A stretch of DNA of 64,000 nucleotides from Terriglobia bacterium (GTDB lineage Bacteria; Acidobacteriota; Terriglobia; Terriglobales; Acidobacteriaceae), in assembly GCA_020072585.1 (NCBI GenBank), contig JAIQGL010000018.1:1-64000 (forward strand). Reading direction: 5' to 3'. This document shows positions 1 to 64,000 of this stretch, in pieces. A program made the position numbers and the translations under genes. Position 1 is the stretch's first letter, and every line of letters begins with the position of its first letter. The notes beneath the pieces are model-generated. The model saw only the letters and a program-made list of their open reading frames with translations, was not told the DNA's origin and made no database searches.

Positions 1-338
1 CACGAAATCATTTGCCAACTGGGATGGAAATCACAACCTATAATGATCATCTGAAGGCTCCTCTCTTCCCAGTTGTCTTCGTCGTCAAACAAAGAATACT
101 GTGTCGGACGGGGCCTTCGCTCTTATCCAATCAATCCTTCGCGCTTTTTGCGAAGGGTGGGAGTCCATGCACTTCGTAACTGTTCGTTCCCGCACAGTCG
201 CTAACGAAAGCGAACAGCCCGGGATCAAATCTAACGCACCATCCGTTTGATTTAAAATGCCTTAACCTGGATCCCTTTTTGGAATGTGAGTTGCCTTGAG
301 ACTGGTGTGACCCATTTCCCCCTGGAGGTCTTCAAAGT
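1..338. other. Gene-free left edge of the window
   Basis: No credible coding frame is visible. It holds one copy of a small palindromic repeat (136-156, listed separately) and, near its right end, a GGAGG ribosome-binding site about 10 bases before the ATG at 339. Nothing else is recognised. Confidence 0.5.
136..156. repeat. Palindromic repeat, copy A
   Basis: A 7-bp stem CCTTCGC (136-142) and GCGAAGG (150-156) encloses a T-rich loop. The same stem core recurs at 1679-1708 on the other side of the esterase gene, so it is a small dispersed palindrome rather than a gene-specific terminator. Confidence 0.5.
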
Positions 339-1565
339 ATGCGGCTGCGCGCTATCTCCACCTTTCTTGTTGTCTGTCTCGCCTCGATCTTCTCCCTCGC
401 CCAGAACCTGACGCCGCCCACGCCGGAGCGCTTCACCATCCACTCCAATGTGCTGAATGAAGACCGGGCGGTCCTGGTGCGGATGCCGGCGGCTGCGCAG
501 GGAAGAAAAGACAGATACCCGGTGCTGTACCTGGCGGACGGCGACGGCCACATTAATGAAGTGGGCGCGATCATTGATTTTCTTGTCTCCCAGAACCGGT
601 GCGCGCCGGTGATGATTGTGGGCATACCCAACACGGACCGCACGCGTGATCTGACGCCGACGCACGCCGACCAGAAGAACGCCATGGGCGTGGTAGTTGA
701 GAGTCAGCCTACGAGCGGAGGCGGCGACAAGTTTCTGGAATTCATCCAGACGGAGCTTTTCCCGGAGATTGAGAAGCGTTACCAGCCGCTACCCTATCGC
801 ATCTTTGCCGGGCATTCGCTGGGCGGGCTGCTGGCGATCCATGCACTGATCGCGCATCCTGACATGTTCAATGCATACATTGCCGTGAGCCCGAGCCTGC
901 AATGGGACGACCAGCACACCCTGCACCAGGCCCAGCAATTCTTTGCCAAACAAAAAGAATTAAAGAAGACGCTCTTCTTCTCCCTGGGAAATGAAGGCGC
1001 TCTTCCCAACCCGATGGGCGATGGCTTTAACCAGCTGCAGAAGCTCTTCACCACCACAACGCCGAAAGGCTTCCTGGTGCGCTCGGCGCGCTATCCTGAC
1101 GAGGACCACGGCTCAACTACGTTCCTGGCCCATTACGCCGGGCTGCGCACCGTTTTTGACTGCTGGGTAATGCCACGCGATCTCAGAGACGGTTTGCCGG
1201 TGGGCGGCCTGAAGGGCGTTGAGCAACACTACCACGAATTGTCAGAGCGCTTCGGCTTCCCCATCTCCGCCGAACAGACCATCAATCAAATGGGATACAC
1301 CCTGTTGGGAGACAAAAAGATTGAAGAGTCCGTGGCGGCGTTCAAGCGCAACGTGGAACTCTATCCGGACTCAGCGAATGTCTATGACAGTCTGGCCGAC
1401 GGCCTGGAAGCTGCCGGAAAAACCGATCTGGCGCGCCAGAATACGCAAAAAGCAGTGACCGTGGCCACCGAGACAGGAGACCCGCGGCTGCCGCAGTTCA
1501 AGCAGCATCTGGATCGGCTGGCCGCTGCCGCCACAACAGCAGAGCATGCCGGCCAGGGAAAGTGA
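339..1565 (+). CDS. Secreted alpha/beta-hydrolase esterase with C-terminal TPR-like region
   Basis: The 408-residue protein begins with a signal peptide ending near residue 22. An esterase-D/IroE-type alpha/beta-hydrolase domain follows. The nucleophile elbow is GHSLGG with Ser160, and a late Asp-His stretch (YPDEDHGST, near residue 257) probably supplies the catalytic His. Residues about 315-395 look like one or two TPR helices (GDKKIEESVAAFKRN, then ANVYDSLADGLEAAGK), an arrangement known in Acidobacteria and Bacteroidetes for this hydrolase family. The substrate is unknown; ester or peptide-ester hydrolysis in the periplasm is inferred. The start is supported by GGAGG upstream. It is a single gene, with the next gene convergent. 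Confidence 0.85.
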   Translation: MRLRAISTFLVVCLASIFSLAQNLTPPTPERFTIHSNVLNEDRAVLVRMPAAAQGRKDRYPVLYLADGDGHINEVGAIIDFLVSQNRCAPVMIVGIPNTDRTRDLTPTHADQKNAMGVVVESQPTSGGGDKFLEFIQTELFPEIEKRYQPLPYRIFAGHSLGGLLAIHALIAHPDMFNAYIAVSPSLQWDDQHTLHQAQQFFAKQKELKKTLFFSLGNEGALPNPMGDGFNQLQKLFTTTTPKGFLVRSARYPDEDHGSTTFLAHYAGLRTVFDCWVMPRDLRDGLPVGGLKGVEQHYHELSERFGFPISAEQTINQMGYTLLGDKKIEESVAAFKRNVELYPDSANVYDSLADGLEAAGKTDLARQNTQKAVTVATETGDPRLPQFKQHLDRLAAAATTAEHAGQGK

Positions 1566-1678
1566 GCAGTGTAAGTTTCTGGCTGATACCAGTCAGAAGA
1601 GGTCTTTGACAACCTGGCTCATTGCGTTTGGGCGAACAGCTTTAGGCCTGAGTTTATGCCGCTTGTCAGCCGGGTGCT

Positions 1679-1708
1679 CCATCCTTCGCAAAAAACCGCG
1701 AAGGATGG
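1679..1708. repeat. Palindromic repeat, copy B (possible terminator)
   Basis: A perfect 11-bp stem, CCATCCTTCGC (1679-1689) paired with GCGAAGGATGG (1698-1708), surrounds an A-rich loop. It lies between the convergent esterase and beta-helix genes. There is no clear T-run after it on the plus strand, so it may fold as a transcript-end hairpin or simply be a repeat. It shares its core with the hairpin at 136-156. Confidence 0.5.
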
Positions 1709-1753
1709 GGCCCCACCGGTGTGATGAGTCACGCGACGCACCTGATCGGTCGA

Positions 1754-2752
1754 TTACAACGGGCACTTCGGCAACACCAGGGGAGAACTCGTGACAAACA
1801 CATTCTGTAGCCAGCAACTGTTTGACACTCCGTCCCAAAGCAGGTCCGTGCCATTCCGCGATAGTCGGTTGCCCTCCACCAGGATGCCTTGATTGCGAGG
1901 CTGTACGTCCTCAAGAATGTTGATGCCGCTCAGTCCGTTCTTTTCCACCAGATTGTTTGCAATGAGACAGCCAGTCAGATCTCCACCCTGAAGCAGGATC
2001 CCATGACCGCCGTTTCTCAACACCTGGTTTTCCTGGATGGTGCAGCCTGCTTCAAAAATCGAAGCGATCTCGATCCCATTGAGCTTATTATCCACGACGT
2101 GATTTCCGCGAATGATCGAGTCTGAATCCAGTCCTCGGATGGAAATGCCGGTCTGGTTCTCGCGGATGATATTTTCGCTAATGACCGGGATACTCTCGTC
2201 GGGCGGGTCTCCGCTGGGTATTATGACCCCAACATCCGAGAACCCGCTGATGGTATTTCGATAGAGGGCCGTGTGCGAGACCACGCTCATAATCACCCCG
2301 CTCAGTCCATTCGCGCCTGCGCGAATCGTATTGTCGAACATGCGGACGCGCGATGAACGGAACAGGGCAATCCCCGCCTGGTTGTTTTCAATGGTCAAGT
2401 CGTAGATCTCAACATCCCTGGCCGTAATGAGGGACACGCCGACCTCAAAATTCGAAATCCGGCCTCTGCCTTTCAAGGTCACCTGGCCGTCGAAAATGAA
2501 AACGCCCATGCCTGTGCCGTCGCCGGTAATATCGTGTCCATTCAGATCTATGGTGATGTTGGGTGCACCAGGCAATGGCCCAAAGACGCGTAGCCCATTG
2601 CCCGTACAGTTCAAATTGGCCGTGAGCTTCAGGTCTGTCTGGATTACGTCTCCGCATTGAACGGCAAACGCAGGCCTGGCAGCGATTGCCGCGAGCAAAA
2701 AAAATCCTGCTATGGATAGCAGGAATCTGGCAGTGATTTTGATTTGAAACAT
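1754..2752 (-). CDS. Secreted right-handed parallel beta-helix protein
   Basis: The 332-residue protein has a signal peptide (about 30 residues, ending ...ARPAFA). The rest is a run of short beta-helix rungs rich in Asn, Gly and Ile, such as DLTIENNQAG, NTISGFSDVG, ENIIRENQTG, NHVVDNKLNG and NQVLRNGGHG. This is the NosD / pectate-lyase-like (PbH1, 'periplasmic copper-binding NosD') repeat architecture. Catalytic lyase residues are not identifiable, so a binding or polysaccharide-processing role in the envelope is only a guess. Two Cys near residues 33 and 49 could form a disulfide. It has no operon partner: 315 bases separate it from the next gene. Confidence 0.8.
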   Translation of the reverse strand: MFQIKITARFLLSIAGFFLLAAIAARPAFAVQCGDVIQTDLKLTANLNCTGNGLRVFGPLPGAPNITIDLNGHDITGDGTGMGVFIFDGQVTLKGRGRISNFEVGVSLITARDVEIYDLTIENNQAGIALFRSSRVRMFDNTIRAGANGLSGVIMSVVSHTALYRNTISGFSDVGVIIPSGDPPDESIPVISENIIRENQTGISIRGLDSDSIIRGNHVVDNKLNGIEIASIFEAGCTIQENQVLRNGGHGILLQGGDLTGCLIANNLVEKNGLSGINILEDVQPRNQGILVEGNRLSRNGTDLLWDGVSNSCWLQNVFVTSSPLVLPKCPL

Positions 2753-3067
2753 ATCTTTCTCTTTCTGTGCCAGAGAACAACAGCCGCCTTGTCGCTGGCT
2801 AATCTCTGGGCCTCCATAGTTTATTACTTCATAAATAAAATGGATGCCGAAGTTACAAATTTACTTTGTGGATGAAACTAAGAATAGAACCAGACTATTT
2901 CAATACAACAGGAGAAGCTGAATATGGTTGCAGCCTCTGACCAATATTTTGCACTTAGATGAAACAAGGCTAGATAAAACTTAGAGATCTCTAACAGTAG
3001 TCTTGATTTATACCAATCCAGACTTCCATCCTGTGCCGGGTTCTATAAAGGGAATGTCTACTTACTT
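2753..3067. other. Intergenic stretch without recognised content
   Basis: An AT-rich gap between two minus-strand genes. The left part should hold the promoter of the beta-helix gene. A short direct repeat, CTTACTTC / CTTACTTCC, lies at the right end around 3060-3080. No RNA gene or coding frame is supported. Confidence 0.4.
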
Positions 3068-5227
3068 CTACTTACTTCCCTTCTCCTGGCCCAGCTTCCT
3101 GTCAAAAAACTCCGCGCCGGCTTTGTATCCGCTGACCCAGCTCTTCCAGAGCAGAAGATCATGGATTTCATCGGGGAAGATAAGCTGTTCGAACTGGACA
3201 TTTTGCCGCCGCAGCCGCTGCACCAGGTCGACAGTCTGCTGGAATGGCACGTTGCGGTCATCGTCACCATGGATAAACAGCACCGGCGACTTCCATCCCG
3301 CAACAGACGCCACTGGCGACGAATCAAACGCCAGCTTCATCGCCTCCCGGTAGTCCGGGGCGTCCTCTCCCAGTCGGCGGCCCAGCAAGGTGGACCAGTC
3401 ATGCACGCCGTGGAAGTCCACGCCGGCGGCAAAAATATCTGAGTTGCGCGAGAGAGCCAGCGCGGTCAGCAGGCCGCCGTAAGAGCCCCCCCAGATGCCG
3501 ATGCGCTTCTTATCGACATAAGTCAGCCCTTGCAGATACCTGCCCCCGGCGACCACGTCCTTGTACTCAGACGATCCGCGCCAGCCGCTGTTCGCCGCAT
3601 CACGGAAAGCCCGCCCATACATGATGCCCAGGCGGTAATTGACTGAGAGCACCACATATCCCTGGCTGGCCAGATACTGGTTCTGAGCGTAAGCGTTGTG
3701 ATAGTAGTACGAGTAGTGGAAGCCGGGCATCATCTGCCGTGGCGGTCCGCCGTGAACATAGATCAATGCTGGACCGGGCTGAGTGCGGCCGCGCGGAACA
3801 AAAAGCTGGCCGTGGATCTCCAGTCCATCTTCGCTGCGGAACGTTACGGTTTGCGGCTCGACCAATTGTGCCGATGGAAAGTCTTTGGGCAGAGCGGCGG
3901 CGGCAATCATCTCCCGGCTCGGCGGCTGGCCCTCTGACTTGAGAGCAATCCGGTAAGGCATGGCCGGCGACGTTGCAGTTGATCCCAGGCAAACAATCGT
4001 CTTGCCGTCCGCCAGCATCAAGGGATGCCATTCGATGGTTTTACCCGAAGTAAGCGGCCCCAACTTCAGATGCAGTTCATTCGGCCGAGTGATGTCTTGC
4101 AAAATGGATACGGAAATATGCCGGCGCTCCACGTCTCCATCGTTCGACGTGTACAGGACTGCATTCTTGCCTGTCGCCAGTTCCACATCCTCCACGTCGA
4201 ACTCTCCGGGAGTCAAAAGTCTTGGTGCGCCACCACGCGCTGAGATTGCATACAAGTGGTTTCTGCCGTCCTGTTCGGAACAAAAAACTATTTTGCCTCC
4301 CTCAGCGAACTTCAATGACTCCGCGGCAAACGGCGGCAGCGAATCATTCATCTCTTTTCCGCTGCGCCAGAGTTCATGGGCCTGAGCGGTCCCGGCATCT
4401 GCAAGCCAGATGGCCCATGGCTGCACGCGTTTGGGGATCAGCGGCAGATGGTTTTCCGCACCGGGCATGCGGATAAACACAAGCTGCTTGCCATCGGGCG
4501 ACCAGCGCGGCGCAAAGTCGCGGTCCACACTGGGAGAAACGTAGCGCACACGCTGCTCGGCGATGTCAAAGATCGCAATGAAGCCGTGGTCCTTTCGAGC
4601 TGAGTTGAAGGCTATATGTTTCCCGTCCGGCGACCATTGCGGCTCACCCTCTTCTCCACGCAACTCAGTCAGTTGGTGCGCAGGCTTGTCTCCTGCCACA
4701 TTGGCAATCCACAGATGATGCTTGGCGCCCACCCAGACCGCCGTCAGCCCATCGGGCGATATCTGAATGTCTTCGCAATCTTCTTCCGGACAACCCATGT
4801 CGCCGAGCAGGCGCGGCTTCCCTGTTTCAACCTCAACGGCCCACACTTGCTGCTTGGGTTCCTTCACTTCGCTGGTTGGATTCGCAACGTGGCCTTCACC
4901 GCTCACCTCTGAGCCGCGGGCATAGAGCACGGTCTTGCCGTCAGGCGTCAGCTTTACGGCAAAAATGTCCTGGCCGTCATCGCCCTGGTAGTGGGTGATT
5001 TGGCGCGCGGCAAAATCGGGCGCGTCAGCCACCCATAGGTTGCGCTCGCCTTTGCTGTTGAAGACCCAGGCAATGCGGTTGACGTTCGCCGCTGAGGTTA
5101 ACCCGGTGGGAAACGGCGAACTCATTACTTGTTCCAGGGTAAAGCTGGGTTTTACGGCTGAAGAGTTTTGAGCAAGCGACGTAGCTGCAAGAGTCAGAAT
5201 AAGCAGAGCAAGTCTGAGGAGTTTCAT
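3068..5227 (-). CDS. S9 family serine peptidase (prolyl oligopeptidase / acylaminoacyl-peptidase type)
   Basis: A signal peptide (MKLLRLALLILTLAATSLAQ) precedes a beta-propeller with WD40-like TolB motifs (FNSKGERNLWVAD, ISPDGLTAVWVG, WSPDGKHIAFNS, WSPDGKQLVFI). The C-terminal alpha/beta-hydrolase domain carries GGSYGG with the nucleophile Ser, then HGDDDRNVPF (catalytic Asp region) and PDEIHD (catalytic His). It probably cleaves short peptides in the periplasm. An ATG 120 bases upstream is also in frame, but it would overlap the preceding GAF gene and bury the signal peptide, so the ATG at 5227 is preferred, giving 719 residues. The first GAF gene lies 77 bases upstream on the same strand. 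Confidence 0.9.
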   Translation of the reverse strand: MKLLRLALLILTLAATSLAQNSSAVKPSFTLEQVMSSPFPTGLTSAANVNRIAWVFNSKGERNLWVADAPDFAARQITHYQGDDGQDIFAVKLTPDGKTVLYARGSEVSGEGHVANPTSEVKEPKQQVWAVEVETGKPRLLGDMGCPEEDCEDIQISPDGLTAVWVGAKHHLWIANVAGDKPAHQLTELRGEEGEPQWSPDGKHIAFNSARKDHGFIAIFDIAEQRVRYVSPSVDRDFAPRWSPDGKQLVFIRMPGAENHLPLIPKRVQPWAIWLADAGTAQAHELWRSGKEMNDSLPPFAAESLKFAEGGKIVFCSEQDGRNHLYAISARGGAPRLLTPGEFDVEDVELATGKNAVLYTSNDGDVERRHISVSILQDITRPNELHLKLGPLTSGKTIEWHPLMLADGKTIVCLGSTATSPAMPYRIALKSEGQPPSREMIAAAALPKDFPSAQLVEPQTVTFRSEDGLEIHGQLFVPRGRTQPGPALIYVHGGPPRQMMPGFHYSYYYHNAYAQNQYLASQGYVVLSVNYRLGIMYGRAFRDAANSGWRGSSEYKDVVAGGRYLQGLTYVDKKRIGIWGGSYGGLLTALALSRNSDIFAAGVDFHGVHDWSTLLGRRLGEDAPDYREAMKLAFDSSPVASVAGWKSPVLFIHGDDDRNVPFQQTVDLVQRLRRQNVQFEQLIFPDEIHDLLLWKSWVSGYKAGAEFFDRKLGQEKGSK

Positions 5228-5304
5228 AAACCCCGACATCATACCAGCCGCCATAGCAGTTTTTTTGGCGTCCGTAAAGGAAATGGCTATTGCGAGGGAA
5301 CGGC

Positions 5305-5775
5305 TTATCGCGCCTTCTCTATGAAGGCGCCTACCAGGGCCGCGCATGCTTCCACAAACTCCTGGTCTTCCGCGGTAAACGTATTGGCAAAATAGCTGTT
5401 GATGTCAATCTCGCCGTAAAGCGTACCTTTGCTAAGGACTGGGACAACGATCTCTGACTTCACCAGCTGTGAGCCCGGCTGATAACTGGGATCGGCCGCC
5501 ACATTGTTCACGACCACGGTTTTTTTTGAGCTGGCTGCCGCGCCACACAGTCCTCGATCCAGTGAAATATTTTCATGCGGCTCAAAGCTGCCCACATGCG
5601 GGCCCAGCACCAGGCTGCCCGGTTTGGTCTTGTCGACCAGATAAAAGCCCACCCAGTTATAGCGAGTCATGGTGTCGTGCAAACGTTGCACGATCTGCTC
5701 CATCAGAGCATCTACCGTCCGCGCGGACTGGGCGAAATACCCAAATTCCTTGAGTAAGTCCTTGTGCTTTGACAT
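5305..5775 (-). CDS. GAF domain protein, free-methionine-sulfoxide-reductase-like (paralog 1)
   Basis: A 156-residue single GAF domain resembling YebR/fRMsr: YNWVGFYLVD, LGPHVGSF, GLCGAAA and SEIVVPV follow in the family order. Classical free Met-R-sulfoxide reductases use three Cys. Here only the GLCG cysteine (Cys77) is kept; the later HIACD-type Cys and the earlier one are replaced. It may therefore be a ligand-binding GAF protein or a weak reductase. The start at 5775 is chosen because it has a GAAGAG ribosome site and gives the same length and N-terminus (MSKH) as its neighbour; a longer in-frame start exists at 5853. It is tandem with the paralog at 5941. Confidence 0.85.
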   Translation of the reverse strand: MSKHKDLLKEFGYFAQSARTVDALMEQIVQRLHDTMTRYNWVGFYLVDKTKPGSLVLGPHVGSFEPHENISLDRGLCGAAASSKKTVVVNNVAADPSYQPGSQLVKSEIVVPVLSKGTLYGEIDINSYFANTFTAEDQEFVEACAALVGAFIEKAR

Positions 5776-5940
5776 TGTCTCTTCAATTGGCTGCGAGTCA
5801 CCGAACGTCTTGGTGCCTTTATATAGCGGCCCGTGGCTCATCCACAATGTCATTGTGGGTTCATGGTCAAAAAAAACACGGGGTCAAAATTGTGTGGCGA
5901 GCCACGTCTGGCCGAGGCGATGAACAGGCGTTCTGGCTCA

Positions 5941-6411
5941 CTACCGCTTCTTTTCCATGAACTTCCCTACCAGCTCTGCCATCGCTTCCGCAAAAGTCTG
6001 TTCCGTCTTGGGAAACGCGTTGACAAAATAGCTCTCGATATCGAGCTCCCCAACCAACTGGTTCCGGGCAAAGATCGGCACCACCATATTGGCCTTCACA
6101 AGCTCCGATCCGGAAAGATATCGCGGATCAGCCGCCACATCATTCACAACAACAGTCTGCCGTGTAGTGGCTGCCGCGCCGCACAGCCCCTTGTTGATCG
6201 GGATACGTTCATTCGGACTGAAACTGCCCACATAAGGCCCCACCACCAGCATTCCAGCATCAGCCGGGTCCACCAGATAAAAACCAACCCAGTTGTAGCG
6301 CGCCATTTGATCGTGCAGGGTCTTTGCAATGTGGGTCATCAACGCAGTCGCGTTGGAAGCTGTCTCGGCAAAATTGTGGAACCCTTGCAGCAGGTCCTGG
6401 TGTTTTGACAT
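5941..6411 (-). CDS. GAF domain protein, free-methionine-sulfoxide-reductase-like (paralog 2)
   Basis: Also 156 residues and starting MSKHQDLL, this is a tandem duplicate of the gene at 5305-5775. It shares YNWVGFYLVD, VGPYVGSF, GLCGAAA and VVVNDVAADP. As in the paralog, Cys77 in GLCG is the only one of the three family cysteines present. The two copies have diverged at roughly half of their positions, which points to an old duplication. Function is uncertain: fRMsr-like reductase or small-molecule GAF sensor. Confidence 0.85.
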   Translation of the reverse strand: MSKHQDLLQGFHNFAETASNATALMTHIAKTLHDQMARYNWVGFYLVDPADAGMLVVGPYVGSFSPNERIPINKGLCGAAATTRQTVVVNDVAADPRYLSGSELVKANMVVPIFARNQLVGELDIESYFVNAFPKTEQTFAEAMAELVGKFMEKKR

Positions 6412-6616
6412 GAGTCATTCATCCTGGGCAAGACTTATGTGCCATAACTTAAAAAGATTGCTCCTGTTATAAACCTCAACCCCGCGCGGGAGCAATGTTA
6501 TTTTTGATTTTTACGGGCGCTGGTGCTCATGTTTGCAGGGGTGCTTACTTCTGCATGCATGGTGCGTCCAATTTGAAAACATCCGCTCTACCCTTTACCC
6601 TTGACTTGGACACGCT

Positions 6617-8152
6617 ATGAAGATTTCTTTCTCCCGCAACCTCGCTGTTGTTATTTGTTTTTTTTCCATCGCCGTCGCCCTTCGGGCCCAGGACATCGCT
6701 TCCTTTGAAAAGCGGATCACGGTCAAGAAGCTCTCCAATGGCCTCACCGTCATCATCATGGAGCACGCGGAAGCCCCCGTCTTTTCCTTTTATACCCACG
6801 TTGACGCCGGCTCAGCCCAGGAAGTCCCCGGCATCACCGGCCTGGCCCACATGTTTGAGCACATGGCCTTCAAGGGCACACATGAGATCGGCACCAAAAA
6901 CTGGCCCGCGGAAAAAGTCGCGCTGGAGAAGGTGGAAACCGCCTATGCCGCGTATCTCAAAGAGAACCTGAAAGAAGTGGGTCGCGACCAAAAGAAGGTC
7001 GCCGAACTGGAGAAGGCCTGGCAGGACGCCGTGGCCGCCGCCGATGAGTTTGTCGTCCCCAACCAGTTTGGCGAGATCGTGGAAAGCCAGGGCGGTGTGG
7101 GCCTTAACGCCTCTACCGACCGCGACGACACACACTACTTCTATTCGTTCCCGCAGAACCGCCTTGAACTGTGGGCCTACCTGGAATCAGAGCGCTTCCT
7201 GGAGCCGGTGATGCGCGAGTTCTATAAAGAACGCGACGTGGTGTTTGAAGAGCGGCGCATGAGCGTGGACAGTTCGCCCCAGGGCCGCCTGCTGGAAGAG
7301 TTTCTGGGGACGGCATATATCGCCCACCCCTACGGCCGCCCGGTGGTGGGCTGGCCTTCTGATCTGCGTGCCTTCTCCGCAACCGATGCCTTGAATTTCT
7401 TCCACAAGTATTATGTTCCCGCCAATATGGTGGTCACCGTGGTGGGTGACGTGAAGGCCGCTGAGGCCATGCCCATCATCGAGAGGTATTTTGGCCGCAT
7501 TCCCGCGCGGCCCGCGCCCGAGCCGCTGCGCATCAAAGAGCCTCCGCAGCAGGCGTTGCGGCAGGTCATGATTCATGACCACAGCCAGCCGCTGTACATT
7601 GAAGGCTATCACCGTCCTGACTTACATGACCCGGATGACTCCGTCTATGACGTGGTGTCAGACCTGCTCTCCAAGGGCCGCACCTCCCGGCTCTATCGCT
7701 CTCTGGTGCGCGATAAGCGCATTGCCATCGCCGCACAGGGCGGCTCATTCCCCGGCAGCAAATATCCCAGCCTGTTCTTCTTCTTTGCCGCTCCCACACA
7801 GGGACACACGGCAGAAGAGATGGCCGGAGCGATCCATGAAGAGATCGAGAAGCTGAAAACGCAGGACGTCACCGACGAAGAGCTGCTCTCCATCAAGACG
7901 CGCGCTAAAGCGGACCTCATTCGCGGACTGGGCAACGACCAGGGCCTGGCCTTCCAACTGGGTGAGTATCAGGCGCTCTACGGTGACTGGCGCGAACTTT
8001 TCAAGCAAATTGAGCAGATTGATAAAGTCACCAAAGAAGACATTCGGCGCGTAGCCAACAAAACCTTCCGCGAGGAAAATCGCACCGTGGCAAAAATGGA
8101 AACGGAAGCACCCAAAGCTACAGCGGCGCCGGCCAAGGGAGAGCAGAAATGA
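6617..8152 (+). CDS. M16 family zinc metallopeptidase (catalytic subunit)
   Basis: 511 residues with an N-terminal signal peptide (about 25 residues, ending ALRAQ). The M16 zinc motif HxxEH is intact (His78-Met-Phe-Glu81-His82), and the later ERDVVFEERR segment (about residues 205-214) supplies the further Glu. An insert of about 50 Lys/Glu-rich residues between them is typical of this subfamily. The second half is the M16C domain. The stop overlaps the start of the next M16 gene by four bases (ATGA at 8149), so the two are translationally coupled. They probably form the heterodimer of one active and one inactive subunit known for bacterial M16B peptidases, degrading peptides in the periplasm. 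Confidence 0.92.
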   Translation: MKISFSRNLAVVICFFSIAVALRAQDIASFEKRITVKKLSNGLTVIIMEHAEAPVFSFYTHVDAGSAQEVPGITGLAHMFEHMAFKGTHEIGTKNWPAEKVALEKVETAYAAYLKENLKEVGRDQKKVAELEKAWQDAVAAADEFVVPNQFGEIVESQGGVGLNASTDRDDTHYFYSFPQNRLELWAYLESERFLEPVMREFYKERDVVFEERRMSVDSSPQGRLLEEFLGTAYIAHPYGRPVVGWPSDLRAFSATDALNFFHKYYVPANMVVTVVGDVKAAEAMPIIERYFGRIPARPAPEPLRIKEPPQQALRQVMIHDHSQPLYIEGYHRPDLHDPDDSVYDVVSDLLSKGRTSRLYRSLVRDKRIAIAAQGGSFPGSKYPSLFFFFAAPTQGHTAEEMAGAIHEEIEKLKTQDVTDEELLSIKTRAKADLIRGLGNDQGLAFQLGEYQALYGDWRELFKQIEQIDKVTKEDIRRVANKTFREENRTVAKMETEAPKATAAPAKGEQK

Positions 8153-9657
8153 ACAAATCGATCACAGTGTTCTTCGTGCTCTCTGCCCTGCTCCTAAGCA
8201 CGGACTCCGCAACTGCCCAGGCAGCCAACCCCGCTGCGCCCAAAACTGAGGCCAAGACGGCCCCATCGCCAAAAGGCTCCGGCACGGTTGCCAAAGCCTG
8301 GGATAAAGTTCCTATCCCTCCTCTGCATCAATTCAAGCCGCAGGAGCCACGGCGTGTGGAACTGGGCAACGGCATGATCGTTTTTCTCCAGGAGAACCAC
8401 GAGCTGCCTCTGATAGAAGGCACCGTGCGCATTCGCGGCGGCTCCCGTGAAGAACCCGCGGACAAAACCGGCATGGTGTCAATCTACGGGGATGTTTGGC
8501 GCACCGGCGGCACTAAGAGCAAGACCGGCGACGAGCTGGATGACTTCCTGGAAGCTCACGCCGCTCGCGTTGAAGCGTCAGAGAGCTCGGACTCCACCTT
8601 TCTTTCCTGGTCATCGCTCAAGGAAAACTTTGATCAGGTCTTTCCCGTCGTCCTTGATCTGCTGGGAAACCCGGAGTTCCGCCAGGACAAGCTTGATCTC
8701 GCCAAACAGCAGTTTGCCAGCTTGATCTCGCGCCGCAATGATGATCTGGATGAGATCGCCCAGCGCGAATCCACCAAGCTGGCCTATGGGAAGGACAGTC
8801 CTTACGCCCGCTCCGCGGAGTATTCCACCCTTGACGCAATCACACGGGAAGATCTGCTCCAGTGGCACAAACGCACTGTAGCTCCCGCCAACATGATTCT
8901 GGGCATGGCCGGCGATTTTGACTCTGCCGCCATGGAGCAAAAGCTGCGCCAGGCCTTTGGCAGCATGCCCCGGAGTGCACCGTTCGCCTCTGCGAAAATC
9001 GCTTTCCCTGCTCCTAAACCGGGGATTTATTTTGTCGAAAAAAATGACGTTAACCAGAGCTCAATCCAAATGGTTGATCTGGGTATTGACCGCCGCAACC
9101 CGGATTTCTATGCCCTTGAGGTCATGAATGAACTGTTCGGCGGTGGGTTCTCCTCACGTCTGTTTACCAATATTCGCACCAGGCAAGGGCTGGCGTATTC
9201 CGTGGGTGGAGGCGTAGGCACGGGCTTTGATCATATCGGAATCACCCGCTTTGCCATGGGCACCAAGAGTGGAAGCACTGTGGCCGGCATTGAAGCCTTG
9301 CGTGGGGAAATGGACAAGCTGATCAATGGCGCGGTCAAAACGGACGAGTTAAAGAAAGCCAAGGATGCCATCCTGAACTCTTTTATTTTTGAGTTTGACT
9401 CCAAGGAAAAAGTTTTGTCTGAGCGTATGCGCTATGAGTTCTACGGTTACCCGCCAGATTTTCTGGAGCGCTTCCGCGCGGGCATTGAAAAAGTCACGCC
9501 CGCTGACGTTGACCGCGTGGCCCGGAAATATATTCATCCGGAGAAGATGGCGGTGTTAGTCGTGGGGAACGCCAAGGACTTTGACCGTGAACTCGCAATC
9601 TTCGGCAAGGTCACGACCATCGACATCACAATTCCGCAGAAGAACCCGGGAAAGTGA
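8149..9657 (+). CDS. M16 family peptidase-like partner subunit lacking the zinc motif
   Basis: 502 residues with a signal peptide and a low-complexity Ala/Pro/Lys linker up to about residue 45, then an M16-type fold (LGNGMIVFLQENHELPLI, RTRQGLAYSVGGG). Where the catalytic subunit has HxxEH, this protein reads KTGMVSIYGDVW, so it cannot bind zinc in the usual way. This is the expected partner subunit of an M16 pair (family knowledge). It keeps the R...Y substrate-pocket motif of inactive subunits (RTRQGLAY). It is coupled to the upstream gene by an ATGA overlap. Confidence 0.9.
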   Translation: MNKSITVFFVLSALLLSTDSATAQAANPAAPKTEAKTAPSPKGSGTVAKAWDKVPIPPLHQFKPQEPRRVELGNGMIVFLQENHELPLIEGTVRIRGGSREEPADKTGMVSIYGDVWRTGGTKSKTGDELDDFLEAHAARVEASESSDSTFLSWSSLKENFDQVFPVVLDLLGNPEFRQDKLDLAKQQFASLISRRNDDLDEIAQRESTKLAYGKDSPYARSAEYSTLDAITREDLLQWHKRTVAPANMILGMAGDFDSAAMEQKLRQAFGSMPRSAPFASAKIAFPAPKPGIYFVEKNDVNQSSIQMVDLGIDRRNPDFYALEVMNELFGGGFSSRLFTNIRTRQGLAYSVGGGVGTGFDHIGITRFAMGTKSGSTVAGIEALRGEMDKLINGAVKTDELKKAKDAILNSFIFEFDSKEKVLSERMRYEFYGYPPDFLERFRAGIEKVTPADVDRVARKYIHPEKMAVLVVGNAKDFDRELAIFGKVTTIDITIPQKNPGK

Positions 9658-9705
9658 GAACTATCGAAGCTGATTCGGCTCACCCAGCAATATGGAATCC
9701 CAATA

Positions 9706-9733
9706 GCAAAACGGCACGCTCCGGCGTGCCGTT
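9706..9733 (-). terminator. Intrinsic terminator for the bacilliredoxin gene
   Basis: A 10-bp stem AACGGCACGC (9710-9719) pairs with GCGTGCCGTT (9724-9733) around a TCCG loop. Read on the minus strand, the stem is followed by TTTT. It sits between the convergent M16 and bacilliredoxin genes and may also slow transcription from the plus side. Confidence 0.65.
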
Positions 9734-9749
9734 AACCAATTGCCAGTTG

Positions 9750-10181
9750 CTAATTGCTGACTGCTTCTTTCGCGCAGTGCTTTTCAAAAGCCTGCTTCAG
9801 CCGCGATGCAATCGTCATCGGATCGCTCGTCTCAATGTCGTGGCGCTGCATCATGTAAACCAGTTTCCCGTCGCGCAACAGGCCTATCGAAGGTGAAGAC
9901 GGAGGGAACCCTGTAAAGTGCCGCCGGGCAGCGTCGGTTGCTTCTCTGTCCTGACCGGCAAAGACTGTAATCATGCGGTCTGGCCGGATGCTGCTTTGTA
10001 TGGCCGCGCGTACGCCGGGACGCATCCTTCCTGCGGCGCACCCGCAGATGGAGTTCACCACAACCATCAGCGTGCCTTTCTGGTTGATTGCATTTTCCAC
10101 GTCAGCCGCGGTGCGCGCCTCTTCAATGCCGCCTGCGGTCAGCTCCTGGCGCATGGGCGCCACCATTCCTTCTGGATACAT
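9750..10181 (-). CDS. BrxA/BrxB family bacilliredoxin
   Basis: 143 residues, the normal length of the YphP/YqiW family. The active motif CGC is at Cys46-Gly-Cys48 (SICGCAAG), followed by RPGVR and the FPPSSPSI segment of the family. These are cytoplasmic thiol-disulfide proteins. In Bacillus they remove bacillithiol from proteins; in this lineage the partner thiol is not known. It is divergent from murB, with about 108 bases shared for both promoters. Confidence 0.9.
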   Translation of the reverse strand: MYPEGMVAPMRQELTAGGIEEARTAADVENAINQKGTLMVVVNSICGCAAGRMRPGVRAAIQSSIRPDRMITVFAGQDREATDAARRHFTGFPPSSPSIGLLRDGKLVYMMQRHDIETSDPMTIASRLKQAFEKHCAKEAVSN

Positions 10182-10289
10182 TCTGTTTCCTCCCAGTGGG
10201 TCTCTGTCTTGATCCTATTAAGTAAAGATTCTATCAAGTAAAAACCCTTTTCCCTAGCGTCCATCTGTGCTGTAATCTGATTCCAATCC

Positions 10290-11363
10290 TTGAGAATCCA
10301 GGAAAACATCCCTCTTGCGCCGTTCACCACCTTGCACGTGGGTGGCCCGGCCCGCTATTTTGTTGAATCCCATTCAGAGCACGAAGTTTCAGAAGCGGTG
10401 GCCTATGCGTTCGCGCGCAAGCTGCCTCTGTTCGTTCTGGGCGGCGGCAGCAATCTGGTCGTGTCTGACGCCGGTTGGCCCGGTCTGGTCCTGAAAATTT
10501 CTCTCGCTGGCGTGGAGTTTGAAGGCGACATACAGAAGATGCTCTTCCATGTGGCTGCCGGCGAAAACTGGGACGATTTCGTCGCTCTCACCGTCAGCAA
10601 GAATTGCAGCGGGCTGGAGTGTTTGAGCGGGATTCCCGGCACTGCGGGCGGCACGCCTGTACAAAACGTGGGCGCCTATGGACAGGAAGTGTCAGAAACC
10701 ATCACCCGCGTGCATGCGCTGGAGATCGCCACCGGCAAAACATTTGATATAAGCACCAGCGACTGCGGCTTTGCCTATCGCACCAGCAGGTTCAACACCA
10801 CGCATCAAAACCAGTTCATCGTGCTTGAAGTGTCCTACCGGCTTCATCGCAATGGAGACCCAAAGATTGATTATGCCGATCTGAAGAAATTCTTCGCTGC
10901 CGGCAACAGCGCTAACCCCACGCTCCAGCAGGTGCGTGACGCCGTGCGCTCCATCCGCCAGAGCAAGGCCATGCTGATCGTGGAAGGTGACGAAGACTGC
11001 CGCAGCGCCGGATCATTCTTCAAGAACCCTATCGTCAGCCAGGCCGAGGCTGACCGTGTTCAGTCGTTGGCGGAAAAGCTTGTGCCCGGCAAAGCGTTGC
11101 CGCGTTATCCTGCTGCCAATGGCCAGGTCAAACTGGCAGCCGCATGGCTGGTAGAGCAATCTGGATTTCACAAAGGCTATTCCCTTGGACCGGTGGGAAT
11201 TTCCCGCAAGCACACGCTTGCCATCGTCAATCGGGGCGGCGCGGCGGCAAACGATATTCTTGCTCTTAAAAACGAAATCCAGAAAAAGGTATTCGGCACT
11301 TGGGGAGTAAGCTTGCAGCCGGAACCGGTGTTTGTGGGTTTTGACAGAAGTGACGACCGATAA
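10290..11363 (+). CDS. murB: UDP-N-acetylmuramate dehydrogenase
   Basis: 357 residues. It reduces UDP-GlcNAc-enolpyruvate to UDP-MurNAc with FAD and NADPH, a peptidoglycan precursor step in the cytoplasm. The FAD-binding segment LGGGSNLVVSD, the GIPGTAGGTPVQNVGAYGQE region, the catalytic Ser in SAGSFFKNP and the C-terminal LQPEPVFVGF are all present. The length and the Tyr-loop type fit class I (E. coli-like) MurB. The start is TTG at 10290, because the conserved N-terminus (NIPLAPFTTLHVGG) begins only a few codons later and no ATG is available. No strong ribosome site is visible. Confidence 0.95.
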   Translation: MRIQENIPLAPFTTLHVGGPARYFVESHSEHEVSEAVAYAFARKLPLFVLGGGSNLVVSDAGWPGLVLKISLAGVEFEGDIQKMLFHVAAGENWDDFVALTVSKNCSGLECLSGIPGTAGGTPVQNVGAYGQEVSETITRVHALEIATGKTFDISTSDCGFAYRTSRFNTTHQNQFIVLEVSYRLHRNGDPKIDYADLKKFFAAGNSANPTLQQVRDAVRSIRQSKAMLIVEGDEDCRSAGSFFKNPIVSQAEADRVQSLAEKLVPGKALPRYPAANGQVKLAAAWLVEQSGFHKGYSLGPVGISRKHTLAIVNRGGAAANDILALKNEIQKKVFGTWGVSLQPEPVFVGFDRSDDR

Positions 11364-11461
11364 AGTCGTTGTCCCGTCCGAGCCGTAAGCCGGCACGGCA
11401 GCGTAGCGGAGCGCCACTCAACAGAAAATCCATCAATTCCTAAATCGTTCGTCTTTTATTA

Positions 11462-11872
11462 TCAGGACCCACATCTCCACAGATACATACAGCGGAGAGA
11501 CCGTACTCGGTGATGACGAATTGCCGGAGGAAGAGGCGCTGCAACAATGGACGGCCGGGGCGGATCGGTTATCTTGAACTCATACATGATGGAAAAAGTA
11601 TGCGGCTCGTTACCACAGCCGTCACAGTTTAATTTTGACTTCTGCACACTATCCTTGGCCGCTTGCACCAGAATGGGATGGCCTTCAACTTCTTGAATTG
11701 TCACCGTGCCATCCGGTTGAACTGTAATCTCAAGAACCACCCGTCCGGAAATGTGCGCAATACGAGCCAACTGCGGATAGCGCGGCTCTTGGAGATCATC
11801 CCAGCGCAAGCTGGGCTCTTGTGCTACCTGTCCAGCCGCCAACAACCCCAATAACAAAAGCCCTTCTCTCAT
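11462..11872 (-). CDS. Small secreted TonB C-terminal domain protein
   Basis: 136 residues. A short N-terminal signal-like helix (LLLLGLLAAGQVAQ) precedes a TonB C-terminal fold: YPQLARIAHISGRVVLEI, then VQPDGTVTIQEVEGHPILVQAA. The terminal 30 residues are basic and Pro-rich and not part of the domain. There is no Pro-rich periplasm-spanning linker, so it probably does not energise receptors in the classical way. Such short TonB-domain proteins are frequent in Acidobacteria and have no assigned role. It is convergent with murB. Confidence 0.7.
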   Translation of the reverse strand: MREGLLLLGLLAAGQVAQEPSLRWDDLQEPRYPQLARIAHISGRVVLEITVQPDGTVTIQEVEGHPILVQAAKDSVQKSKLNCDGCGNEPHTFSIMYEFKITDPPRPSIVAAPLPPAIRHHRVRSLRCMYLWRCGS

Positions 11873-12070
11873 GGCTATGTACCTGTGGATGGAACGCCAA
11901 ATATCTCAGTAACTTGCGCATCCCGCACCACAAAAATCCAATTTCTCGCCGATTTCGTACTTTGAATGTATCTTTCTTCTGACTTATTCATCTTAGAAGA
12001 GGGCGGAAATCCGTCGCGGCAGGGCTTAGACTCAGGACTTAGAATAGAAACAGGGTGAAACAAGAACAAT

Positions 12071-13036
12071 ATGCTGATCAAGAAACCGAGCGACATACCG
12101 TCTTCAGAGATCACTCCGAAACCGTCGTATTTGAGCCGCCGCAAATTTATGGCCGGTGCAATAGCGGCAGGCGCCGCTTTGGCCGGAGGCTTCTACCTGC
12201 GCGAACACATGGACAGCGAAGCTACCGTGCAGGCCGCCGGCGTGAAGCTCAGCGGTATCGTAAAGAGCCCATTCAGCACCTCGGAAACGCCGAACTCGTT
12301 CAAAGACATCACCAATTACAACAACTATTATGAGTTCAGCACGGACAAGTATGAGCCCAACGGCCTGTCCAAAGACTTCCGCACCCGCCCGTGGACCGTC
12401 TCGATTGAAGGCATGGTCAAAAAGCCGAAGAAGCTGGACATCGACACTATCCTGAAGCTGTCGCCTCTTGAAGAGCGCATCTATCGCCACCGCTGCGTTG
12501 AAGGCTGGTCCATGGTGATTCCCTGGGTCGGCATCCCGCTCAGCGCGCTGATCAAGCAGGCGGAGCCGTTGCCAAGCGCGAAGTTTGTCGCTTTCCAGAC
12601 CATATCCGCTCCGGACCAGATGCCGAACCAGAAACGCGACGTCCTGGATTGGCCCTACGTGGAAGGGCTGCGCATGGATGAAGCCATGCATCCGCTCGCG
12701 ATCCTGGCCGTGGGACTCTATGACGAAGTGCTGCCTAATGTTGACGGCGCGCCTCTGCGTCTGGTTGTGCCGTGGAAATACGGCTTCAAAAGCATCAAGG
12801 CGATCGTGAAGATCAGCTTCACTGACTCCATGCCGCCCACCACCTGGAACAGGATGGCGGCAAACGAGTACGGCTTCTATTCCAACGTAAACCCGCAGAA
12901 AGACCATCCCCGCTGGAGCCAGGCCAGCGAGCGCCGCATCGGCGAGTTTCGTAAACGTCCGACCCTCATGTTCAATGGCTATGCTGACCAGGTTGCGGGC
13001 CTTTACTCCGGTCTGGACCTGAATAAAAATTACTAA
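12071..13036 (+). CDS. msrP: Protein-methionine-sulfoxide reductase catalytic subunit MsrP
   Basis: 321 residues. A Tat signal is visible (SRRKFM at 22-27, then a hydrophobic Ala/Gly helix). The sulfite-oxidase-type molybdopterin fold follows, with the molybdenum ligand Cys142 in YRHRCVEGWSM and the MsrP signature WKYGFKSIKAIVKI. The enzyme reduces methionine sulfoxide in periplasmic proteins using electrons from MsrQ, whose gene begins 6 bases after the stop. The Tat system needed for export (tatB-tatC) is encoded at 33.9-35.0 kb in this window. Confidence 0.95.
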   Translation: MLIKKPSDIPSSEITPKPSYLSRRKFMAGAIAAGAALAGGFYLREHMDSEATVQAAGVKLSGIVKSPFSTSETPNSFKDITNYNNYYEFSTDKYEPNGLSKDFRTRPWTVSIEGMVKKPKKLDIDTILKLSPLEERIYRHRCVEGWSMVIPWVGIPLSALIKQAEPLPSAKFVAFQTISAPDQMPNQKRDVLDWPYVEGLRMDEAMHPLAILAVGLYDEVLPNVDGAPLRLVVPWKYGFKSIKAIVKISFTDSMPPTTWNRMAANEYGFYSNVNPQKDHPRWSQASERRIGEFRKRPTLMFNGYADQVAGLYSGLDLNKNY

Positions 13037-13042
13037 TTACTG

Positions 13043-13684
13043 ATGAAACCATTGCCGGAAAAATTCGTCCGCGCACTGAAGGTGCCGGTGTTTGTCGGCT
13101 GTCTTGCGCCGGCCTTCGTGCTCACGTGGAAAGGGTTCCATGATGGCCTTGGCGCCAATCCCATTGACGTCATCACTCGCTCAACCGGCAAATGGACCCT
13201 CACCTTCCTGCTGATCACGCTCAGTGTTACGCCGGTGCGGAAGCTAAGCGGCCTCACCTGGCTGATCAAATTCCGCCGCATGCTGGGGCTGTACGCATTT
13301 TTTTACGGCTCTCTGCATTTGATGACCTATATCTGGCTCGACAAGTTTTTTGACGTTCATGAGATGCTGCATGACATTGCCAAGCGGAAGTTTATTACCG
13401 CCGGAGTGACCGCATGGACCCTGATGCTGCCGCTGGCCTTGACCTCCACCACTGGCTGGATTCGCCGCATGGGCGGCAAACGCTGGCAAAAGCTGCACCG
13501 ACTCATCTACTTCAGCGCCACTGCGGGTGTGGTCCATTTCATCTGGCTGGTCAAAGCGGACCTGCGCCTGCCATTCACCTATGGCTCGATTCTGGCGGTC
13601 CTGCTTACCTATCGCGCGATCGTCTGGCTGATGGCACGCGCGCGCACCCGCCGCGCAATCGCAGGACAAGCGGTACGAGCCTGA
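13043..13684 (+). CDS. msrQ: MsrQ haem-binding membrane subunit
   Basis: 213 residues with about six membrane helices, in the YedZ/ferric-reductase-like family. His residues in YGSLHLMTYIW and in KLHRLIYFSATAGVVHF fit the haem b ligands. It passes electrons from the quinol pool or a flavin to MsrP. The 6-base gap after msrP marks a two-gene operon, closed by the terminator at 13725. Confidence 0.95.
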   Translation: MKPLPEKFVRALKVPVFVGCLAPAFVLTWKGFHDGLGANPIDVITRSTGKWTLTFLLITLSVTPVRKLSGLTWLIKFRRMLGLYAFFYGSLHLMTYIWLDKFFDVHEMLHDIAKRKFITAGVTAWTLMLPLALTSTTGWIRRMGGKRWQKLHRLIYFSATAGVVHFIWLVKADLRLPFTYGSILAVLLTYRAIVWLMARARTRRAIAGQAVRA

Positions 13685-13724
13685 CTCCGAATCTGTTGGC
13701 TAAGCTGAAGTCATTCAGAAAGCA

Positions 13725-13756
13725 AAAGGCGCATCCGGAGATGCGCCTTTCTTGTC
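13725..13756. terminator. Bidirectional intrinsic terminator
   Basis: An 11-bp stem AAAGGCGCATC (13725-13735) pairs with GATGCGCCTTT (13740-13750) around CGGA. T-rich tracts follow on both strands. It serves msrQ (plus) and the GAF-TonB gene (minus), which are convergent. Confidence 0.8.
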
Positions 13757-13771
13757 TCTGAAGCCCGATTC

Positions 13772-15337
13772 TCAGTGAAAGTTGAGCCTGATCTGTGTGA
13801 CCTGCGAAATAGGCTGTCCATTCAGTCTGGCTGGTTTGAACTTATATTGCATCACCGATTCAAACGCCGCATCTTTGAAAATCGGAGGGCCGCTGATGAA
13901 CTTGGGACTGCCTACCTTGCCGTCTTTATCCACCTCAACCTGCACCACCACAACGCCGGTGATGTTGCGGGCTTTGGCAATGGCAGGATAGACGAGCGGT
14001 CCCGTCTTCATCAGTTGCAACGGTTCCAGCTGCGATTGCTCGATTGCCGCCGCCGACGGTGTGGAGGCAGCCACTGGACGCGCCAGGTTCGTTAATGGCG
14101 CACCCTGGTTGCCGCCGCCAACGTTAAAGGATGGTGCAATCTCCGGGGCCGGCTGTGCCGTGTTCTGTTGTGCAATTTTCGATGTTCCCGAAGAAGCCAA
14201 AGTCGCTACAGCGGCAGGTTTCTCTACGGGAGAAGGCTTGTCCGCTGCGATGCTCGAGGTCTTGTCCGGGCCTGACTTTCCGGGGGCTCTTCTGGCATCA
14301 ACTTCGGTCACAGGCTTGGCGGTTACCGCTGGCGCCGGATTTGCACTGGCTGTTACGCCGGAACCAGAGACTGAAGACGGACCATTTGTTGTTGGCGCTC
14401 CCGGTTGAGAGTTGCCGGAAGACGCGGCTGCGGCAGGCTGTGCGTTCGCGGCGTCCTGTGCATGTTGCGCCGAAGCACCGGACTTCTGGAACTTGAGAAA
14501 GGCAAACGTCGCTCCGGCCGCAATCACCAGCACCGCGACCACGCCAATCATCATCATGCGGTTGCCTGGCTTCTTGTCTTCCGCTGCCACTGAATCGAAA
14601 GTCCCGAAATTTGCGCGCGGCGAAACATCGGCGCGCTTCTCCGGTTTGGGCGGCGTCGCAAGAGGGACCACCTCTACCGGCATGCTCTTGATGGGTTCTA
14701 CTTTCGCAACCGCAGGAGCAGCGGCGCGCGGAGCAGGCGTTGACGGTTTGATGACCACTGCTGGAACAACCGGCACGGGTGTAGCGGCGATCACCGGCTT
14801 GGCAGCAATCACTGGCGCCGCGGGCTTTGGGGCCTCAGCCTGCGGATTTTCCTCGCGGGCCCGGCGCTCCTTTTGCAGCAACACGGAAATCTGGTCCGCC
14901 ATGGTTTTCAGCACGGCCACGTGCGTGATGGTAAAAGCATGTGGAGTGGGCGCAAATGCCGCCAGCACGCCAACCACGCGGCTCTCGTCGCGGATGGGCG
15001 TGACCACCATGGAGCGTATGCCCAGGGCCCGGATGGCGGCGGTATCCACGCGGGTATCAGTTTCGCAATCGTCGCAGCGCAGCTCTTTGCCAGTCTGAAT
15101 ACAAAGGCCGGTAAACGACCCTTCTGTGCGCAAGGCCGCGCCCACTTCGGGTGCGCTGGCGCCGCTACGCGCCCGGCATACGATCTCATCCACGTTGCCT
15201 TCGCTCAACGCGATCGCAACTCCGGAAGCATTGGTAAACGCCTGGGCTCGCTGCGCCACGACCGCCAGATCGTCTGGCGATGCGCCACGCCTTTTGCCGG
15301 CAGTGGTGTTTGCAGTATCGGAAGCTTGAGTTGCCAT
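13772..15337 (-). CDS. GAF domain - transmembrane - TonB C-terminal fusion protein
   Basis: 521 residues with an unusual order. A cytoplasmic GAF domain spans about 20-155 (FTNASGVAIALSEG, RSMVVTPIRDESRVVGVLAAF). A Pro/Ala/Val-rich linker runs to about 255, then one membrane helix at 261-282. A long Ala/Pro/Ser-rich stretch that could span the periplasm leads to a TonB C-terminal domain in the last 90 residues (GPLVYPAIAKARNITGVVVVQVEVDKDG, quoted only in part as family signature: YPAIAKARNITG). GAF Cys residues at 79, 88 and 91 (LRCDDC) might sense redox or metal. It may couple an intracellular signal to energy transduction or envelope binding; this is inference. It has no operon partner. 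Confidence 0.8.
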   Translation of the reverse strand: MATQASDTANTTAGKRRGASPDDLAVVAQRAQAFTNASGVAIALSEGNVDEIVCRARSGASAPEVGAALRTEGSFTGLCIQTGKELRCDDCETDTRVDTAAIRALGIRSMVVTPIRDESRVVGVLAAFAPTPHAFTITHVAVLKTMADQISVLLQKERRAREENPQAEAPKPAAPVIAAKPVIAATPVPVVPAVVIKPSTPAPRAAAPAVAKVEPIKSMPVEVVPLATPPKPEKRADVSPRANFGTFDSVAAEDKKPGNRMMMIGVVAVLVIAAGATFAFLKFQKSGASAQHAQDAANAQPAAAASSGNSQPGAPTTNGPSSVSGSGVTASANPAPAVTAKPVTEVDARRAPGKSGPDKTSSIAADKPSPVEKPAAVATLASSGTSKIAQQNTAQPAPEIAPSFNVGGGNQGAPLTNLARPVAASTPSAAAIEQSQLEPLQLMKTGPLVYPAIAKARNITGVVVVQVEVDKDGKVGSPKFISGPPIFKDAAFESVMQYKFKPARLNGQPISQVTQIRLNFH

Positions 15338-15637
15338 TTTTACGCCGTCCTCAAACGCAATTTGTCTTGTCTTTGCTCAATCCGGACTGTGTCCGGGAAA
15401 AACATCAGTTGTAAACGCCTGTAGAGACGCGCCGGTCAAAAACCCCATGCGCGCCTGAGCAAGCGATGGAAAAAAACCTGCCTGCGGGCAGCTTGCGCCG
15501 CGACAAGACAGCTCTACTATCAAAAAAAGTTGCTGGATCGGCGAAAAGTCAGACGTGGGCGCTTGGTGCCGGATGCGTCAGGGGGACTCGCCCAGGTTGG
15601 GGCAAGGAAACGCGTGCGGCGGTGAACGGCCTGTCTT
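15338..15637. other. GC-rich intergenic stretch
   Basis: The promoter of the GAF-TonB gene should lie at the left end. Small hairpins are visible, for example CTGCC-CGCA-GGCAG-like bases near 15478-15492, but no RNA family could be recognised and no coding frame looks convincing. Confidence 0.35.
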
Positions 15638-15850
15638 TTACGGCCAAACCCGCTTTGTTTTATCGCCACCGTTTGCGGTGCTTTGCACTGCCACGGGACG
15701 CGCGGCTTCCGTCGAAACCGGTGCTCCGCCTTCCAGGATTCGCGCTGCTACCCGCAACGCTTCGATCTCCGCCTGCAAGCCCGAGATCTGCGCCTGGAAA
15801 ATGGCGATTTGGTTTTCTTTCTCTTTTATCGCGTCATATATATTGGTCAT
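15638..15850 (-). CDS. Small coiled-coil hypothetical protein
   Basis: 70 residues. Residues 5-40 form one amphipathic heptad helix (IKEKENQIAIFQAQ, GLQAEIEALRVAARIL), followed by a disordered Pro/Ala tail. There is no signal peptide or catalytic motif. The heptad regularity and clean ATG make coding likely; a GAGG about 10 bases upstream may be the ribosome site. Function unknown. Confidence 0.5.
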   Translation of the reverse strand: MTNIYDAIKEKENQIAIFQAQISGLQAEIEALRVAARILEGGAPVSTEAARPVAVQSTANGGDKTKRVWP

Positions 15851-16179
15851 CGTTTTTGGGGCCTCACGCGCGAATATAGCAACAACTGAACGAATGTCAA
15901 TCGGTACACAGGTACATCGGTTCAGTCGTTCACCTTATCTTTGACGCGATAGGTCATGCACCTGAGGCCATCGTCCTTGACAGAACTTGCGGAAGAAAGG
16001 GCATGAAACCCGGTAAAAACCGCTAAAAACCTAAATTCGGTCCGCTGCCTGAATTCGCATCTTGCCCCCGTTCCCATTATGGTCCGTATGGTTACCTTCG
16101 TAACCCCCAGGTTAAGGCCGCACCTCTTGCAGTTTCGATTTTTAGGAGTGCCCAGCAGTGTTGTTCGGGCTTCCACTTC
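15851..16179. other. Intergenic stretch without supported genes
   Basis: A frame of 84 codons on the minus strand (15922-16176) exists, but its composition is not protein-like. The stretch includes the promoter side of the small coiled-coil gene. Nothing else recognised. Confidence 0.35.
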
Positions 16180-17571
16180 CTACTTTGACGATGAGGGTTC
16201 CATTCCGGACGCGACTGCGTGCGGAGCCATCAAATCCTGAATCACCAAGTGCCATACCCAAAGCAGAGCGCTGCCGATCAGCACCAGTGCCAGGCACAGT
16301 CCTACCCACATTCCCACCGCGCCCATTTTCAGCTTGAAGCAGAGGAACGCTCCCAGAGGCAAGCCGATGACCCAGTAGCCGACCAGATTCGCCAGCATGG
16401 CAATGCGCGTATTGCCTGCGCCACGCAGGGCCCCGGTGGCTACTACTTGCAACCCATCAAACAACTGAAACACCGCGGCCACCAGCAGTAACGTGGCTCC
16501 GGCGCTAACTACGTCACGGTCAGGCGTGTACACGCGTGCAATGGGCCGCGCGAAAAAAAACAACACCAGTCCGGAGCAGGACATGAAAAGCGCGCCAAAG
16601 AACAATGCCATCCACCCGGCGCGGGCAGCGGCATGCGCGTCTCGCGCACCCATGGCATGGCCCACGCGGACAGCCGCCGCGGAACATATACCAAGCGGGA
16701 CCATGTATGTGAAGCTGGCAACGTTCAGGGCGATCTGGTGTCCGGCAAGTTGTATGGCGCCAAGCTTGCCGATGAGGAAGGTCGCAAACGAAAATGCGCC
16801 AATTTCAAGCAGTAATTGCACAGCGGCAGGCAGACCTAATCGAAACAACTGGCGGATGCGCTCCAACTCCAGCCGTCGTGAGGCACTCCACAATCCGCTG
16901 GAGCGCTTGCGGTCATAGTAAACAGCGGCCACTGCCAGCACCGCTACCATGTAGGCACGGGAAATGCATGTAGACCAGCCGCTGCCCGCTACTCCATAGG
17001 CAGGAAAACCAAAATGTCCATACACCAGCGCCCAGTTCCCCAACAGGTTCACCAGGTTCGCGGAGATCAAGGTGAACACCACGGGCTTAACGATGTGCAT
17101 GGATTGCAGGTAGCGGCGCAAGGCAAAGTAAAGCGACAGCGGCAGGGTGCTCCAGACCAGCGCCTTCAAAAACGGAACTGTCTCCGCCACCAGGTCAGGC
17201 GAGAGTCCCATATGCGGGAAGACTGCTGGGAAGGCCAGCATCGACAACATCAAGACGGGAGCAATGGCGCACGCCAGATACAGGGAGTTCCACATGGTTT
17301 TGTGGCATTCCTCAAGCCGTCCCGCGCCGTAGGCCTGCGCCACCAGCGTGTCCATACCCAGCATGATGCCGCTGCCAAAGATTCCGATGGTGTAGAACAA
17401 CGTGCTGCCCAGGCTCACCGCCCCGATGGCTGTCGCGCTATCGGGGAGGCGCCCAACCATGACAGTGTCAACGAATGCCATGGCCAGCCATCCCAGCTCG
17501 GTGAGCGCCAGCGGCGCCGCCAACCGCAGCATGGGACGAAACTCCTGGCCGATGTCTCGCGTGTGCAGCAT
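16180..17571 (-). CDS. MATE family multidrug/sodium antiporter (NorM-like)
   Basis: About 463 residues in twelve membrane helices arranged as two MatE repeats. Typical signatures are LGWLAMAFVDTVMVGRL in helix 1-2, GMDTLVAQAYGAG, and the second-half repeat APHMGAR-like AVRVGHAMGARDAHAA. It exports cationic compounds using Na+ or H+. The chosen ATG (17571) gives the usual N-terminus MLHTRDIGQEFRPML; a longer in-frame start at 17628 adds 19 residues without family support. No ribosome site decides between them. No operon partner. Confidence 0.9.
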   Translation of the reverse strand: MLHTRDIGQEFRPMLRLAAPLALTELGWLAMAFVDTVMVGRLPDSATAIGAVSLGSTLFYTIGIFGSGIMLGMDTLVAQAYGAGRLEECHKTMWNSLYLACAIAPVLMLSMLAFPAVFPHMGLSPDLVAETVPFLKALVWSTLPLSLYFALRRYLQSMHIVKPVVFTLISANLVNLLGNWALVYGHFGFPAYGVAGSGWSTCISRAYMVAVLAVAAVYYDRKRSSGLWSASRRLELERIRQLFRLGLPAAVQLLLEIGAFSFATFLIGKLGAIQLAGHQIALNVASFTYMVPLGICSAAAVRVGHAMGARDAHAAARAGWMALFFGALFMSCSGLVLFFFARPIARVYTPDRDVVSAGATLLLVAAVFQLFDGLQVVATGALRGAGNTRIAMLANLVGYWVIGLPLGAFLCFKLKMGAVGMWVGLCLALVLIGSALLWVWHLVIQDLMAPHAVASGMEPSSSK

Positions 17572-17708
17572 GAATATTGATTTAAACACAAGAGCCTGAA
17601 CACAAATGCGCGCATGGCCTTCAAGCACAGCCGCTTTCCGGAATGCCGCTTGTCAGCACCGCCCGGTTGATTTGTTCTGGTTTTAAGTGAATCTTCTTTT
17701 AGTGATAG

Positions 17709-17975
17709 TTAAACAACGAAGGGCTGCGTATCTGGATAGTCTTCCAGAATGGCATGGTAACCGGAGTATATCTGCGTGGGTTTTGCCGTCGCGCGCTTCA
17801 GTTCGAAACGCACGCTTTCTCTGCATTGCCTGCAAAGTGGAAACCGATCACCCTTGAGTAGTGTGGCCTGATGCATCAGGCGGTGAGAATCATGAGTGAC
17901 ACGATAGACGCCGTTTTCCGGCACCATTTCTCCTGGCCTGTGCTTCTTTCGGACTGTCTTCCCTTGCTTGGGCAA
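17709..17975 (-). CDS. Conserved small hypothetical protein with a CxxC motif
   Basis: 88 residues. The middle is strongly patterned: PGEMVPENGVYRVTHDSHR, then GDRFPLCRQCRESVRFEL with a CxxC pair (LCRQC). Pattern and charge distribution look like a conserved family of short cytoplasmic proteins seen in Acidobacteria and related phyla. One CxxC alone is half a zinc site, so dimerisation or a redox role are both possible. Function unknown. Confidence 0.75.
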   Translation of the reverse strand: MPKQGKTVRKKHRPGEMVPENGVYRVTHDSHRLMHQATLLKGDRFPLCRQCRESVRFELKRATAKPTQIYSGYHAILEDYPDTQPFVV

Positions 17976-18122
17976 TACACTCCCTCGGCAGCTAAAATTA
18001 TATTAAAAGATTTTCAAGATTACTGACAAGTACAGTCTCCTGTCTTTGCAGGAACGCCAGGCATGGGCCATTCGGCTTTCCAACAATGGCGCCCGCGCTC
18101 TCGATATGGTCAGATTTTCTGA

Positions 18123-18152
18123 TTGACATGTCGTCGGAAGGTTCGCTAGCAT
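18123..18152 (+). promoter_or_regulatory. Sigma-70-type promoter of the histidine operon
   Basis: A perfect -35 hexamer TTGACA (18123-18128) is followed after 18 bases by TAGCAT (18147-18152), a four-of-six match to the -10 consensus. Transcription would start near 18159, only about three bases before the leader-peptide ATG, so that message may be nearly leaderless. Confidence 0.65.
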
Positions 18153-18161
18153 AAATCCGCA

Positions 18162-18233
18162 ATGATTTCTTCCGCCCATCGCCACCATCATCATCACACG
18201 GCGTACGTGTCGGCGGAGGCCTGTAAGAGTTAA
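18162..18233 (+). CDS. hisL: Histidine operon leader peptide
   Basis: A 23-codon frame encodes MISSAHRHHHHHTAYVSAEA followed by Cys-Lys-Ser and TAA. Six of seven consecutive residues (6-12) are His, directly comparable with the seven-His run of enterobacterial HisL. It lies between a strong promoter and an intrinsic terminator upstream of hisI. Ribosome stalling at the His codons when charged tRNA-His is scarce should favour readthrough. No Shine-Dalgarno sequence is close to the ATG, consistent with a start very near the 5' end of the RNA. Too short to be found by ordinary gene callers. Confidence 0.88.
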   Translation: MISSAHRHHHHHTAYVSAEACKS

Positions 18234-18295
18234 ACTACAGAGCAATCATCAGATAAGATGGCCCGCCGGCAAATAAATCGGCGGGCTTTTTGTTT
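18196..18295 (+). promoter_or_regulatory. Histidine attenuator (pause hairpin, antiterminator, terminator)
   Basis: The terminator stem is GCCCGCCG (18261-18268) with CGGCGGGC (18279-18286), loop of 10, followed by TTTTTGTTTT. CGGCGG inside the leader frame (18211-18216) is complementary to CCGCCG (18263-18268) and would compete with the terminator stem. A small ACACG/CGTGT hairpin (18196-18210) lies just before it. A ribosome stalled on the His codons (18183-18197) leaves 18211-18216 free; one that reaches the stop at 18231 covers it and allows termination. Confidence 0.82.
18261..18295 (+). terminator. Attenuator terminator of the his operon
   Basis: An 8-bp all-GC stem with a 10-base A/T-rich loop and a U-rich tail, 28 bases after the leader stop codon and 26 bases before the hisI ATG. 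It is the terminator arm of the attenuator described above. Confidence 0.85.
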
Positions 18296-18320
18296 TGGTG
18301 CATGCTTTCAGTGAGGACAC

Positions 18321-18662
18321 ATGCAAATCGATTTTGACAAAATGGATGGCCTGGCCCCGGCCATCGTGCAGGAAGATTCCACGGGACAGGTTCTGATGGT
18401 AGGCTTTATGAATTCCGAGTCCTATGCGCGCACGGTTGAGACCGGTTACGTGACCTTTTATTCGCGCACCCGGCAAAAGTTGTGGATGAAAGGCGAGACC
18501 TCCGGCAACCGTTTGCGCGTGATCTCAGCGCTCACAGACTGCGATCGCGACACAATCCTGGTCCGCGTTTTTGTGGAAGGCGATGGCCTGGTCTGCCATA
18601 CCGGCGCCAAATCCTGCTTTACTGAGCCGCTGGCGATCAAGACCGTGGAGGCGTCGCGATGA
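18321..18662 (+). CDS. hisI: Phosphoribosyl-AMP cyclohydrolase
   Basis: 113 residues, the length of a PRA-CH-only HisI. It opens the purine ring of phosphoribosyl-AMP, step three of histidine synthesis. Metal-binding signatures are present: [10 protein letters not shown] and [15 protein letters not shown] site precedes the ATG by four bases. Unlike the enterobacterial protein it is not fused to HisE (PRA-PH), which is not encoded in this operon. It is the first structural gene after the attenuator and overlaps hisG by ATGA. Confidence 0.95.
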
Positions 18663-19528
18663 AACTGCGCATTGGAATGCCCAAAGGAAGTTTGCAGGAG
18701 TCAACGATTGCTCTGTTCAAGCGCGCCGGACTGAACGTATATACCAGCAGCCGCTCTTACTTTGCCGCTACAGATGATGCGGAAATTGAGTGCATGCTGA
18801 TCCGGGCGCAGGAAATGGCCCGGTATGTGGACCACGGCGCCCTGGATTGCGGACTTACCGGCAAAGACTGGGTGGTGGAGAGCGGCCTGGAGATGGTGAC
18901 CGCCGCCGAGCTTACCTATGCCAAGCAGGGCCTGGGCAAAGTGCGATGGGTGCTTGCCGTGCCGGAAGATTCAGCTTTCAGGAAAGTTGAAGACCTGGCC
19001 GGAAAAATCATCGCCACTGAACTGGTGAACGTGACGCGTAACTATTTTTCCGCGCGCAACATTCCTGTGAAAGTTGAATTTTCATGGGGTGCAACGGAAG
19101 TAAAGCCGCCCACGCTGGCCGATGCAATCGTGGAAATCACGGAAACCGGCAGCTCGCTCCGGGCCAACCGGCTGCGCATTGTTGAAACGGTCATGGAATC
19201 CACCACGCAACTGATCGCCAATAAGACTGCATGGGCCGATGACGCGAAACGCCGGAAGATTGAAAGCCTGGCCCTGATGCTGTGCGGCGCCATCTATGCG
19301 CAGGGGCGGGTGGGCCTGATGCTCAACGTCCGCAAGCAAGACCTGGCTGGCGTCTTGTCCGTGCTGCCCGCGTTGCAAAAGCCTACAATTTCAACCCTGA
19401 GCGACAGCGAATGGGTGGCCGTGAATACAATCATTGAGGAAAGCACGGCGTGGAAGATTATGCCCAAGCTCAAGACCGCCAAGGCGGAAGGAATTGTCGA
19501 GTACCCGTTGAACAAGGTGGTGTTGTGA
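18659..19528 (+). CDS. hisG: ATP phosphoribosyltransferase, long form
   Basis: 289 residues. It condenses ATP and PRPP, the first and regulated step of histidine synthesis. The N-terminal catalytic lobes contain IGMPKGSLQ and the PRPP loop [12 protein letters not shown]. The C-terminal 75 residues ([26 protein letters not shown]) form the ACT-like domain of the long, hexameric class, which binds histidine as feedback inhibitor. Start and stop overlap hisI and hisD by a few bases. Confidence 0.96.
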
Positions 19529-20775
19529 TGCGCACGCTCCACGGCCGCAACGCTCAGGCGTTCGTGCGCGCGCTGGAGAAGCGCGGCGCCACCGATCTGG
19601 CCCGCGTGGAAAAACAGGTGGGCAGGATTGTGGCGGAAGTAAGAAAATATGGCGATCGCGCCTTGCGCCGTTACGCCGAAAAATGGGACGGTCTCAAACC
19701 CAGGCAGCCGCTCCGCGTCGCCGCCACCGAACTTGAGCAGGCATGGAACACGGTCCCAGAGCAATTCAAGCAGGCACTGAACACCGCGGCAGGCAACGTC
19801 AGGCAGTATTGTGAATGGCAAAGGCCGCAACCATGGCGCAATGCAGTGGCCCCGGGAATTCAGGTAGGGCAGGTGGTGAGGCCTTTACAATCCGCCGGGT
19901 GCTACGTTCCCGGAGGCCGTTATCCGCTGCCTTCCACCATGCTTATGACGGTAATTCCGGCGCAGGTGGCGGGCGTTCCTGAGGTCCGCGTCGTTTCGCC
20001 GCGCCCCGCGCTGGAAACCCTGGCTGCCGCCCATTTCCTCGGCGTGCGCGAGTTCTTCCGCATTGGCGGCGCACAGGCCATTGCTGCTTTGGCTTTTGGG
20101 ACAAAATCCGTGCCCAGGGTCGATAAGATTGTCGGCCCTGGAAATCTGTTTGTAACGGCGGCAAAGAAGATGGTGGCTTTTGATTGCGGCATTGATTTCC
20201 TGGCCGGTCCCACTGAGGTAGTGATTGTGAGTGAACGCGGAGAAGCGCGTTTCATCGCCGCCGACCTGGTGGCCCAGGCGGAGCATGACCCGGATGCGCT
20301 GGCGGTCTTTATTACCGCTTCAGACTCTCTGGCGGCCCAGGTCGCCGCTGAGGTGGACCGCGCCGCGGCCAGCAATGAAATCGCAAATATCTCCCTGAAA
20401 GACAATGGCGCAGTTCTGCTTGCCCGCTCGCACGGCGAGGCCCTCGATTTCGCCAACCGGATTGCCGCTGAACATATCACCGTGAATGAGGAAGATCTGG
20501 CGCGTGTCCGCAATGCAGGGTCCATTTTCATCGGCGACTATTCTCCGCAGGCCGCTGGCGACTATGCCGCGGGGCCGAACCACGTGCTGCCGACAGGGGC
20601 CATGGCACGCTTCCGTGGCGGACTGGGAGTGCATGATTTTGTAAAGACTATCTCTGTCCAGCAGCTCTCGCGCGACGGCCTGGCCCGCATCAGCGACGCG
20701 GTGATCACGCTGGCAGAGGCCGAAGGGCTTACGGCCCATGCAGAATCCATTCGAGTGAGGTCAGCCAATGCTTAA
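19528..20775 (+). CDS. hisD: Histidinol dehydrogenase
   Basis: 415 residues. It oxidises histidinol to histidine in two NAD-dependent steps. Signatures: AGCYVPGGRYPLPSTMLM, IDFLAGPTEVVIV, and DLVAQAEHDPDA with the zinc-region His, plus EHITVNEED and GPNHVLPTG. The ATG at 19528 overlaps the hisG stop (TGATG) and fits the family N-terminus. A longer frame runs back into hisG and is not used. Confidence 0.96.
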   Translation: MRTLHGRNAQAFVRALEKRGATDLARVEKQVGRIVAEVRKYGDRALRRYAEKWDGLKPRQPLRVAATELEQAWNTVPEQFKQALNTAAGNVRQYCEWQRPQPWRNAVAPGIQVGQVVRPLQSAGCYVPGGRYPLPSTMLMTVIPAQVAGVPEVRVVSPRPALETLAAAHFLGVREFFRIGGAQAIAALAFGTKSVPRVDKIVGPGNLFVTAAKKMVAFDCGIDFLAGPTEVVIVSERGEARFIAADLVAQAEHDPDALAVFITASDSLAAQVAAEVDRAAASNEIANISLKDNGAVLLARSHGEALDFANRIAAEHITVNEEDLARVRNAGSIFIGDYSPQAAGDYAAGPNHVLPTGAMARFRGGLGVHDFVKTISVQQLSRDGLARISDAVITLAEAEGLTAHAESIRVRSANA

Positions 20776-21835
20776 AGCGCGCAAGTGCGTCCGTGAGATG
20801 CGTGAATACCATTCTCCTCTGAGCAGTACCGCCACCAATCTCCGCCTGGACATGAATGAGAGCACCACCGGTTGCTCACCCCGTGTTCTGGCCAAATTGC
20901 ACAGCATGGATGCGAAAGCTCTAGCGCTCTATCCGCGGCGCGAGTCAGGGGAAAAGCTTGTGGCCGACTCCCTCGGCATTCCTGCCGCGCAAGTCCTGCT
21001 CACCAACGGCGCCGACGAAGGCATTGACCTCCTTTGCCGCGCGTATTTGGAGCCGGAAAACGAAATCGTGGTTGTGGTCCCGACTTTCACCATGTATGAA
21101 GTCTTTGCGCAAATGGAAAATGCGAAAGTCGTGCGTGTGCCAACAGGACCGGAGTTCAGCTTTCCCACACAGCGCGTGATTGACTCTCTGAGCGGCAACA
21201 CCAGGCTGATTGTCATCTGCAATCCTAACAACCCAACCGGCACGGCGGTTGCGCGGTCCAGCATCATGAAAGTAATTGAAGCCGCGCCTGACGCGGCAGT
21301 CTTACTGGACGAAGCTTATTTTGACTTCAGTGGGCAGACCATGATGGAGCAGATTGGCAAGCTCCCGAATCTGTTCATCGCGCGCACATTTTCCAAGGCC
21401 TATGGGCTCGCCGGCATGCGTCTGGGCATATTGGCCGGTGATCAGGAACAGATGTCTGTGTTACGCCGCATGGCTTCTCCCTTCAATGTGAATGCATTCG
21501 CCATAGAGTGCCTGGCAGAAGCTCTGGCTGACCGGCAATTTGTTGCTGCCTATGTTTCCCAGGTACAAACCAGCCGTGAATGGCTGCGCCGAGAGCTTGA
21601 GCAGCTTGGTTTCAAGTGCTGGCCCAGCCAGGCAAACTTTATTCTCTGCCGTTTCGGAGAAGAGAAGAAAGCCATGCTTGAAGCTCTGCGCGCCCGCGGA
21701 ATTGCGCTGCGTGACCGTCCGGATTGCGAAGGCTGCGTGCGCATCAGCATTGGGACCCAACAGGAGATGGAGCGCTTGCTCACTGAACTGAAGCAAGTCC
21801 TGTATCAGCTTCCGGCGGCAAAGGCGGCGCGGTGA
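20768..21835 (+). CDS. hisC: Histidinol-phosphate aminotransferase
   Basis: 355 residues, fold-type I PLP enzyme. The Lys that binds PLP is in [15 protein letters not shown], preceded by NPNNPTGT and LLDEAYFDF. It converts imidazole-acetol phosphate to histidinol phosphate. It overlaps the hisD end by eight bases. Confidence 0.95.
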
Positions 21836-21875
21836 AAACGCCTTCAATATCAGGAAGACCTATGAGATCCGCGCT

Positions 21876-22463
21876 ATGAGAAAAGCCACTCTCCGCCGCG
21901 TAACTACAGAGACGCAGATCCGGCTTGCGTTGACCATTGAAGGCCGGGGCCGTTACCAGGTCTCCACGGGCATACGCTTTCTTGACCATATGCTGGAGCT
22001 GTTCACGCGCCATGGCGCTTTTGACCTGAAGCTGAAAGCCACTGGCGATCTGGACGTTGACCAGCACCACACCGTGGAAGACGTGGGCATCGCGCTGGGT
22101 GAAGCTTTCCTTAGCGCGCTTGGCGACAAACGCGGCATCATGCGCGCCGGATACTTTGTGATGCCCATGGATGAAACGCTGGGCGTGGCGGCAGTGGATT
22201 TCAGCGGACGCGCCGCGGCCGTGATCAATACACAGGTCAAAACGCGGCTGGTCGGCGATCTTCAATCTGAACTGGTCGATGATTTCTTTGAGGGATTTGC
22301 GCGAGGCGCCCGCGCCAACGTTCACCTGAAAACCATCTATGGCCGCTCCAACCATCACAAGATTGAGGCGCTCTTCAAGGCATTTGCCCGCGCTCTGCGC
22401 GTGGCTTGTTCGCGCGACAAGCAACTGGCAAAAATGCTGCCCAGCACCAAGGGCCTTCTATGA
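21876..22463 (+). CDS. hisB: Imidazoleglycerol-phosphate dehydratase
   Basis: 195 residues, the monofunctional IGPD form without the phosphatase domain found in enteric HisB. Both metal-binding histidine clusters are present ([13 protein letters not shown] ... [14 protein letters not shown], and [20 protein letters not shown]). Forty bases separate it from hisC, the widest gap in the operon. The stop overlaps hisH by ATGA. Confidence 0.96.
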
Positions 22464-23047
22464 TTGCAATTGTCGATTATGGCGCGGGCAATATCAGCTC
22501 AGTCAAGAAAGCCCTGGAACATTTGCGGACAGAAGCGCAGGTAACTTTCGATCCAGCAGTGATTGCGGCGGCGGAGAAAATTATTGTTCCTGGAGTGGGC
22601 CACTTCAGCCGCTGCCAATCATTAAATGGAAACCTGCGGCTGTCCGTGCTCAATGCCATCAGCGGCGGCAAACCGTTCCTGGGGATCTGCGTGGGCATGC
22701 AGTGGCTGTTTGAAGGCAGCACGGAAGCCCCGGAGACGCCGGGCGCTGCGCTGTTCCCCGGGGAATGCTCCCGCTTCCCTGCCTCAGTGAAATCACCACA
22801 CGTGGGCTGGAACCAGATCGAGACCGGCAAAGAATCGCGCCTGCTGAAAGGCATCAGCAGCGGAGCGTTTGTCTACTTCACCCATTCTTTTCGCGCGCCG
22901 ATCATCGAAGAGACTGTGGCATGCACAAGGTATGGCGGAGCCTTTTCTGCCGCCGTGGAGCGCGACAGCGTCTTCGGTGTTCAGTTCCATCCGGAGAAAT
23001 CCGCGGAAACAGGATTGAAGGTTCTGGAGAACTTCTGTGCCCTCTGA
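22460..23047 (+). CDS. hisH: Imidazole glycerol phosphate synthase, glutaminase subunit
   Basis: 195 residues, class I glutamine amidotransferase. The nucleophile Cys is in [15 protein letters not shown] and the catalytic His-Glu pair in GVQFHPEKS. It feeds ammonia to HisF. The ATG at 22460 overlaps the hisB stop and gives the family start [11 protein letters not shown]. Confidence 0.96.
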
Positions 23048-23834
23048 GCGGCTCGCTAAACGAATCATCGCATGTCTTGACGTGGACGCCGGACGGGTGG
23101 TCAAGGGCGTGAAGTTCCAGCAGCTGCGCGATGCCGGCGATCCTGCGGAACTGGCGCGCGTACATGCCGCTGCCGGAGCAGACGAGATTGTGATGCTCGA
23201 CATTACAGCAACGTCAGAAGGTCGAAAGACGCTGGTGGAAACGGTCCGCCGCACGGCGCACGATCTGTTTGTGCCCTTCACCGTTGGCGGCGGCGTGCGA
23301 ACGCTGGAAGATGCAGCCAGGATTTTTGATGCAGGCGCGGACAAAGTCAGCATCAACTCAGCGGCAGTCTCCAATCCGGCACTGATCGGGGAGATCGCCG
23401 GCCGCTTCGGTTCACAGGCAGTGATTATCGCGATTGATGCGCGGCGGGGCGCCGGTCCAGCGGACACCGCAGAGGTCTTTGTCGCAGGGGGCCGCACGGC
23501 CACGGGCAAAAAAGCGTTGGCGTGGGCGCGCGAAGCAGAAGAGCGGGGCGCTGGCGAAATCCTGCTGACCTCAATGGACCGCGATGGCACCGGCATTGGC
23601 TTTGATTGTGAGCTTACCGCCGCAATCGCCGGGTCCGTTGCGATTCCGGTGATCGCTTCAGGCGGCGCAGGGAACGCACAACATTTTGTTGAAGTCTTTA
23701 CGGCCGGCAAAGCCGACGCCGCACTGGCTGCTTCCATATTTCACTTTGGAAATCAGCACTTCGGCACTAATGCCGTAGCCGAACTCAAGCAGATTCTCCT
23801 CGACCATGGCATTCCCATGAGGTGGCCATGCTGA
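23037..23834 (+). CDS. hisF: Imidazole glycerol phosphate synthase, cyclase subunit
   Basis: 265 residues, TIM barrel. It starts with GTG at 23037 inside the hisH end. Catalytic Asp residues lie in [16 protein letters not shown] and in [10 protein letters not shown]; phosphate loops are GGGVRTLED and ASGGAGN. It makes IGP and AICAR with HisH. Confidence 0.96.
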
Positions 23835-24499
23835 TTCCTTCCATTGATCTTATGGACGGCAAGATCGTGCAATTGGTCCAGGGGGAAAAGAAGGCGCTGG
23901 AGTTCGATGACTTTGACTACTGGATTGAGCGCTTCTCGGCATATCCGCTGGTACAACTGATCGACCTGGATGCAGCCATGGGCCGCGGCAACAATCGCGA
24001 ACTGATCGCCATGATCTGCAAACGGCTTCCCTGCCAAACCGGCGGCGGCATCCGCGATATTGCGCGCGGCGGCGAATTGCTGGCGCTCGGCGCCAAACGG
24101 GTTATCTTTGGATCAGCGTTGCTTAAAGATGGAACAATCAATACGGCCCTGGCCTCGGAGGCGGCGAAAACTCTCGGCGTGGAACAGCTCGCTTTTGCGA
24201 TCGACTCACGCCGTGGCAAGGTTGCGATTCAGGGCTGGAAAGAAGCGACGTCGATCGGCCCGGCAGACATGATCCGCGCGCTCGATCCATACTGTAGTGC
24301 GTTTCTCTACACGCACATCGATACCGAAGGCACGATGACTGGATTTCCCCTGGGCCTTGCGCAAGAGCTGGCAAACATGACCAAGCAGCAACTCATTGTT
24401 GCGGGAGGTATCCGGTCGCGCACAGAGGTAGATGAACTGGAGGCCATCGGAGTGGACGCAGTCGTCGGCATGGCGATTTACACCGGGGCCATGCAGTAA
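23822..24499 (+). CDS. hisA: Phosphoribosylformimino-AICAR isomerase (ProFAR isomerase)
   Basis: 225 residues, TIM barrel related to His[19 protein letters not shown] holds the catalytic Asp, and [11 protein letters not shown] the second one; phosphate loops are GGGIRD and AGGIRSRTE. The start may be GTG at 23822 or ATG at 23828; both overlap the hisF stop. Last gene of the operon. Confidence 0.95.
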
Positions 24500-24578
24500 C
24501 CCCGCCTGAGAAATAACCTTATTCCTCGCCAGGCAAGAGTTGCCAGCTTTACCGGCTGACCGTTAGACTCGACCCATC

Positions 24579-25073
24579 ATGAATGCTCAAGCCCCTTCGG
24601 TTGCGTTCGCTGACCTTCTTGCCTACACGGACTACCTTGCCCAGAAATGGCTCAACTATTTCCAACAGCACCCCAAAGCCCTGGACATTGACGTTGGCGG
24701 AAAGACCGGAACACTGCGGGATCTTGTCACACATATTTTTCAGGTAGAACTGTTCTTTGCCGATCTTTTATTGCAGCCGGGCGCCGGATCCATGGCTCCT
24801 CCGGCAAAGCTCGATGTGCATGGACTGGAAGACCTTCAGCAGATGCATCAAACCGCGCACCAGAAGCTCACGCGATACATCGATTCAGCCAACGAAGAGG
24901 CTTTGCAGCACACGCGCACGCTCGGCCCGGTGACCGTCTCAGACCGCAAGACCCTGACGCAAGTGGTGCTACACGGCGTCCATCACTGGGCGCAGGTCGC
25001 CATGGAGGTCCGCCAGGCCGGCTTCCCCACGGAAAAACCTCAGGACATTATTGCCAGTCCGGTGATGACCTAG
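24579..25073 (+). CDS. DinB superfamily protein
   Basis: 164 residues in a four-helix-bundle pattern. The metal-binding His positions of the DinB/YfiT family are visible: His50 in LVTHIFQVE, and two in HGVHHWAQVA. DinB-like proteins are often thiol transferases or stress-induced proteins of unknown role. It is convergent with ubiE, with the stops overlapping. Confidence 0.85.
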   Translation: MNAQAPSVAFADLLAYTDYLAQKWLNYFQQHPKALDIDVGGKTGTLRDLVTHIFQVELFFADLLLQPGAGSMAPPAKLDVHGLEDLQQMHQTAHQKLTRYIDSANEEALQHTRTLGPVTVSDRKTLTQVVLHGVHHWAQVAMEVRQAGFPTEKPQDIIASPVMT

Positions 25074-25879
25074 AGCTTCTTCCCGCGATACAGGCCGGCA
25101 ATCCCAAATGTGTAGGGCGTCCAGCTCACATCCTTGAAGCCTACGGTTTCCATGCGAGCCAGCATCTCCTGTGGCGCTGGAAATTTTTGCACGGAAGCAG
25201 GCAGATACTCGTAGGGTCCGCGAACACCGGAGATCAGCGTCCCGATGCGCGGCAGCACGTTGCGGAAATAGAAGCCGTAAAATTTGCCTAGCAGGCCGCC
25301 GGGTTCGCTGAAGTCCAGAATGCCCATTTCCCCCTGCGGTTTGAGCACGCGAAAGATCTCGCGCAGACCCGTGTCATAATTTGCCAGATTGCGGAAACCG
25401 AAGGAGGAAACCACCAGGTCCATGCTGCTGTCAGCCAGCGGAAGATGGAGCGCATCGGCTTCAACCGGCTGGATTTTTTTTGCGTTGTACTTGGGCAATC
25501 CATGCTGGAGCATCTGGTGGGAGAAATCCAGAGCCAGGATTGTGGCGCTGCTGTTCTGCCGCGCTGCCACCGCGCGCATGGCCACGGACATGTCTCCGGT
25601 ACCCGCGCAGAGATCGAGCACGCGCGCATTGCCCCGCGAGAGGATGTGGGTAAAGATGCGGGCTGTGCGCCGCCACCACAGGCGGTCAACATTCATGGAG
25701 AGCACATGGTTCAGAAAGTCATAGCGGGGAGCAATCTCGTCAAACATCTGCCGCACGGCCTTGGCGGCGGAATGCTCGTCTGATGTTCCAGCAGGCGTGG
25801 TGCCCCGGGCGCCGCCAGCGGGGATGCGAACAGCGGTTTTGACCGGGTCAGTCACGGGAGTTTTGGCCTGTTCAGGCAT
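25070..25879 (-). CDS. ubiE: Demethylmenaquinone / 2-polyprenyl-benzoquinol methyltransferase
   Basis: 269 residues. A disordered N-terminal stretch of about 45 residues precedes the UbiE/MenG methyltransferase: QMFDEIAPRYDFLNHVLS, SAM motif VLDLCAGTGDMS, and SFGFRNLANY. In this lineage the likely role is menaquinone synthesis (menG). The ATG at 25879 overlaps the end of aroB by eight bases and is preferred to the upstream in-frame start at 25927. Confidence 0.93.
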   Translation of the reverse strand: MPEQAKTPVTDPVKTAVRIPAGGARGTTPAGTSDEHSAAKAVRQMFDEIAPRYDFLNHVLSMNVDRLWWRRTARIFTHILSRGNARVLDLCAGTGDMSVAMRAVAARQNSSATILALDFSHQMLQHGLPKYNAKKIQPVEADALHLPLADSSMDLVVSSFGFRNLANYDTGLREIFRVLKPQGEMGILDFSEPGGLLGKFYGFYFRNVLPRIGTLISGVRGPYEYLPASVQKFPAPQEMLARMETVGFKDVSWTPYTFGIAGLYRGKKL

Positions 25880-26966
25880 GGTGTCTGATCGACTCCACGG
25901 CGTCATGGACAATGCCTGACGGCACATCGCCTGAGATCTTCACTTTTCCGATTTTCTGGGGAAGAACAAAGTGCACTGTCCCGCCGACAGTCTTTTTATC
26001 AGCGCCGAGCCGCCCCATCACGTCCTGGACCTCGCAGGCGACCGGTGGCAATGGCCCATAGGCGAGAGTGGCGGAAGTAATTCGGCTCGCCGTTTCGGCG
26101 CTGCAAAGGCCGGCGTCTCGGGCTATGTGCGATGCCGCCATCATGCCCAAGGCCACGGCTTCACCATGCAGGAAGTGAGAGTATTCAGTGGCCGCTTCCA
26201 GCGCATGGCCAATGGTGTGTCCAAAGTTGAGGATGCGGCGCAGACCCGACTCTTTTTCGTCTGCCGAAACTACATCGGCCTTTACACGGATAGAGTCCGC
26301 GATCACCCGTTGCATCGTTCTGCCATTGCGCGCAAGGATTTTTTTCGGGTTTGTCTCCATGAAATCGAACAAAGAGTGGTCCCGGATCACGCCGCATTTC
26401 AGTGACTCAAATAACCCAGAGCGAAATTCCCGCTCCGTCAGCGACTGTAGAATGTCCGGATCAACCAGAACGGCGCGTGGCTGATGGAACGCGCCCACCA
26501 GGTTCTTTCCCGCGCGCAGGTTTACACCGGTCTTCCCGCCGATGCTGGCATCCACCTGCGCCACCACGGTGGTGGGAATCTGCACAACCGGAATGCCGCG
26601 CATAAAAATGGCCGCCAGAAAGCCGGCGCAGTCACCCACAACACCGCCGCCGAATGCCACCAGCAGCGACCTGCGATCAGCCTTGGCGTCAACCAGGCGA
26701 TCAGCCAGCTGCTCTACTGTATGGAGCCGTTTGGCCGGCTCGCCATCATGCATCTCCAGGACTTCATAAGGCAGGCGGGCTTCCTGCAAGGATTTTTCCA
26801 GCGCCTCTCCCCAGTGGCGGCGCACATTGGGCGATGTAATCACGAACACGCGGCTGTCCAAGGACGGCAACACACGCCGGACCTCCCGCCCAGCGCGGCG
26901 CAACAGGCCGGCGCCGATCATGACGTCATAAGCGTTTGGTTTTGTTCTAACGTGGATCTTTTGCAC
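25872..26966 (-). CDS. aroB: 3-dehydroquinate synthase
   Basis: About 364 residues. It converts DAHP to 3-dehydroquinate in the shikimate pathway. NAD and metal-site signatures are present: VAFGGGVVGDCAGFLAA, IPTTVVAQVDASIGGKTGVN, LNFGHTIGHALE and FLHGEAVALGM. The start is uncertain: GTG at 26966 matches the usual N-terminus (VQKIHVRTKPNAYDV), whereas in-frame ATGs at 27023 and 27053 would add 19 to 29 unusual residues. It is cotranscribed with ubiE and divergent from nadB. Confidence 0.93.
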   Translation of the reverse strand: MQKIHVRTKPNAYDVMIGAGLLRRAGREVRRVLPSLDSRVFVITSPNVRRHWGEALEKSLQEARLPYEVLEMHDGEPAKRLHTVEQLADRLVDAKADRRSLLVAFGGGVVGDCAGFLAAIFMRGIPVVQIPTTVVAQVDASIGGKTGVNLRAGKNLVGAFHQPRAVLVDPDILQSLTEREFRSGLFESLKCGVIRDHSLFDFMETNPKKILARNGRTMQRVIADSIRVKADVVSADEKESGLRRILNFGHTIGHALEAATEYSHFLHGEAVALGMMAASHIARDAGLCSAETASRITSATLAYGPLPPVACEVQDVMGRLGADKKTVGGTVHFVLPQKIGKVKISGDVPSGIVHDAVESIRHHA

Positions 26967-27108
26967 CAAATTGATAATAAATGATTGGAGCCGGAGATCG
27001 CCCGAGATCGCGCCCCAGCGCATGTTCAGGACCCACCGCCAATGCGGCTTCAACGTGCGACTTGTGAATGCACGGTTTCCCCTGTTTCTTTGTTACCATT
27101 TTGACGAC

Positions 27109-28677
27109 ATGAAAAAGCCTCCTGCACAGGTAGATTTCATCGTGGTCGGAGCCGGCGTGGCCGGGTTGCGCGCGGCAATCGCGCTGGCAGAAGCTGGGAA
27201 GGTCCTGGTGCTGGCAAAACAGGAGCTCACGGAGTCGGCCACACAGTATGCGCAGGGTGGCATTGCTGTGGCCTTAAGCGATGAAGATGAGATCAGCCTG
27301 CACTTTCAAGACACCATCAATGCCGGCGATGGCATTGTGAACGCAGATGCGGCGCACGTGCTGGTGGAAGAAGGTCCGGACCGTATCCAGGAGTTGATTG
27401 ACTGGGGCACGCAGTTTGACCGTAAGGGCACGCGCCTGACGTTCACGCGCGAGGCGGCACACAGCCGGGACCGGATCCTGCATGCACACGGCGATTCCAC
27501 AGGCCGCGAGATAGGGCGCGCTCTCTACGCCAAAGCCTCAACGTTAAAGAATATTTCGTTTTCCGCGTTTGAATTCACGGCCAGCCTGTATATGGAAGCA
27601 GGCCGCGTTTGTGGAGTCAGGTTGATCTCAGGCGCAGGTGATATGCACACTGTTACCAGCGGAGCGGTACTGCTGGCCACGGGAGGCGCGGGCCACGTTT
27701 ACATCAATACCACGAATCCCGCGGTTGCCACGGCGGACGGCATTGCCATGGCTTTCCGTGCCGGCGCTGAAATCAGCGATATGGAGTTCGTCCAGTTCCA
27801 TCCCACGGCACTCTACTTAAAAAAAGCGCCACGGTTTCTTCTGTCTGAGGCCTTGCGCGGTGAGGGTGCTGTACTACGCAATTCCGAGCTGCACCGTTTC
27901 ATGCCGAAGTACCACGATGACGGCGAAATGGCGCCCCGCGATGTAGTGGCCCGCGCCATCGCCCATGAGCTGGAGGTTTGCCGCCTGAAAGAACCGGTAG
28001 TCTATCTTGACCTGACGCACCTGAAGGCAGACCACATCAAGGCGCGCTTTCCACGCATTTACGCTACCTGCCTTGAGCACAACGTGGACATCACGATTGA
28101 CCTGGTACCGGTCCGTCCCGCAGCCCACTACCTGATGGGCGGAGTCAGGACTGATCTGGAAGGGCGCAGCAGCCTGCCCGGTCTTTATGCGGCAGGTGAG
28201 GCAGCATGTACGGGAGTGCACGGGGCAAACCGGCTGGCCAGCAACTCCCTGCTGGAAGGTCTGGTTTTTGGAGCAAGAGCAGGCCACGCCATGCGCAATG
28301 AGAAGGCCAGCGGTAAAACCGCAGCAAAAGATGCCGGGCAGCCGGTGGCCGCCAGTGCGCCGAATTCGGATGCAGAGCATTTCATTCATAGCATTCAACA
28401 GCTCATGTGGGACAAGGTTGGAATTGTGCGGTCACGCCAGAGCCTGATGGAAGCGCTGGAAAGGCTGCAAACTTCCACGATGGAGACGCCGGCGCCAACG
28501 TCACGGCGCGCCTGTGAGGCCAGGAACATCCACACGGCAGCACTATTAATTACGCGTTCAGCACTGGCCCGGCTGGAGAGCCGCGGCGCCCACTACCGCA
28601 CGGACTATCCTGAACATGAAGACGCCAAGTTCAAAAAGCACTCCATTGTGGGGGAAAAAGGCGTGCGGTTTATATAA
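27109..28677 (+). CDS. nadB: L-aspartate oxidase
   Basis: 522 residues. It oxidises aspartate to iminoaspartate for NAD synthesis. FAD-binding GAGVAGLRAAIALAE lies at the N-terminus. Further signatures are QGGIAVALSDED, ATGGAGHVY, MEFVQFHPTALY, PAAHYLMGGV and GANRLASNSLLEG. The ATG at 27109 places the family N-terminus correctly; a longer frame starting at 26971 lacks homology. nadA and nadC are not in the window. Confidence 0.95.
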   Translation: MKKPPAQVDFIVVGAGVAGLRAAIALAEAGKVLVLAKQELTESATQYAQGGIAVALSDEDEISLHFQDTINAGDGIVNADAAHVLVEEGPDRIQELIDWGTQFDRKGTRLTFTREAAHSRDRILHAHGDSTGREIGRALYAKASTLKNISFSAFEFTASLYMEAGRVCGVRLISGAGDMHTVTSGAVLLATGGAGHVYINTTNPAVATADGIAMAFRAGAEISDMEFVQFHPTALYLKKAPRFLLSEALRGEGAVLRNSELHRFMPKYHDDGEMAPRDVVARAIAHELEVCRLKEPVVYLDLTHLKADHIKARFPRIYATCLEHNVDITIDLVPVRPAAHYLMGGVRTDLEGRSSLPGLYAAGEAACTGVHGANRLASNSLLEGLVFGARAGHAMRNEKASGKTAAKDAGQPVAASAPNSDAEHFIHSIQQLMWDKVGIVRSRQSLMEALERLQTSTMETPAPTSRRACEARNIHTAALLITRSALARLESRGAHYRTDYPEHEDAKFKKHSIVGEKGVRFI

Positions 28678-29176
28678 GCGGCGGCAGACTATCACGTTGG
28701 TCGCATTTTCGGTGAGAGGCGCGGCGGTTTCTGGTACGCCCCTTGGTCTTCATTTCGGGTGTCGATTGCAGCAGTGGTAACTACTCACCAAAAGCCAACG
28801 GGCCCCGGTTCCCCAGGGCCCATTTCAGATTGGAGAGTAGCGCTGTTAAATGATGGATATATCGTCTCACGATGAATAACGATCTGCAAGTTACTAGAAG
28901 ACGCCTCTGACACATTCAGATTTCCACAGGTCTATTGACCTTTTGAGGCCGTAATACCCTTTCGGCTGGGGACAGCCTGCCTTATGCCGGATTTACTAAA
29001 TGAAATCAAGGTCAAATAAGTTTTAAAAAAGACCTATTTTTTAGCAACTTCACGCACCCTTAATAATAGTATTGAGTATCATCCCCTTGGGCGTTGACTC
29101 CCTAAAGGGAAATAATCTGGCGGGTAAGTTGTTGGTCCGTTATTGGGCTCCGCGCAAACTGCTGAAAAGGATGGAC
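28678..29176. other. Intergenic region with long-range inverted repeats
   Basis: About 500 bases without a credible gene. A GGGCCC-type hairpin lies near 28799-28822. From 28928 to 29035 a nested inverted repeat is visible: AGGTCT (28928) and TTGACCTT (28935) face AAGGTCAA (29008) and AGACCT (29030), followed by an A/T-rich tract. It could form a structured 5' leader of the DUF4288 gene. No known riboswitch was recognised. Confidence 0.45.
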
Positions 29177-29554
29177 ATGTCCAACTCCCCCGAAATAGAC
29201 CGCTGGTATATCGCCGAACTAACGGAAGAAGTGACCCTGGAAGGCGATCCACAAAATGTCGTCCATAGGAAGACCCGCATCATCTTCGCGGATTCCCCCC
29301 AACAAGCCTATGAAAAAGCCCTGACCATGATTACGGAGCATGAGATTGTCTATCTCAATGAACACCGCAAGACCATCCGCACCCGTTTTTGGGGACTGCG
29401 GGAGATGAACCTGTCCAATGAGGACATGGACCGGGCGGGAATGCTGCCGGAAAGCCGCATGGGCACGGCCCGGCGCCGGAACGCAACCGCTCTTTCTCCG
29501 GAACAGCAGTTCGCGTTGCTGCTCTCGAGTAAGCCAGGCTCGCTTCCGAACTAG
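29177..29554 (+). CDS. DUF4288 domain protein
   Basis: 125 residues from the ATG at 29177, which has AAAGGA six bases upstream. The order of motifs fits DUF4288: RWYIAELTEEVTLEGDPQNVV, then FADSPQQAYEKAL and TRFWGLREMNL. The last 35 residues are a disordered tail. The frame stays open upstream to 29072 but that part does not look conserved. Cytoplasmic, role unknown. Confidence 0.75.
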   Translation: MSNSPEIDRWYIAELTEEVTLEGDPQNVVHRKTRIIFADSPQQAYEKALTMITEHEIVYLNEHRKTIRTRFWGLREMNLSNEDMDRAGMLPESRMGTARRRNATALSPEQQFALLLSSKPGSLPN

Positions 29555-29564
29555 ACTTACCCGA

Positions 29565-30497
29565 CTAGATTCCCTCCGAAGCAGGCCCCTCTTTTTTGGG
29601 AAATACTACTGAGGCGAGCACCGCTATCGCCAGCACGGCGGCAATCACCAGCAGCGCTGCCCATGTGGGAACTTGATACCTCTCCGGCAGCAGCATCTTA
29701 GTCCCAATAAACATCAGCACCACGGACAAGCCATAATTCAAATAGTGAAACAGTTTCATGAGGCCAGCCAGTGCAAAGTACAGTGAGCGAAGGCCCAGGA
29801 TCGCGAAGACATTGGACGTGTAAACGATGAATGGGTCCCGGGTGATGGCCAGGATCGCCGGAATAGAATCCGTGGCAAATAGAATGTCAGTGGTTTCCAC
29901 TACCAGCAGAACCACGAATAGCGGAGTAACAAAAATCTTTCCTTCTCGCCAGGCAAAGAAGCGCTTCTGTTCATAAGTTTCAGTAAGCGGTAAAAACCGG
30001 TGGCATAGTTTCAAAACAAGGTTGCGCGAAGGGTCTTGCTGGTCTTCTCCTCCCTTGCGCATCAATTGAAACCCGGTCCATATCAGGAAGACGCCGAAGG
30101 CGTAGAGGATCCAGTGAAAGCGCTGCACCAGCGCCACTCCCGCCAGGATAAAAATTCCACGCATAATCAGCGCGCCAATGATCCCCCAGAAAAGCACCGT
30201 CTTCTCTTCTTCAGGCGGAACTTTGAAATAAGCAAACAAAAGAATGAAAACAAATAGATTATCGACGCTCAGAGCTTCTTCCAGCAGGTAGCCGGTCACG
30301 AACTCCAGCGCCTTGGTGGCGCCCATCCAGTGGTGAACCAAAGCGGCAAAACCAAGCGCCAGCGCGATCCAAAAGGCGCTCATCAGCATGGCCTGCTTGA
30401 AGGGAACAACCTGGTACTTGCGGCTCGCGACCGCCAGGTCGAGAAACAGCAGAAGAAGAATTACCGCATTAAAAACGATCCAAAACCCGATATGCAT
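29565..30497 (-). CDS. TerC family integral membrane protein
   Basis: 310 residues, about nine membrane helices. The TerC signatures are SVDNLFVFILLF (helix 3) and ETTDILFATDSIPAI, each with acidic residues inside the membrane. TerC/Alx proteins export Mn2+ or supply metals to exported enzymes; older work links them to tellurite resistance. It follows the M28 peptidase gene by nine bases on the same strand, so no room exists for the yybP-ykoY riboswitch often found before such genes. Confidence 0.92.
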   Translation of the reverse strand: MHIGFWIVFNAVILLLLFLDLAVASRKYQVVPFKQAMLMSAFWIALALGFAALVHHWMGATKALEFVTGYLLEEALSVDNLFVFILLFAYFKVPPEEEKTVLFWGIIGALIMRGIFILAGVALVQRFHWILYAFGVFLIWTGFQLMRKGGEDQQDPSRNLVLKLCHRFLPLTETYEQKRFFAWREGKIFVTPLFVVLLVVETTDILFATDSIPAILAITRDPFIVYTSNVFAILGLRSLYFALAGLMKLFHYLNYGLSVVLMFIGTKMLLPERYQVPTWAALLVIAAVLAIAVLASVVFPKKEGPASEGI

Positions 30498-30506
30498 GGG
30501 TAAAAA

Positions 30507-31967
30507 TTAGTGTGATCGCCCGCGCTTGCCCTCTGCCCAAGACGACCATAGATCAAACGCCTTCATCTGATCGTCAAGGTGGGTTTCCTGCATGAGGCCT
30601 TCAATCTGTTTGCGGTCCTGGCGCGGGCCCAGCCGCTCCGGATTATCTGCAATTGCATAAGTAAGATACGCGGCAATAGCAATGTGTTTCCTGAGCTGGG
30701 GAAAATCAACTTTGTCATAAGTATCAGACGACGCGTGATAGTTGATCAGATAATTGGCTTCTTCCTGGTTGGCCACCAGATTAGGGACACCTTCAAGGAG
30801 AAAATCCATGTTGTCTGTGCCAACAAAAGCATCCGTGGTGAGGGTATTCGCGCCCAATTGCTTGATGGGCTCCAGCAAACGTGTAACAGGATCGACCAGG
30901 TCCTTCCGTCCCCCAAGAGAAAAGCCGGTAGTCTTGCCCGTGCCTTCGTCCCATGTGAGCATAGCTATGGTGTTGTCCAATTCGGCTTTGTGAGCGGTAG
31001 TGTAGGCAAAAGAGCCCACGTTGAGTTCTTCTTCGCCGGTAAACAGCACAAAGCGGATGGTCCGGCGGGGTTGCAGGCCGGCAGCCTTGATCGCGCGAAG
31101 CGTTTCGATTACAAGGGCGGCGTTGCAACCATTATCGAGAGCGCCGGTGCCAAGCTCCCATGAATCCAGATGCGCCCCGATCACCACAAACTCGTTCGGT
31201 TTTTCCTTGCCGCGGATCTCCGCCACCACGTTGTGGGCTGTTACCGAACCGCCGACATGGTTGGGGATGGAGTATTTGATCCGCACTGTTTTGCCCGCTG
31301 TCAGCAGGCGGGCAATGCGTTCGCCATCTTCACGGGCAAAAAGTATTTGCGTGAAATTATTAATGTGATCGTTGAAGCTGCCGATGTGCCGGTACAGCAG
31401 GTCCTGGTCACGCGTGGAAATAAACGCTATGGCGACCGCACCGGCCTTTTTGGCCGCGCTCAGCTTGTCAGCCTGGGTCAGGTATTCTTCGAAGAGATCG
31501 TCCCAGGTCTTCATGGTTTTGGAGTGGACCAGCGCAACTGCACCACGCAGGTGGGCGGCTTTCTGGAAATCCTCATTTGTGCCGGCGCCAACATCCACCA
31601 CCGGGACGCCTTCCGCGGGCGCGCTGGCAGGGACGGTCCACGTTAATGACACTGCACGAACGTGAAATCGCACCGGACTCACAACGTCTACCTGGGTGTT
31701 CCCTTCTGTCCACGATGCCGCCAGCTGCGCGGGTTCGGTATGGACATTTTCACCGCCCGCGGCCTTGAATGCGTCAACCCCCCATTGCTCGGCGCGCTCC
31801 ATGGCGGGAGTGCCCGGGACGCGGCCGCCAATCTCGTCCGTAAGCACGCGCAGGTTCTTTTCAAGCGTCGGCGACTGCTGGCCTTCCGCAATCAGTTTCT
31901 CCGCAGGCGACTGTGCCAGGAGATAGCAGGAAAAGAAAAACAACGTAAACGCAGAGAGTTTTCTCAT
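30507..31967 (-). CDS. Secreted M28 family zinc peptidase with PA-type insert
   Basis: 486 residues with a signal peptide (ending LLAQ). A protease-associated domain lies about 130-230. The M28 zinc ligands follow: GAHLDSWELGTGALDNG (His, Asp), TGEEE (catalytic Glu), TDNMDF (Asp) and NYHASSDTYD (His). The architecture resembles plasma carboxypeptidase Q and bacterial aminopeptidases. It probably trims peptides in the periplasm. It lies 9 bases upstream of terC in the same operon. Confidence 0.9.
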   Translation of the reverse strand: MRKLSAFTLFFFSCYLLAQSPAEKLIAEGQQSPTLEKNLRVLTDEIGGRVPGTPAMERAEQWGVDAFKAAGGENVHTEPAQLAASWTEGNTQVDVVSPVRFHVRAVSLTWTVPASAPAEGVPVVDVGAGTNEDFQKAAHLRGAVALVHSKTMKTWDDLFEEYLTQADKLSAAKKAGAVAIAFISTRDQDLLYRHIGSFNDHINNFTQILFAREDGERIARLLTAGKTVRIKYSIPNHVGGSVTAHNVVAEIRGKEKPNEFVVIGAHLDSWELGTGALDNGCNAALVIETLRAIKAAGLQPRRTIRFVLFTGEEELNVGSFAYTTAHKAELDNTIAMLTWDEGTGKTTGFSLGGRKDLVDPVTRLLEPIKQLGANTLTTDAFVGTDNMDFLLEGVPNLVANQEEANYLINYHASSDTYDKVDFPQLRKHIAIAAYLTYAIADNPERLGPRQDRKQIEGLMQETHLDDQMKAFDLWSSWAEGKRGRSH

Positions 31968-32079
31968 GCAGCCGATTATATCGGGGAGCAGGAAGAACCA
32001 GACAGGAGAGCTACGGTTTCCAGATGGACGCAGCCCCGCGATTTTTGTATGAAATCACGAAAGCTGCGTCGCGAAAGGA

Positions 32080-32673
32080 CTACTTCTTTTTGGTTGGCGG
32101 CTTTTTTGCCGGCTTTTCTTTGCCGGCAGGCGGCTCCATGGAAGCAGGGGCCGCAGAGGGTGGAGACACCGCACAATAATGGAGCTTCAATGCGGGAGTA
32201 CTGCCCCCTTCAAGCACGGTCAAAACGTACAGGCCATCGTATTCATTTTCGCCGATCGGCGGGACTTTGCCGGCCTGGGCACGCTCAATGACCAATGGCA
32301 CGGTATCACTATGGCCGACGACCAGAGCATTGCCGCCGGTGCCGTAAAACACATCGCGCACCAACGTATTTACGTCCTTGGCCGGAACCACCACGGGCTT
32401 GATGCCAAGAGCTTTGGCCGCGGGCTCGGCTGTCTGCTGTGTCCGCTTAGCGTCAGAGACATAGATGCGCTTGATGCCGGCTTCCTTCACGACCTGGGCA
32501 AGGCATTCGGCGCGTTGCTGGCCGGCGGGGCTCAGTAAAGCGTCCGGCGCGGCAGAGGCTTTCTCCGCATGGCGCACAAGAATTACGGTTGACATGCGCG
32601 GAGGTTGTTGCGCTGACGCTGCCTGGCCCAGCATCAAGGCGGGAAGGATGTAACGAAGTAGTGTTTTGCTCAT
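32080..32673 (-). CDS. Histidine phosphatase family protein, exported
   Basis: 197 residues. A signal peptide (ending ASAQQ) precedes a SixA/phosphoglycerate-mutase-like fold. VRHAEKA holds the catalytic RH motif and VGHSDTV the second catalytic His. The final 30 residues are Pro/Lys-rich (PAGKEKPAKKPPTKKK). A periplasmic phosphatase is inferred; substrate unknown. Confidence 0.85.
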   Translation of the reverse strand: MSKTLLRYILPALMLGQAASAQQPPRMSTVILVRHAEKASAAPDALLSPAGQQRAECLAQVVKEAGIKRIYVSDAKRTQQTAEPAAKALGIKPVVVPAKDVNTLVRDVFYGTGGNALVVGHSDTVPLVIERAQAGKVPPIGENEYDGLYVLTVLEGGSTPALKLHYCAVSPPSAAPASMEPPAGKEKPAKKPPTKKK

Positions 32674-32779
32674 GTGGCTCTGACTGCCTCCATCATTTCA
32701 ATAGCTTTTTCGGGCGCTGGCGGAACTCTGTTGCTCCAGAGAACGCCGGAGAGTTCAAATCCTGCGAACGATTTTCTTC

Positions 32780-33847
32780 TTATGACGGCACTTTCGGCGC
32801 CTGCGGAGGATTGTCTCCCATGCCGTTGACCAGCCGGATCGTCTCCAGAATCACATCACCGCTGATTTTCAAACTCTCAACGCTGAGTTTGTCTATCGTG
32901 TCTTGTGCAGTGTGGTGAAAGCTGTTGTTGTACCCATAATCAAGATCGATCAGATCGGCCACGGGCATGCCGGCCCGTGCAAAGGGCAGGTGATCGTCTT
33001 CCACAGAGGTGGTTGCGGTGAAAAAGTGTGACTGGTACCCCAGCCTGGTGGCGGCCTGAAGCGCCAGATTTTCAAGCCAGGGAGTGGAGTTTTCATCGCG
33101 GTAAACGCCCAGGTCGGCGTCACCAATCATATCTGCCAGCAGAAATGCCTTCACCTTTTTGCTGGTGCCGTCATCCTGCCATTTTTTGGCGAGATGCCTG
33201 CTGCCCCAGAGAGCATCGTCAGAGTGCCACTGCCGGGTCATGGATTCTTCTCCGTCCAGAAAGGCGATCCAGACACTGTAACCTTCCAGCTTTTTTCCGC
33301 GGAGTTGGTCGGCAATGGCAAGCAGCAGACCGGTGGTGGCAGCGCCATCATTGGCGCCGACAAAATTGATGTTGCGCAGCCAGTAGTTCGTTTCATAGTG
33401 CGAAGCCAGAACGATGATGCCGTCTTTGGAGCCGGGAAATTTGGCAATGATGTTGCGCATGGGGACCTTGCCAATGGAGGTTTCCGCTACAAATGCGTCT
33501 TCTTCCACCGTGTCAGCCTTGAGTTTGGCTTGAAGGTAGGCGCGTACCTGATCCATTCCCTTGCTGCCGTCCCAGCGCGGCCCGAAGGCGATGATCTCTT
33601 TGGTGTATTGCATGGCCCGTGCTGCATCCACGTGCATGGCAGGGCCAACGGGCTCGACGGGTTTTGCCGAGGTGTTATTGGCGCCCTGAATTATGGGCTG
33701 CGCGGACGGAGTTTCACTGGTCGCGGAAGCAGCTTTGTCTTTGGAACATCCCAGCCCGGTCAGGGACAAAACCAGGACTACTATCGCACTCCAACGTACA
33801 CACAAGATCACGCCTGCGCTCCTTGCCGCACAGATTTCAGATACCAC
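32780..33847 (-). CDS. M28 family lipoprotein, glutaminyl-cyclase-like
   Basis: 355 residues. A lipobox (LSLTGLGC) marks a lipoprotein with the mature Cys near residue 34. The domain (ASHYETNYW, FVGANDGAATTGLLL, FLDGEES, HSDDALWGSRHLA) follows the glutaminyl-peptide cyclotransferase branch of M28. It may cyclise N-terminal Gln or act as an aminopeptidase. It is 8 bases downstream of tatC on the same strand, so export machinery and this gene are likely cotranscribed. Confidence 0.88.
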   Translation of the reverse strand: MVSEICAARSAGVILCVRWSAIVVLVLSLTGLGCSKDKAASATSETPSAQPIIQGANNTSAKPVEPVGPAMHVDAARAMQYTKEIIAFGPRWDGSKGMDQVRAYLQAKLKADTVEEDAFVAETSIGKVPMRNIIAKFPGSKDGIIVLASHYETNYWLRNINFVGANDGAATTGLLLAIADQLRGKKLEGYSVWIAFLDGEESMTRQWHSDDALWGSRHLAKKWQDDGTSKKVKAFLLADMIGDADLGVYRDENSTPWLENLALQAATRLGYQSHFFTATTSVEDDHLPFARAGMPVADLIDLDYGYNNSFHHTAQDTIDKLSVESLKISGDVILETIRLVNGMGDNPPQAPKVPS

Positions 33848-33855
33848 AAGTCCGT

Positions 33856-34698
33856 TTAGAGCGATCTGCCACTTTCTCGGTCTTTTTCCTTGCGCTTATC
33901 TGCACGCTTACGCCGCTGCCTTGGGTGGACCAGCCAGACGATGCCGATGCTCAGGACATAAAGCAGGAGCATCGGCGCCGCGTAGATGCTCATGTTCATG
34001 ATGTCCGTGGTTGGGGTGAGGATGGCGGCGATCACGAAGAAGATCAGGACCGCACCGCGGATATGTTTGAAGAGGAACTTGGCGCTCACCACGCCCATGG
34101 CGCCGGCAAAACCGAGCACAATCGGCAATTCAAAGACAACTGCCAGACCAAGGATGATGGTGAGAAAGAGGTCTGTGTACTCGGTGATAGCGATCATCGG
34201 TTTCAAGTTACTGCCGCCCTGGCCGATCAAAAAATCCATGGCCACAGGAAATACGACCCTGTATCCGAAGTATCCGCCACTCAGGAACAAGCCGATCGAG
34301 AGAAAGAGGAATGGAAGCAGAAAACGTTTTTCATTCCGGTACAGCCCAGGGGAGATGAACCCCCACACCTGATAGAGAAGATAAGGACAGGCAATGAAAA
34401 TTCCCACAATCAGACCGATCTTCAGCTGGATATTGAAGGTATCAGTGGGGTTCAAATAGATGAGGCTGGTATCGAAATGGTGATCAGCCAACGCCTTCTG
34501 AATGGGCGCCACCATCTTGGAGATGACGGTATCAACTTTATACCAACCGGCGCCAACGCACAGGGCTATGGCTACAACTGAGTGGAGCACACGCCGGCGC
34601 AATTCTTCCAGATGCTCCATCAAGCTCATGGAGCCCATCTGGCGTGCTTCTCTTTCCTGCTTCTTTGGACTCTCGGGCTCGGCTACAAGTTCAGGCAT
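33856..34698 (-). CDS. tatC: Sec-independent protein translocase TatC
   Basis: 280 residues, six membrane helices. The N-terminal TatC signature SLMEHLEELRRRVL and the later YQVWGFISPGLYRNEKRF are present. It recognises twin-arginine signals such as those of MsrP and the HMA protein in this window. The start overlaps the tatB end by eight bases. The C-terminal tail is basic and hydrophilic. Confidence 0.95.
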   Translation of the reverse strand: MPELVAEPESPKKQEREARQMGSMSLMEHLEELRRRVLHSVVAIALCVGAGWYKVDTVISKMVAPIQKALADHHFDTSLIYLNPTDTFNIQLKIGLIVGIFIACPYLLYQVWGFISPGLYRNEKRFLLPFLFLSIGLFLSGGYFGYRVVFPVAMDFLIGQGGSNLKPMIAITEYTDLFLTIILGLAVVFELPIVLGFAGAMGVVSAKFLFKHIRGAVLIFFVIAAILTPTTDIMNMSIYAAPMLLLYVLSIGIVWLVHPRQRRKRADKRKEKDRESGRSL

Positions 34699-35002
34699 CG
34701 TAGTCCCGTGGGATGGTGTTCTTCATGCGCTCGGTGAGGCGATTCAATGCGCCCTGAATGGAGAGATCTTCATCTCCGGCGATCTTGGCCACTTCCGGCT
34801 CAATGTGCTTACGCGGGTCCGCCTCTTCCAGCTCAAGTTTGCGGATCTCCTCATGAATCTGGCCCTGGAATTCATTGCTGGCTCGTTTAAATTCAGCCAT
34901 AAATTTGCCCATTTGGCGGGCAATTTCCGGCAACCGCCTGGGCCCAAAAAGGAGCATGGCCAGGACCACCAGGAAGAACATCTCTGCAAAGCCTAGATTC
35001 AT
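34691..35002 (-). CDS. tatB: Sec-independent translocase subunit TatB/TatA
   Basis: 103 residues. One N-terminal membrane helix, the hinge FGPRRLPEIARQMG with Phe-Gly-Pro, and an amphipathic helix (FMAEFKRASNEFQGQIHEE) define the TatA/B family. Length and position before tatC suggest TatB rather than TatA. Overlaps tatC by eight bases. Confidence 0.9.
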   Translation of the reverse strand: MNLGFAEMFFLVVLAMLLFGPRRLPEIARQMGKFMAEFKRASNEFQGQIHEEIRKLELEEADPRKHIEPEVAKIAGDEDLSIQGALNRLTERMKNTIPRDYDA

Positions 35003-35271
35003 ATCGCTCAGTCACATAATACCGCAGGATTTGTTAGAAAAGAGCTGGATATTTGATTAACTTTTCCAATAAAAATGTTCCGCAGCCCGCACGGACAAAA
35101 CAGCATCTTAAGGGTAGTACAAAAGTTTACGCTACTTGCCGGACGGGCCAGAGCAGCAGGTTACGGAAGAACTACCGCCGGGACGAAATGCATGTAAAGT
35201 CCTGAGGGGAAGAGTGTTATACTAGGTTAGTTTCCGCAACCGGAGCTCAAGCTCAGCGGCCGAGGATATTC

Positions 35272-36906
35272 ATGTCTCGTGGATCAAGTCGTTCTCTTTT
35301 CTTTGTCCTTCTCGTTATTGTCACCTGCGGTTTTCTAGGCTCAGCGGCATTCAGCCAGCGCGGCAATCCGTCCTATGCAATGGGCGCTTCGGACAATGAT
35401 GTCCGCGACGGTCTGCGCCAGTTTTCCGAGATCTATAGTCTCGTGGAGCAGAACTATGCGGAGCCGGTGAATCCGGACAAGGCGATTTACAACGGCGCCA
35501 TCCCGGGCATGCTGCATGTGCTTGATCCGCACTCGAACTTTTTTGATCCCAAGTCTTACTCACTGCTGCGCGAAGAGCAGAGCGGCAAGTATTACGGCGT
35601 GGGCATGCAGATCGCGCCGCGCAACAACAAGATCATTGTTGTGGCTCCGTTTGCCGGCACCCCCGCCTACAAAGCCGGGCTGCGTCCGGGCGATGTGATC
35701 ATCGCCGTTGACGCCAAAGCCACGGACAACCTGAGCGTGAGCGATGTGGCCGATCTCCTGAAAGGGCCGAAAGGCACCAACGTCCACATTTCGATTTTGC
35801 GCGAGAGCAACGACAAACCTCTCGAGTTCAATGTGATTCGCGATGAGATTCCGCGCAACAGCGTTGATCTGAAATTCATGATCCGGCCGGGCATCGGCTA
35901 TATGCATGTGACCGCGTTCAATGAGACGACGGAGCAGGAAGTGGAAGACGCACTACAGGGGTTTGGCGAATTGAAGGGCCTGATCCTTGATCTGCGCGGC
36001 AATCCCGGCGGCCTGTTGAATGAAGGCGTGGGCGTGGCTGATAAGTTCCTGAAGAAGGGACAAGTCATCGTCTCACACCATGGCCGCAGCTCTCCGGAGC
36101 GCAGCTATAAGGCGGCGCGCGGCAATGGTGGAAAAGATTATCCCCTGGTTGTTCTGGTAAATCGCGGCACCGCTTCCGCCGCTGAGATTGTTTCCGGCGC
36201 CATACAAGACCACGATCGTGGATTGATTGTGGGTGAAGTAACGTTTGGCAAAGGGCTGGTCCAAACCGTGTATCCGCTCTCTGAGAATACCGGCCTGGCG
36301 CTGACCACGGCAAAATACTACACGCCCAGCGGACGGCTGATCCAGCGCGATTACACCGGAGTTTCACTCTACGATTACTACTACGCGCGCGAGCAGGAAG
36401 ATAATCCCAGCAACAACGCCAACACAAATTCAGCCACGCCTTCCAAAGAAGTGAAGCTGACGGACAGCGGCCGCACCATGTTCGGCGGAGGAGGCATCAC
36501 GCCGGACGTGAAAGTGAAACCGTTCAAGACCACAAAATTCGAAGATTCCCTGCTGGTGAAATATGCGTTCTTCAATTTCGCCAAGCATTACCTGGCGAAC
36601 CGCCACGTGGACAAGAGTTTTGACGTGAATGATGCGGTGATGCAGGAGTTCCGTAAATTCCTGGAGTCGCAGAAGATCCCATTTACTGAGGCCGACCTGA
36701 ATGAAGGTTCTGACTTCATCAAGTCCAGCATCAAGACGGAGCTGTTCATTTCCGAGTTTGGCCAGGAAGAGGGTTTGCGCGTGCGTGCGGAGAACGATCC
36801 GCAGGTAATTACAGCGCTCAACCAGCTGCCCAAAGCCAAAGAGCTGGCGGAAAACGCCAAAAAGATTGTGGCCCAGCGCGCAGCGGCACAGCAGTCCAAC
36901 CACTAG
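35272..36906 (+). CDS. S41 family C-terminal processing peptidase with PDZ domain
   Basis: 544 residues. A signal peptide or anchor precedes a PDZ domain (YGVGMQIAPRNNKIIVVAPF, AGLRPGDVIIAVD) and the S41 protease core with catalytic Ser in NRGTASAAEIVSGA and Lys in TFGKGLVQTVY. A CtpA-like envelope protease. After about residue 380 an extra domain of 160 residues follows. A terminator lies 20 bases after the stop. Confidence 0.93.
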   Translation: MSRGSSRSLFFVLLVIVTCGFLGSAAFSQRGNPSYAMGASDNDVRDGLRQFSEIYSLVEQNYAEPVNPDKAIYNGAIPGMLHVLDPHSNFFDPKSYSLLREEQSGKYYGVGMQIAPRNNKIIVVAPFAGTPAYKAGLRPGDVIIAVDAKATDNLSVSDVADLLKGPKGTNVHISILRESNDKPLEFNVIRDEIPRNSVDLKFMIRPGIGYMHVTAFNETTEQEVEDALQGFGELKGLILDLRGNPGGLLNEGVGVADKFLKKGQVIVSHHGRSSPERSYKAARGNGGKDYPLVVLVNRGTASAAEIVSGAIQDHDRGLIVGEVTFGKGLVQTVYPLSENTGLALTTAKYYTPSGRLIQRDYTGVSLYDYYYAREQEDNPSNNANTNSATPSKEVKLTDSGRTMFGGGGITPDVKVKPFKTTKFEDSLLVKYAFFNFAKHYLANRHVDKSFDVNDAVMQEFRKFLESQKIPFTEADLNEGSDFIKSSIKTELFISEFGQEEGLRVRAENDPQVITALNQLPKAKELAENAKKIVAQRAAAQQSNH

Positions 36907-36925
36907 ATTTAATTCGTTAGATTAC

Positions 36926-36956
36926 AGGCCTGCCGGGACGGCAGGCCTTTTTATTT
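36926..36956 (+). terminator. Intrinsic terminator of the S41 protease gene
   Basis: A perfect 9-bp stem AGGCCTGCC (36926-36934) with GGCAGGCCT (36940-36948), loop GGGAC, followed by TTTTTATTT. Confidence 0.85.
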
Positions 36957-36986
36957 GCCGCGCTTTTTTAAATGATGCCAGGCGAG

Positions 36987-37106
36987 CTATCGCCGTTTGA
37001 ACTGCCGCTCCAACAAGGCGAACAATCCTATGAGCGCGAGTGAAATGGCAATAAAGATGATGGCCGCCAGAATTTCGTGTTCCTGCATCCATCGCGACAA
37101 TGCCAT
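36987..37106 (-). CDS. Candidate 39-residue single-span membrane protein
   Basis: A frame of 39 codons reads MALSRWMQEHE, then a hydrophobic helix ILAAIIFIAISLALIGLF, then ALLERQFKRR before TAG. A short acidic front, a clean transmembrane helix and a basic cytoplasmic end are the hallmarks of bacterial small membrane proteins. AGG lies about 8 bases before the ATG. It sits alone between the S41 terminator and a repeat-filled gap. Conservation cannot be judged by eye. Confidence 0.5.
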   Translation of the reverse strand: MALSRWMQEHEILAAIIFIAISLALIGLFALLERQFKRR

Positions 37107-37560
37107 ACTTTAGCCTAGACCCGGAAACACGTAAGCCGCCAGTCACGGGGGTAATTAGAAGTTTTAAGAATTGCTGGCGGCCATGGTAACCCGAGCTTTT
37201 TCATGACGGCCTGCTTTCTGGGAAAAACACCTACCACGGAGACACAGAGGCACGGAGAAAACCGGGGACCATTTGCCACAGAGGACGCAGAGCAACGCAG
37301 AGAACAGTTTGCCGCTGACTTACGCAGATGAACGCTGATCAGAATAGGGGTGGTTGAGGGGCTGAATGTTGCGTGCCGATTGCTGAGTGCTTGCTGTAGG
37401 TTACACCCAAAAGGCGGGATGTGTAGCTTCAATGACAGCCATGTTGCCTCCAATCAAGGCGTTGGACAGGTTTAAAACGACATTCGCTAGGGTTCGGAGG
37501 ATCGCAAAAGTCGACATTTAGAGCAGGATCGCAAAGCCGACATTTACAGATGAGAACAGA
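37107..37560. repeat. Gene-free region built of dispersed repeat motifs
   Basis: From 37231 to 37344 three motifs follow one another: CCACGGAGACACAGAGGC, CCACAGAGGACGCAGAG and CTGACTTACGCAGATGAACG. These phrases belong to intergenic repeat families met in many acidobacterial, planctomycete and cyanobacterial genomes. Two near-identical 21-base copies of GGATCGCAAA.G.CGACATTTA sit at 37499 and 37527. A frame of 112 codons on the minus strand runs over the repeats and is not considered coding. Confidence 0.6.
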
Positions 37561-38280
37561 TCACTTGAAGATCAGATGGGCCACGCGTGATTCGAGGTTC
37601 CAGTAAATCATCGCGTAAGCAGTAAGATCGAATGCGGCGTGCGCGAACATCAGCATCCAGATACGGCCAGTCACCGCGAAGATCGAACCCAGAACCAAGC
37701 CAACAATCATAGCCTGTTCCACACCAGCAAGCCCCTGGACAGAGTAATGGGCCAATCCAAATAACACAGAGGTGATCAGCACGATTGAAATTTTTGCGCC
37801 TCTGCCTTTGCCCAATAGCTTTCCCAACCGTTCGAACATGTATCCGCGGAATAGAGTCTCTTCCCCGAAACCCGCACCGATCACCAGAGCGTATAAGGTT
37901 CCCGGAATTGCGGCACGGTCCCCCGCCAGATAGTGGTAAGCGTGATTGACCGAATCGGCACCGAGCAGCGGCATCACCAGCGCCTTCATCAGGAATTTGA
38001 AAGCGATGCCAAAAGCAATCCCGATGGCCAGGCTCGCAAACCAGCTCCTGGGCCGTACGTAGCCGAGTTCACTCCAGGGCGTGCGCGACAAGCGTGCCCA
38101 TACCAGGACCAGAACAGCGCTGAAAGGAACAAAGACCTCATTCCCGAAGAGGATGAGAAGGATGGCAAGAATTCCCAGGGGCCCAAAGCCGCGCAGTGCG
38201 ACGGTGAAAGGATCGTCCAGTGCAGACAGCGTTTCCACTGGTGCGTCTGGTTCAGACAATTGTGGTATTTGGCTTGGCAT
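37561..38280 (-). CDS. CPBP family intramembrane metalloprotease
   Basis: 239 residues with about seven membrane helices. The CPBP (Abi) motifs EETLFRGYMFERLG (motif 1, with EExxxR), FGLAHYSVQG (motif 2, His) and FAHAAFD (motif 3, His) line up in order. Bacterial members may process prenylated or peptide substrates or act in immunity to bacteriocins. Divergent from secA. Confidence 0.9.
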   Translation of the reverse strand: MPSQIPQLSEPDAPVETLSALDDPFTVALRGFGPLGILAILLILFGNEVFVPFSAVLVLVWARLSRTPWSELGYVRPRSWFASLAIGIAFGIAFKFLMKALVMPLLGADSVNHAYHYLAGDRAAIPGTLYALVIGAGFGEETLFRGYMFERLGKLLGKGRGAKISIVLITSVLFGLAHYSVQGLAGVEQAMIVGLVLGSIFAVTGRIWMLMFAHAAFDLTAYAMIYWNLESRVAHLIFK

Positions 38281-38488
38281 GCTGGGTAAGGACGGACACT
38301 GTCTAAATACGGGAGAAGAGTTGCGTTTGTTCCGCCGAAATGGCGCATCGGACAGGCAGGAAAGCCGTTCTGGAGCTGTCCGGACTGGCCCGGAGCGTCC
38401 GGCTCTGCCTCTGCGGCATCCAATATGTTAGGCTTAATTTGAGTAACTTTGTCCTCACAACAGAGTAATTACTAAGGGAAAACCAAAC

Positions 38489-41400
38489 TTGATAGGAAAA
38501 GCACTCGCCAAGGTTTTTGGCACCAGTAACGAACGGGAGATCAAGCGGCTGAAGCCGCTGGTGGACCAGATCAATACGTTTGAACCGCAGATGAAGCAGC
38601 TCACGGACGAGCAGCTTCGCGGCAAGACAGCGGAGTTCCGCGCTCGCATTAAAACGCGGTTGCAGGATGTTGACGCCGAAATTGCGCGGCTGACCACTGA
38701 GATGAAAACCTCTCCTGACCAGGACATTCGGGAACAGGTGGAAGAGCTGAACAAGCGAAGGCTCACGCTCCGGAATGAGGTACTGGATGAGATCCTGCCG
38801 GAGGCGTTTGCGGTTTGCCGCGAAGGCGGCCAGCGCGCGCTGAACATGCGCCATTTTGACGTCCAGTTGATTGGCGGCATTGTGCTGCATCAGGGCAAGA
38901 TTTCTGAAATGAAGACCGGTGAAGGTAAAACGCTGGTGGCAACGCTGCCGGTCTACCTGAATGCGCTGAGCGGAGACGGCGTCCACGTGGTTACGGTCAA
39001 TGACTACCTGGCTAAACGCGACTCTGAGTGGATGGGCAAGCTCTACCGCTTCCTGGGACTGAGCGTAGGCGTGATTGTGCACGACCTGGATGACGATGAG
39101 CGTCGCGAGGCCTATGCCGCTGACGTGACCTATGGCACCAATAACGAATACGGTTTTGACTACCTGCGCGACAACATGAAATTTGACCTGGCGGAGTGCG
39201 TGCAGCGCGGACACAACTTTGGCATTGTGGACGAAGTTGACTCCATTCTGATTGACGAAGCCAGAACGCCGTTGATCATCAGTGGCCAGAGCGACGAATC
39301 GACCGACAAATACGACAAAGCCAACCGCGTGGTGCCCCACCTGATCAAGGGCGAGGAGATTGAAAAGCCGCCGGGAGAGCCCAAGGAATATACCGGCGAT
39401 TACGTTGTGGACGAGAAGCATAAGAACACAATGATCACGGACCAGGGGTGGGAGAAAGCAGAGCGCCTGCTGGGAATTGACAACATTGCCGATCCGGAAA
39501 ACTGGGCGATGAAGCACCACGTTGAGACTGCCGTAAAGGCGCATGCCATGTATCGCAAAGACGTGGAATACGTGGTGAAAGACGGCGAAGTCCTCATCGT
39601 GGACGAATTCACCGGACGCTTGATGCCCGGACGTCGCTGGTCAGACGGTCTGCACCAGGCGATTGAAGCCAAAGAAGGGGTCAAAGTCGAGCGCGAAACG
39701 CAGACGCTAGCCACGATCACCTTCCAAAATTATTTCCGCATGTACAAAAAACTGGCCGGCATGACCGGCACGGCGGAAACCGAAGCTGCGGAGTTCGACA
39801 AGATCTACAAGCTTCTGGTGGTGGTGATACCCACCAACAAGCCGATGCTGCGCAAGGAAAATGCGGACATTGTCTATCGCACGGAGAAAGAAAAATATTA
39901 CGCCGTGGCGGACGAGATCCAGAAGATTGCCGTGGAGGGGCGGCCGGTGCTTGTGGGCACCACGTCGATTGAAAAATCTGAGCGCATCTCCGATCTATTA
40001 AAAAAGAAGAATGTGAAGCATGTGGTATTGAACGCCAAATTCCACGAGAAGGAAGCCGAGATTGTTGCCCAGGCCGGACGAATGAACCAAGTCACGATCG
40101 CCACCAACATGGCTGGCCGTGGAACCGACATTCTGCTGGGCGGCAATGCTGAGTTCATGGGCCGCCAGGAGATGGTGAAAAAAGGCATCGCGCAGCAGTT
40201 GCGCGCCGCCGGCGGCGAAGTGGCGCTTGAGCAGGACACCTCCGACAATATCGTTTTCTATTACAACGGGCTGGAATACAAGTGCCCGGCGGACAAGTGG
40301 AACGAAACTTACAACAAGTACAAGAAAGAAACTGATGCGGAACATGAAAAAGTTGTATCCGTGGGCGGCCTGCATATTCTGGGCACGGAGCGCCACGAAG
40401 CACGCCGCATCGACAACCAGTTGCGTGGACGCGCTGGCCGCCAAGGCGATCCTGGGTCTTCACGCTTCTATCTGTCACTGGAAGACGATCTCATGCGCAT
40501 CTTCGCCAAAGCATGGGTTTCAACCCTGCTACAGCGGCTGGGCATGGAAGAAGGCGTGCCGATTGAATCGAAGCTGATCTCGCGGCGCATTGAGGCCGCG
40601 CAAAAAGCGGTGGAAGCACAGAACTTTGAATCGCGCAAACACGTGCTGGAATATGACGATGTAATGAACAAACAGCGTGTTGCGGTGTATGGGCTGCGCA
40701 AGGAATTGCTGTCGGGAATCGATCAGAAAGGGCTGATCCTGGAAGACTATGTCGCCACGATGGTGGCAAATGCGCTGGACCGATTTGCGCCGCGCAACGT
40801 CCACGCCGACCAATGGGACATTGAGGCCTTGAATAAGTTTCTGGTGGAGCAGTTTGGACTGGATATGTCCAAGTCCGGTATTGACGCCAATCAACTCAAC
40901 CGGCAGGAACTGGGCGATCAGATTTTCGAAAAACTCAAAGAGCTGTATGAAGCCAAAGAGAAACAGCTCAGCGCCGATGCCATGCGCTATCACGAACGCA
41001 TGATCATGCTCAGCGTGCTGGATACGCAGTGGAAAGACCACCTGCTCAGCATGGACCACTTGAAAGAAGGCATCAATCTGCGCGGTTACGGCCAGCACGA
41101 TCCGCTGGTGGAATACAAGCGCGAATCATTCGACATGTTTGAGAGCATGATGCAACGCTCACAGGAAGACGCTGTGCGCTATCTGTTCCACATGCAGGTG
41201 GTGGACGCACCTATGGCCCAGGAGCCGGTGGTTGCGTCAAGCGCAAACGGTGATCAGCAGCAGGCGCTGCCACCAAGAAAACGCGCTTCCACTTCCATGG
41301 ACGACCTGGAAGCACAGTTCCAGAGGCGCAAGAAAAAAGAGCTGGAACAGGCCCGCATGGCGGGATCGAACGGCAGTACCGCACCGCAGCAGGTAGTGCG

Positions 41401-41491
41401 CGGCGCAGCCAAGGTGGGGAGAAATGATCCATGCCCTTGCGGCTCAGGCAAGAAATTTAAGAAGTGTCACGGAGCAGGAACAGCTGCGTAA
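38489..41491 (+). CDS. secA: Preprotein translocase ATPase SecA
   Basis: 1000 residues. Walker [12 protein letters not shown] (GEGKT 144-148), [30 protein letters not shown] and the helical scaffold domain are intact. The C-terminus carries the zinc/SecB-binding motif [14 protein letters not shown] preceded by a disordered linker. The protein drives export through SecYEG. The start is TTG at 38489 with AAGGGA upstream. An in-frame insert near residue 590-620 ([20 protein letters not shown]) lengthens it compared with E. coli SecA (901). Confidence 0.96.
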
Positions 41492-41515
41492 GAGCTTGTG
41501 TTCACTTGACGGACG

Positions 41516-41552
41516 AAAACAAGAGGCGCACATTGAGTGCGCCTCTTGTTTT
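41516..41552. terminator. Bidirectional terminator between secA and pnp
   Basis: A perfect 16-bp stem AAAACAAGAGGCGCAC (41516-41531) with GTGCGCCTCTTGTTTT (41537-41552), loop ATTGA. U-tracts form on either strand, so it ends secA (plus) and the rpsO-pnp transcript (minus). Confidence 0.92.
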
Positions 41553-41569
41553 CTAGCAAGTCTGCTGGT

Positions 41570-44044
41570 CTAGCGATTGCCGCGATCTCCACCACCACCG
41601 CCGCGTGGACCACGATCTCCACCGCCGCCTCCTCGTGGACCGCGGCCGCCGCCTCCACCACCACGACGAGGCCTACCTCCACGCCCGCTTCCGCCGCCAT
41701 GCGGACGATCCCCTCGTGGACGGTCGCTGTGCGGACGCTCCGGCCTTCCAGCAGCAACTGTTTCACGATTTGCATCTTCACGATTGAAGTTTGGTTCGCC
41801 CTCATCCTCAGGGAAATCGCCGCCACCTTCAAAGGTAATCGTCTCTTCGCCTTCGCCGCGGGGCTGCTGAGGAGCTCTGGGAGCACTCGTCTCGCCGCCC
41901 TCTCCAGCCGCATGGCCTTCGCCCTCGCCTTCTGTTGCTTGCGGCGCCATCTTTGCGCGCTGCTCGCGCAGAATCGCTTTGCGTGAAAGCTTAATGCGGT
42001 TCCCTTCAATGCCCAGGACTTTCACCAGGACCTGGTCGCCTTCCTTCAACTCGTCTTTCACTTCTTTCACCCGATGTTCGGCAATTTCGCTGATGTGCAG
42101 CAACCCATCCGTTCCGGGGATGATCTCCACAAACGCGCCGAACTCAGCCAGCCGCACTACTTTACCAAGATACGTCTTGCCGACTTCCGGAACAGCCGTG
42201 AGGTCGTTAATCCGCTGAATCGCCCGCTGTGCCGACGGCCCATCGTTCGACGCGACATTCACTCTGCCGCTATCGTCAACATCGATCTTCACGCCGGTTT
42301 CTTCAATAATGCTGCGGATCATCTTTCCGCCCGGACCAATCAGGTCGCGGATCTTGTCCACAGGAATCTGCAACGTGTAAATACGCGGTGCGAACGTTGA
42401 AATATTTTCGCGTCCGCCGGTGATAATGCCTTCCATTTTGTCCAGGATGTACAACCGTCCGCGCCGTGCCTGCTCCATCGCCTCATGCATGATCTTTGAG
42501 GTGATGCCCATCACCTTGATGTCCATTTGCAGCGCGGTAATTCCCTTGCGTGTTCCCGCGACTTTGAAATCCATGTCGCCGTAATGGTCTTCCGCGCCGG
42601 CAATGTCCGTCAGGATCGCGTAGGAGTCTTCTTCCTTCACCAATCCCATGGCCACGCCTGCAACCGACGCAGTCAACGGAACGCCCGCATCCATCAGTGA
42701 AAGCGACGCGCCGCAGACTGAAGCCATGGACGATGATCCATTGGATTCCAGAATGTCAGAGACCACGCGGATGGCGTAAGGCCAATTCTCTTCTGATGGC
42801 AGGACCGCCGAGATTGCTCTCTCCGCCAGCGCACCGTGCCCAATTTCGCGACGGCCCACACCCGTCATGCGGCCCACTTCGCCCACGGAAAACGGTGGGA
42901 AGTTGTAATGCAGCATGAAGCGTTTTTTGGTCTCGCCTTCAAACCGTTCAATGCGCTGCATGTCGTCCGGTGTGCCCAGCGTGGTGGTCACCAGCGCCTG
43001 GGTTTCACCGCGAGTAAAGATTGCCGATCCGTGCGTCCGTGGCAACACGCCAACTTCAATTGAGATGTCGCGGATCTGGTCAAACGCGCGCGCATCGGGG
43101 CGCTTGCGGTCTTTGGTTACCTGCGCGCGGAAAATGCGTTCCCGCAGCAGTTCGTAATAGTGTGAGAGCTTCGCTGCGGCCTCTTTGTCATCTGGCGGCA
43201 GCTCGGCTTTCAGCCCTTTCTTGATCTCGCGGACTTTCTCGTAACTCTGGTGCTTGGGATATTTCGCCGTATCCAGCGCGTCAATCAGTTCGTCGCCGAC
43301 TTTGGCCCTCAGGTGGTTGTAATACGCTTCGTCAATCTCCGGCGGTTTCACTTCCAGCTTCTTCTTGCCATTGCGGCTGGCCAAGTCGCTGATCGCCGCG
43401 CAGATCTTCTTGATCTGCTCATGGGCAAATTCAATCGCGTTCAGCACCTGCTCTTCGGAAACCTCTTTCGCTCCCGATTCAACCATCACAATGCCTTCAG
43501 CCGTGCCCACAACCATGATGTTCAGGGTGCACTCGCGTATCTCTTCATAGGTCGGGTTCACGACCATCTGGTCGTTGATCAGGCCGACGCGAATAGCGCC
43601 CACGGGACCATGAAACGGAATCTCAGAAAACGACAGTGCGGCGGAGGCGGCGTTAATCGCCAGAACGTCAGGATCGTTTTCCGTATCGGCGGAAAGCACC
43701 AGGGCAATCACCTGGGTCTCATTGCGGAATCCTTCAGGAAACAGCGGGCGGATAGGGCGGTCAATCTGGCGGCAGGTAAGGACTTCACGTTCGCTGGGCC
43801 GGCCTTCGCGCTTGATAAAGCCGCCCGGAAAGCGTCCGGCGGCGTAGGTATATTCACGATAATCAACGGTCAGGGGGAAGAAATCTATGCCTTCGCGCGG
43901 CTCCGGTGAGGCGCATGCCGTGCCCAGAACAACGTTATCTCCCTGGCGCACAATGGCTGATCCCTGTGCCTGTTTTGCTAAATGTCCTGTTTCCAATTGG
44001 AGGGTTTTGCCGCCTGCAAGTTCAACAGTGGCTGTCTGCTTCAT
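41570..44044 (-). CDS. pnp: Polyribonucleotide nucleotidyltransferase (PNPase) with RGG tail
   Basis: 824 residues, about 100 longer than E. coli PNPase. Two RNase PH cores (GRREIGHGALAERA and GAEDHYGDMDFKVAGT carry the catalytic region), then a KH domain (IRDLIGPGGKMIRSII) and an S1 domain (GKVVRLAEFGAFVEIIPG) degrade RNA phosphorolytically. The last 120 residues are disordered, acidic first and then Arg/Gly-rich with several RGPRGGGGG repeats, an RGG-box-like RNA-binding tail. It follows rpsO by 129 bases, the classical rpsO-pnp operon. Confidence 0.96.
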   Translation of the reverse strand: MKQTATVELAGGKTLQLETGHLAKQAQGSAIVRQGDNVVLGTACASPEPREGIDFFPLTVDYREYTYAAGRFPGGFIKREGRPSEREVLTCRQIDRPIRPLFPEGFRNETQVIALVLSADTENDPDVLAINAASAALSFSEIPFHGPVGAIRVGLINDQMVVNPTYEEIRECTLNIMVVGTAEGIVMVESGAKEVSEEQVLNAIEFAHEQIKKICAAISDLASRNGKKKLEVKPPEIDEAYYNHLRAKVGDELIDALDTAKYPKHQSYEKVREIKKGLKAELPPDDKEAAAKLSHYYELLRERIFRAQVTKDRKRPDARAFDQIRDISIEVGVLPRTHGSAIFTRGETQALVTTTLGTPDDMQRIERFEGETKKRFMLHYNFPPFSVGEVGRMTGVGRREIGHGALAERAISAVLPSEENWPYAIRVVSDILESNGSSSMASVCGASLSLMDAGVPLTASVAGVAMGLVKEEDSYAILTDIAGAEDHYGDMDFKVAGTRKGITALQMDIKVMGITSKIMHEAMEQARRGRLYILDKMEGIITGGRENISTFAPRIYTLQIPVDKIRDLIGPGGKMIRSIIEETGVKIDVDDSGRVNVASNDGPSAQRAIQRINDLTAVPEVGKTYLGKVVRLAEFGAFVEIIPGTDGLLHISEIAEHRVKEVKDELKEGDQVLVKVLGIEGNRIKLSRKAILREQRAKMAPQATEGEGEGHAAGEGGETSAPRAPQQPRGEGEETITFEGGGDFPEDEGEPNFNREDANRETVAAGRPERPHSDRPRGDRPHGGGSGRGGRPRRGGGGGGRGPRGGGGGDRGPRGGGGGDRGNR

Positions 44045-44173
44045 CTATTCCTCATTTCTAGGAGGACCAGCAGTCTGAATTCAAAAAGAGAGCACCTTTA
44101 GGTACTAAACGGCGAAAGATACACGTATCCCGCCGGCACTTGGACGACCGTAGGTCCGCTCGATCGCGATCGA

Positions 44174-44440
44174 TTATTTTCGGATGCCAAGTTTCTGGAT
44201 GACGTCTTTGTAACGCTCAGTATCGTACGTTTTCAGATAGTCCAGCAGGCGGCGGCGCTTGCTGACCATCATCAAGAGACCTCGCCGGGAGGCATGGTCC
44301 TTTTTGTGGTTCTTGAAGTGCTCCGTCAGCTCTCCAATACGCTCACTGAGTATGGCAATCTGGACTTCCGGGCTGCCCGTATCAGAGTGATGCGTACGGA
44401 AGCGGTTGATGACGTCGGCCTTGCGCTCTCTCGCTAACAC
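44174..44440 (-). CDS. rpsO: 30S ribosomal protein S15
   Basis: 88 residues. [20 protein letters not shown] and [20 protein letters not shown] are S15 signatures. It binds the 16S rRNA central domain. Order rpsO-pnp is conserved across bacteria. Confidence 0.97.
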
Positions 44441-44582
44441 TGAATTCTGGTCGACTCCTATATCTAAATCTCGTCCTGTAAGTGACTTGAAAAGAGTACC
44501 ACGAGATGACGGGGGGTGTAAAGCGATGCTAAATCACACAAGCGAGGGCATCGCTCTCGCGGAGACGCTCACGCGGATGGGA

Positions 44583-45083
44583 TTATGAGGCGGTTCCTCC
44601 AACAGCAAAAGCCAATTTTTCAAGCTGAAGTCCGGATTCTTGCAATGCTATCCGCAGCCCGGGGTCATGAGAACATGTGCAAAACAACAAGTCTCGTGAA
44701 GTGGGAGTGCTGGAAGTGCCCTCCCGCTTGCTTGCCAGTTCTCTGGCAGAGTTCACGATTTCCTGAAATTTCGGAGAAGGGCTTCCAAACATATTAATTT
44801 TGTCAGCCTCGGACATCATACCCATTTCTAAATGTATGAGGTAAAGCATCCGGTTGATATACATTTTGGATTGGCCATTGACAAGCCTCTGATTGCTGAC
44901 CAGTCTTTCCAAGCCTTCCCAATCGTGCCAAAAGACCGCTAGGTGCTCCAGATCCACAATATAGAGGGCTTTGACCAGATCGATTGGCTCAATCGAGTCG
45001 GAGCCGCGCTCCATTGCAGCATATCCACTGACCATGAGCAACAATGGCAACGCTCCCGTATTATCTTGTTGAGGATGAAGCAA
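44583..45083 (-). CDS. Hypothetical protein, possibly a stand-alone Clp-N-like domain
   Basis: 166 residues starting at TTG (45083); the frame stays open a further 29 codons upstream without an ATG, and an internal ATG follows 16 residues in. Composition is clearly protein-like. Two similar segments, SIEPIDLVKALYIVDLEHL and TPTSRDLLFCTCSHDPGLRIA, followed by LQESGLQLEKLA, recall the two-repeat Clp N-terminal adaptor domain (EHLLLALL...L..LGVDL). No ATPase follows. Function unknown; domain assignment is by eye and weak. Confidence 0.55.
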   Translation of the reverse strand: MLHPQQDNTGALPLLLMVSGYAAMERGSDSIEPIDLVKALYIVDLEHLAVFWHDWEGLERLVSNQRLVNGQSKMYINRMLYLIHLEMGMMSEADKINMFGSPSPKFQEIVNSARELASKREGTSSTPTSRDLLFCTCSHDPGLRIALQESGLQLEKLAFAVGGTAS

Positions 45084-45304
45084 TCGGTTTGTTGTCCTCT
45101 CTTCGCTCGTGTTTGTTTGTCGTGAGACAACAATAAGCTCGTCAGAATTTGATCGGAAATGGTGGAAATGTCAGTGGTGGAACTATTTTAGAACACGAAA
45201 AAACCGTGCCCTCCGTTTGACTACTATTCTCCCTTCCTGCCACCAGTATCACATCTGGACATCTCGATACCTGTCCACATGCTTTATAGAGATTAGCAGG
45301 TGAG

Positions 45305-45679
45305 ATGTGCATACCACCCTCCAGCGAAACTCGCACCGATTACACGGACAAATCGAGGTATGCGTGCCCTCTCGCAGAAAACTGGGGCGACATTAACCTT
45401 TATCGACCATTCAAGCACGCAGAACTCGACGGTTATTTTGGCAAGAAAGGTAAAAAGGGACACGATGGCTGGCATGACTTCTACAAGGCCCACCCACGGG
45501 CAGCTGGCATCTGGACATTCTCCCGTCCTGGCTACAATCGTGATCACAACGAAGCTGTTCTTTACGTGGCGCATTCCTGTGGCTGGCTATGCGGCACAGG
45601 GCATCTCTATTTTCTTGCACGCGAATCTTCTGCTTCAAAGTGGATAGTCAAAAACCGTCTGTTTCTTTGGATCTCCTAG
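45305..45679 (+). pseudogene. Probably 5'-truncated conserved hypothetical gene
   Basis: 124 residues from an ATG at 45305. The C-terminal half, GWHDFYKAHPRAAGIWTFSR, then GYNRDHNEAVLYVAHSCGWLCG and GHLYFLARE...LFLWIS, fits a conserved family of exported proteins in which a W-x-x-FY box and a Cys-Gly-x-LCG motif precede a short C-terminal strand. Family members I know of this type have a longer N-terminus with a signal peptide, absent here because the frame is closed by TAG at 45287. It could be a decayed or recently truncated gene. The region around it has no other clear coding. Confidence 0.5.
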
Positions 45680-45913
45680 AGCAGAGCGCGCGACCTCCTT
45701 TTTCATTCCGCTTCTCAGGGCGCTCCCGCCATGGGCGGATTCGAGGCGAAATCGCTGGCAATAGAAAGCTACCCATAGCTCTTACCCAGGCACCGACTGC
45801 TCTCATGTTAAGAATTGTCATCTAACCCCTTGGCCCCGAAACTTTACCCTCCTCTTGCCATCTAACAAATTAACCAAGCAGTTAACTTTGTGCAGTCGAT
45901 ATAAGGAGGGGCA

Positions 45914-46477
45914 ATGAAAGCCCTGCATCTATCTTTAGCCATGCTTCTTGCCCTGGGAACAGCAGGACTTGCCTTTGCAAGCCCGGTTGACCAGGCTGCG
46001 GTGAATGCAAACACGCGCCTTGAACAGCGGCTTTCCGGAGAAGTCCGTCACGAGCTTGTGATGATTCCGCAGTTCACTGTTTTTGACAACCTTACTTACC
46101 GCGTTGACGGCGGCACGGTCACCCTCGTCGGCCAGGTCCGCGACGCCATCGTAAAAGACTCTGCTGAAAAGCGGGTCAAGCGGTTGGAAGGCGTGGAGCG
46201 CGTTGATAACCAGATTGAAATACTTCCGGCATCATTCAATGATGACCGCATTCGGCGTCAAGTCGCGCGGGCCGTGTTCAACGATCCGCGTTTGTCCAGC
46301 TATGCCATCCAGTCCGTTCCTCCAATTCACATCATCGTGAAGCACGGTCATGTAAATCTTGAAGGTGTAGTACGGACCCAGGCGGAAAAAGACGATGCCT
46401 TCATTCGCGCAAATGGCGTACCAGGCGTCTTCTCAGTCGAAAATAACCTGCAAGTGGAGCAGCCGAAAAAGAGCTAA
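45914..46477 (+). CDS. Periplasmic protein with two BON domains
   Basis: 187 residues. A signal peptide (ending AGLAFA) is followed by two BON domains: FDNLTYRVDGGTVTLVGQV with VKRLEGVERVDNQIEI, then IHIIVKHGHVNLEGVV with VPGVFSVENNLQVE. BON proteins (OsmY-like) protect membranes in osmotic or envelope stress. It has an excellent ribosome site (AAGGAGGGG) 6 bases upstream. Single gene. Confidence 0.9.
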   Translation: MKALHLSLAMLLALGTAGLAFASPVDQAAVNANTRLEQRLSGEVRHELVMIPQFTVFDNLTYRVDGGTVTLVGQVRDAIVKDSAEKRVKRLEGVERVDNQIEILPASFNDDRIRRQVARAVFNDPRLSSYAIQSVPPIHIIVKHGHVNLEGVVRTQAEKDDAFIRANGVPGVFSVENNLQVEQPKKS

Positions 46478-46516
46478 AACAGTCACAAAAAACGGAGCTC
46501 AAATTTGAATTAGCTT

Positions 46517-46548
46517 CTGCCCGGAGTGAAAACAAGCGCTCCGGGCAG
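46517..46548. terminator. Hairpin between convergent BON and arsC genes
   Basis: A 10-bp stem CTGCCCGGAG (46517-46526) with CTCCGGGCAG (46539-46548), loop of 12. U-tracts are weak on either strand, so terminator function is likely but not certain. Confidence 0.45.
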
Positions 46549-46641
46549 TGCTGCGTTTGGGGGTGAGTATTGTGACGCCGTTCATATATTGCCGGGGATG
46601 CGCCACCAGCGCTTGATAGGCCGGTAGCAAAGGCGCACATT

Positions 46642-47079
46642 TCAGGCTCTCTTTTGTGATATGTCACCCTCGACCAACTCGCGATCAATACGCGCAATAA
46701 TCTGGTCACGAATCCGGCGAAATACAGAGAGCCTTTCGTCATGCGTGCCCGTTGCCGCGGCCGGGTCTTCAAAACTCCAGTGCAGGAATTTCCATGTACC
46801 CGGAAAAATTGGACATCGCTCTTTGGCGTTATCGCATACGGTCACCACATACGGGACATGCTGGCCTAACAGGATCACAATGTCCTTGGATCTCTGGCGG
46901 GAGATATCAATGCCAATTTCCTGCATGGCCTCAACAGCCAGCGGGTTGAGACCCTTCGGTTCAATGCCTGCGCTCATCGCCTCAAACCTGTCACCGGCAA
47001 CGTGACGAAGGTAGCCCTCCGCCATCTGGCTGCGGGCGGAATTGCCCGTACACAAGAACAGTACTTTTGGCTGGCTCAT
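46642..47079 (-). CDS. arsC: Arsenate reductase, thioredoxin-coupled type
   Basis: 145 residues in the low-molecular-weight phosphatase fold. P-loop LCTGNSARS contains Cys10; Cys82 and Cys89 lie in VTVCDNAKERCP, exactly the redox triad of S. aureus pI258 ArsC. It reduces arsenate to arsenite for export by the Acr3 pump encoded divergently. Confidence 0.95.
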   Translation of the reverse strand: MSQPKVLFLCTGNSARSQMAEGYLRHVAGDRFEAMSAGIEPKGLNPLAVEAMQEIGIDISRQRSKDIVILLGQHVPYVVTVCDNAKERCPIFPGTWKFLHWSFEDPAAATGTHDERLSVFRRIRDQIIARIDRELVEGDISQKRA

Positions 47080-47117
47080 TTGCGGCCCCCTCTAGCCTTC
47101 CAATAAAATTTAAATAC

Positions 47118-47146
47118 TTTATGCATATAGACGCATAAACTATAAT
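47118..47146 (+). promoter_or_regulatory. arsR promoter and ArsR-like operator
   Basis: TTTATGC (47118-47124) and GCATAAA (47133-47139) form an inverted repeat with an 8-base spacer. TATAAT (47141-47146), a perfect -10, follows two bases later. An ArsR dimer on the repeat would block the promoter and possibly also arsC, which is divergent. Confidence 0.6.
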
Positions 47147-47202
47147 ACGTATGGGATAATAAAAACGTTGTTGCCTTCTGTCAACACGCGGCACAAAAAT
47201 CT

Positions 47203-47601
47203 ATGGGAAATGTAGAAGCCTATTTCAAGGGGCTGGCCGACATTAGCCGCCTTCGAATCATGAATCTGCTGCTTACGGGAGAGCTGTGCGGTTGTGACAT
47301 CCAGTATGTGCTTGGCGTAACGCAATCCAATGTCTCACGCCACCTCACGTATTTGAAAAGGTCCGGCTTGGTCTTGGACCGCCGAGATGGGTACAGGATC
47401 TATTACCACCTCGCAGAAGACAACCAACCGGAATACAAAGCTCTCGTCTCATATCTTAAGGTTGCATTGAAGGACAAACTCTTTTTGGCCGACACAAAGA
47501 AGCTCAAACAGGCCATCAGGAACGGTGCTTGCAGCATGAGCGCATTGAAGCCTGTCATGGTTTCCGCACAATCCATACTGCAAACGCGCATGAGGAGATA
47601 A
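47203..47601 (+). CDS. arsR: ArsR family arsenic-responsive repressor
   Basis: 132 residues, winged helix. ELCGCDIQ carries Cys29 and Cys31, the metalloid-sensing pair (ELCVCDL in typical ArsR). Recognition helix [20 protein letters not shown] third Cys (residue 107) may complete the As(III) site. Located between the operator and acr3. Confidence 0.93.
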
Positions 47602-47608
47602 AGGGCAG

Positions 47609-48739
47609 ATGAGTGCTGAGGTAAGCCACGCCAGCAGTTCTGATCTCTGTACGCCGGGAAGACGCCGGCGTCTCGCGTTCCTTGACCGTTATCTCACGTT
47701 GTGGATTTTTCTGGCAATGGTCCTGGGAGTCGGGCTCGGGCACTTTCTCCCTGGCGCCACATCTTTCATTGGGCGGTTCCAGAGCGGCACCACGAACATT
47801 CCCATTGCGTTAGGTTTGATTCTGATGATGTATCCGCCGCTCGCCAAAGTGCAGTATGAACGGCTGGGAGAGGTCTTTCGCAATCGCAGGGTCCTGGGTT
47901 TATCGCTATTGCAAAACTGGGTCATCGGGCCAATCCTGATGTCCCTGCTGGCGGTCACATTTCTGCGTGGCTATCCCGAGTACATGACAGGCCTGATACT
48001 CATTGGTCTGGCGCGCTGCATTGCCATGGTCATTGTCTGGAACGAATTAGCTAAAGGCAATTCCGACTACGCCGCCGGTCTTGTGGCCTTCAACAGCGTT
48101 TTCCAGGTCCTTTTCTATAGCGTGTATGCATGGCTGTTCATCACTGTTCTTCCCCCGATGATCGGTTTGAAGGGGAGCGTCGTTGCTGTCAGCATCAGAC
48201 AAATTGCTGAGAGCGTTTTCATCTATCTTGGGATTCCTTTTCTTGCCGGTATGCTGACCCGCATGGTCCTGGTGCGGGCGAAAGGCCGGGACTGGTACGC
48301 AACTCGTTTCATTCCCTTGATAAGTCCGCTGACGCTGACAGCACTGCTATTCACGATTGTCGTTATGTTCAGCCTCAAGGGAAATCTCATCATAAAGTTG
48401 CCGTTTGACGTGGTGCGAATCGCGATTCCTCTGCTGATTTACTTTGTCGTCATGTTTCTGGTGAGCTTTTGGATGGGCCGGAAAGTAGGAGCTGATTACA
48501 GCAAAACCACCACCCTTGCATTCACGGCTGCCAGCAACAACTTTGAACTAGCCATCGCCGTTGCTGTCGCAGTTTTTGGAGTGAACTCAGGCGTTGCTTT
48601 TGCCGCTGTCATCGGACCTCTCGTCGAGGTCCCAGTCATGATTGGCCTTGTGAATGTGGCCTTTTGGTTTCAGCGTCGTTATTTTGCAGCGGAATTGGGG
48701 AGGGTCGCGACTCCGTTTCCAGAATTGGGAGTCAAATAA
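47609..48739 (+). CDS. acr3: Arsenite efflux transporter of the ACR3 family
   Basis: 376 residues, ten membrane helices. The conserved Cys137 in [18 protein letters not shown] and the [15 protein letters not shown] and [12 protein letters not shown] signatures define ACR3. It exports As(OH)3. Seven bases after arsR, so the two are cotranscribed. Confidence 0.95.
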
Positions 48740-48767
48740 ATTGCTCCCACTTTTTTCCTCCACATTT

Positions 48768-48972
48768 CAGATCTGAATTTTAGGTAGTGGTACAGGTTGA
48801 AAACAGTGGCGGAAAATCAACCACGCCACCACTGGCTCGTCATCCCGACGTCCGTTAAGCGAGCACGTGTTTTCTTCAGCGTGCGAGTAGGACGGAGGGA
48901 CCTTGTGTTTGCTTGCTCATGACGGTTTGATAAGGGAAGAGACAAACTGCACTACTACCCAGATCTGAATTT
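48768..48972. mobile_element. MITE-like element flanked by a 13-bp direct repeat (candidate)
   Basis: CAGATCTGAATTT occurs at 48768-48780 and 48960-48972. The 179 bases between begin with TAGGTAGTGG and end with CACTACTACC, an imperfect terminal inverted repeat. The inside contains partial palindromes and the phrase GTCATCCCGACG...AGGACGGAGGGACC, reminiscent of a common acidobacterial intergenic repeat. Non-coding. A single copy in the window cannot prove mobility. Confidence 0.4.
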
Positions 48973-48974
48973 CG

Positions 48975-49003
48975 TTGACTTCCAAAGCCCTTTCGCTTAT
49001 GAT
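48975..49003 (+). promoter_or_regulatory. Sigma-70-type promoter of a candidate ncRNA
   Basis: TTGACT (48975-48980), 17 bases, TATGAT (48998-49003): five of six in both hexamers at ideal spacing. The start would be near 49010. No coding frame begins for 300 bases. Confidence 0.7.
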
Positions 49004-49009
49004 TCGTAG

Positions 49010-49309
49010 TAGTTTTGACCGAGAGCGGCGTCGGTGGGGAAACCCTAAAAGGCCTGCAACCCTACGGACTGTGGGCCCTCGTTCCGCTCCCAGCTACCGT
49101 GGCCCCGCTGATACAGAGACTCAAATCTCTGGTGGTACCTGCGGCTTGGGGCCAGAAGTGTGTAAAACCAGCCATTAGCCCTTAGCAACTAGCCTTTAGC
49201 CAAAAGACCACAAAGCTTTCATGATCGAAGGAAACGCAGGCGAGTGCGCCTGCGCTATACAGCTACACAAAATTTCAAATCAAGAGCCACCCATGCGGTG
49301 GCTTTTTTT
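49010..49309 (+). ncRNA. Candidate structured non-coding RNA
   Basis: Between a strong promoter and a strong terminator. GUUUUG (49012) pairs with UAAAAC (49163) and encloses several hairpins: ACCGA/UCGGU (49018-49035), GGG-GAAA-CCC (49036-49045), and a long arm UGGCCCC/GGGGCCA (49100-49106 with 49148-49154) capped by CAGAGA-CUCAAA-UCUCUG (49114-49131). This fits an abundant small RNA. Size and a CCUGCGGC phrase recall 6S RNA, but the 6S open bubble could not be established. An Acidobacteria-specific RNA class is another option. The 3' part (49170-49280) looks less structured. Confidence 0.5.
49285..49309 (+). terminator. Intrinsic terminator before the homing-endonuclease-repeat gene
   Basis: Stem AGCCACC (49285-49291) with GGTGGCT (49297-49303), loop CATGC, seven T. 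It ends 14 bases before the next ATG, an unusual place for a terminator unless it closes the upstream ncRNA or acts as an attenuator. Confidence 0.8.
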
Positions 49310-49323
49310 ATTGGAGCAAGAAC

Positions 49324-50109
49324 ATGACAAAAAAGGAAATGATGGCGGCAATCAGGGAATGCGCCAGGAAGCTCGGGCACACACCCAACATGAGCGAATT
49401 GGCGAGAATCACCGGTGTGAGACGTCGCGCAATCCAAAGGCATTTTGGCAAATACATCTGGGCCTTGCATGAGTGCCATCTGGAGAAAACTGGCCCGGGC
49501 CGGAAAGTGGACCTGGAAGATCTGCTTCGCGACTGGGCCAGGGTCGCAAGAAAGCTGAAGAGGCTTCCCAGCGTCACGGAATACCGGCATTTCGGCAAGC
49601 ACAGCGAGACATCCCTGCGGGTCCGCTACAGAAGTTGGAAACAGGTGGCGCAAAGCTTTAAAGAATATGCGGGAGAACACGGCTGGGCGGAGAAGTGGCG
49701 GGACGTGCTGACAATGATCGCAGCGCAGGAAGAGAAACTGGGCCAGGCGCAAGCGTGGGCGGACGGCCCCAGACTGTTGCCGGACAGGCCTGTGTACGGG
49801 CCGGTGATGCATGCATGCCCGATGGCCCATGGGCCTGTCAACGAGATGGGAGTAATTTACCTGTTTGGCGCGATGGCGGAGAAACTGGGCTTTGTGGTGA
49901 TTCGCATACACTCGGCTTTCCCCGATTGCGAGGCTTTGCGGCGGATAGACGAGCACACATGGCAGTGGGTGCGGATTGAATTTGAATACGAAAGCCGCAA
50001 TTTCTGCAAACACGGCCACAAGGTGAGTGAATGCGACTTGATCGTGTGCTGGAAGCATAATTGGCCGGAGTGTCCGCTGGAAGTGGTGGAGTTGAGCAGA
50101 GCCATGTGA
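49324..50109 (+). CDS. Homing-endonuclease-associated-repeat protein with nuclease-like C-terminus
   Basis: 261 residues. Two homing-endonuclease-associated repeats span about 5-52 and 62-115 (IRECARKLGHTPNMSELAR and ARVARKLKRLPSVTEYRHFG); these bind DNA by HTH-like helices. The C-terminal 75 residues (WQWVRIEFEYESRNF, HGHKVSECDLIVCWKHNW, CPLEVVELSR) resemble a restriction-endonuclease-like (PD-D/ExK) core: Glu219-Glu223, Asp238, Glu253/256 could be catalytic, though a final Lys is missing. It follows the candidate ncRNA and terminator. Probably a stand-alone DNA-binding or nicking protein; function not known. Confidence 0.75.
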   Translation: MTKKEMMAAIRECARKLGHTPNMSELARITGVRRRAIQRHFGKYIWALHECHLEKTGPGRKVDLEDLLRDWARVARKLKRLPSVTEYRHFGKHSETSLRVRYRSWKQVAQSFKEYAGEHGWAEKWRDVLTMIAAQEEKLGQAQAWADGPRLLPDRPVYGPVMHACPMAHGPVNEMGVIYLFGAMAEKLGFVVIRIHSAFPDCEALRRIDEHTWQWVRIEFEYESRNFCKHGHKVSECDLIVCWKHNWPECPLEVVELSRAM

Positions 50110-50232
50110 ATTGTAAAATCGTCGGAAATTGAAAACCGAAAAGCTCTAACACAAAGGGCACAAAGGAACACAGAGTGAGCAGAGAAGAATGTCACCAAAT
50201 GAACGGATAGGAAGTTTCACTACTGCTGAGAC
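50110..50232. repeat. Dispersed repeat remnant
   Basis: CTCTAACACAAAGGGCACAAA and GGAACACAGAG near 50146-50176 belong to the same repeat style as the motifs at 37231-37344. No gene. Confidence 0.4.
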
Positions 50233-50262
50233 AAAACTCTGGGGTCTCCTTAAGAGACCCCA
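50233..50262 (-). terminator. Terminator of the TonB receptor / propeller operon
   Basis: Stem TGGGGTCTC (50240-50248) with GAGACCCCA (50254-50262). On the minus strand it is followed by GAGTTTTG. It lies 26 bases after the stop of the gene at 50288. Confidence 0.6.
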
Positions 50263-50287
50263 AATTCTTTCCTGACAGCAATCCTGG

Positions 50288-51694
50288 TTATTGATCGTTG
50301 TCTTTGTCTTTGTCCTTGTCCTTGCCGCGATCATCGTCGTCGTCATCACCATCACGACGGCGCGGTTCGTCATCTCCGTTGCTGATGGCTATGATTCTTT
50401 GCGCGCTGTGCAGACGTACGCTGCCGATGCCGCGCGTGTCGCCCCGGTCGTCATTCGGCCTGGGTGTGTGATATCCGGTAAAGGTCATCACGCCGTCATG
50501 GTCTCCCATCTTCACAAATGACGGGCCATAGATTCGGCCGTTAAACCATCCCAGAGAATCGCCAACCACAGGCCGTGTCGCCGGAATGGTCACCGGTGAG
50601 CCGTTGAAAGTCACGGTCAACGGAATGGTGGACGCAATGGGGTTCTGGATTCCATTGATGATCTTCCAGTTCCGCAGATCGGTTGATTCCGCATATCCCA
50701 GGAAATGGAAAGCGTCAGAGTCTCCATCCAGGCAGTTTCCGCCTGAAATGATCAGCCCCCATTTGTTTTCAAAGCGCAGCAGCGTGCCGCGTGGACCAAT
50801 GTAGCGAATCTGTGTGGGATCAACCGTTGTAATGTCGTTGAGTCCGTTGACTGGACCAAGATCGGTGAAGTTGATTCCATCTTCGGTTGAGGCCATGCGC
50901 GGGATGGAAATGTCATGGCTGGGACCGGGCTCGTTGAAGACCGAGGGTTGTCCGCATTGCTGCGCTACAGGTAAAGCGGTGGCGCCAGTCCTGTCACCGT
51001 TCAGAATTTTCTGCACGTACAGGATTGTCTTGGGTGAAGATCCCGGCACTTCCGCAATGATGCCGTCCGGGTTCAGCAGCCCGACCGTTCGTGGCGCCGC
51101 AAAGTCCACCGTTGCCGACACGCCGTTGAGGGGTGCTCCGGGTTGCGGGAACAGTTCGTGGACGACCAGGCCGCTTACATCCACCTGGCCGGCTCGGCGA
51201 TCAAGATTATAGAGAAAACGACGACCGTTGACCGTCATTGCGTACGGATGGCCCAATCCCGCTTCACTGGCCAAATCAACATTATCGCTGGCTGGACAGA
51301 TTCCCTTGTTCAGCTCCAGCACTTCCTGGTTGAACTGCCAGGTCTGGCCGAAATCCGTGGACGTGGCCGCAACAATCGCCTCATTGCTGTTGCGCGGACG
51401 ATAGTCAAAAAATCCATGCATCGTGTTCCCGGAGTTGGTAACAAATGCAAAGTAGTAGGGTGACATCCGTTCCGTGCCCGGGTTGGGTTGAGGAACGCCG
51501 TTAATGCAATATCCAGCGGATGGGGCCGCGTTACTCGCTCCCCTTTGCTGTAGGGTCCAGGGCCCCCCGGTTATATGGCCCTGTTGAGGAAGGCTCCCGG
51601 CGGTCCAAACGTTTCCAGGCTGCGCTGAAACCGGGCGGACCAAAAGAACCATCATGGCAATCAAAACTGCAAGCGATACTCTTTGTTTCTTCAC
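50288..51694 (-). CDS. Secreted propeller-like protein with Asp-rich tail
   Basis: 468 residues with a signal peptide (ending PVSAQ). An Asp-box-like motif (STDFGQTWQFN) and ESTDLRNWKIING suggest a sialidase/GH43-type five- or six-bladed beta-propeller (sugar-binding or hydrolytic; catalytic residues not identified). The C-terminus is extremely acidic and basic by turns (DGDDDDDDRGKDKDKDKDNDQ quoted only to show low complexity), possibly binding cations. It follows the TonB receptor by 114 bases in the same direction, consistent with a receptor-plus-surface-protein pair for a polymer. Confidence 0.7.
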   Translation of the reverse strand: MKKQRVSLAVLIAMMVLLVRPVSAQPGNVWTAGSLPQQGHITGGPWTLQQRGASNAAPSAGYCINGVPQPNPGTERMSPYYFAFVTNSGNTMHGFFDYRPRNSNEAIVAATSTDFGQTWQFNQEVLELNKGICPASDNVDLASEAGLGHPYAMTVNGRRFLYNLDRRAGQVDVSGLVVHELFPQPGAPLNGVSATVDFAAPRTVGLLNPDGIIAEVPGSSPKTILYVQKILNGDRTGATALPVAQQCGQPSVFNEPGPSHDISIPRMASTEDGINFTDLGPVNGLNDITTVDPTQIRYIGPRGTLLRFENKWGLIISGGNCLDGDSDAFHFLGYAESTDLRNWKIINGIQNPIASTIPLTVTFNGSPVTIPATRPVVGDSLGWFNGRIYGPSFVKMGDHDGVMTFTGYHTPRPNDDRGDTRGIGSVRLHSAQRIIAISNGDDEPRRRDGDDDDDDRGKDKDKDKDNDQ

Positions 51695-51808
51695 AAATAT
51701 CTCCTTGCCGGCGGCACGTACGGTGCCGAGGGCGATCTCTGACCTATCGGAAGACGGAACAACACTTTCTGCCTCTTCATCCGTTGGGGGAGATGCTCTT
51801 GAGAAAGT

Positions 51809-54691
51809 TTAGAAACTGAATCGTGCTCCCATCTGTACCTGCCTGGGGCCGCCAAACCGCGTGGTGAACGGCGCAAACAGGGCTTGACCGGCTGTTGGAT
51901 TGGGAGTGGCCGGGGTCCCGAACAAACTGACCGCATCGGGCCCGTAGCCTTTGTTGGTGTTGTGGGTAATGTTGAAGAACTCCGCGAATGTTTCCACTTT
52001 GGACCTTTCGCCGAGACGGAATGATTTCAGTACGCGCATGTCCAGATCAGAGAAGGGAGTGCCCCGCATGCTGTTGCGTCCGGCGACTTTTCCGTTGACG
52101 ACGATGCGATCGTTGTCGTCGTTGCCGTCATTCTGCGTGTCGAATCCAATGAGCGGAGTGAACGGCGCGGCGGAACGGTTCAGAGTGATTGCGCTGATGG
52201 TGAAGCCGTGCGGCAGATCCAGAATGCCGCTCAGACGCAAGTTGTGCCTGATGTCGTTCTTGGAAGGACCGGCGTCCAGTTCGGGCAACAACGGGTCCAG
52301 CGCTCCTTCACGGTTGAAAACACGTTCACCAGACTCGTTGTCGCGGTTCCACGCCAGCGTGTAGCCGGCCTGGAACTGCAAATGGTGGCTCATGCGCTTG
52401 TTGACGGCAAAATCAAATCCGTCATAACGGGAGTGCGCTTCTGATTCATTAATCGACAATGGCCCGATGGACGGGAATGGACGTACCGTGGGGAAAATCG
52501 GCATGCCCGTCGGGTCAAACGTTGCCGGAAAAAGGTTCTTGTCCAACCGGCGTTGCAGGCTCCAGGTCGAGTTGCGGGTATATCCGCCGGAGAGCGACCA
52601 GGAATCACCCAGCGCGGTTTCCACGCTGGCGCTGGCCTGGAAAGAGCGCGGATTCTCAAAACTGGGCGAGAAGCCAACCACCTTCGCCGGGGCCGGCTTC
52701 ACGCCCGCCGGGATCGCGGTCAACGTGTTCGGAAATTGGACGAAGTTCAAAACATTCTTATCGAATTTGCTGTCGAGAACCGCTGTCGTCAAGCCGTTGT
52801 CCGTGAACATGCGCTGGAACAGATTGGCCGGCGTGCGCGCGTCGTAGAGGCCGGCGGAGGCGCGAATCACGGTCGTACCGTGTCCTTTGGGGTCCCATGC
52901 CAGGCCGAGCCTCGGCTGATACATCGCCAGGTCGTTGGGAATCCGTTGTGTTTGAGAGACGGCGGGGTTTGGATTCGGTGGCTGCGGGTTCCACTGTCCG
53001 TCCCAGCGAAATCCTGCATTGATCATCAGGTTCCTGGCAAGCGCGAATTTGTCTTGCACGAACACTCCAAATTCGTGCTGCGTGGCGTCATAAATCAGGG
53101 AATTAGGATCGCCGTTGGTCGGCAGTGTCCCACGATACCGCGCGATCTTGCCGGCATTGAAATCGGCCAAAGACTTGAAATCATACCGTCCGGCCATGAA
53201 CGTTTCACGCTGCTCACGGGATGGAGTAATGTTGCCGTCCACTCCAAAGCGGATGGAGTGGCGCCCCTTTGTCATGCTGACGTTGTCGGTCCCCTCGTAT
53301 CGCCGGTTATCGAACATGCGCGGATGCGTGACCTCGGTACCAATCGTGCCTACACCTGTGATCACCACCATTGCAGACTGGGTGTTGGGCGTTTCGAACC
53401 TGTTGTCTGTGGCAAACTGCCCGCGCAATTCATTCAGCAACGAAGAACTGAATGCGGAAACCAAACTCCCCTTGACCGCGACACTTGATCCCTGGCGGTC
53501 AAAGTTCGTCGCCTCAGAGATATCGTTGGTGCGCGGTGAAAGAGCGAAATTCTTTGCGTCCAGATTGGCGTACAGGAAATCCACATTCAGTATGTGCTTG
53601 GAAGTGAGTGACTGGTCGAACCGGGCAAAAGCAGAGGTCACGTTGTTCGTGCCCTCTTTCTCTCCCTGCAACGAGGCCAGGCTGGCAGGCAGCGTAACGC
53701 CAACCGGCTGCGGCTGGAACTGTACAACAAAAGGCAGGTTCAGGAAGTTCTGCTCGGCCGCCACAAAGAAGAACGTGCGGTCTTTCTTGATCGGCCCGCC
53801 CACCGCCCCGCCGAACTGGTGTTGCATGTTCACGGCTGGGTTGCCGAAGGCGTCCGGCGAAGTGAACTCTGCATTGCGGTTGGTGTAGAAGCCTTCTCCG
53901 TGCCAATCATTGGTTCCGGACTTGGTCACCGCGTTGACGAAGCCTGCGTTCGTCCGGCCGACTTCCGCATCAAGACCGCTGCGGACCACCTGGAACTCCC
54001 GCACTGCGGCCAGGGGGAAGAAAAATACTGGATCATTGCCGCCACGCTGGTTGCCTTGCAGCGGATCATTGAAGTCCGCGCCATCCAGCGCCACGTAGGA
54101 ATTGATCGAGCGCTGTCCGGAGATCACCAGACCATTGCGGTCCGACTCCTGATAGATGTCCGGGGTCAATTGCACAAAGTCCGGAAATGACCGGCCGCGG
54201 ATCGGCGCCGTAGCGATCGACCGCAGATAGACACTGGAGGAGCTGGAAACATCGTGCGTGTCAATCGGGCTGTCCGTATTCATCACCATGGTTTGCGTCT
54301 GGACCGTTGTTTCTGTCCCGCCTGCATCCTGGTTCGCGGACTTCAGCTCCAGGGTCATGGTGTGGGTCCGCCCCACCGTGACAATGGCTTCTACTTCATC
54401 AGTCTTGAAGTCGCCTTGGGCGGCTTGTACAAAGTAGCGGCCTACAGGGAGCGCTTGCGCATCAAATTGGCCGCGGCTATCGCTATGCAATTCACGCAGG
54501 TAGCCGGTCTCCGCGTTGCGCACCGTTACCGCGGCGCTCGCGGCCGGCTTGCCGTCAGGCGTGCTGATCTCACCGCGCAGTGCGCCTGCGCCAGCATCTG
54601 ATTGTGCAAACGTGAACTGGGCAAGCAGACACATCAGCATAAGCGCAAGCCCACTCAATACTCTTTGGCGACGAAGTAAACTTTCGAGCAT
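51809..54691 (-). CDS. TonB-dependent receptor, Oar-like, with carboxypeptidase-regulatory N-terminus
   Basis: 960 residues. Signal peptide (ending FTFAQ), CarboxypepD_reg-like domain about 35-115 (LRGEISTPDGKPAASAAVTV), plug domain (FPDFVQLTPDIYQES, AVREFQVVRSGLDAEVGRT) and a 22-strand barrel ending in the outer-membrane Phe (QVQMGARFSF). The Oar family is expanded in Acidobacteria and imports large substrates, often glycans. The first gene of its operon. Confidence 0.92.
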   Translation of the reverse strand: MLESLLRRQRVLSGLALMLMCLLAQFTFAQSDAGAGALRGEISTPDGKPAASAAVTVRNAETGYLRELHSDSRGQFDAQALPVGRYFVQAAQGDFKTDEVEAIVTVGRTHTMTLELKSANQDAGGTETTVQTQTMVMNTDSPIDTHDVSSSSSVYLRSIATAPIRGRSFPDFVQLTPDIYQESDRNGLVISGQRSINSYVALDGADFNDPLQGNQRGGNDPVFFFPLAAVREFQVVRSGLDAEVGRTNAGFVNAVTKSGTNDWHGEGFYTNRNAEFTSPDAFGNPAVNMQHQFGGAVGGPIKKDRTFFFVAAEQNFLNLPFVVQFQPQPVGVTLPASLASLQGEKEGTNNVTSAFARFDQSLTSKHILNVDFLYANLDAKNFALSPRTNDISEATNFDRQGSSVAVKGSLVSAFSSSLLNELRGQFATDNRFETPNTQSAMVVITGVGTIGTEVTHPRMFDNRRYEGTDNVSMTKGRHSIRFGVDGNITPSREQRETFMAGRYDFKSLADFNAGKIARYRGTLPTNGDPNSLIYDATQHEFGVFVQDKFALARNLMINAGFRWDGQWNPQPPNPNPAVSQTQRIPNDLAMYQPRLGLAWDPKGHGTTVIRASAGLYDARTPANLFQRMFTDNGLTTAVLDSKFDKNVLNFVQFPNTLTAIPAGVKPAPAKVVGFSPSFENPRSFQASASVETALGDSWSLSGGYTRNSTWSLQRRLDKNLFPATFDPTGMPIFPTVRPFPSIGPLSINESEAHSRYDGFDFAVNKRMSHHLQFQAGYTLAWNRDNESGERVFNREGALDPLLPELDAGPSKNDIRHNLRLSGILDLPHGFTISAITLNRSAAPFTPLIGFDTQNDGNDDNDRIVVNGKVAGRNSMRGTPFSDLDMRVLKSFRLGERSKVETFAEFFNITHNTNKGYGPDAVSLFGTPATPNPTAGQALFAPFTTRFGGPRQVQMGARFSF

Positions 54692-55191
54692 TTCTTCTCT
54701 TCCTCTTCAACTTTCGTGTTGTGCACATTCGATCGTCGGGGGTGGTCGGCCGAAGCACTTACAGTGATTTGTTCTGGCGGGGCTGATTATCAGGGTTTCG
54801 CGTTTTGCGGGGGTAGTTACGGGGGTCGTATTACTATCGCAATAGCTCTAGATGATTTCTATTTATTTTCCTATTTTGGGAATGCGAATTGACAGAGGGG
54901 CCGCAAAAGCTTTCGCTTGAGGTGAATGGTTTCATTTTGGGCTATAGTTTGTTAGGTAAGTTCCAATATGGAACGCCTATCGCTTGCCTTCACACCGTGG
55001 TAATGTGCCAGACAATATAATTACAAAAGGCCAATACTTTATTAACTTCCGTGAGCCTTCACCGCTTTTAAGCTGGCGCATCCGCGACACATAAGAGCTA
55101 TCATCGTGCTACATAAATCCGAAATCGTGGAAATATGTTTGGACTTTTTTGCTGAAGTGCACATTTGGGATAGTAAGGGCACAGGCACAGT
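54692..55191. other. Intergenic region, 500 bases
   Basis: The promoter of the TonB receptor gene and of the TonB-domain gene should lie here. TTTATTTTCCTATTTTGGGAA (54862-54882) recurs almost unchanged as TTTATTCTCCTATTTTGGAA at 55647-55666 ahead of the second TonB-domain gene. A TTCCA-ATA-TGGAA palindrome sits at 54961. No gene recognised. Confidence 0.45.
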
Positions 55192-55572
55192 ATGATCGCC
55201 AACTCGTCACGCTCCACACTTCGTCTTTTGAGAATTACATTCTTTGCCTTGATTGGGGCTTTTTTTGGGAATACGTTGGCAATCCCGGATGCAGCCTCGC
55301 AAGCTTCACAATCGCAGGCAAGCTCACGCAAGCTCAAACTGAGCGTGCCGCCGGAATATCCAGAGCTTGCGCGCAAGATGAACATCCAGGGCGTCGCTCG
55401 CGTTCTGCTTACCGTAACTGCTGATGGTAGAGTTGTTGGCGTTAAAGAGCTCGGTGGTAACCCTGTGCTGGTAGCCGCGCTATCCCAGGCTGTAAAGAAG
55501 TGGAAGTATGAAGCCGCAGACCGCGAAAGCGAAATTGAGGTGCGGTTTGAATTCCTCCAGCAGGGTCACTAG
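55192..55572 (+). CDS. Stand-alone TonB C-terminal domain protein (tandem copy 1)
   Basis: 126 residues. An N-terminal signal or anchor helix (LLRITFFALIGAFFGNTLA) is followed directly by a TonB C-terminal fold from residue 50: SVPPEYPELARKMNIQGVAR, LLTVTADGRVVGVKELGGNP. There is no Pro-rich linker. Nearly identical in its domain to the gene at 55851. Likely periplasmic; role unknown. Confidence 0.8.
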   Translation: MIANSSRSTLRLLRITFFALIGAFFGNTLAIPDAASQASQSQASSRKLKLSVPPEYPELARKMNIQGVARVLLTVTADGRVVGVKELGGNPVLVAALSQAVKKWKYEAADRESEIEVRFEFLQQGH

Positions 55573-55850
55573 AAGACACAACTTATATCCATGAATCAAT
55601 TTCTAAATCGACTCCCCCACTGAGTAACTGCCAACGTTAACAAAAATTTATTCTCCTATTTTGGAACATCCAGGCTCCATTTACTAACAGGCAGTGACAT
55701 CGTTACTTCGGTAAGGTTAGCAACATACTTAAGTTGACATGTCGCGAAGATACACAGGCTATTATCACTTTATCCGCACCATGAAGTTGGAAAATGCAGT
55801 GGCTTACTGACATACAAGAAAGTTTGATGCAAGGATTTTAAGCACACGTT

Positions 55851-56267
55851 ATGGCCGCCAACTCGCAGCGCGATGTACGTCATCTTCTCAGTTTTACCTT
55901 CTTGGTCTTGAGCGGAATCCTGTTCTGGCATACGCTGGCAAAACCAAGTGCAGCTTTGCAAGCTTCGCAACCGCAAGGCAGCGTCCGCAAACTCAAATTG
56001 AGTCCCCCGCCGGAATATCCAGATCTCGCCCGTAAGATGAACATCCAGGGAGCGGCTCGCGTACTGCTTACCGTAACTGCTGACGGTAGAGTCGTCGGCG
56101 TCAAAGAGCTTGGTGGAAATCCGGTCCTGGTAGCTGCGCTGTCCCAGGCTGTAAAGAAGTGGAAGTATGAAGCCGCAGACCACGAAAGCGAGATCGAGGT
56201 CCGGTTTGAATTTGTTATGGGTATTGGAAACCAGCACTCAGACTCCGCGCCTCCAGTACGCCAATAA
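55851..56267 (+). CDS. Stand-alone TonB C-terminal domain protein (tandem copy 2)
   Basis: 138 residues. The TonB domain (LSPPPEYPDLARKMNIQG, DGRVVGVKELGGNPVLVAAL, SQAVKKWKYEAADHESEIEV) matches copy 1 almost residue by residue, while the signal helix and the 20-residue C-terminal extension differ. A recent duplication with the ends replaced or drifting. Confidence 0.8.
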   Translation: MAANSQRDVRHLLSFTFLVLSGILFWHTLAKPSAALQASQPQGSVRKLKLSPPPEYPDLARKMNIQGAARVLLTVTADGRVVGVKELGGNPVLVAALSQAVKKWKYEAADHESEIEVRFEFVMGIGNQHSDSAPPVRQ

Positions 56268-56577
56268 AGCCCACCTTTTAGCGGCCTGTGCTCACGCCAG
56301 GCAAGGCCGATAATTTTCTCTGCCGTGGTCCGTGGCCGCGCAAATCCTAGCGCAGCAGCTTGTCTATATCAAAGATCACTTGTCACTTCATTGACGCGCT
56401 TTCCATCGCTCCTCAGTGTGTTTCGATAACGGGGATTTCACTCCGATCCATTGCCGATCGAGCACCTGCGATCCATAACCATTCGCTCGTCTGAGCAGCC
56501 TTATTCACGTGTAGTTATTTGGGATTATTGTCCGTTCTCTTCGGTGGGGATAACCTCATCTCACACAGGAGGGCGAT
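56268..56577. other. Intergenic region before the metal-linked ABC operon
   Basis: 310 bases without a gene. It must hold the operon promoter; no clear pair of hexamers or operator was found. AGGAGG precedes the GTG start at 56578 by 6 bases. Confidence 0.4.
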
Positions 56578-57138
56578 GTGTCACAAGCCTTAACACAGAC
56601 TGTCTGCCAGGAAATTGGTGCGCCGGTCAGCGATTTCCACCTGACGACGCTTAGCGGCTCGGCAGTCAGCTTGAAGGTGGTCCTGGAAGGCAAGAGAGGC
56701 GCAGTCGTGGTGTTTTGGTCCGGCGTCTGCTCGCATTGCGTGCGCTATGACGGTTATCTCAGCGCTTTTGAAGAGCGACATCCGGATCTCGGCCTTCTGG
56801 TAATAGCTTCCCGCAGCGGTGAAACTCCGGAACAAATCAGGACTGTCATTCAGGAACGAAATCTTTTATTCCCTATCGCGCACGATCCCGGCGGTCTTGT
56901 CGCAAGACTTTGGTGCACGCAGCAAACGCCGCGCGCTTTTCTGGTGGATACGGACCGCATCCTGAAGTTCCGCGGGGCTATTGATAACTACAAGTATCCT
57001 GGCGACATTGAATATGCGGCTTATCTTGAGCCCGTAATCGCGCAGTTCCTTGCCGGTAAGCCCATCAGCAGAACTGAAACTTCCAGTTTCGGCTGTGCCA
57101 TTGATTCCGTTTATTACAAGTTTCCCAAGGCCTTATGA
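56578..57138 (+). CDS. Redoxin / TlpA-like thiol protein
   Basis: 186 residues starting with GTG and a strong AGGAGG site. A thioredoxin fold: VVVFWSGVCSHCVRYDGYLS holds the CxxC pair Cys51-Ser-His-Cys54, and TPRAFLVDTDRI the cis-Pro strand. There is no signal peptide, so it acts in the cytoplasm unless exported otherwise. Two further Cys (WCTQQ, SSFGCAIDS) could take part in metal or disulfide chemistry. First gene of the operon; its stop overlaps the next start by ATGA. Confidence 0.85.
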   Translation: MSQALTQTVCQEIGAPVSDFHLTTLSGSAVSLKVVLEGKRGAVVVFWSGVCSHCVRYDGYLSAFEERHPDLGLLVIASRSGETPEQIRTVIQERNLLFPIAHDPGGLVARLWCTQQTPRAFLVDTDRILKFRGAIDNYKYPGDIEYAAYLEPVIAQFLAGKPISRTETSSFGCAIDSVYYKFPKAL

Positions 57139-59573
57139 CAGGATCTCTATTTCCCTTATTTACTTTGCCGGTAAGAATCATTCGCGCGGGGCTGTCCCCT
57201 GTCACGGCAGTGCTCCACCAAGCGCAGTCCAGCGGTCAAAGTTCACAACCTCCTGCTTCGCATCCGCCCTCGGGATTGATTGAAGCTGGATTGGTCACGA
57301 TCAATACCGCGCTGCAATCGATTCAGTCGGCAATCTCACGTGTTGCAGGGCAGACCCCTCCCAAACCCTTGACTGCTCCTCCTCTGGAAGGGCCGGGAGA
57401 TATCGATTCGGCCGCGTCTGATTTCGCTAATCGATTGGCAGGTATTGTGCGCTTTACACCATTTGAGGCTCCTGAACTGGCTGCGGGGTTGAAGAAAGCG
57501 CTCTCAGCGGCCCGCATCTCATTTGGCAATATAGATCCGGCAAATCGCAACAGCGTTGTATTTCCCATGCAACTCGCTTTGTCCTTCAGTACATTGTTCA
57601 TCCAGCAAGCACTGCGGATGCTGGTGACTTATGAGATGGTCGGCCCGGAAAAATATCTCCGATTCATCACTGACTTCACGGAGTCATTCACTGACACACC
57701 CATTTATGTTGGTCTGGAATATCGAGCCCTGATTGAAGATTATGAAGCGCGCCTCGTCCAGCGCCCTGATGACGCCGCAATTCGCGTTGAACTCGGACGC
57801 ACACAAATCAAGTGTGGTCTTCACGATCAGGCAGCAGACAACCTGCTCAAGGCATCTGACAATCCGTCTGTACGTGCTCTGGCATTGCATGAAGCAGCCG
57901 TGGCCCTGCACCGCGCGGGAAAACTTGAGAGAGCCGCCCGCGTTGGCAGTAGCGCGCTCACCGCCAACCCCGGAAATGAACGTGCGCGGGCATGGCTTTG
58001 GCTTACGGCCCAGCAGCTGGGCGGATATCCCGAGTTCATCCCTGTCGACCAGCGCATGCAAATGAAGGTGGGATACGACCAGCCAACCGTGGAGTTTGAA
58101 GACATTGCCCCGCGCATTGGCCTGGATAAGACCAGTGGCGGGCGGGGCGTGGCCGTGTTCGATTACAACAATGACGGCCTGCTGGATGTGGCAATCGCTT
58201 CCGCCCATGGCGGATGTAATCTATACCGCAACAACGGCGACGGCACGTTCACTGATGTTTCCGTCAGCTCCGGGCTTGACGCCGCTATTAATTCTTTCAT
58301 CATCACCGTTGGAGACTATAACAATGATGGCTTTGCTGATCTCTTCATTACCCGCCTTGGTTTTTATGTTGGCGAAGGTCAGCTATACCGCAACAACGGT
58401 GACGGCACATTTACTGATGTAACGGCTCAAGCCGGCCTTAAAGTCTGGGGACCGGCCTTCAGCGCCTCCTGGGTGGACTATGACTGCGATGGCAGGCTCG
58501 ATCTATTCATCGCCAATAATATGGGCGGCATGTTTGACCGCAAAACACCGAACCGTCTGTTTCATAACAACGGCGATGGAACTTTCACTGAGGTCACGGA
58601 AGAAGCTGGCCTCTCCACCATGTGGCCAACTATCGGATCAGCATGGGGCGACTACAACAATGATGGCTATCCTGATCTCTTCCTCTCCAACGCTTTGGGC
58701 AAATCTCAGTTGTACCGTAACAATGGTGATGGCACATTCACTGACGTAAGCGCTGAAGCCAACATCGGGGACAACTGCTTTGGAAGCATCTCTCTCTGGT
58801 GTGACTACGACAATGATGGCTTGCTGGATATTGTGCAGTTCACATGGTCAGACCATGAAAACGTAATCCACACAATGCGCCACGGTGAAGGCCCGCCGGA
58901 TGGCAAGCCTGCCCGCATCTATCACAACAATGGCGATGGCACATTCACTCTGCGTAGTCGCGATATCGGTCTGACCGGCTGTTGGGGCACCATGAGCGGG
59001 AACGCCGGTGATTTCAACAATGACGGCAACATCGATCTGGTGCTGGGAAACGGCAGCCCCCGCATGGACCGTCTTGAGCCGCCGATTCTGCTTGAGAATG
59101 ACGGCAAGCGGTTCCGCAACGTTACCTTCGCCGCCGGATTACCTTTTGGCGGCAAGGGCCACGGCTCCAACATGGCTGATCTCTTCGGCGATGGCCGGCT
59201 CTCAGTGATCGTCGCTTCAGGAGGAGCCTATCCGGGTGATCTCTTGACCACACGCGTGTTTTATCCCAAACGTCTACCGGGCAACTATCTCAACGTGCGC
59301 CTGGAGGGCACCACAAGTAACCGCTCAGCGATTGGGGCCCGTATCTGTCTGGAAGCCGATGGTCGCAAGCAATACCGCGACGTTTCCGGCGGCACCAACT
59401 TTGGCTGCCTGCCATTCGAGCAGCATTTTGGATTGGCGGCCGCGCACAAGGTTGACGCACTGCAAATTCGGTGGCCCAGCGGACTGGTGCAGCGCTTCAC
59501 GGGTCTCCCCATCAACGATACGGTTCGTTTTACGGAAGGCCGGACTGGATGGGAGCGGCCTTACCAGCCATGA
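57135..59573 (+). CDS. CRTAC1/UnbV family FG-GAP repeat protein
   Basis: 812 residues. A helical TPR-like region (about 1-300) is followed by at least six Ca2+-binding FG-GAP/VCBS loops of the type DYNNDGLLD, DYNNDGFAD, DYDCDGRLD, DYNNDGYPD, DYDNDGLLD and DFNNDGNID, each with NNGDGTFT. The UnbV/ASPIC domain closes it (YLNVRLEGTTSNRSAIGARI, LQIRWPSGLVQRF). Such proteins are usually secreted, but no signal peptide is evident. Its presence inside an ABC-importer operon is unusual. Overlaps both neighbours by ATGA. Confidence 0.85.
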   Translation: MTGSLFPLFTLPVRIIRAGLSPVTAVLHQAQSSGQSSQPPASHPPSGLIEAGLVTINTALQSIQSAISRVAGQTPPKPLTAPPLEGPGDIDSAASDFANRLAGIVRFTPFEAPELAAGLKKALSAARISFGNIDPANRNSVVFPMQLALSFSTLFIQQALRMLVTYEMVGPEKYLRFITDFTESFTDTPIYVGLEYRALIEDYEARLVQRPDDAAIRVELGRTQIKCGLHDQAADNLLKASDNPSVRALALHEAAVALHRAGKLERAARVGSSALTANPGNERARAWLWLTAQQLGGYPEFIPVDQRMQMKVGYDQPTVEFEDIAPRIGLDKTSGGRGVAVFDYNNDGLLDVAIASAHGGCNLYRNNGDGTFTDVSVSSGLDAAINSFIITVGDYNNDGFADLFITRLGFYVGEGQLYRNNGDGTFTDVTAQAGLKVWGPAFSASWVDYDCDGRLDLFIANNMGGMFDRKTPNRLFHNNGDGTFTEVTEEAGLSTMWPTIGSAWGDYNNDGYPDLFLSNALGKSQLYRNNGDGTFTDVSAEANIGDNCFGSISLWCDYDNDGLLDIVQFTWSDHENVIHTMRHGEGPPDGKPARIYHNNGDGTFTLRSRDIGLTGCWGTMSGNAGDFNNDGNIDLVLGNGSPRMDRLEPPILLENDGKRFRNVTFAAGLPFGGKGHGSNMADLFGDGRLSVIVASGGAYPGDLLTTRVFYPKRLPGNYLNVRLEGTTSNRSAIGARICLEADGRKQYRDVSGGTNFGCLPFEQHFGLAAAHKVDALQIRWPSGLVQRFTGLPINDTVRFTEGRTGWERPYQP

Positions 59574-60328
59574 AACTCAATGTCCGTTTACGGCCAATCG
59601 GATTCGTTGCCGCGCTCCTGGTGATGTGGCACGTCGCTGCGAAGCATCAGGCAACGCCCATTTTGCCCGGCCCTCTTGCCGTCGCTGAAGGAATCGCGGA
59701 ACTTGCCCAACGCGGCCTGTTGCTCAAGTACATCGTTGCTTCCTTATTCAGGGTGACATGGGGCTTCGCAACCGCGGCCATATTGGCCATACCGCTCGGA
59801 CTTGCAATCGGATGGTACAGGCGATCAGAGATGGCGCTGAATCCGCTGATCCAGATCTTCCGTCCGATTTCACCACTCGCATGGATACCAATCTCAATCC
59901 TCTGGTTTGGCGTTGGCGACCTGGCGGCAATCTTCCTGATCTTTCTAGCTTCCTTCCTGCCTCTTACGGTAACGGCCATGAACGCAGTCGCCGGCATTCC
60001 GCCCGTGACCGTCCGTGCAGGCCGCAACTTTGGTCTGAGTCAACCTCAACTGGTGTATCGGGTCCTTTATCCGGCTGTGGCGCCTCAATTGATCATCGGG
60101 CTGCGAATTACTCTCGGCATTGCGTGGCTGGTGGTGGTGGCTGCGGAGATGATTGCCGTAAATTCCGGCCTCGGATTTCTGATCGTGGACGCGCGAAATG
60201 CCGGCAACCGCTATGACCTGGTCGTGGCCGGCATGGTCATGATTGGCGTGATTGGACTGTTATTGGATATCGGTATGCGATCGATGGAAAACGTTAAATC
60301 TCTACGTTGGGGTTATTCAGAGGACTAA
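59570..60328 (+). CDS. ABC transporter permease, NitT/TauT type (first)
   Basis: 252 residues, six membrane helices. The EAA-like loop and the family signature RPISPLAWIPISILWFGVGD are present. The ATG at 59570 overlaps the CRTAC stop. About half identical to the second permease at 61150, so the importer probably uses a heterodimer of two permeases. Confidence 0.9.
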   Translation: MKLNVRLRPIGFVAALLVMWHVAAKHQATPILPGPLAVAEGIAELAQRGLLLKYIVASLFRVTWGFATAAILAIPLGLAIGWYRRSEMALNPLIQIFRPISPLAWIPISILWFGVGDLAAIFLIFLASFLPLTVTAMNAVAGIPPVTVRAGRNFGLSQPQLVYRVLYPAVAPQLIIGLRITLGIAWLVVVAAEMIAVNSGLGFLIVDARNAGNRYDLVVAGMVMIGVIGLLLDIGMRSMENVKSLRWGYSED

Positions 60329-61153
60329 ATGGAACAGACAATGGCAACCACAAGTATGGCAAAGACGGTTATGGTGCCGGCACAAGCGACCAAACAGACC
60401 CTTAAGCCCAAGTTGCGGGCTGAAGGCATTGACATGGCCTTTACTCGAGACGGGACGAGCGTACCGGTACTCGAAAACGTCAAACTGGAAGTGCACGAGG
60501 GAGAATTTGTTTGTTTACTGGGCCCCTCGGGCTGCGGCAAATCCACGTTGCTGAATGTGATCGCCGGATTTCTCTCTCCTACTCATGGGCAGGTGTTGAT
60601 TGATGGTGAAGCTGTCCGTGGCCCCGATCCCCGCCGGATTTTCGTCTTTCAAGAGCGCGGCGTATTCCCCTGGCTTACCGTTGAAGGCAACATCGGCTTT
60701 GGTCTGTTCAAGCTCTCCAAAAAGGAGCGCGCTGAACGGATCGCGCATTACATTACGCTGGTCGGGCTCCAGGGATTTGAGAAGGCGTATCCGCAGGAAC
60801 TCTCCGGCGGTATGAAACAGCGCCTTGAGGTCGCCAGGGCTTTGGCGGTAAATCCCGATATGCTTTTTCTGGATGAACCGTTTGGCGCCCTCGATTCCAT
60901 TACGCGCCTCATCATGCGTCGTGAGCTTCTCCGCATCTGGGAAGCCGAACGCAAAACCATCATCTTCGTCACGCATGACATTGAAGAAGCCGTCCAGCTC
61001 TCGGATCGTGTCGTGGTGATGAGCGCCCGGCCGGCAAAAATTCAGCGCGTTGTCGAAATCGATATCGCTCATCCGCGCGATATCAGTTCCAGCCGCTACC
61101 TGGAATTGCGTGATGGGATCTTTGAACAGATTGGACTGGCACACAAAGTATGA
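60329..61153 (+). CDS. ABC transporter ATP-binding protein, NitT/TauT type
   Basis: 274 residues. Walker A LLGPSGCGKSTLLN, signature LSGGMKQRLEVARAL, Walker B MLFLDEPFGALDS and the switch His in FVTHDIEEA are all intact. The Q-loop reads FQERGVFPWLTV. The N-terminal 35 residues are an extra extension. Starts immediately after the first permease's stop. Confidence 0.93.
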   Translation: MEQTMATTSMAKTVMVPAQATKQTLKPKLRAEGIDMAFTRDGTSVPVLENVKLEVHEGEFVCLLGPSGCGKSTLLNVIAGFLSPTHGQVLIDGEAVRGPDPRRIFVFQERGVFPWLTVEGNIGFGLFKLSKKERAERIAHYITLVGLQGFEKAYPQELSGGMKQRLEVARALAVNPDMLFLDEPFGALDSITRLIMRRELLRIWEAERKTIIFVTHDIEEAVQLSDRVVVMSARPAKIQRVVEIDIAHPRDISSSRYLELRDGIFEQIGLAHKV

Positions 61154-61932
61154 CCTTGCTCGGGCAGCCAATGAAATGGGAGCGGTATTTCTGGCCGCTC
61201 TTTGCGGCCGGCGTGCTCCTGCTGTTGTGGCACTTCTCTGTTAGATGGAGTCACACAAAAATCTTTCCTTCGCCGGTGGATGTGGTACGAGGCACCGCGG
61301 AACTCATACGCAAGGGGGTCTTATTGCACTATGTTGTGGACTCTTTGCGTCGTGTATCTGCCGGCTATCTGGGCGCTGCCGTACTGGCAATTCCGGCTGG
61401 GTTGCTGCTCGGCTGGTATCCCGCTGCAGCTGCGGTAGTGAATCCCACAATTCAGATGCTGCGGCCTATCAGCCCCATCGCCTGGATTCCTGTCTCCATC
61501 ATCTGGTTCGGTGTAGGTGATCTTGCCGCTATTTACCTAATCTTTCTTGCCTCTTTTTTCTCTATTCTGGTCGCATCCATCAATGGCGTCCGTAATGTTC
61601 CCTCAATGTATCGCCGCGCTGGACGCAACTTTGGCCTTTCACCGGCCAAGCTCATCGCCAGGGTGGTATTTCCAGCAGCACTGCCGCAGGTGATCGTTGG
61701 ACTGCGAATCGCTCTTGGAATCGCATGGCTGGTGGTGGTGGCCGCGGAGATGATTGCCGTTGATTCCGGCCTTGGCTATCTCGTCATTGACTCGCGTAAC
61801 TCCGGCAAACGCTATGACCTGGTGGTGGCCGCCATGATATTGATCGGATTAACAGGGTTGGCTCTCGACACAATTTTCCGGCGCATAGAAAAACTGCGGT
61901 CTGTCCGATGGGGGTTTAGAAATGAGTCTTAA
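61150..61932 (+). CDS. ABC transporter permease, NitT/TauT type (second)
   Basis: 260 residues, six membrane helices, signature RPISPIAWIPVSIIWFGVGD. Overlaps the ATPase stop by four bases and the binding-protein start by eleven. Paralogous to the permease at 59570 (same helix order and motif RAGRNFGLS). Confidence 0.9.
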   Translation: MTLLGQPMKWERYFWPLFAAGVLLLLWHFSVRWSHTKIFPSPVDVVRGTAELIRKGVLLHYVVDSLRRVSAGYLGAAVLAIPAGLLLGWYPAAAAVVNPTIQMLRPISPIAWIPVSIIWFGVGDLAAIYLIFLASFFSILVASINGVRNVPSMYRRAGRNFGLSPAKLIARVVFPAALPQVIVGLRIALGIAWLVVVAAEMIAVDSGLGYLVIDSRNSGKRYDLVVAAMILIGLTGLALDTIFRRIEKLRSVRWGFRNES

Positions 61933-62980
61933 AAGCCGATTGCTTCTGTCCGTCTTCGGATGGTTGACTTTGATTTCCGGTCTGCATGCCTATCTGAATG
62001 TAAACTGGCCCTCTATAGTGAACGACTATCTTCCGATGGAAAAGCGGAAGTTTACCGTGGCATACATACCGGTCACCTGCCACCTTGCCTGCCCGGTTAC
62101 TGACTACATTTCCAAATTCTCCAAAGCGGGAGAGATATTCCTGCCCAAGATGTTCCAGGGATTCCCTGAGATCAAGGAGGCTCTGATCTCCAACAAGATT
62201 CAGGCGGCGTTTATTGTCGCGCCGCTCGCAATCGCGCTGAGGTCACAGGGAGTACCCATCAAGATCGTCTATCTGGGCCATCGCTATGGCAGCGCTGTGG
62301 TGGTCCGAAAAGATGGTCCCATCAAGACGTTCGCTGACATGCGCGGCCGCGTCATCGCGATTCCCAGCCGTTTTTCTGATGAGCGCCTGATCGTCTTCCG
62401 TGTCATGAAAGTATTCGGCATCAAGCCGAGCGAAATCAAAATGGTGGAGATGGCGCCGCCCGATGTAGCGGGAGCACTCGCTGCAAAAGCCATTGACGCG
62501 TTCTCCATGGGCGAGCCTTTCCCTTCACAAGCAGAAATGGGCGGCTTTGGCCGCGTGCTGTTCAATGCACGGGAATACTGGCCGGACTTTATGTCATGCG
62601 TGCTCGTGGTACGGCAGGACATGATTGATCAGCGTCCTAAAGCTGTGCAGGTTCTTGTGGATGGAGTCGCGCGTTCCGGCTTGTGGCTGGAAAAAGGGAA
62701 ACCGTACCGCGAGAACGCAGCGGACTTTGTAGGACGCTTCTATTACAACCAGAACCCCGCCCTTCTGCGCTGGGCGCTCACCAAGCCCCTGGACCGCGTA
62801 ATGTACAGTCCGCTGGCACCCAGGAAACCCGACTTTGACCTGGTGCGTGACCTCATGATTGAAACCGGCGTGCTCACGAAGAAGATTGAATTTGAAGAAT
62901 ACGTCGATGTTCGCTTCGCGGACCGCGCTGCCATCAAGACAGCCTGGATCTATGAACCCGGAAGCGCGAACGCGCAATAA
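61922..62980 (+). CDS. ABC transporter substrate-binding protein with Cys-His-Cys motif
   Basis: 352 residues. An uncleaved or signal helix (LLLSVFGWLTLISGLHAYL) precedes a NMT1/SsuA-type periplasmic binding fold (FTVAYIPV, FAALAKAIDAF-like and MGEPFPSQA). In the first strand, where relatives have a ligand-binding loop, it reads VTCHLACPVTDY: Cys53, His54 and Cys57 could bind a thiophilic metal or metal-thiolate. It starts inside the second permease. Confidence 0.85.
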   Translation: MSLKSRLLLSVFGWLTLISGLHAYLNVNWPSIVNDYLPMEKRKFTVAYIPVTCHLACPVTDYISKFSKAGEIFLPKMFQGFPEIKEALISNKIQAAFIVAPLAIALRSQGVPIKIVYLGHRYGSAVVVRKDGPIKTFADMRGRVIAIPSRFSDERLIVFRVMKVFGIKPSEIKMVEMAPPDVAGALAAKAIDAFSMGEPFPSQAEMGGFGRVLFNAREYWPDFMSCVLVVRQDMIDQRPKAVQVLVDGVARSGLWLEKGKPYRENAADFVGRFYYNQNPALLRWALTKPLDRVMYSPLAPRKPDFDLVRDLMIETGVLTKKIEFEEYVDVRFADRAAIKTAWIYEPGSANAQ

Positions 62981-62992
62981 GGAGAAAACACA

Positions 62993-63307
62993 ATGGACAG
63001 ACGGAAATTTCTATCTCGGATCATTGCCGGTGCGGCGGGTACAACCGCCGTTGGTCTTGCTGCTGCCAGCCTGAGCATGGCTGCAGCGTCAGCGAAAGAG
63101 AACCGCGTGGTCACCTGGCAGGTACAGGGATTCACCTGCATCACCTGCGCTACCGGACTGGAAGTGCTGCTCCTGCAGCAGAAGGGCGTTGCGCGGGCCA
63201 GCGCCAGCTACCCTGAAGCCAAAGTGATCATCGGCTTTGACAATCGCATGACATCTGAAGAAGCGCTCCGGCAATTCATTGCCGGCTGCGGCTTCTCAGT
63301 AGCTTAA
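62993..63307 (+). CDS. Tat-exported heavy-metal-associated (HMA) domain protein
   Basis: 104 residues. A Tat signal (DRRKFLSRI, then an Ala-rich helix to about 35) precedes an HMA/MerP-like domain with the metal motif GFTCITCATG (Cys49, Cys52) and the fold VARASASYPEAKVIIGFD. It probably binds Cu(I), Hg(II) or Zn(II) in the periplasm and may load the binding protein encoded 12 bases upstream. Needs the TatBC pair encoded in this window. Confidence 0.88.
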   Translation: MDRRKFLSRIIAGAAGTTAVGLAAASLSMAAASAKENRVVTWQVQGFTCITCATGLEVLLLQQKGVARASASYPEAKVIIGFDNRMTSEEALRQFIAGCGFSVA

Positions 63308-63358
63308 CTCATCGCTTTGCCGCAACTGAGCAGCGTTAAGATTGCCGTTGGATAACGA

Positions 63359-64000
63359 TTAGAGTGACGTGTGCGTCACATCGCGATCAAACTCTCGCGC
63401 AGGGTCAATGGGCAGGCCGAAGATTGACATATCGTGCATCTCCCAACTCAGCAGAAATGAAATCCCGCCGGCAATGACTCCGGGTAACAGCAACTGGTGG
63501 TAGCAACCGCTCATGTCAGCAACCATCAGCAGACCGCTCCAGTAGCCCTTGGCAATCGATCCAAACATTACAATCATTCCCAACAGCACGAACAATTCGG
63601 GCTGGGGAACAACCGCGGGCGCAAGCCTGTGCAAGCCGAACCCGAATGCTCCACCATACATTGCGCCGATAACCAGTGTGGGCGCAAACAGCCCACCTAC
63701 AGCACCGGATCCAAACGTGATGGAAGTTGCAAGCATCTTGAGCCCAAGCAAAATCACGCATAGTTCGAATCCGATGCCTTGATGCAGGCTGTGCTCAATC
63801 ACCGGATACCCTGCGGAAAGCACTTGCGGAAACCAGATGGCGATTCCACCCACCATCAACCCGCCAAGGGTGGCGCGCAATGCTAGCGGCCACCGGAATG
63901 GCAGCACTTTTGGGGAGAGATTGAAGATCCAGATGAAGAAATGGCCCGTGGGAGCGGCAAGCAACCCCATGATCGGCACTATCAGGAATGACGTAGCCAT
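63359..64000 (-). CDS. Chloride channel (ClC) family protein, partial
   Basis: The C-terminal 213 residues; the gene continues beyond the right edge. The ClC filter region GSGAVGGLFAPTLVIGAMYG and MIVMFGSIAKGYWSGLLMVADMSG match ClC helices N and onward. The usual GxFxP reads GGLFAP. Convergent with the ABC operon, no functional link evident. Confidence 0.82.
   Translation of the reverse strand: MATSFLIVPIMGLLAAPTGHFFIWIFNLSPKVLPFRWPLALRATLGGLMVGGIAIWFPQVLSAGYPVIEHSLHQGIGFELCVILLGLKMLATSITFGSGAVGGLFAPTLVIGAMYGGAFGFGLHRLAPAVVPQPELFVLLGMIVMFGSIAKGYWSGLLMVADMSGCYHQLLLPGVIAGGISFLLSWEMHDMSIFGLPIDPAREFDRDVTHTSL

Follow-up and report, generated by a model that had tools for sequence, protein, structure and literature searches.

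A probable leaderless histidine attenuator upstream of a hisI-first operon in Terriglobia

The histidine operon in the 64,000-nt window analysed here (positions 1 to 64,000 of contig JAIQGL010000018.1 of a Terriglobia bacterium, assembly GCA_020072585.1) is preceded by a short region, 18123-18295, in which a promoter, a leader frame, an intrinsic terminator and a competing antiterminator all lie upstream of hisI. We consider it very likely that the region 18123-18296 controls the his operon by ribosome-mediated transcription attenuation; its anatomy, its conservation and the covariation of its arms are observed directly in the sequences compared. The features are as follows.

18123..18152, plus strand: sigma70-type promoter, with TTGACA at 18123-18128, an 18-nt spacer and TAGCAT at 18147-18152, agreeing with the consensus at 10 of 12 positions
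18157..18161, plus strand: predicted zone of transcription initiation, between 1 and 5 nt ahead of the leader ATG, placed from the spacing between the -10 box and the ATG
18162..18233, plus strand: leader peptide hisL, MISSAHRHHHHHTAYVSAEACKS, 23 codons, stop TAA at 18231-18233, with counterparts in relatives
18170..18183, plus strand: segment 1, 5' arm of the 1:2 protector hairpin, within the leader frame, pairing with 18200-18218 in the predicted fold
18177..18197, plus strand: regulatory codons 6-12, His Arg His5, read from the frame
18207..18222, plus strand: segment 2, antiterminator arm, core GTCGGCGG at 18209-18216, in the leader frame past the His codons, supported by covariation
18260..18269, plus strand: segment 3, 5' arm of the terminator and also the partner of segment 2 (18263-18270), from fold and covariation
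18278..18287, plus strand: segment 4, 3' arm of the terminator, from fold and covariation
18287..18296, plus strand: U-tract of the intrinsic terminator, TTTTTGTTTT, read from the sequence
18321..18662, plus strand: hisI, phosphoribosyl-AMP cyclohydrolase, the first structural gene (NCBIfam NF000768, 136.4 bits against a cut-off of 126)
18659..24499, plus strand: hisG, hisD, hisC, hisB, hisH, hisF and hisA, the rest of the operon, from family matches

The operon thus runs in the order hisI-G-D-C-B-H-F-A, and its frames abut or overlap except for a 40-nt gap before hisB (the starts of hisD and hisH are our choice); the best family for hisA, TIGR00007, scored below its curated cut-off. Among the eight operon genes examined between 18321 and 24499, hisI is present and hisE is absent.

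Most of the anatomy had been proposed beforehand from the letters of the window, and it holds up well on closer analysis. The promoter TTGACA-18-TAGCAT lies where the original prediction had put it, and the 23-residue leader does contain six His and one Arg at residues 6-12 (H R H H H H H). The terminator, previously placed at 18261-18286 plus a U-tract, was recovered as a hairpin of 10 pairs (8 of them G-C) at 18260-18287 followed by a U-tract, and the proposed competing elements CGGCGG (18211-18216) and CCGCCG (18263-18268) are both present at those positions, within a longer predicted 2:3 pairing of 18207-18222 with about 18259-18271 (-21.6 kcal/mol). A further element, the 1:2 hairpin formed by 18170-18183 and 18200-18218 (-18.6 kcal/mol alone), had been missing from that proposal. 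With the 1:2 hairpin and the 3:4 terminator both formed, the RNA 18160-18295 folds at -47.2 kcal/mol (z = -3.6), a value matched by one of 200 shuffles. The linker between the leader stop and the terminator (18234-18259) is partly conserved in the nearest relatives, being of the ACAGCGCAATCATAAGAT type.

Conservation was examined through hisI. Searches for HisI gave matches in 30 of 41 close relatives, in 266 of 299 genomes of the class and in 77 of 119 genomes of the phylum, and a named-record set comprised the best 80 of at least 586 relatives. From these, 194 hisI loci were read over up to 400-450 nt upstream each: 54 from the close-relative and class searches, the 80 named records, and 60 more that we picked across genera from the matches listed. 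A His leader, defined as a frame of 8-60 codons with at least four His in nine residues, lies upstream of hisI in 130 of the 194 loci, that is, in 53 of the first 54, in 19 of the 21 acidobacterial loci among the best 80 named records, in 57 of the 60 further loci, and in one of 59 non-acidobacterial loci, which serve as an unmatched control in that the position of hisI in the operon may differ there. The acidobacterial total is 129 of 135 stretches, including a few genomes present twice from different collections; the 130 leader stretches reduce to 125 non-redundant ones. The six acidobacterial exceptions are L029, with no leader before hisI; L062, which ends with its contig; L164 and L177, whose leaders carry three His in nine residues and are accompanied by terminators; and L068 and L167, upstream of whose hisI no leader could be recognised.

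A terminator-like hairpin follows the leader in 124 of the 125 non-redundant stretches, and in 90% of these 124 loci it scores above the 95th percentile of shuffles. Relatives lacking the His run, the terminator or the competing pairing had been named in advance as evidence against the proposal; in nearly all relatives read, the three parts are kept together.

A covariance model of the attenuator, R1, was built from the 15-row alignment described below and run on 60 family genomes. It found one strong copy (E <= 2.1e-9) in 41 of them, every other listed match having an E value of 6.2e-7 or worse under stricter filters, and in all 24 of the 41 genomes in which hisI had been located the strong copy lies just upstream of that gene. 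The 19 family genomes with no strong copy comprise seven with no HisI match, one (G246) with a weaker copy beside hisI, and 11 that lay outside the HisI searches. Neither a HisI match nor a strong attenuator match was seen in G012, G018, G019, G022, G249, G276 and G324, in which histidine synthesis has possibly been lost or hisI replaced. Such a model could annotate the attenuator in metagenomes. In the window's own genome it also gave weak extra matches (G000:C1:193466-193610 and others, E 6.6e-6 and worse), which are possibly His-rich coding stretches.

The competing helices were assessed for covariation in two sets of rows. A MAFFT alignment, A2, contained 15 rows that we chose from 125 (L018, L037 and L040 were left out, and L003 was cut at its 3' end). 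In these rows the 2:3 helix has 96.7% paired cells, against 54.4% at best when slid, and the 3:4 helix 97.0% against 54.8%. Cells in which both sides had changed numbered seven for 2:3, against 2.3 in shuffles, and 13 for 3:4, against 3.7 expected; none of 500 shuffles reached either count, although relatedness was not removed from these comparisons. Two of the five measures were weaker, namely changed pairs (28/500 for 2:3 and 17/500 for 3:4) and pair types (371/500 and 176/500). The three segments also change together: at alignment columns 63, 129 and 147, which fall in segments 2, 3 and 4, seven rows read G-C-G, four G-U-A, three A-U-A and one A-U-C, linked changes of the kind that selection on both alternative helices would be expected to produce.

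In the larger set of 55 rows, segment 2 was placed by a peptide motif and segment 3 by CCCGC, independently of their pairing; 16 rows taken to be of the same family but lacking the V/M-S/P/L-A motif were omitted. Here the 2:3 pairing reached 96.1% against a shuffle mean of 93.7%, with none of 2000 shuffles as high (the shuffles keep column make-up and not relatedness), and 14 cells had changed on both sides against 5.4 expected, a count equalled in five of 2000 shuffles that likewise ignore relatedness. Compensatory changes, which had been suggested as the check on the switch, are thus found between the letters of the leader arm and those of the terminator arm (0/500 and 0/2000 shuffles). Across loci the 2:3 duplex has a median energy of -19.35 kcal/mol, with a median z against shuffles of only -1.9; when arms are swapped between loci the pairing becomes weaker on average, with a mean of -16.6 against -18.5 for the own arms, and the mean rank of the own pairing is 0.39 or 0.32 (neutral, 0.5).

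The most distinctive feature, the way in which the leader starts, was not considered in the original prediction. The leader ATG stands 9 nt past the -10 box and is preceded by no Shine-Dalgarno sequence. Given the usual distance from a -10 box to +1, this spacing means that transcription probably begins 1-5 nt before the ATG, which leaves no room for a Shine-Dalgarno sequence, and the leader mRNA is therefore predicted to be leaderless or nearly so. The relatives follow the same pattern. A TANNNT ending 4-11 nt before the start codon occurs in 118 of 130 leaders, against 10.3 expected from shuffles, with distances that peak at 8-10 nt. Leader starts had been chosen with ATG preferred on ties and with no use of promoter information. 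The choice went wrong in L070 and L079, where the real starts are probably a GTG and an upstream ATG, respectively; in the 123 rows that remain when these two are removed from the 125 non-redundant stretches, the near -10 (TANNNT 4-11 nt before the ATG) is found in 113, and a full promoter 6-15 nt before the start in 94. Upstream of hisI itself, SD-like cores occur at 58 of 92 loci with a placeable start. In the three genomes of this phylum examined at the time, an average of 13.3% of genes were predicted to be leaderless (PMC3160421).

Alternatively, the attenuator might be the same but its leader be translated in the conventional way, on a transcript that begins at a promoter further upstream and has a longer 5' UTR, with the near promoter not serving as the principal start. 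A weaker promoter-like site does exist at 17969-17998, and the near start is itself placed from spacing. Against this, the near -10 is accompanied by TTGAC 15-19 nt further upstream in 92 of 130 leaders, where 0.04 would be expected, and SD-like cores precede only three of the 130, fewer than the 8.35 seen in shuffles; we thus judge the longer transcript improbable as the main one and retain the leaderless start as the preferred reading.

How the attenuator would act can be outlined from the established enteric mechanism together with a folding model, on both of which the proposed stalling, termination and histidine response depend. RNA polymerase would start at, or a few nucleotides before, the leader ATG, and a ribosome would load directly onto the (near-)leaderless 5' end. 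When charged tRNA-His is scarce, the ribosome would stall on codons 6-12 and mask segment 1, leaving segment 2 (18207-18222) free to pair with segment 3 before segment 4 is synthesised, so that no terminator would form and hisI-A would be transcribed. When histidine is plentiful, the ribosome would run on and cover segment 2 (A site on codons 15-23); on its arrival at the stop codon, segment 1, freed behind it, would capture segment 2, and segments 3 and 4 would form the terminator.

This scheme was followed codon by codon in a ribosome walk with an assumed start at 18159 and a ribosome footprint extending 15 nt upstream and 12 nt downstream of the first A-site base. With the RNA behind the ribosome kept and segment 4 still unmade, the model gives 7.1-8.9 antiterminator pairs while the A site is on codons 6-12. 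The number drops to 3.1 when codon 13 occupies the A site and to 0.4 for codon 14, and it does not exceed 0.3 at any position between codon 15 and the stop codon. Once the stop codon is reached, the 1:2 hairpin is predicted to have 7.9 pairs. A walk that omits the RNA behind the ribosome agrees, giving about 6-7 antiterminator pairs at codons 1-13 and none from codon 15. The claim that stalling positions predict exactly the classical switch is thus borne out in the folding model as regards the outcome, but not entirely as regards the means: in the window, the trailing edge of a ribosome at the stop codon only touches the antiterminator core, which in the model is withheld by the upstream hairpin rather than by ribosome cover.

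The model sets further bounds on the mechanism. In the finished RNA at thermodynamic equilibrium the terminator is predicted to win at all ribosome positions, and the switch must therefore be kinetic. Any stall before codon 13, on His or not, would antiterminate. In the absence of a ribosome and with segment 4 unmade, the 2:3 pairing (7.0 pairs) is predicted to outweigh 1:2 (4.3 pairs), so that there is no good support for 1:2 as a safeguard against read-through when nothing is translated, and basal control without translation is uncertain. In the relatives, the last His codon is followed by segment 2 after a median of 9 nt (124 loci). A geometry in which the arm is free at the first His and withheld at the stop, computed with the RNA behind the ribosome omitted, is found in 112 of 124 loci; when the segment-2 regions are shuffled, it appears in 433 of 1240. 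The share of the paired segment 2 that would be hidden by a ribosome at the stop codon has a median of 47% and is zero in 29 of the 124 loci; thus, in many relatives, the withholding of segment 2 must be completed by ribosome release or by the 1:2 hairpin.

Other accounts of the locus make the leader frame dispensable or assign it another task. Were the region a T-box or a metabolite riboswitch reading tRNA-His or histidine, the leader peptide would not be needed and its His frame would be incidental; a T-box-like element is indeed borne by hisDCB of C. glutamicum (PMC3896937). No Rfam family, however, was matched at the gathering threshold in the whole window, the T-box models and the proteobacterial His leader (RF00514; PMC9413887) included, and the seven matches at E <= 10 within 18000-18400 contain neither of these and nothing convincing. 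The His-rich frame, moreover, is kept among relatives while its sequence and length vary, and segment 2 begins within the frame in 120 of 124 loci. We accordingly regard a riboswitch as very improbable. A constitutive leader and terminator is also conceivable, the hairpin only lowering basal expression or ending a small RNA and the His-rich peptide acting in trans, for example in metal binding. His runs occur in metal-binding proteins as well. The trp leader peptide and RNA of S. meliloti act in trans (PMC7298713). The covariation of the antiterminator arm with the terminator arm and the short distance of segment 2 past the His codons both argue against such a division of roles, as does the single strong copy in 41 of 60 genomes, standing beside hisI in all 24 with hisI located; we think this account unlikely, if somewhat less so than a riboswitch. 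A chance His run beside the terminator of the upstream gene, finally, is an explanation to which we give almost no weight. The upstream neighbour, a MATE transporter gene, is on the minus strand, and the terminator is thus not that gene's; when the leader-bearing stretches underwent dinucleotide shuffling, 16 of 1250 shuffles passed the His-leader definition, and conservation in relatives contradicts chance.

Ribosome-mediated attenuation, as the reading that we retain, is itself well known, and several described systems resemble the present one in part. In the enteric his operon, hisG comes first and the leader start is SD-led. The enteric attenuator of E. coli and S. typhimurium shares with ours a run of His codons in a short leader, a terminator and a mutually exclusive antiterminator before the his genes (PMC3896937; PMC9413887), whereas the acidobacterial one is hisI-first, predicted to be leaderless, unmatched by the Rfam His leader, and, in the window, has a His run broken by Arg. 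His attenuation had been taken at the outset as established mainly for Gammaproteobacteria; it is not limited to them, since candidates have been described in 17 species of three Firmicutes lineages (the B. cereus group, Peptostreptococcaceae with Lutispora, and Erysipelotrichales), with hisS*/hisZ involved in bacilli (PMC9413887; PMC2965389). The Firmicutes candidates likewise combine a His leader peptide with a terminator and antiterminator, and RF00514 has no occurrence in Firmicutes either according to the excerpts of these papers; they belong to another phylum, the feature here is present in 129 of 135 stretches, and leaderless spacing goes unmentioned for Firmicutes in the same excerpts. 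In Streptomyces lividans, leaderless leader peptides (leuL, trpL, ilvL and others) precede amino-acid genes (PMC8079986); the eight named in the excerpted text include no His leader, and their transcription starts were measured, whereas ours is predicted. The RNA of the trpL attenuator of Sinorhizobium meliloti likewise has the leader ATG as its 5' end, but the system concerns tryptophan, belongs to Alphaproteobacteria, and has a leader peptide and RNA with trans roles (PMC7298713). In Actinobacteria, the regions upstream of histidine operons are reported to show no conserved RNA structure (PMC1262725).

In the openly licensed literature searched, no paper was seen to describe such an attenuator for Acidobacteriota, an absence that is not proof, and the excerpts of PMC4833913 and PMC2965389 describe none. 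What appears to be new is a predicted leaderless, hisI-first His attenuator that nearly all of the Terriglobia loci read possess and that also occurs in some other families of Acidobacteriota. It unites attenuation with leaderless initiation, and its more than 120 natural variants make design rules testable, including the number of His codons, spacing, arm strength and leaderless loading.

Within the family, the leaders of Terracidiphilus gabretensis and Granulicella rosea (L058 and L065), together with 45 nt upstream, are identical to those of the family members L038 and L143, an identity that points to Acidobacteriaceae as the family of the window. Outside it, 65 genomes had HisI, and the 18 best-scoring loci, which lean towards the window's kind of HisI, were read: a leader is present at eight (L207-L214) and absent from ten (L215-L224), and that of L213 resembles the leader of L076, a record titled Vicinamibacterales. 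In the other families, a scan upstream of hisG and hisD covered 40 of 54 loci (14 hisD loci were left out, and L236 offered only 19 nt of upstream sequence) and found His-rich frames at four, before hisG in G361, G414 and G366 and before hisD in G330. In G330 (L263) and G366 (L231, with an uncertain start) the His-rich leader is accompanied by a terminator-like hairpin; the leader of G330 is probably not leaderless, because an SD-like AAGGAG is present. We add a tentative proposal, which we hold to be rather more doubtful than probable: a lineage-specific leaderless His attenuator may predate the Terriglobia/Vicinamibacterales-type split, with loading of intact 70S ribosomes at the start codon of the nascent 5' end as part of the mechanism, such that a ribosome would be in place a few nucleotides into synthesis, before segment 2 emerges, and the device may later have moved with, or re-arisen at, hisG or hisD in other families.

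Analogous leaders were also sought before trpE, two HMGL-like genes and two TPP-enzyme genes in the window's own genome, and none was convincing at these five loci, for which gene starts were guessed; at L280, four nested frames with three Leu in eight residues were taken to be the end of an upstream coding frame and rejected. The sole His leader among the 59 non-acidobacterial loci, MSFVHQAHHCHHHRSPNGPARVCA, belongs to L077, a MAG titled Cyanobacteria bacterium (JAIEMQ010000004.1). It is closely similar to MSLVHHAHRSHHHRSPKRPAGVCA of L208, from an acidobacterial family, and because of this resemblance a binning or labelling error in the MAG is probable, or else the operon has moved.
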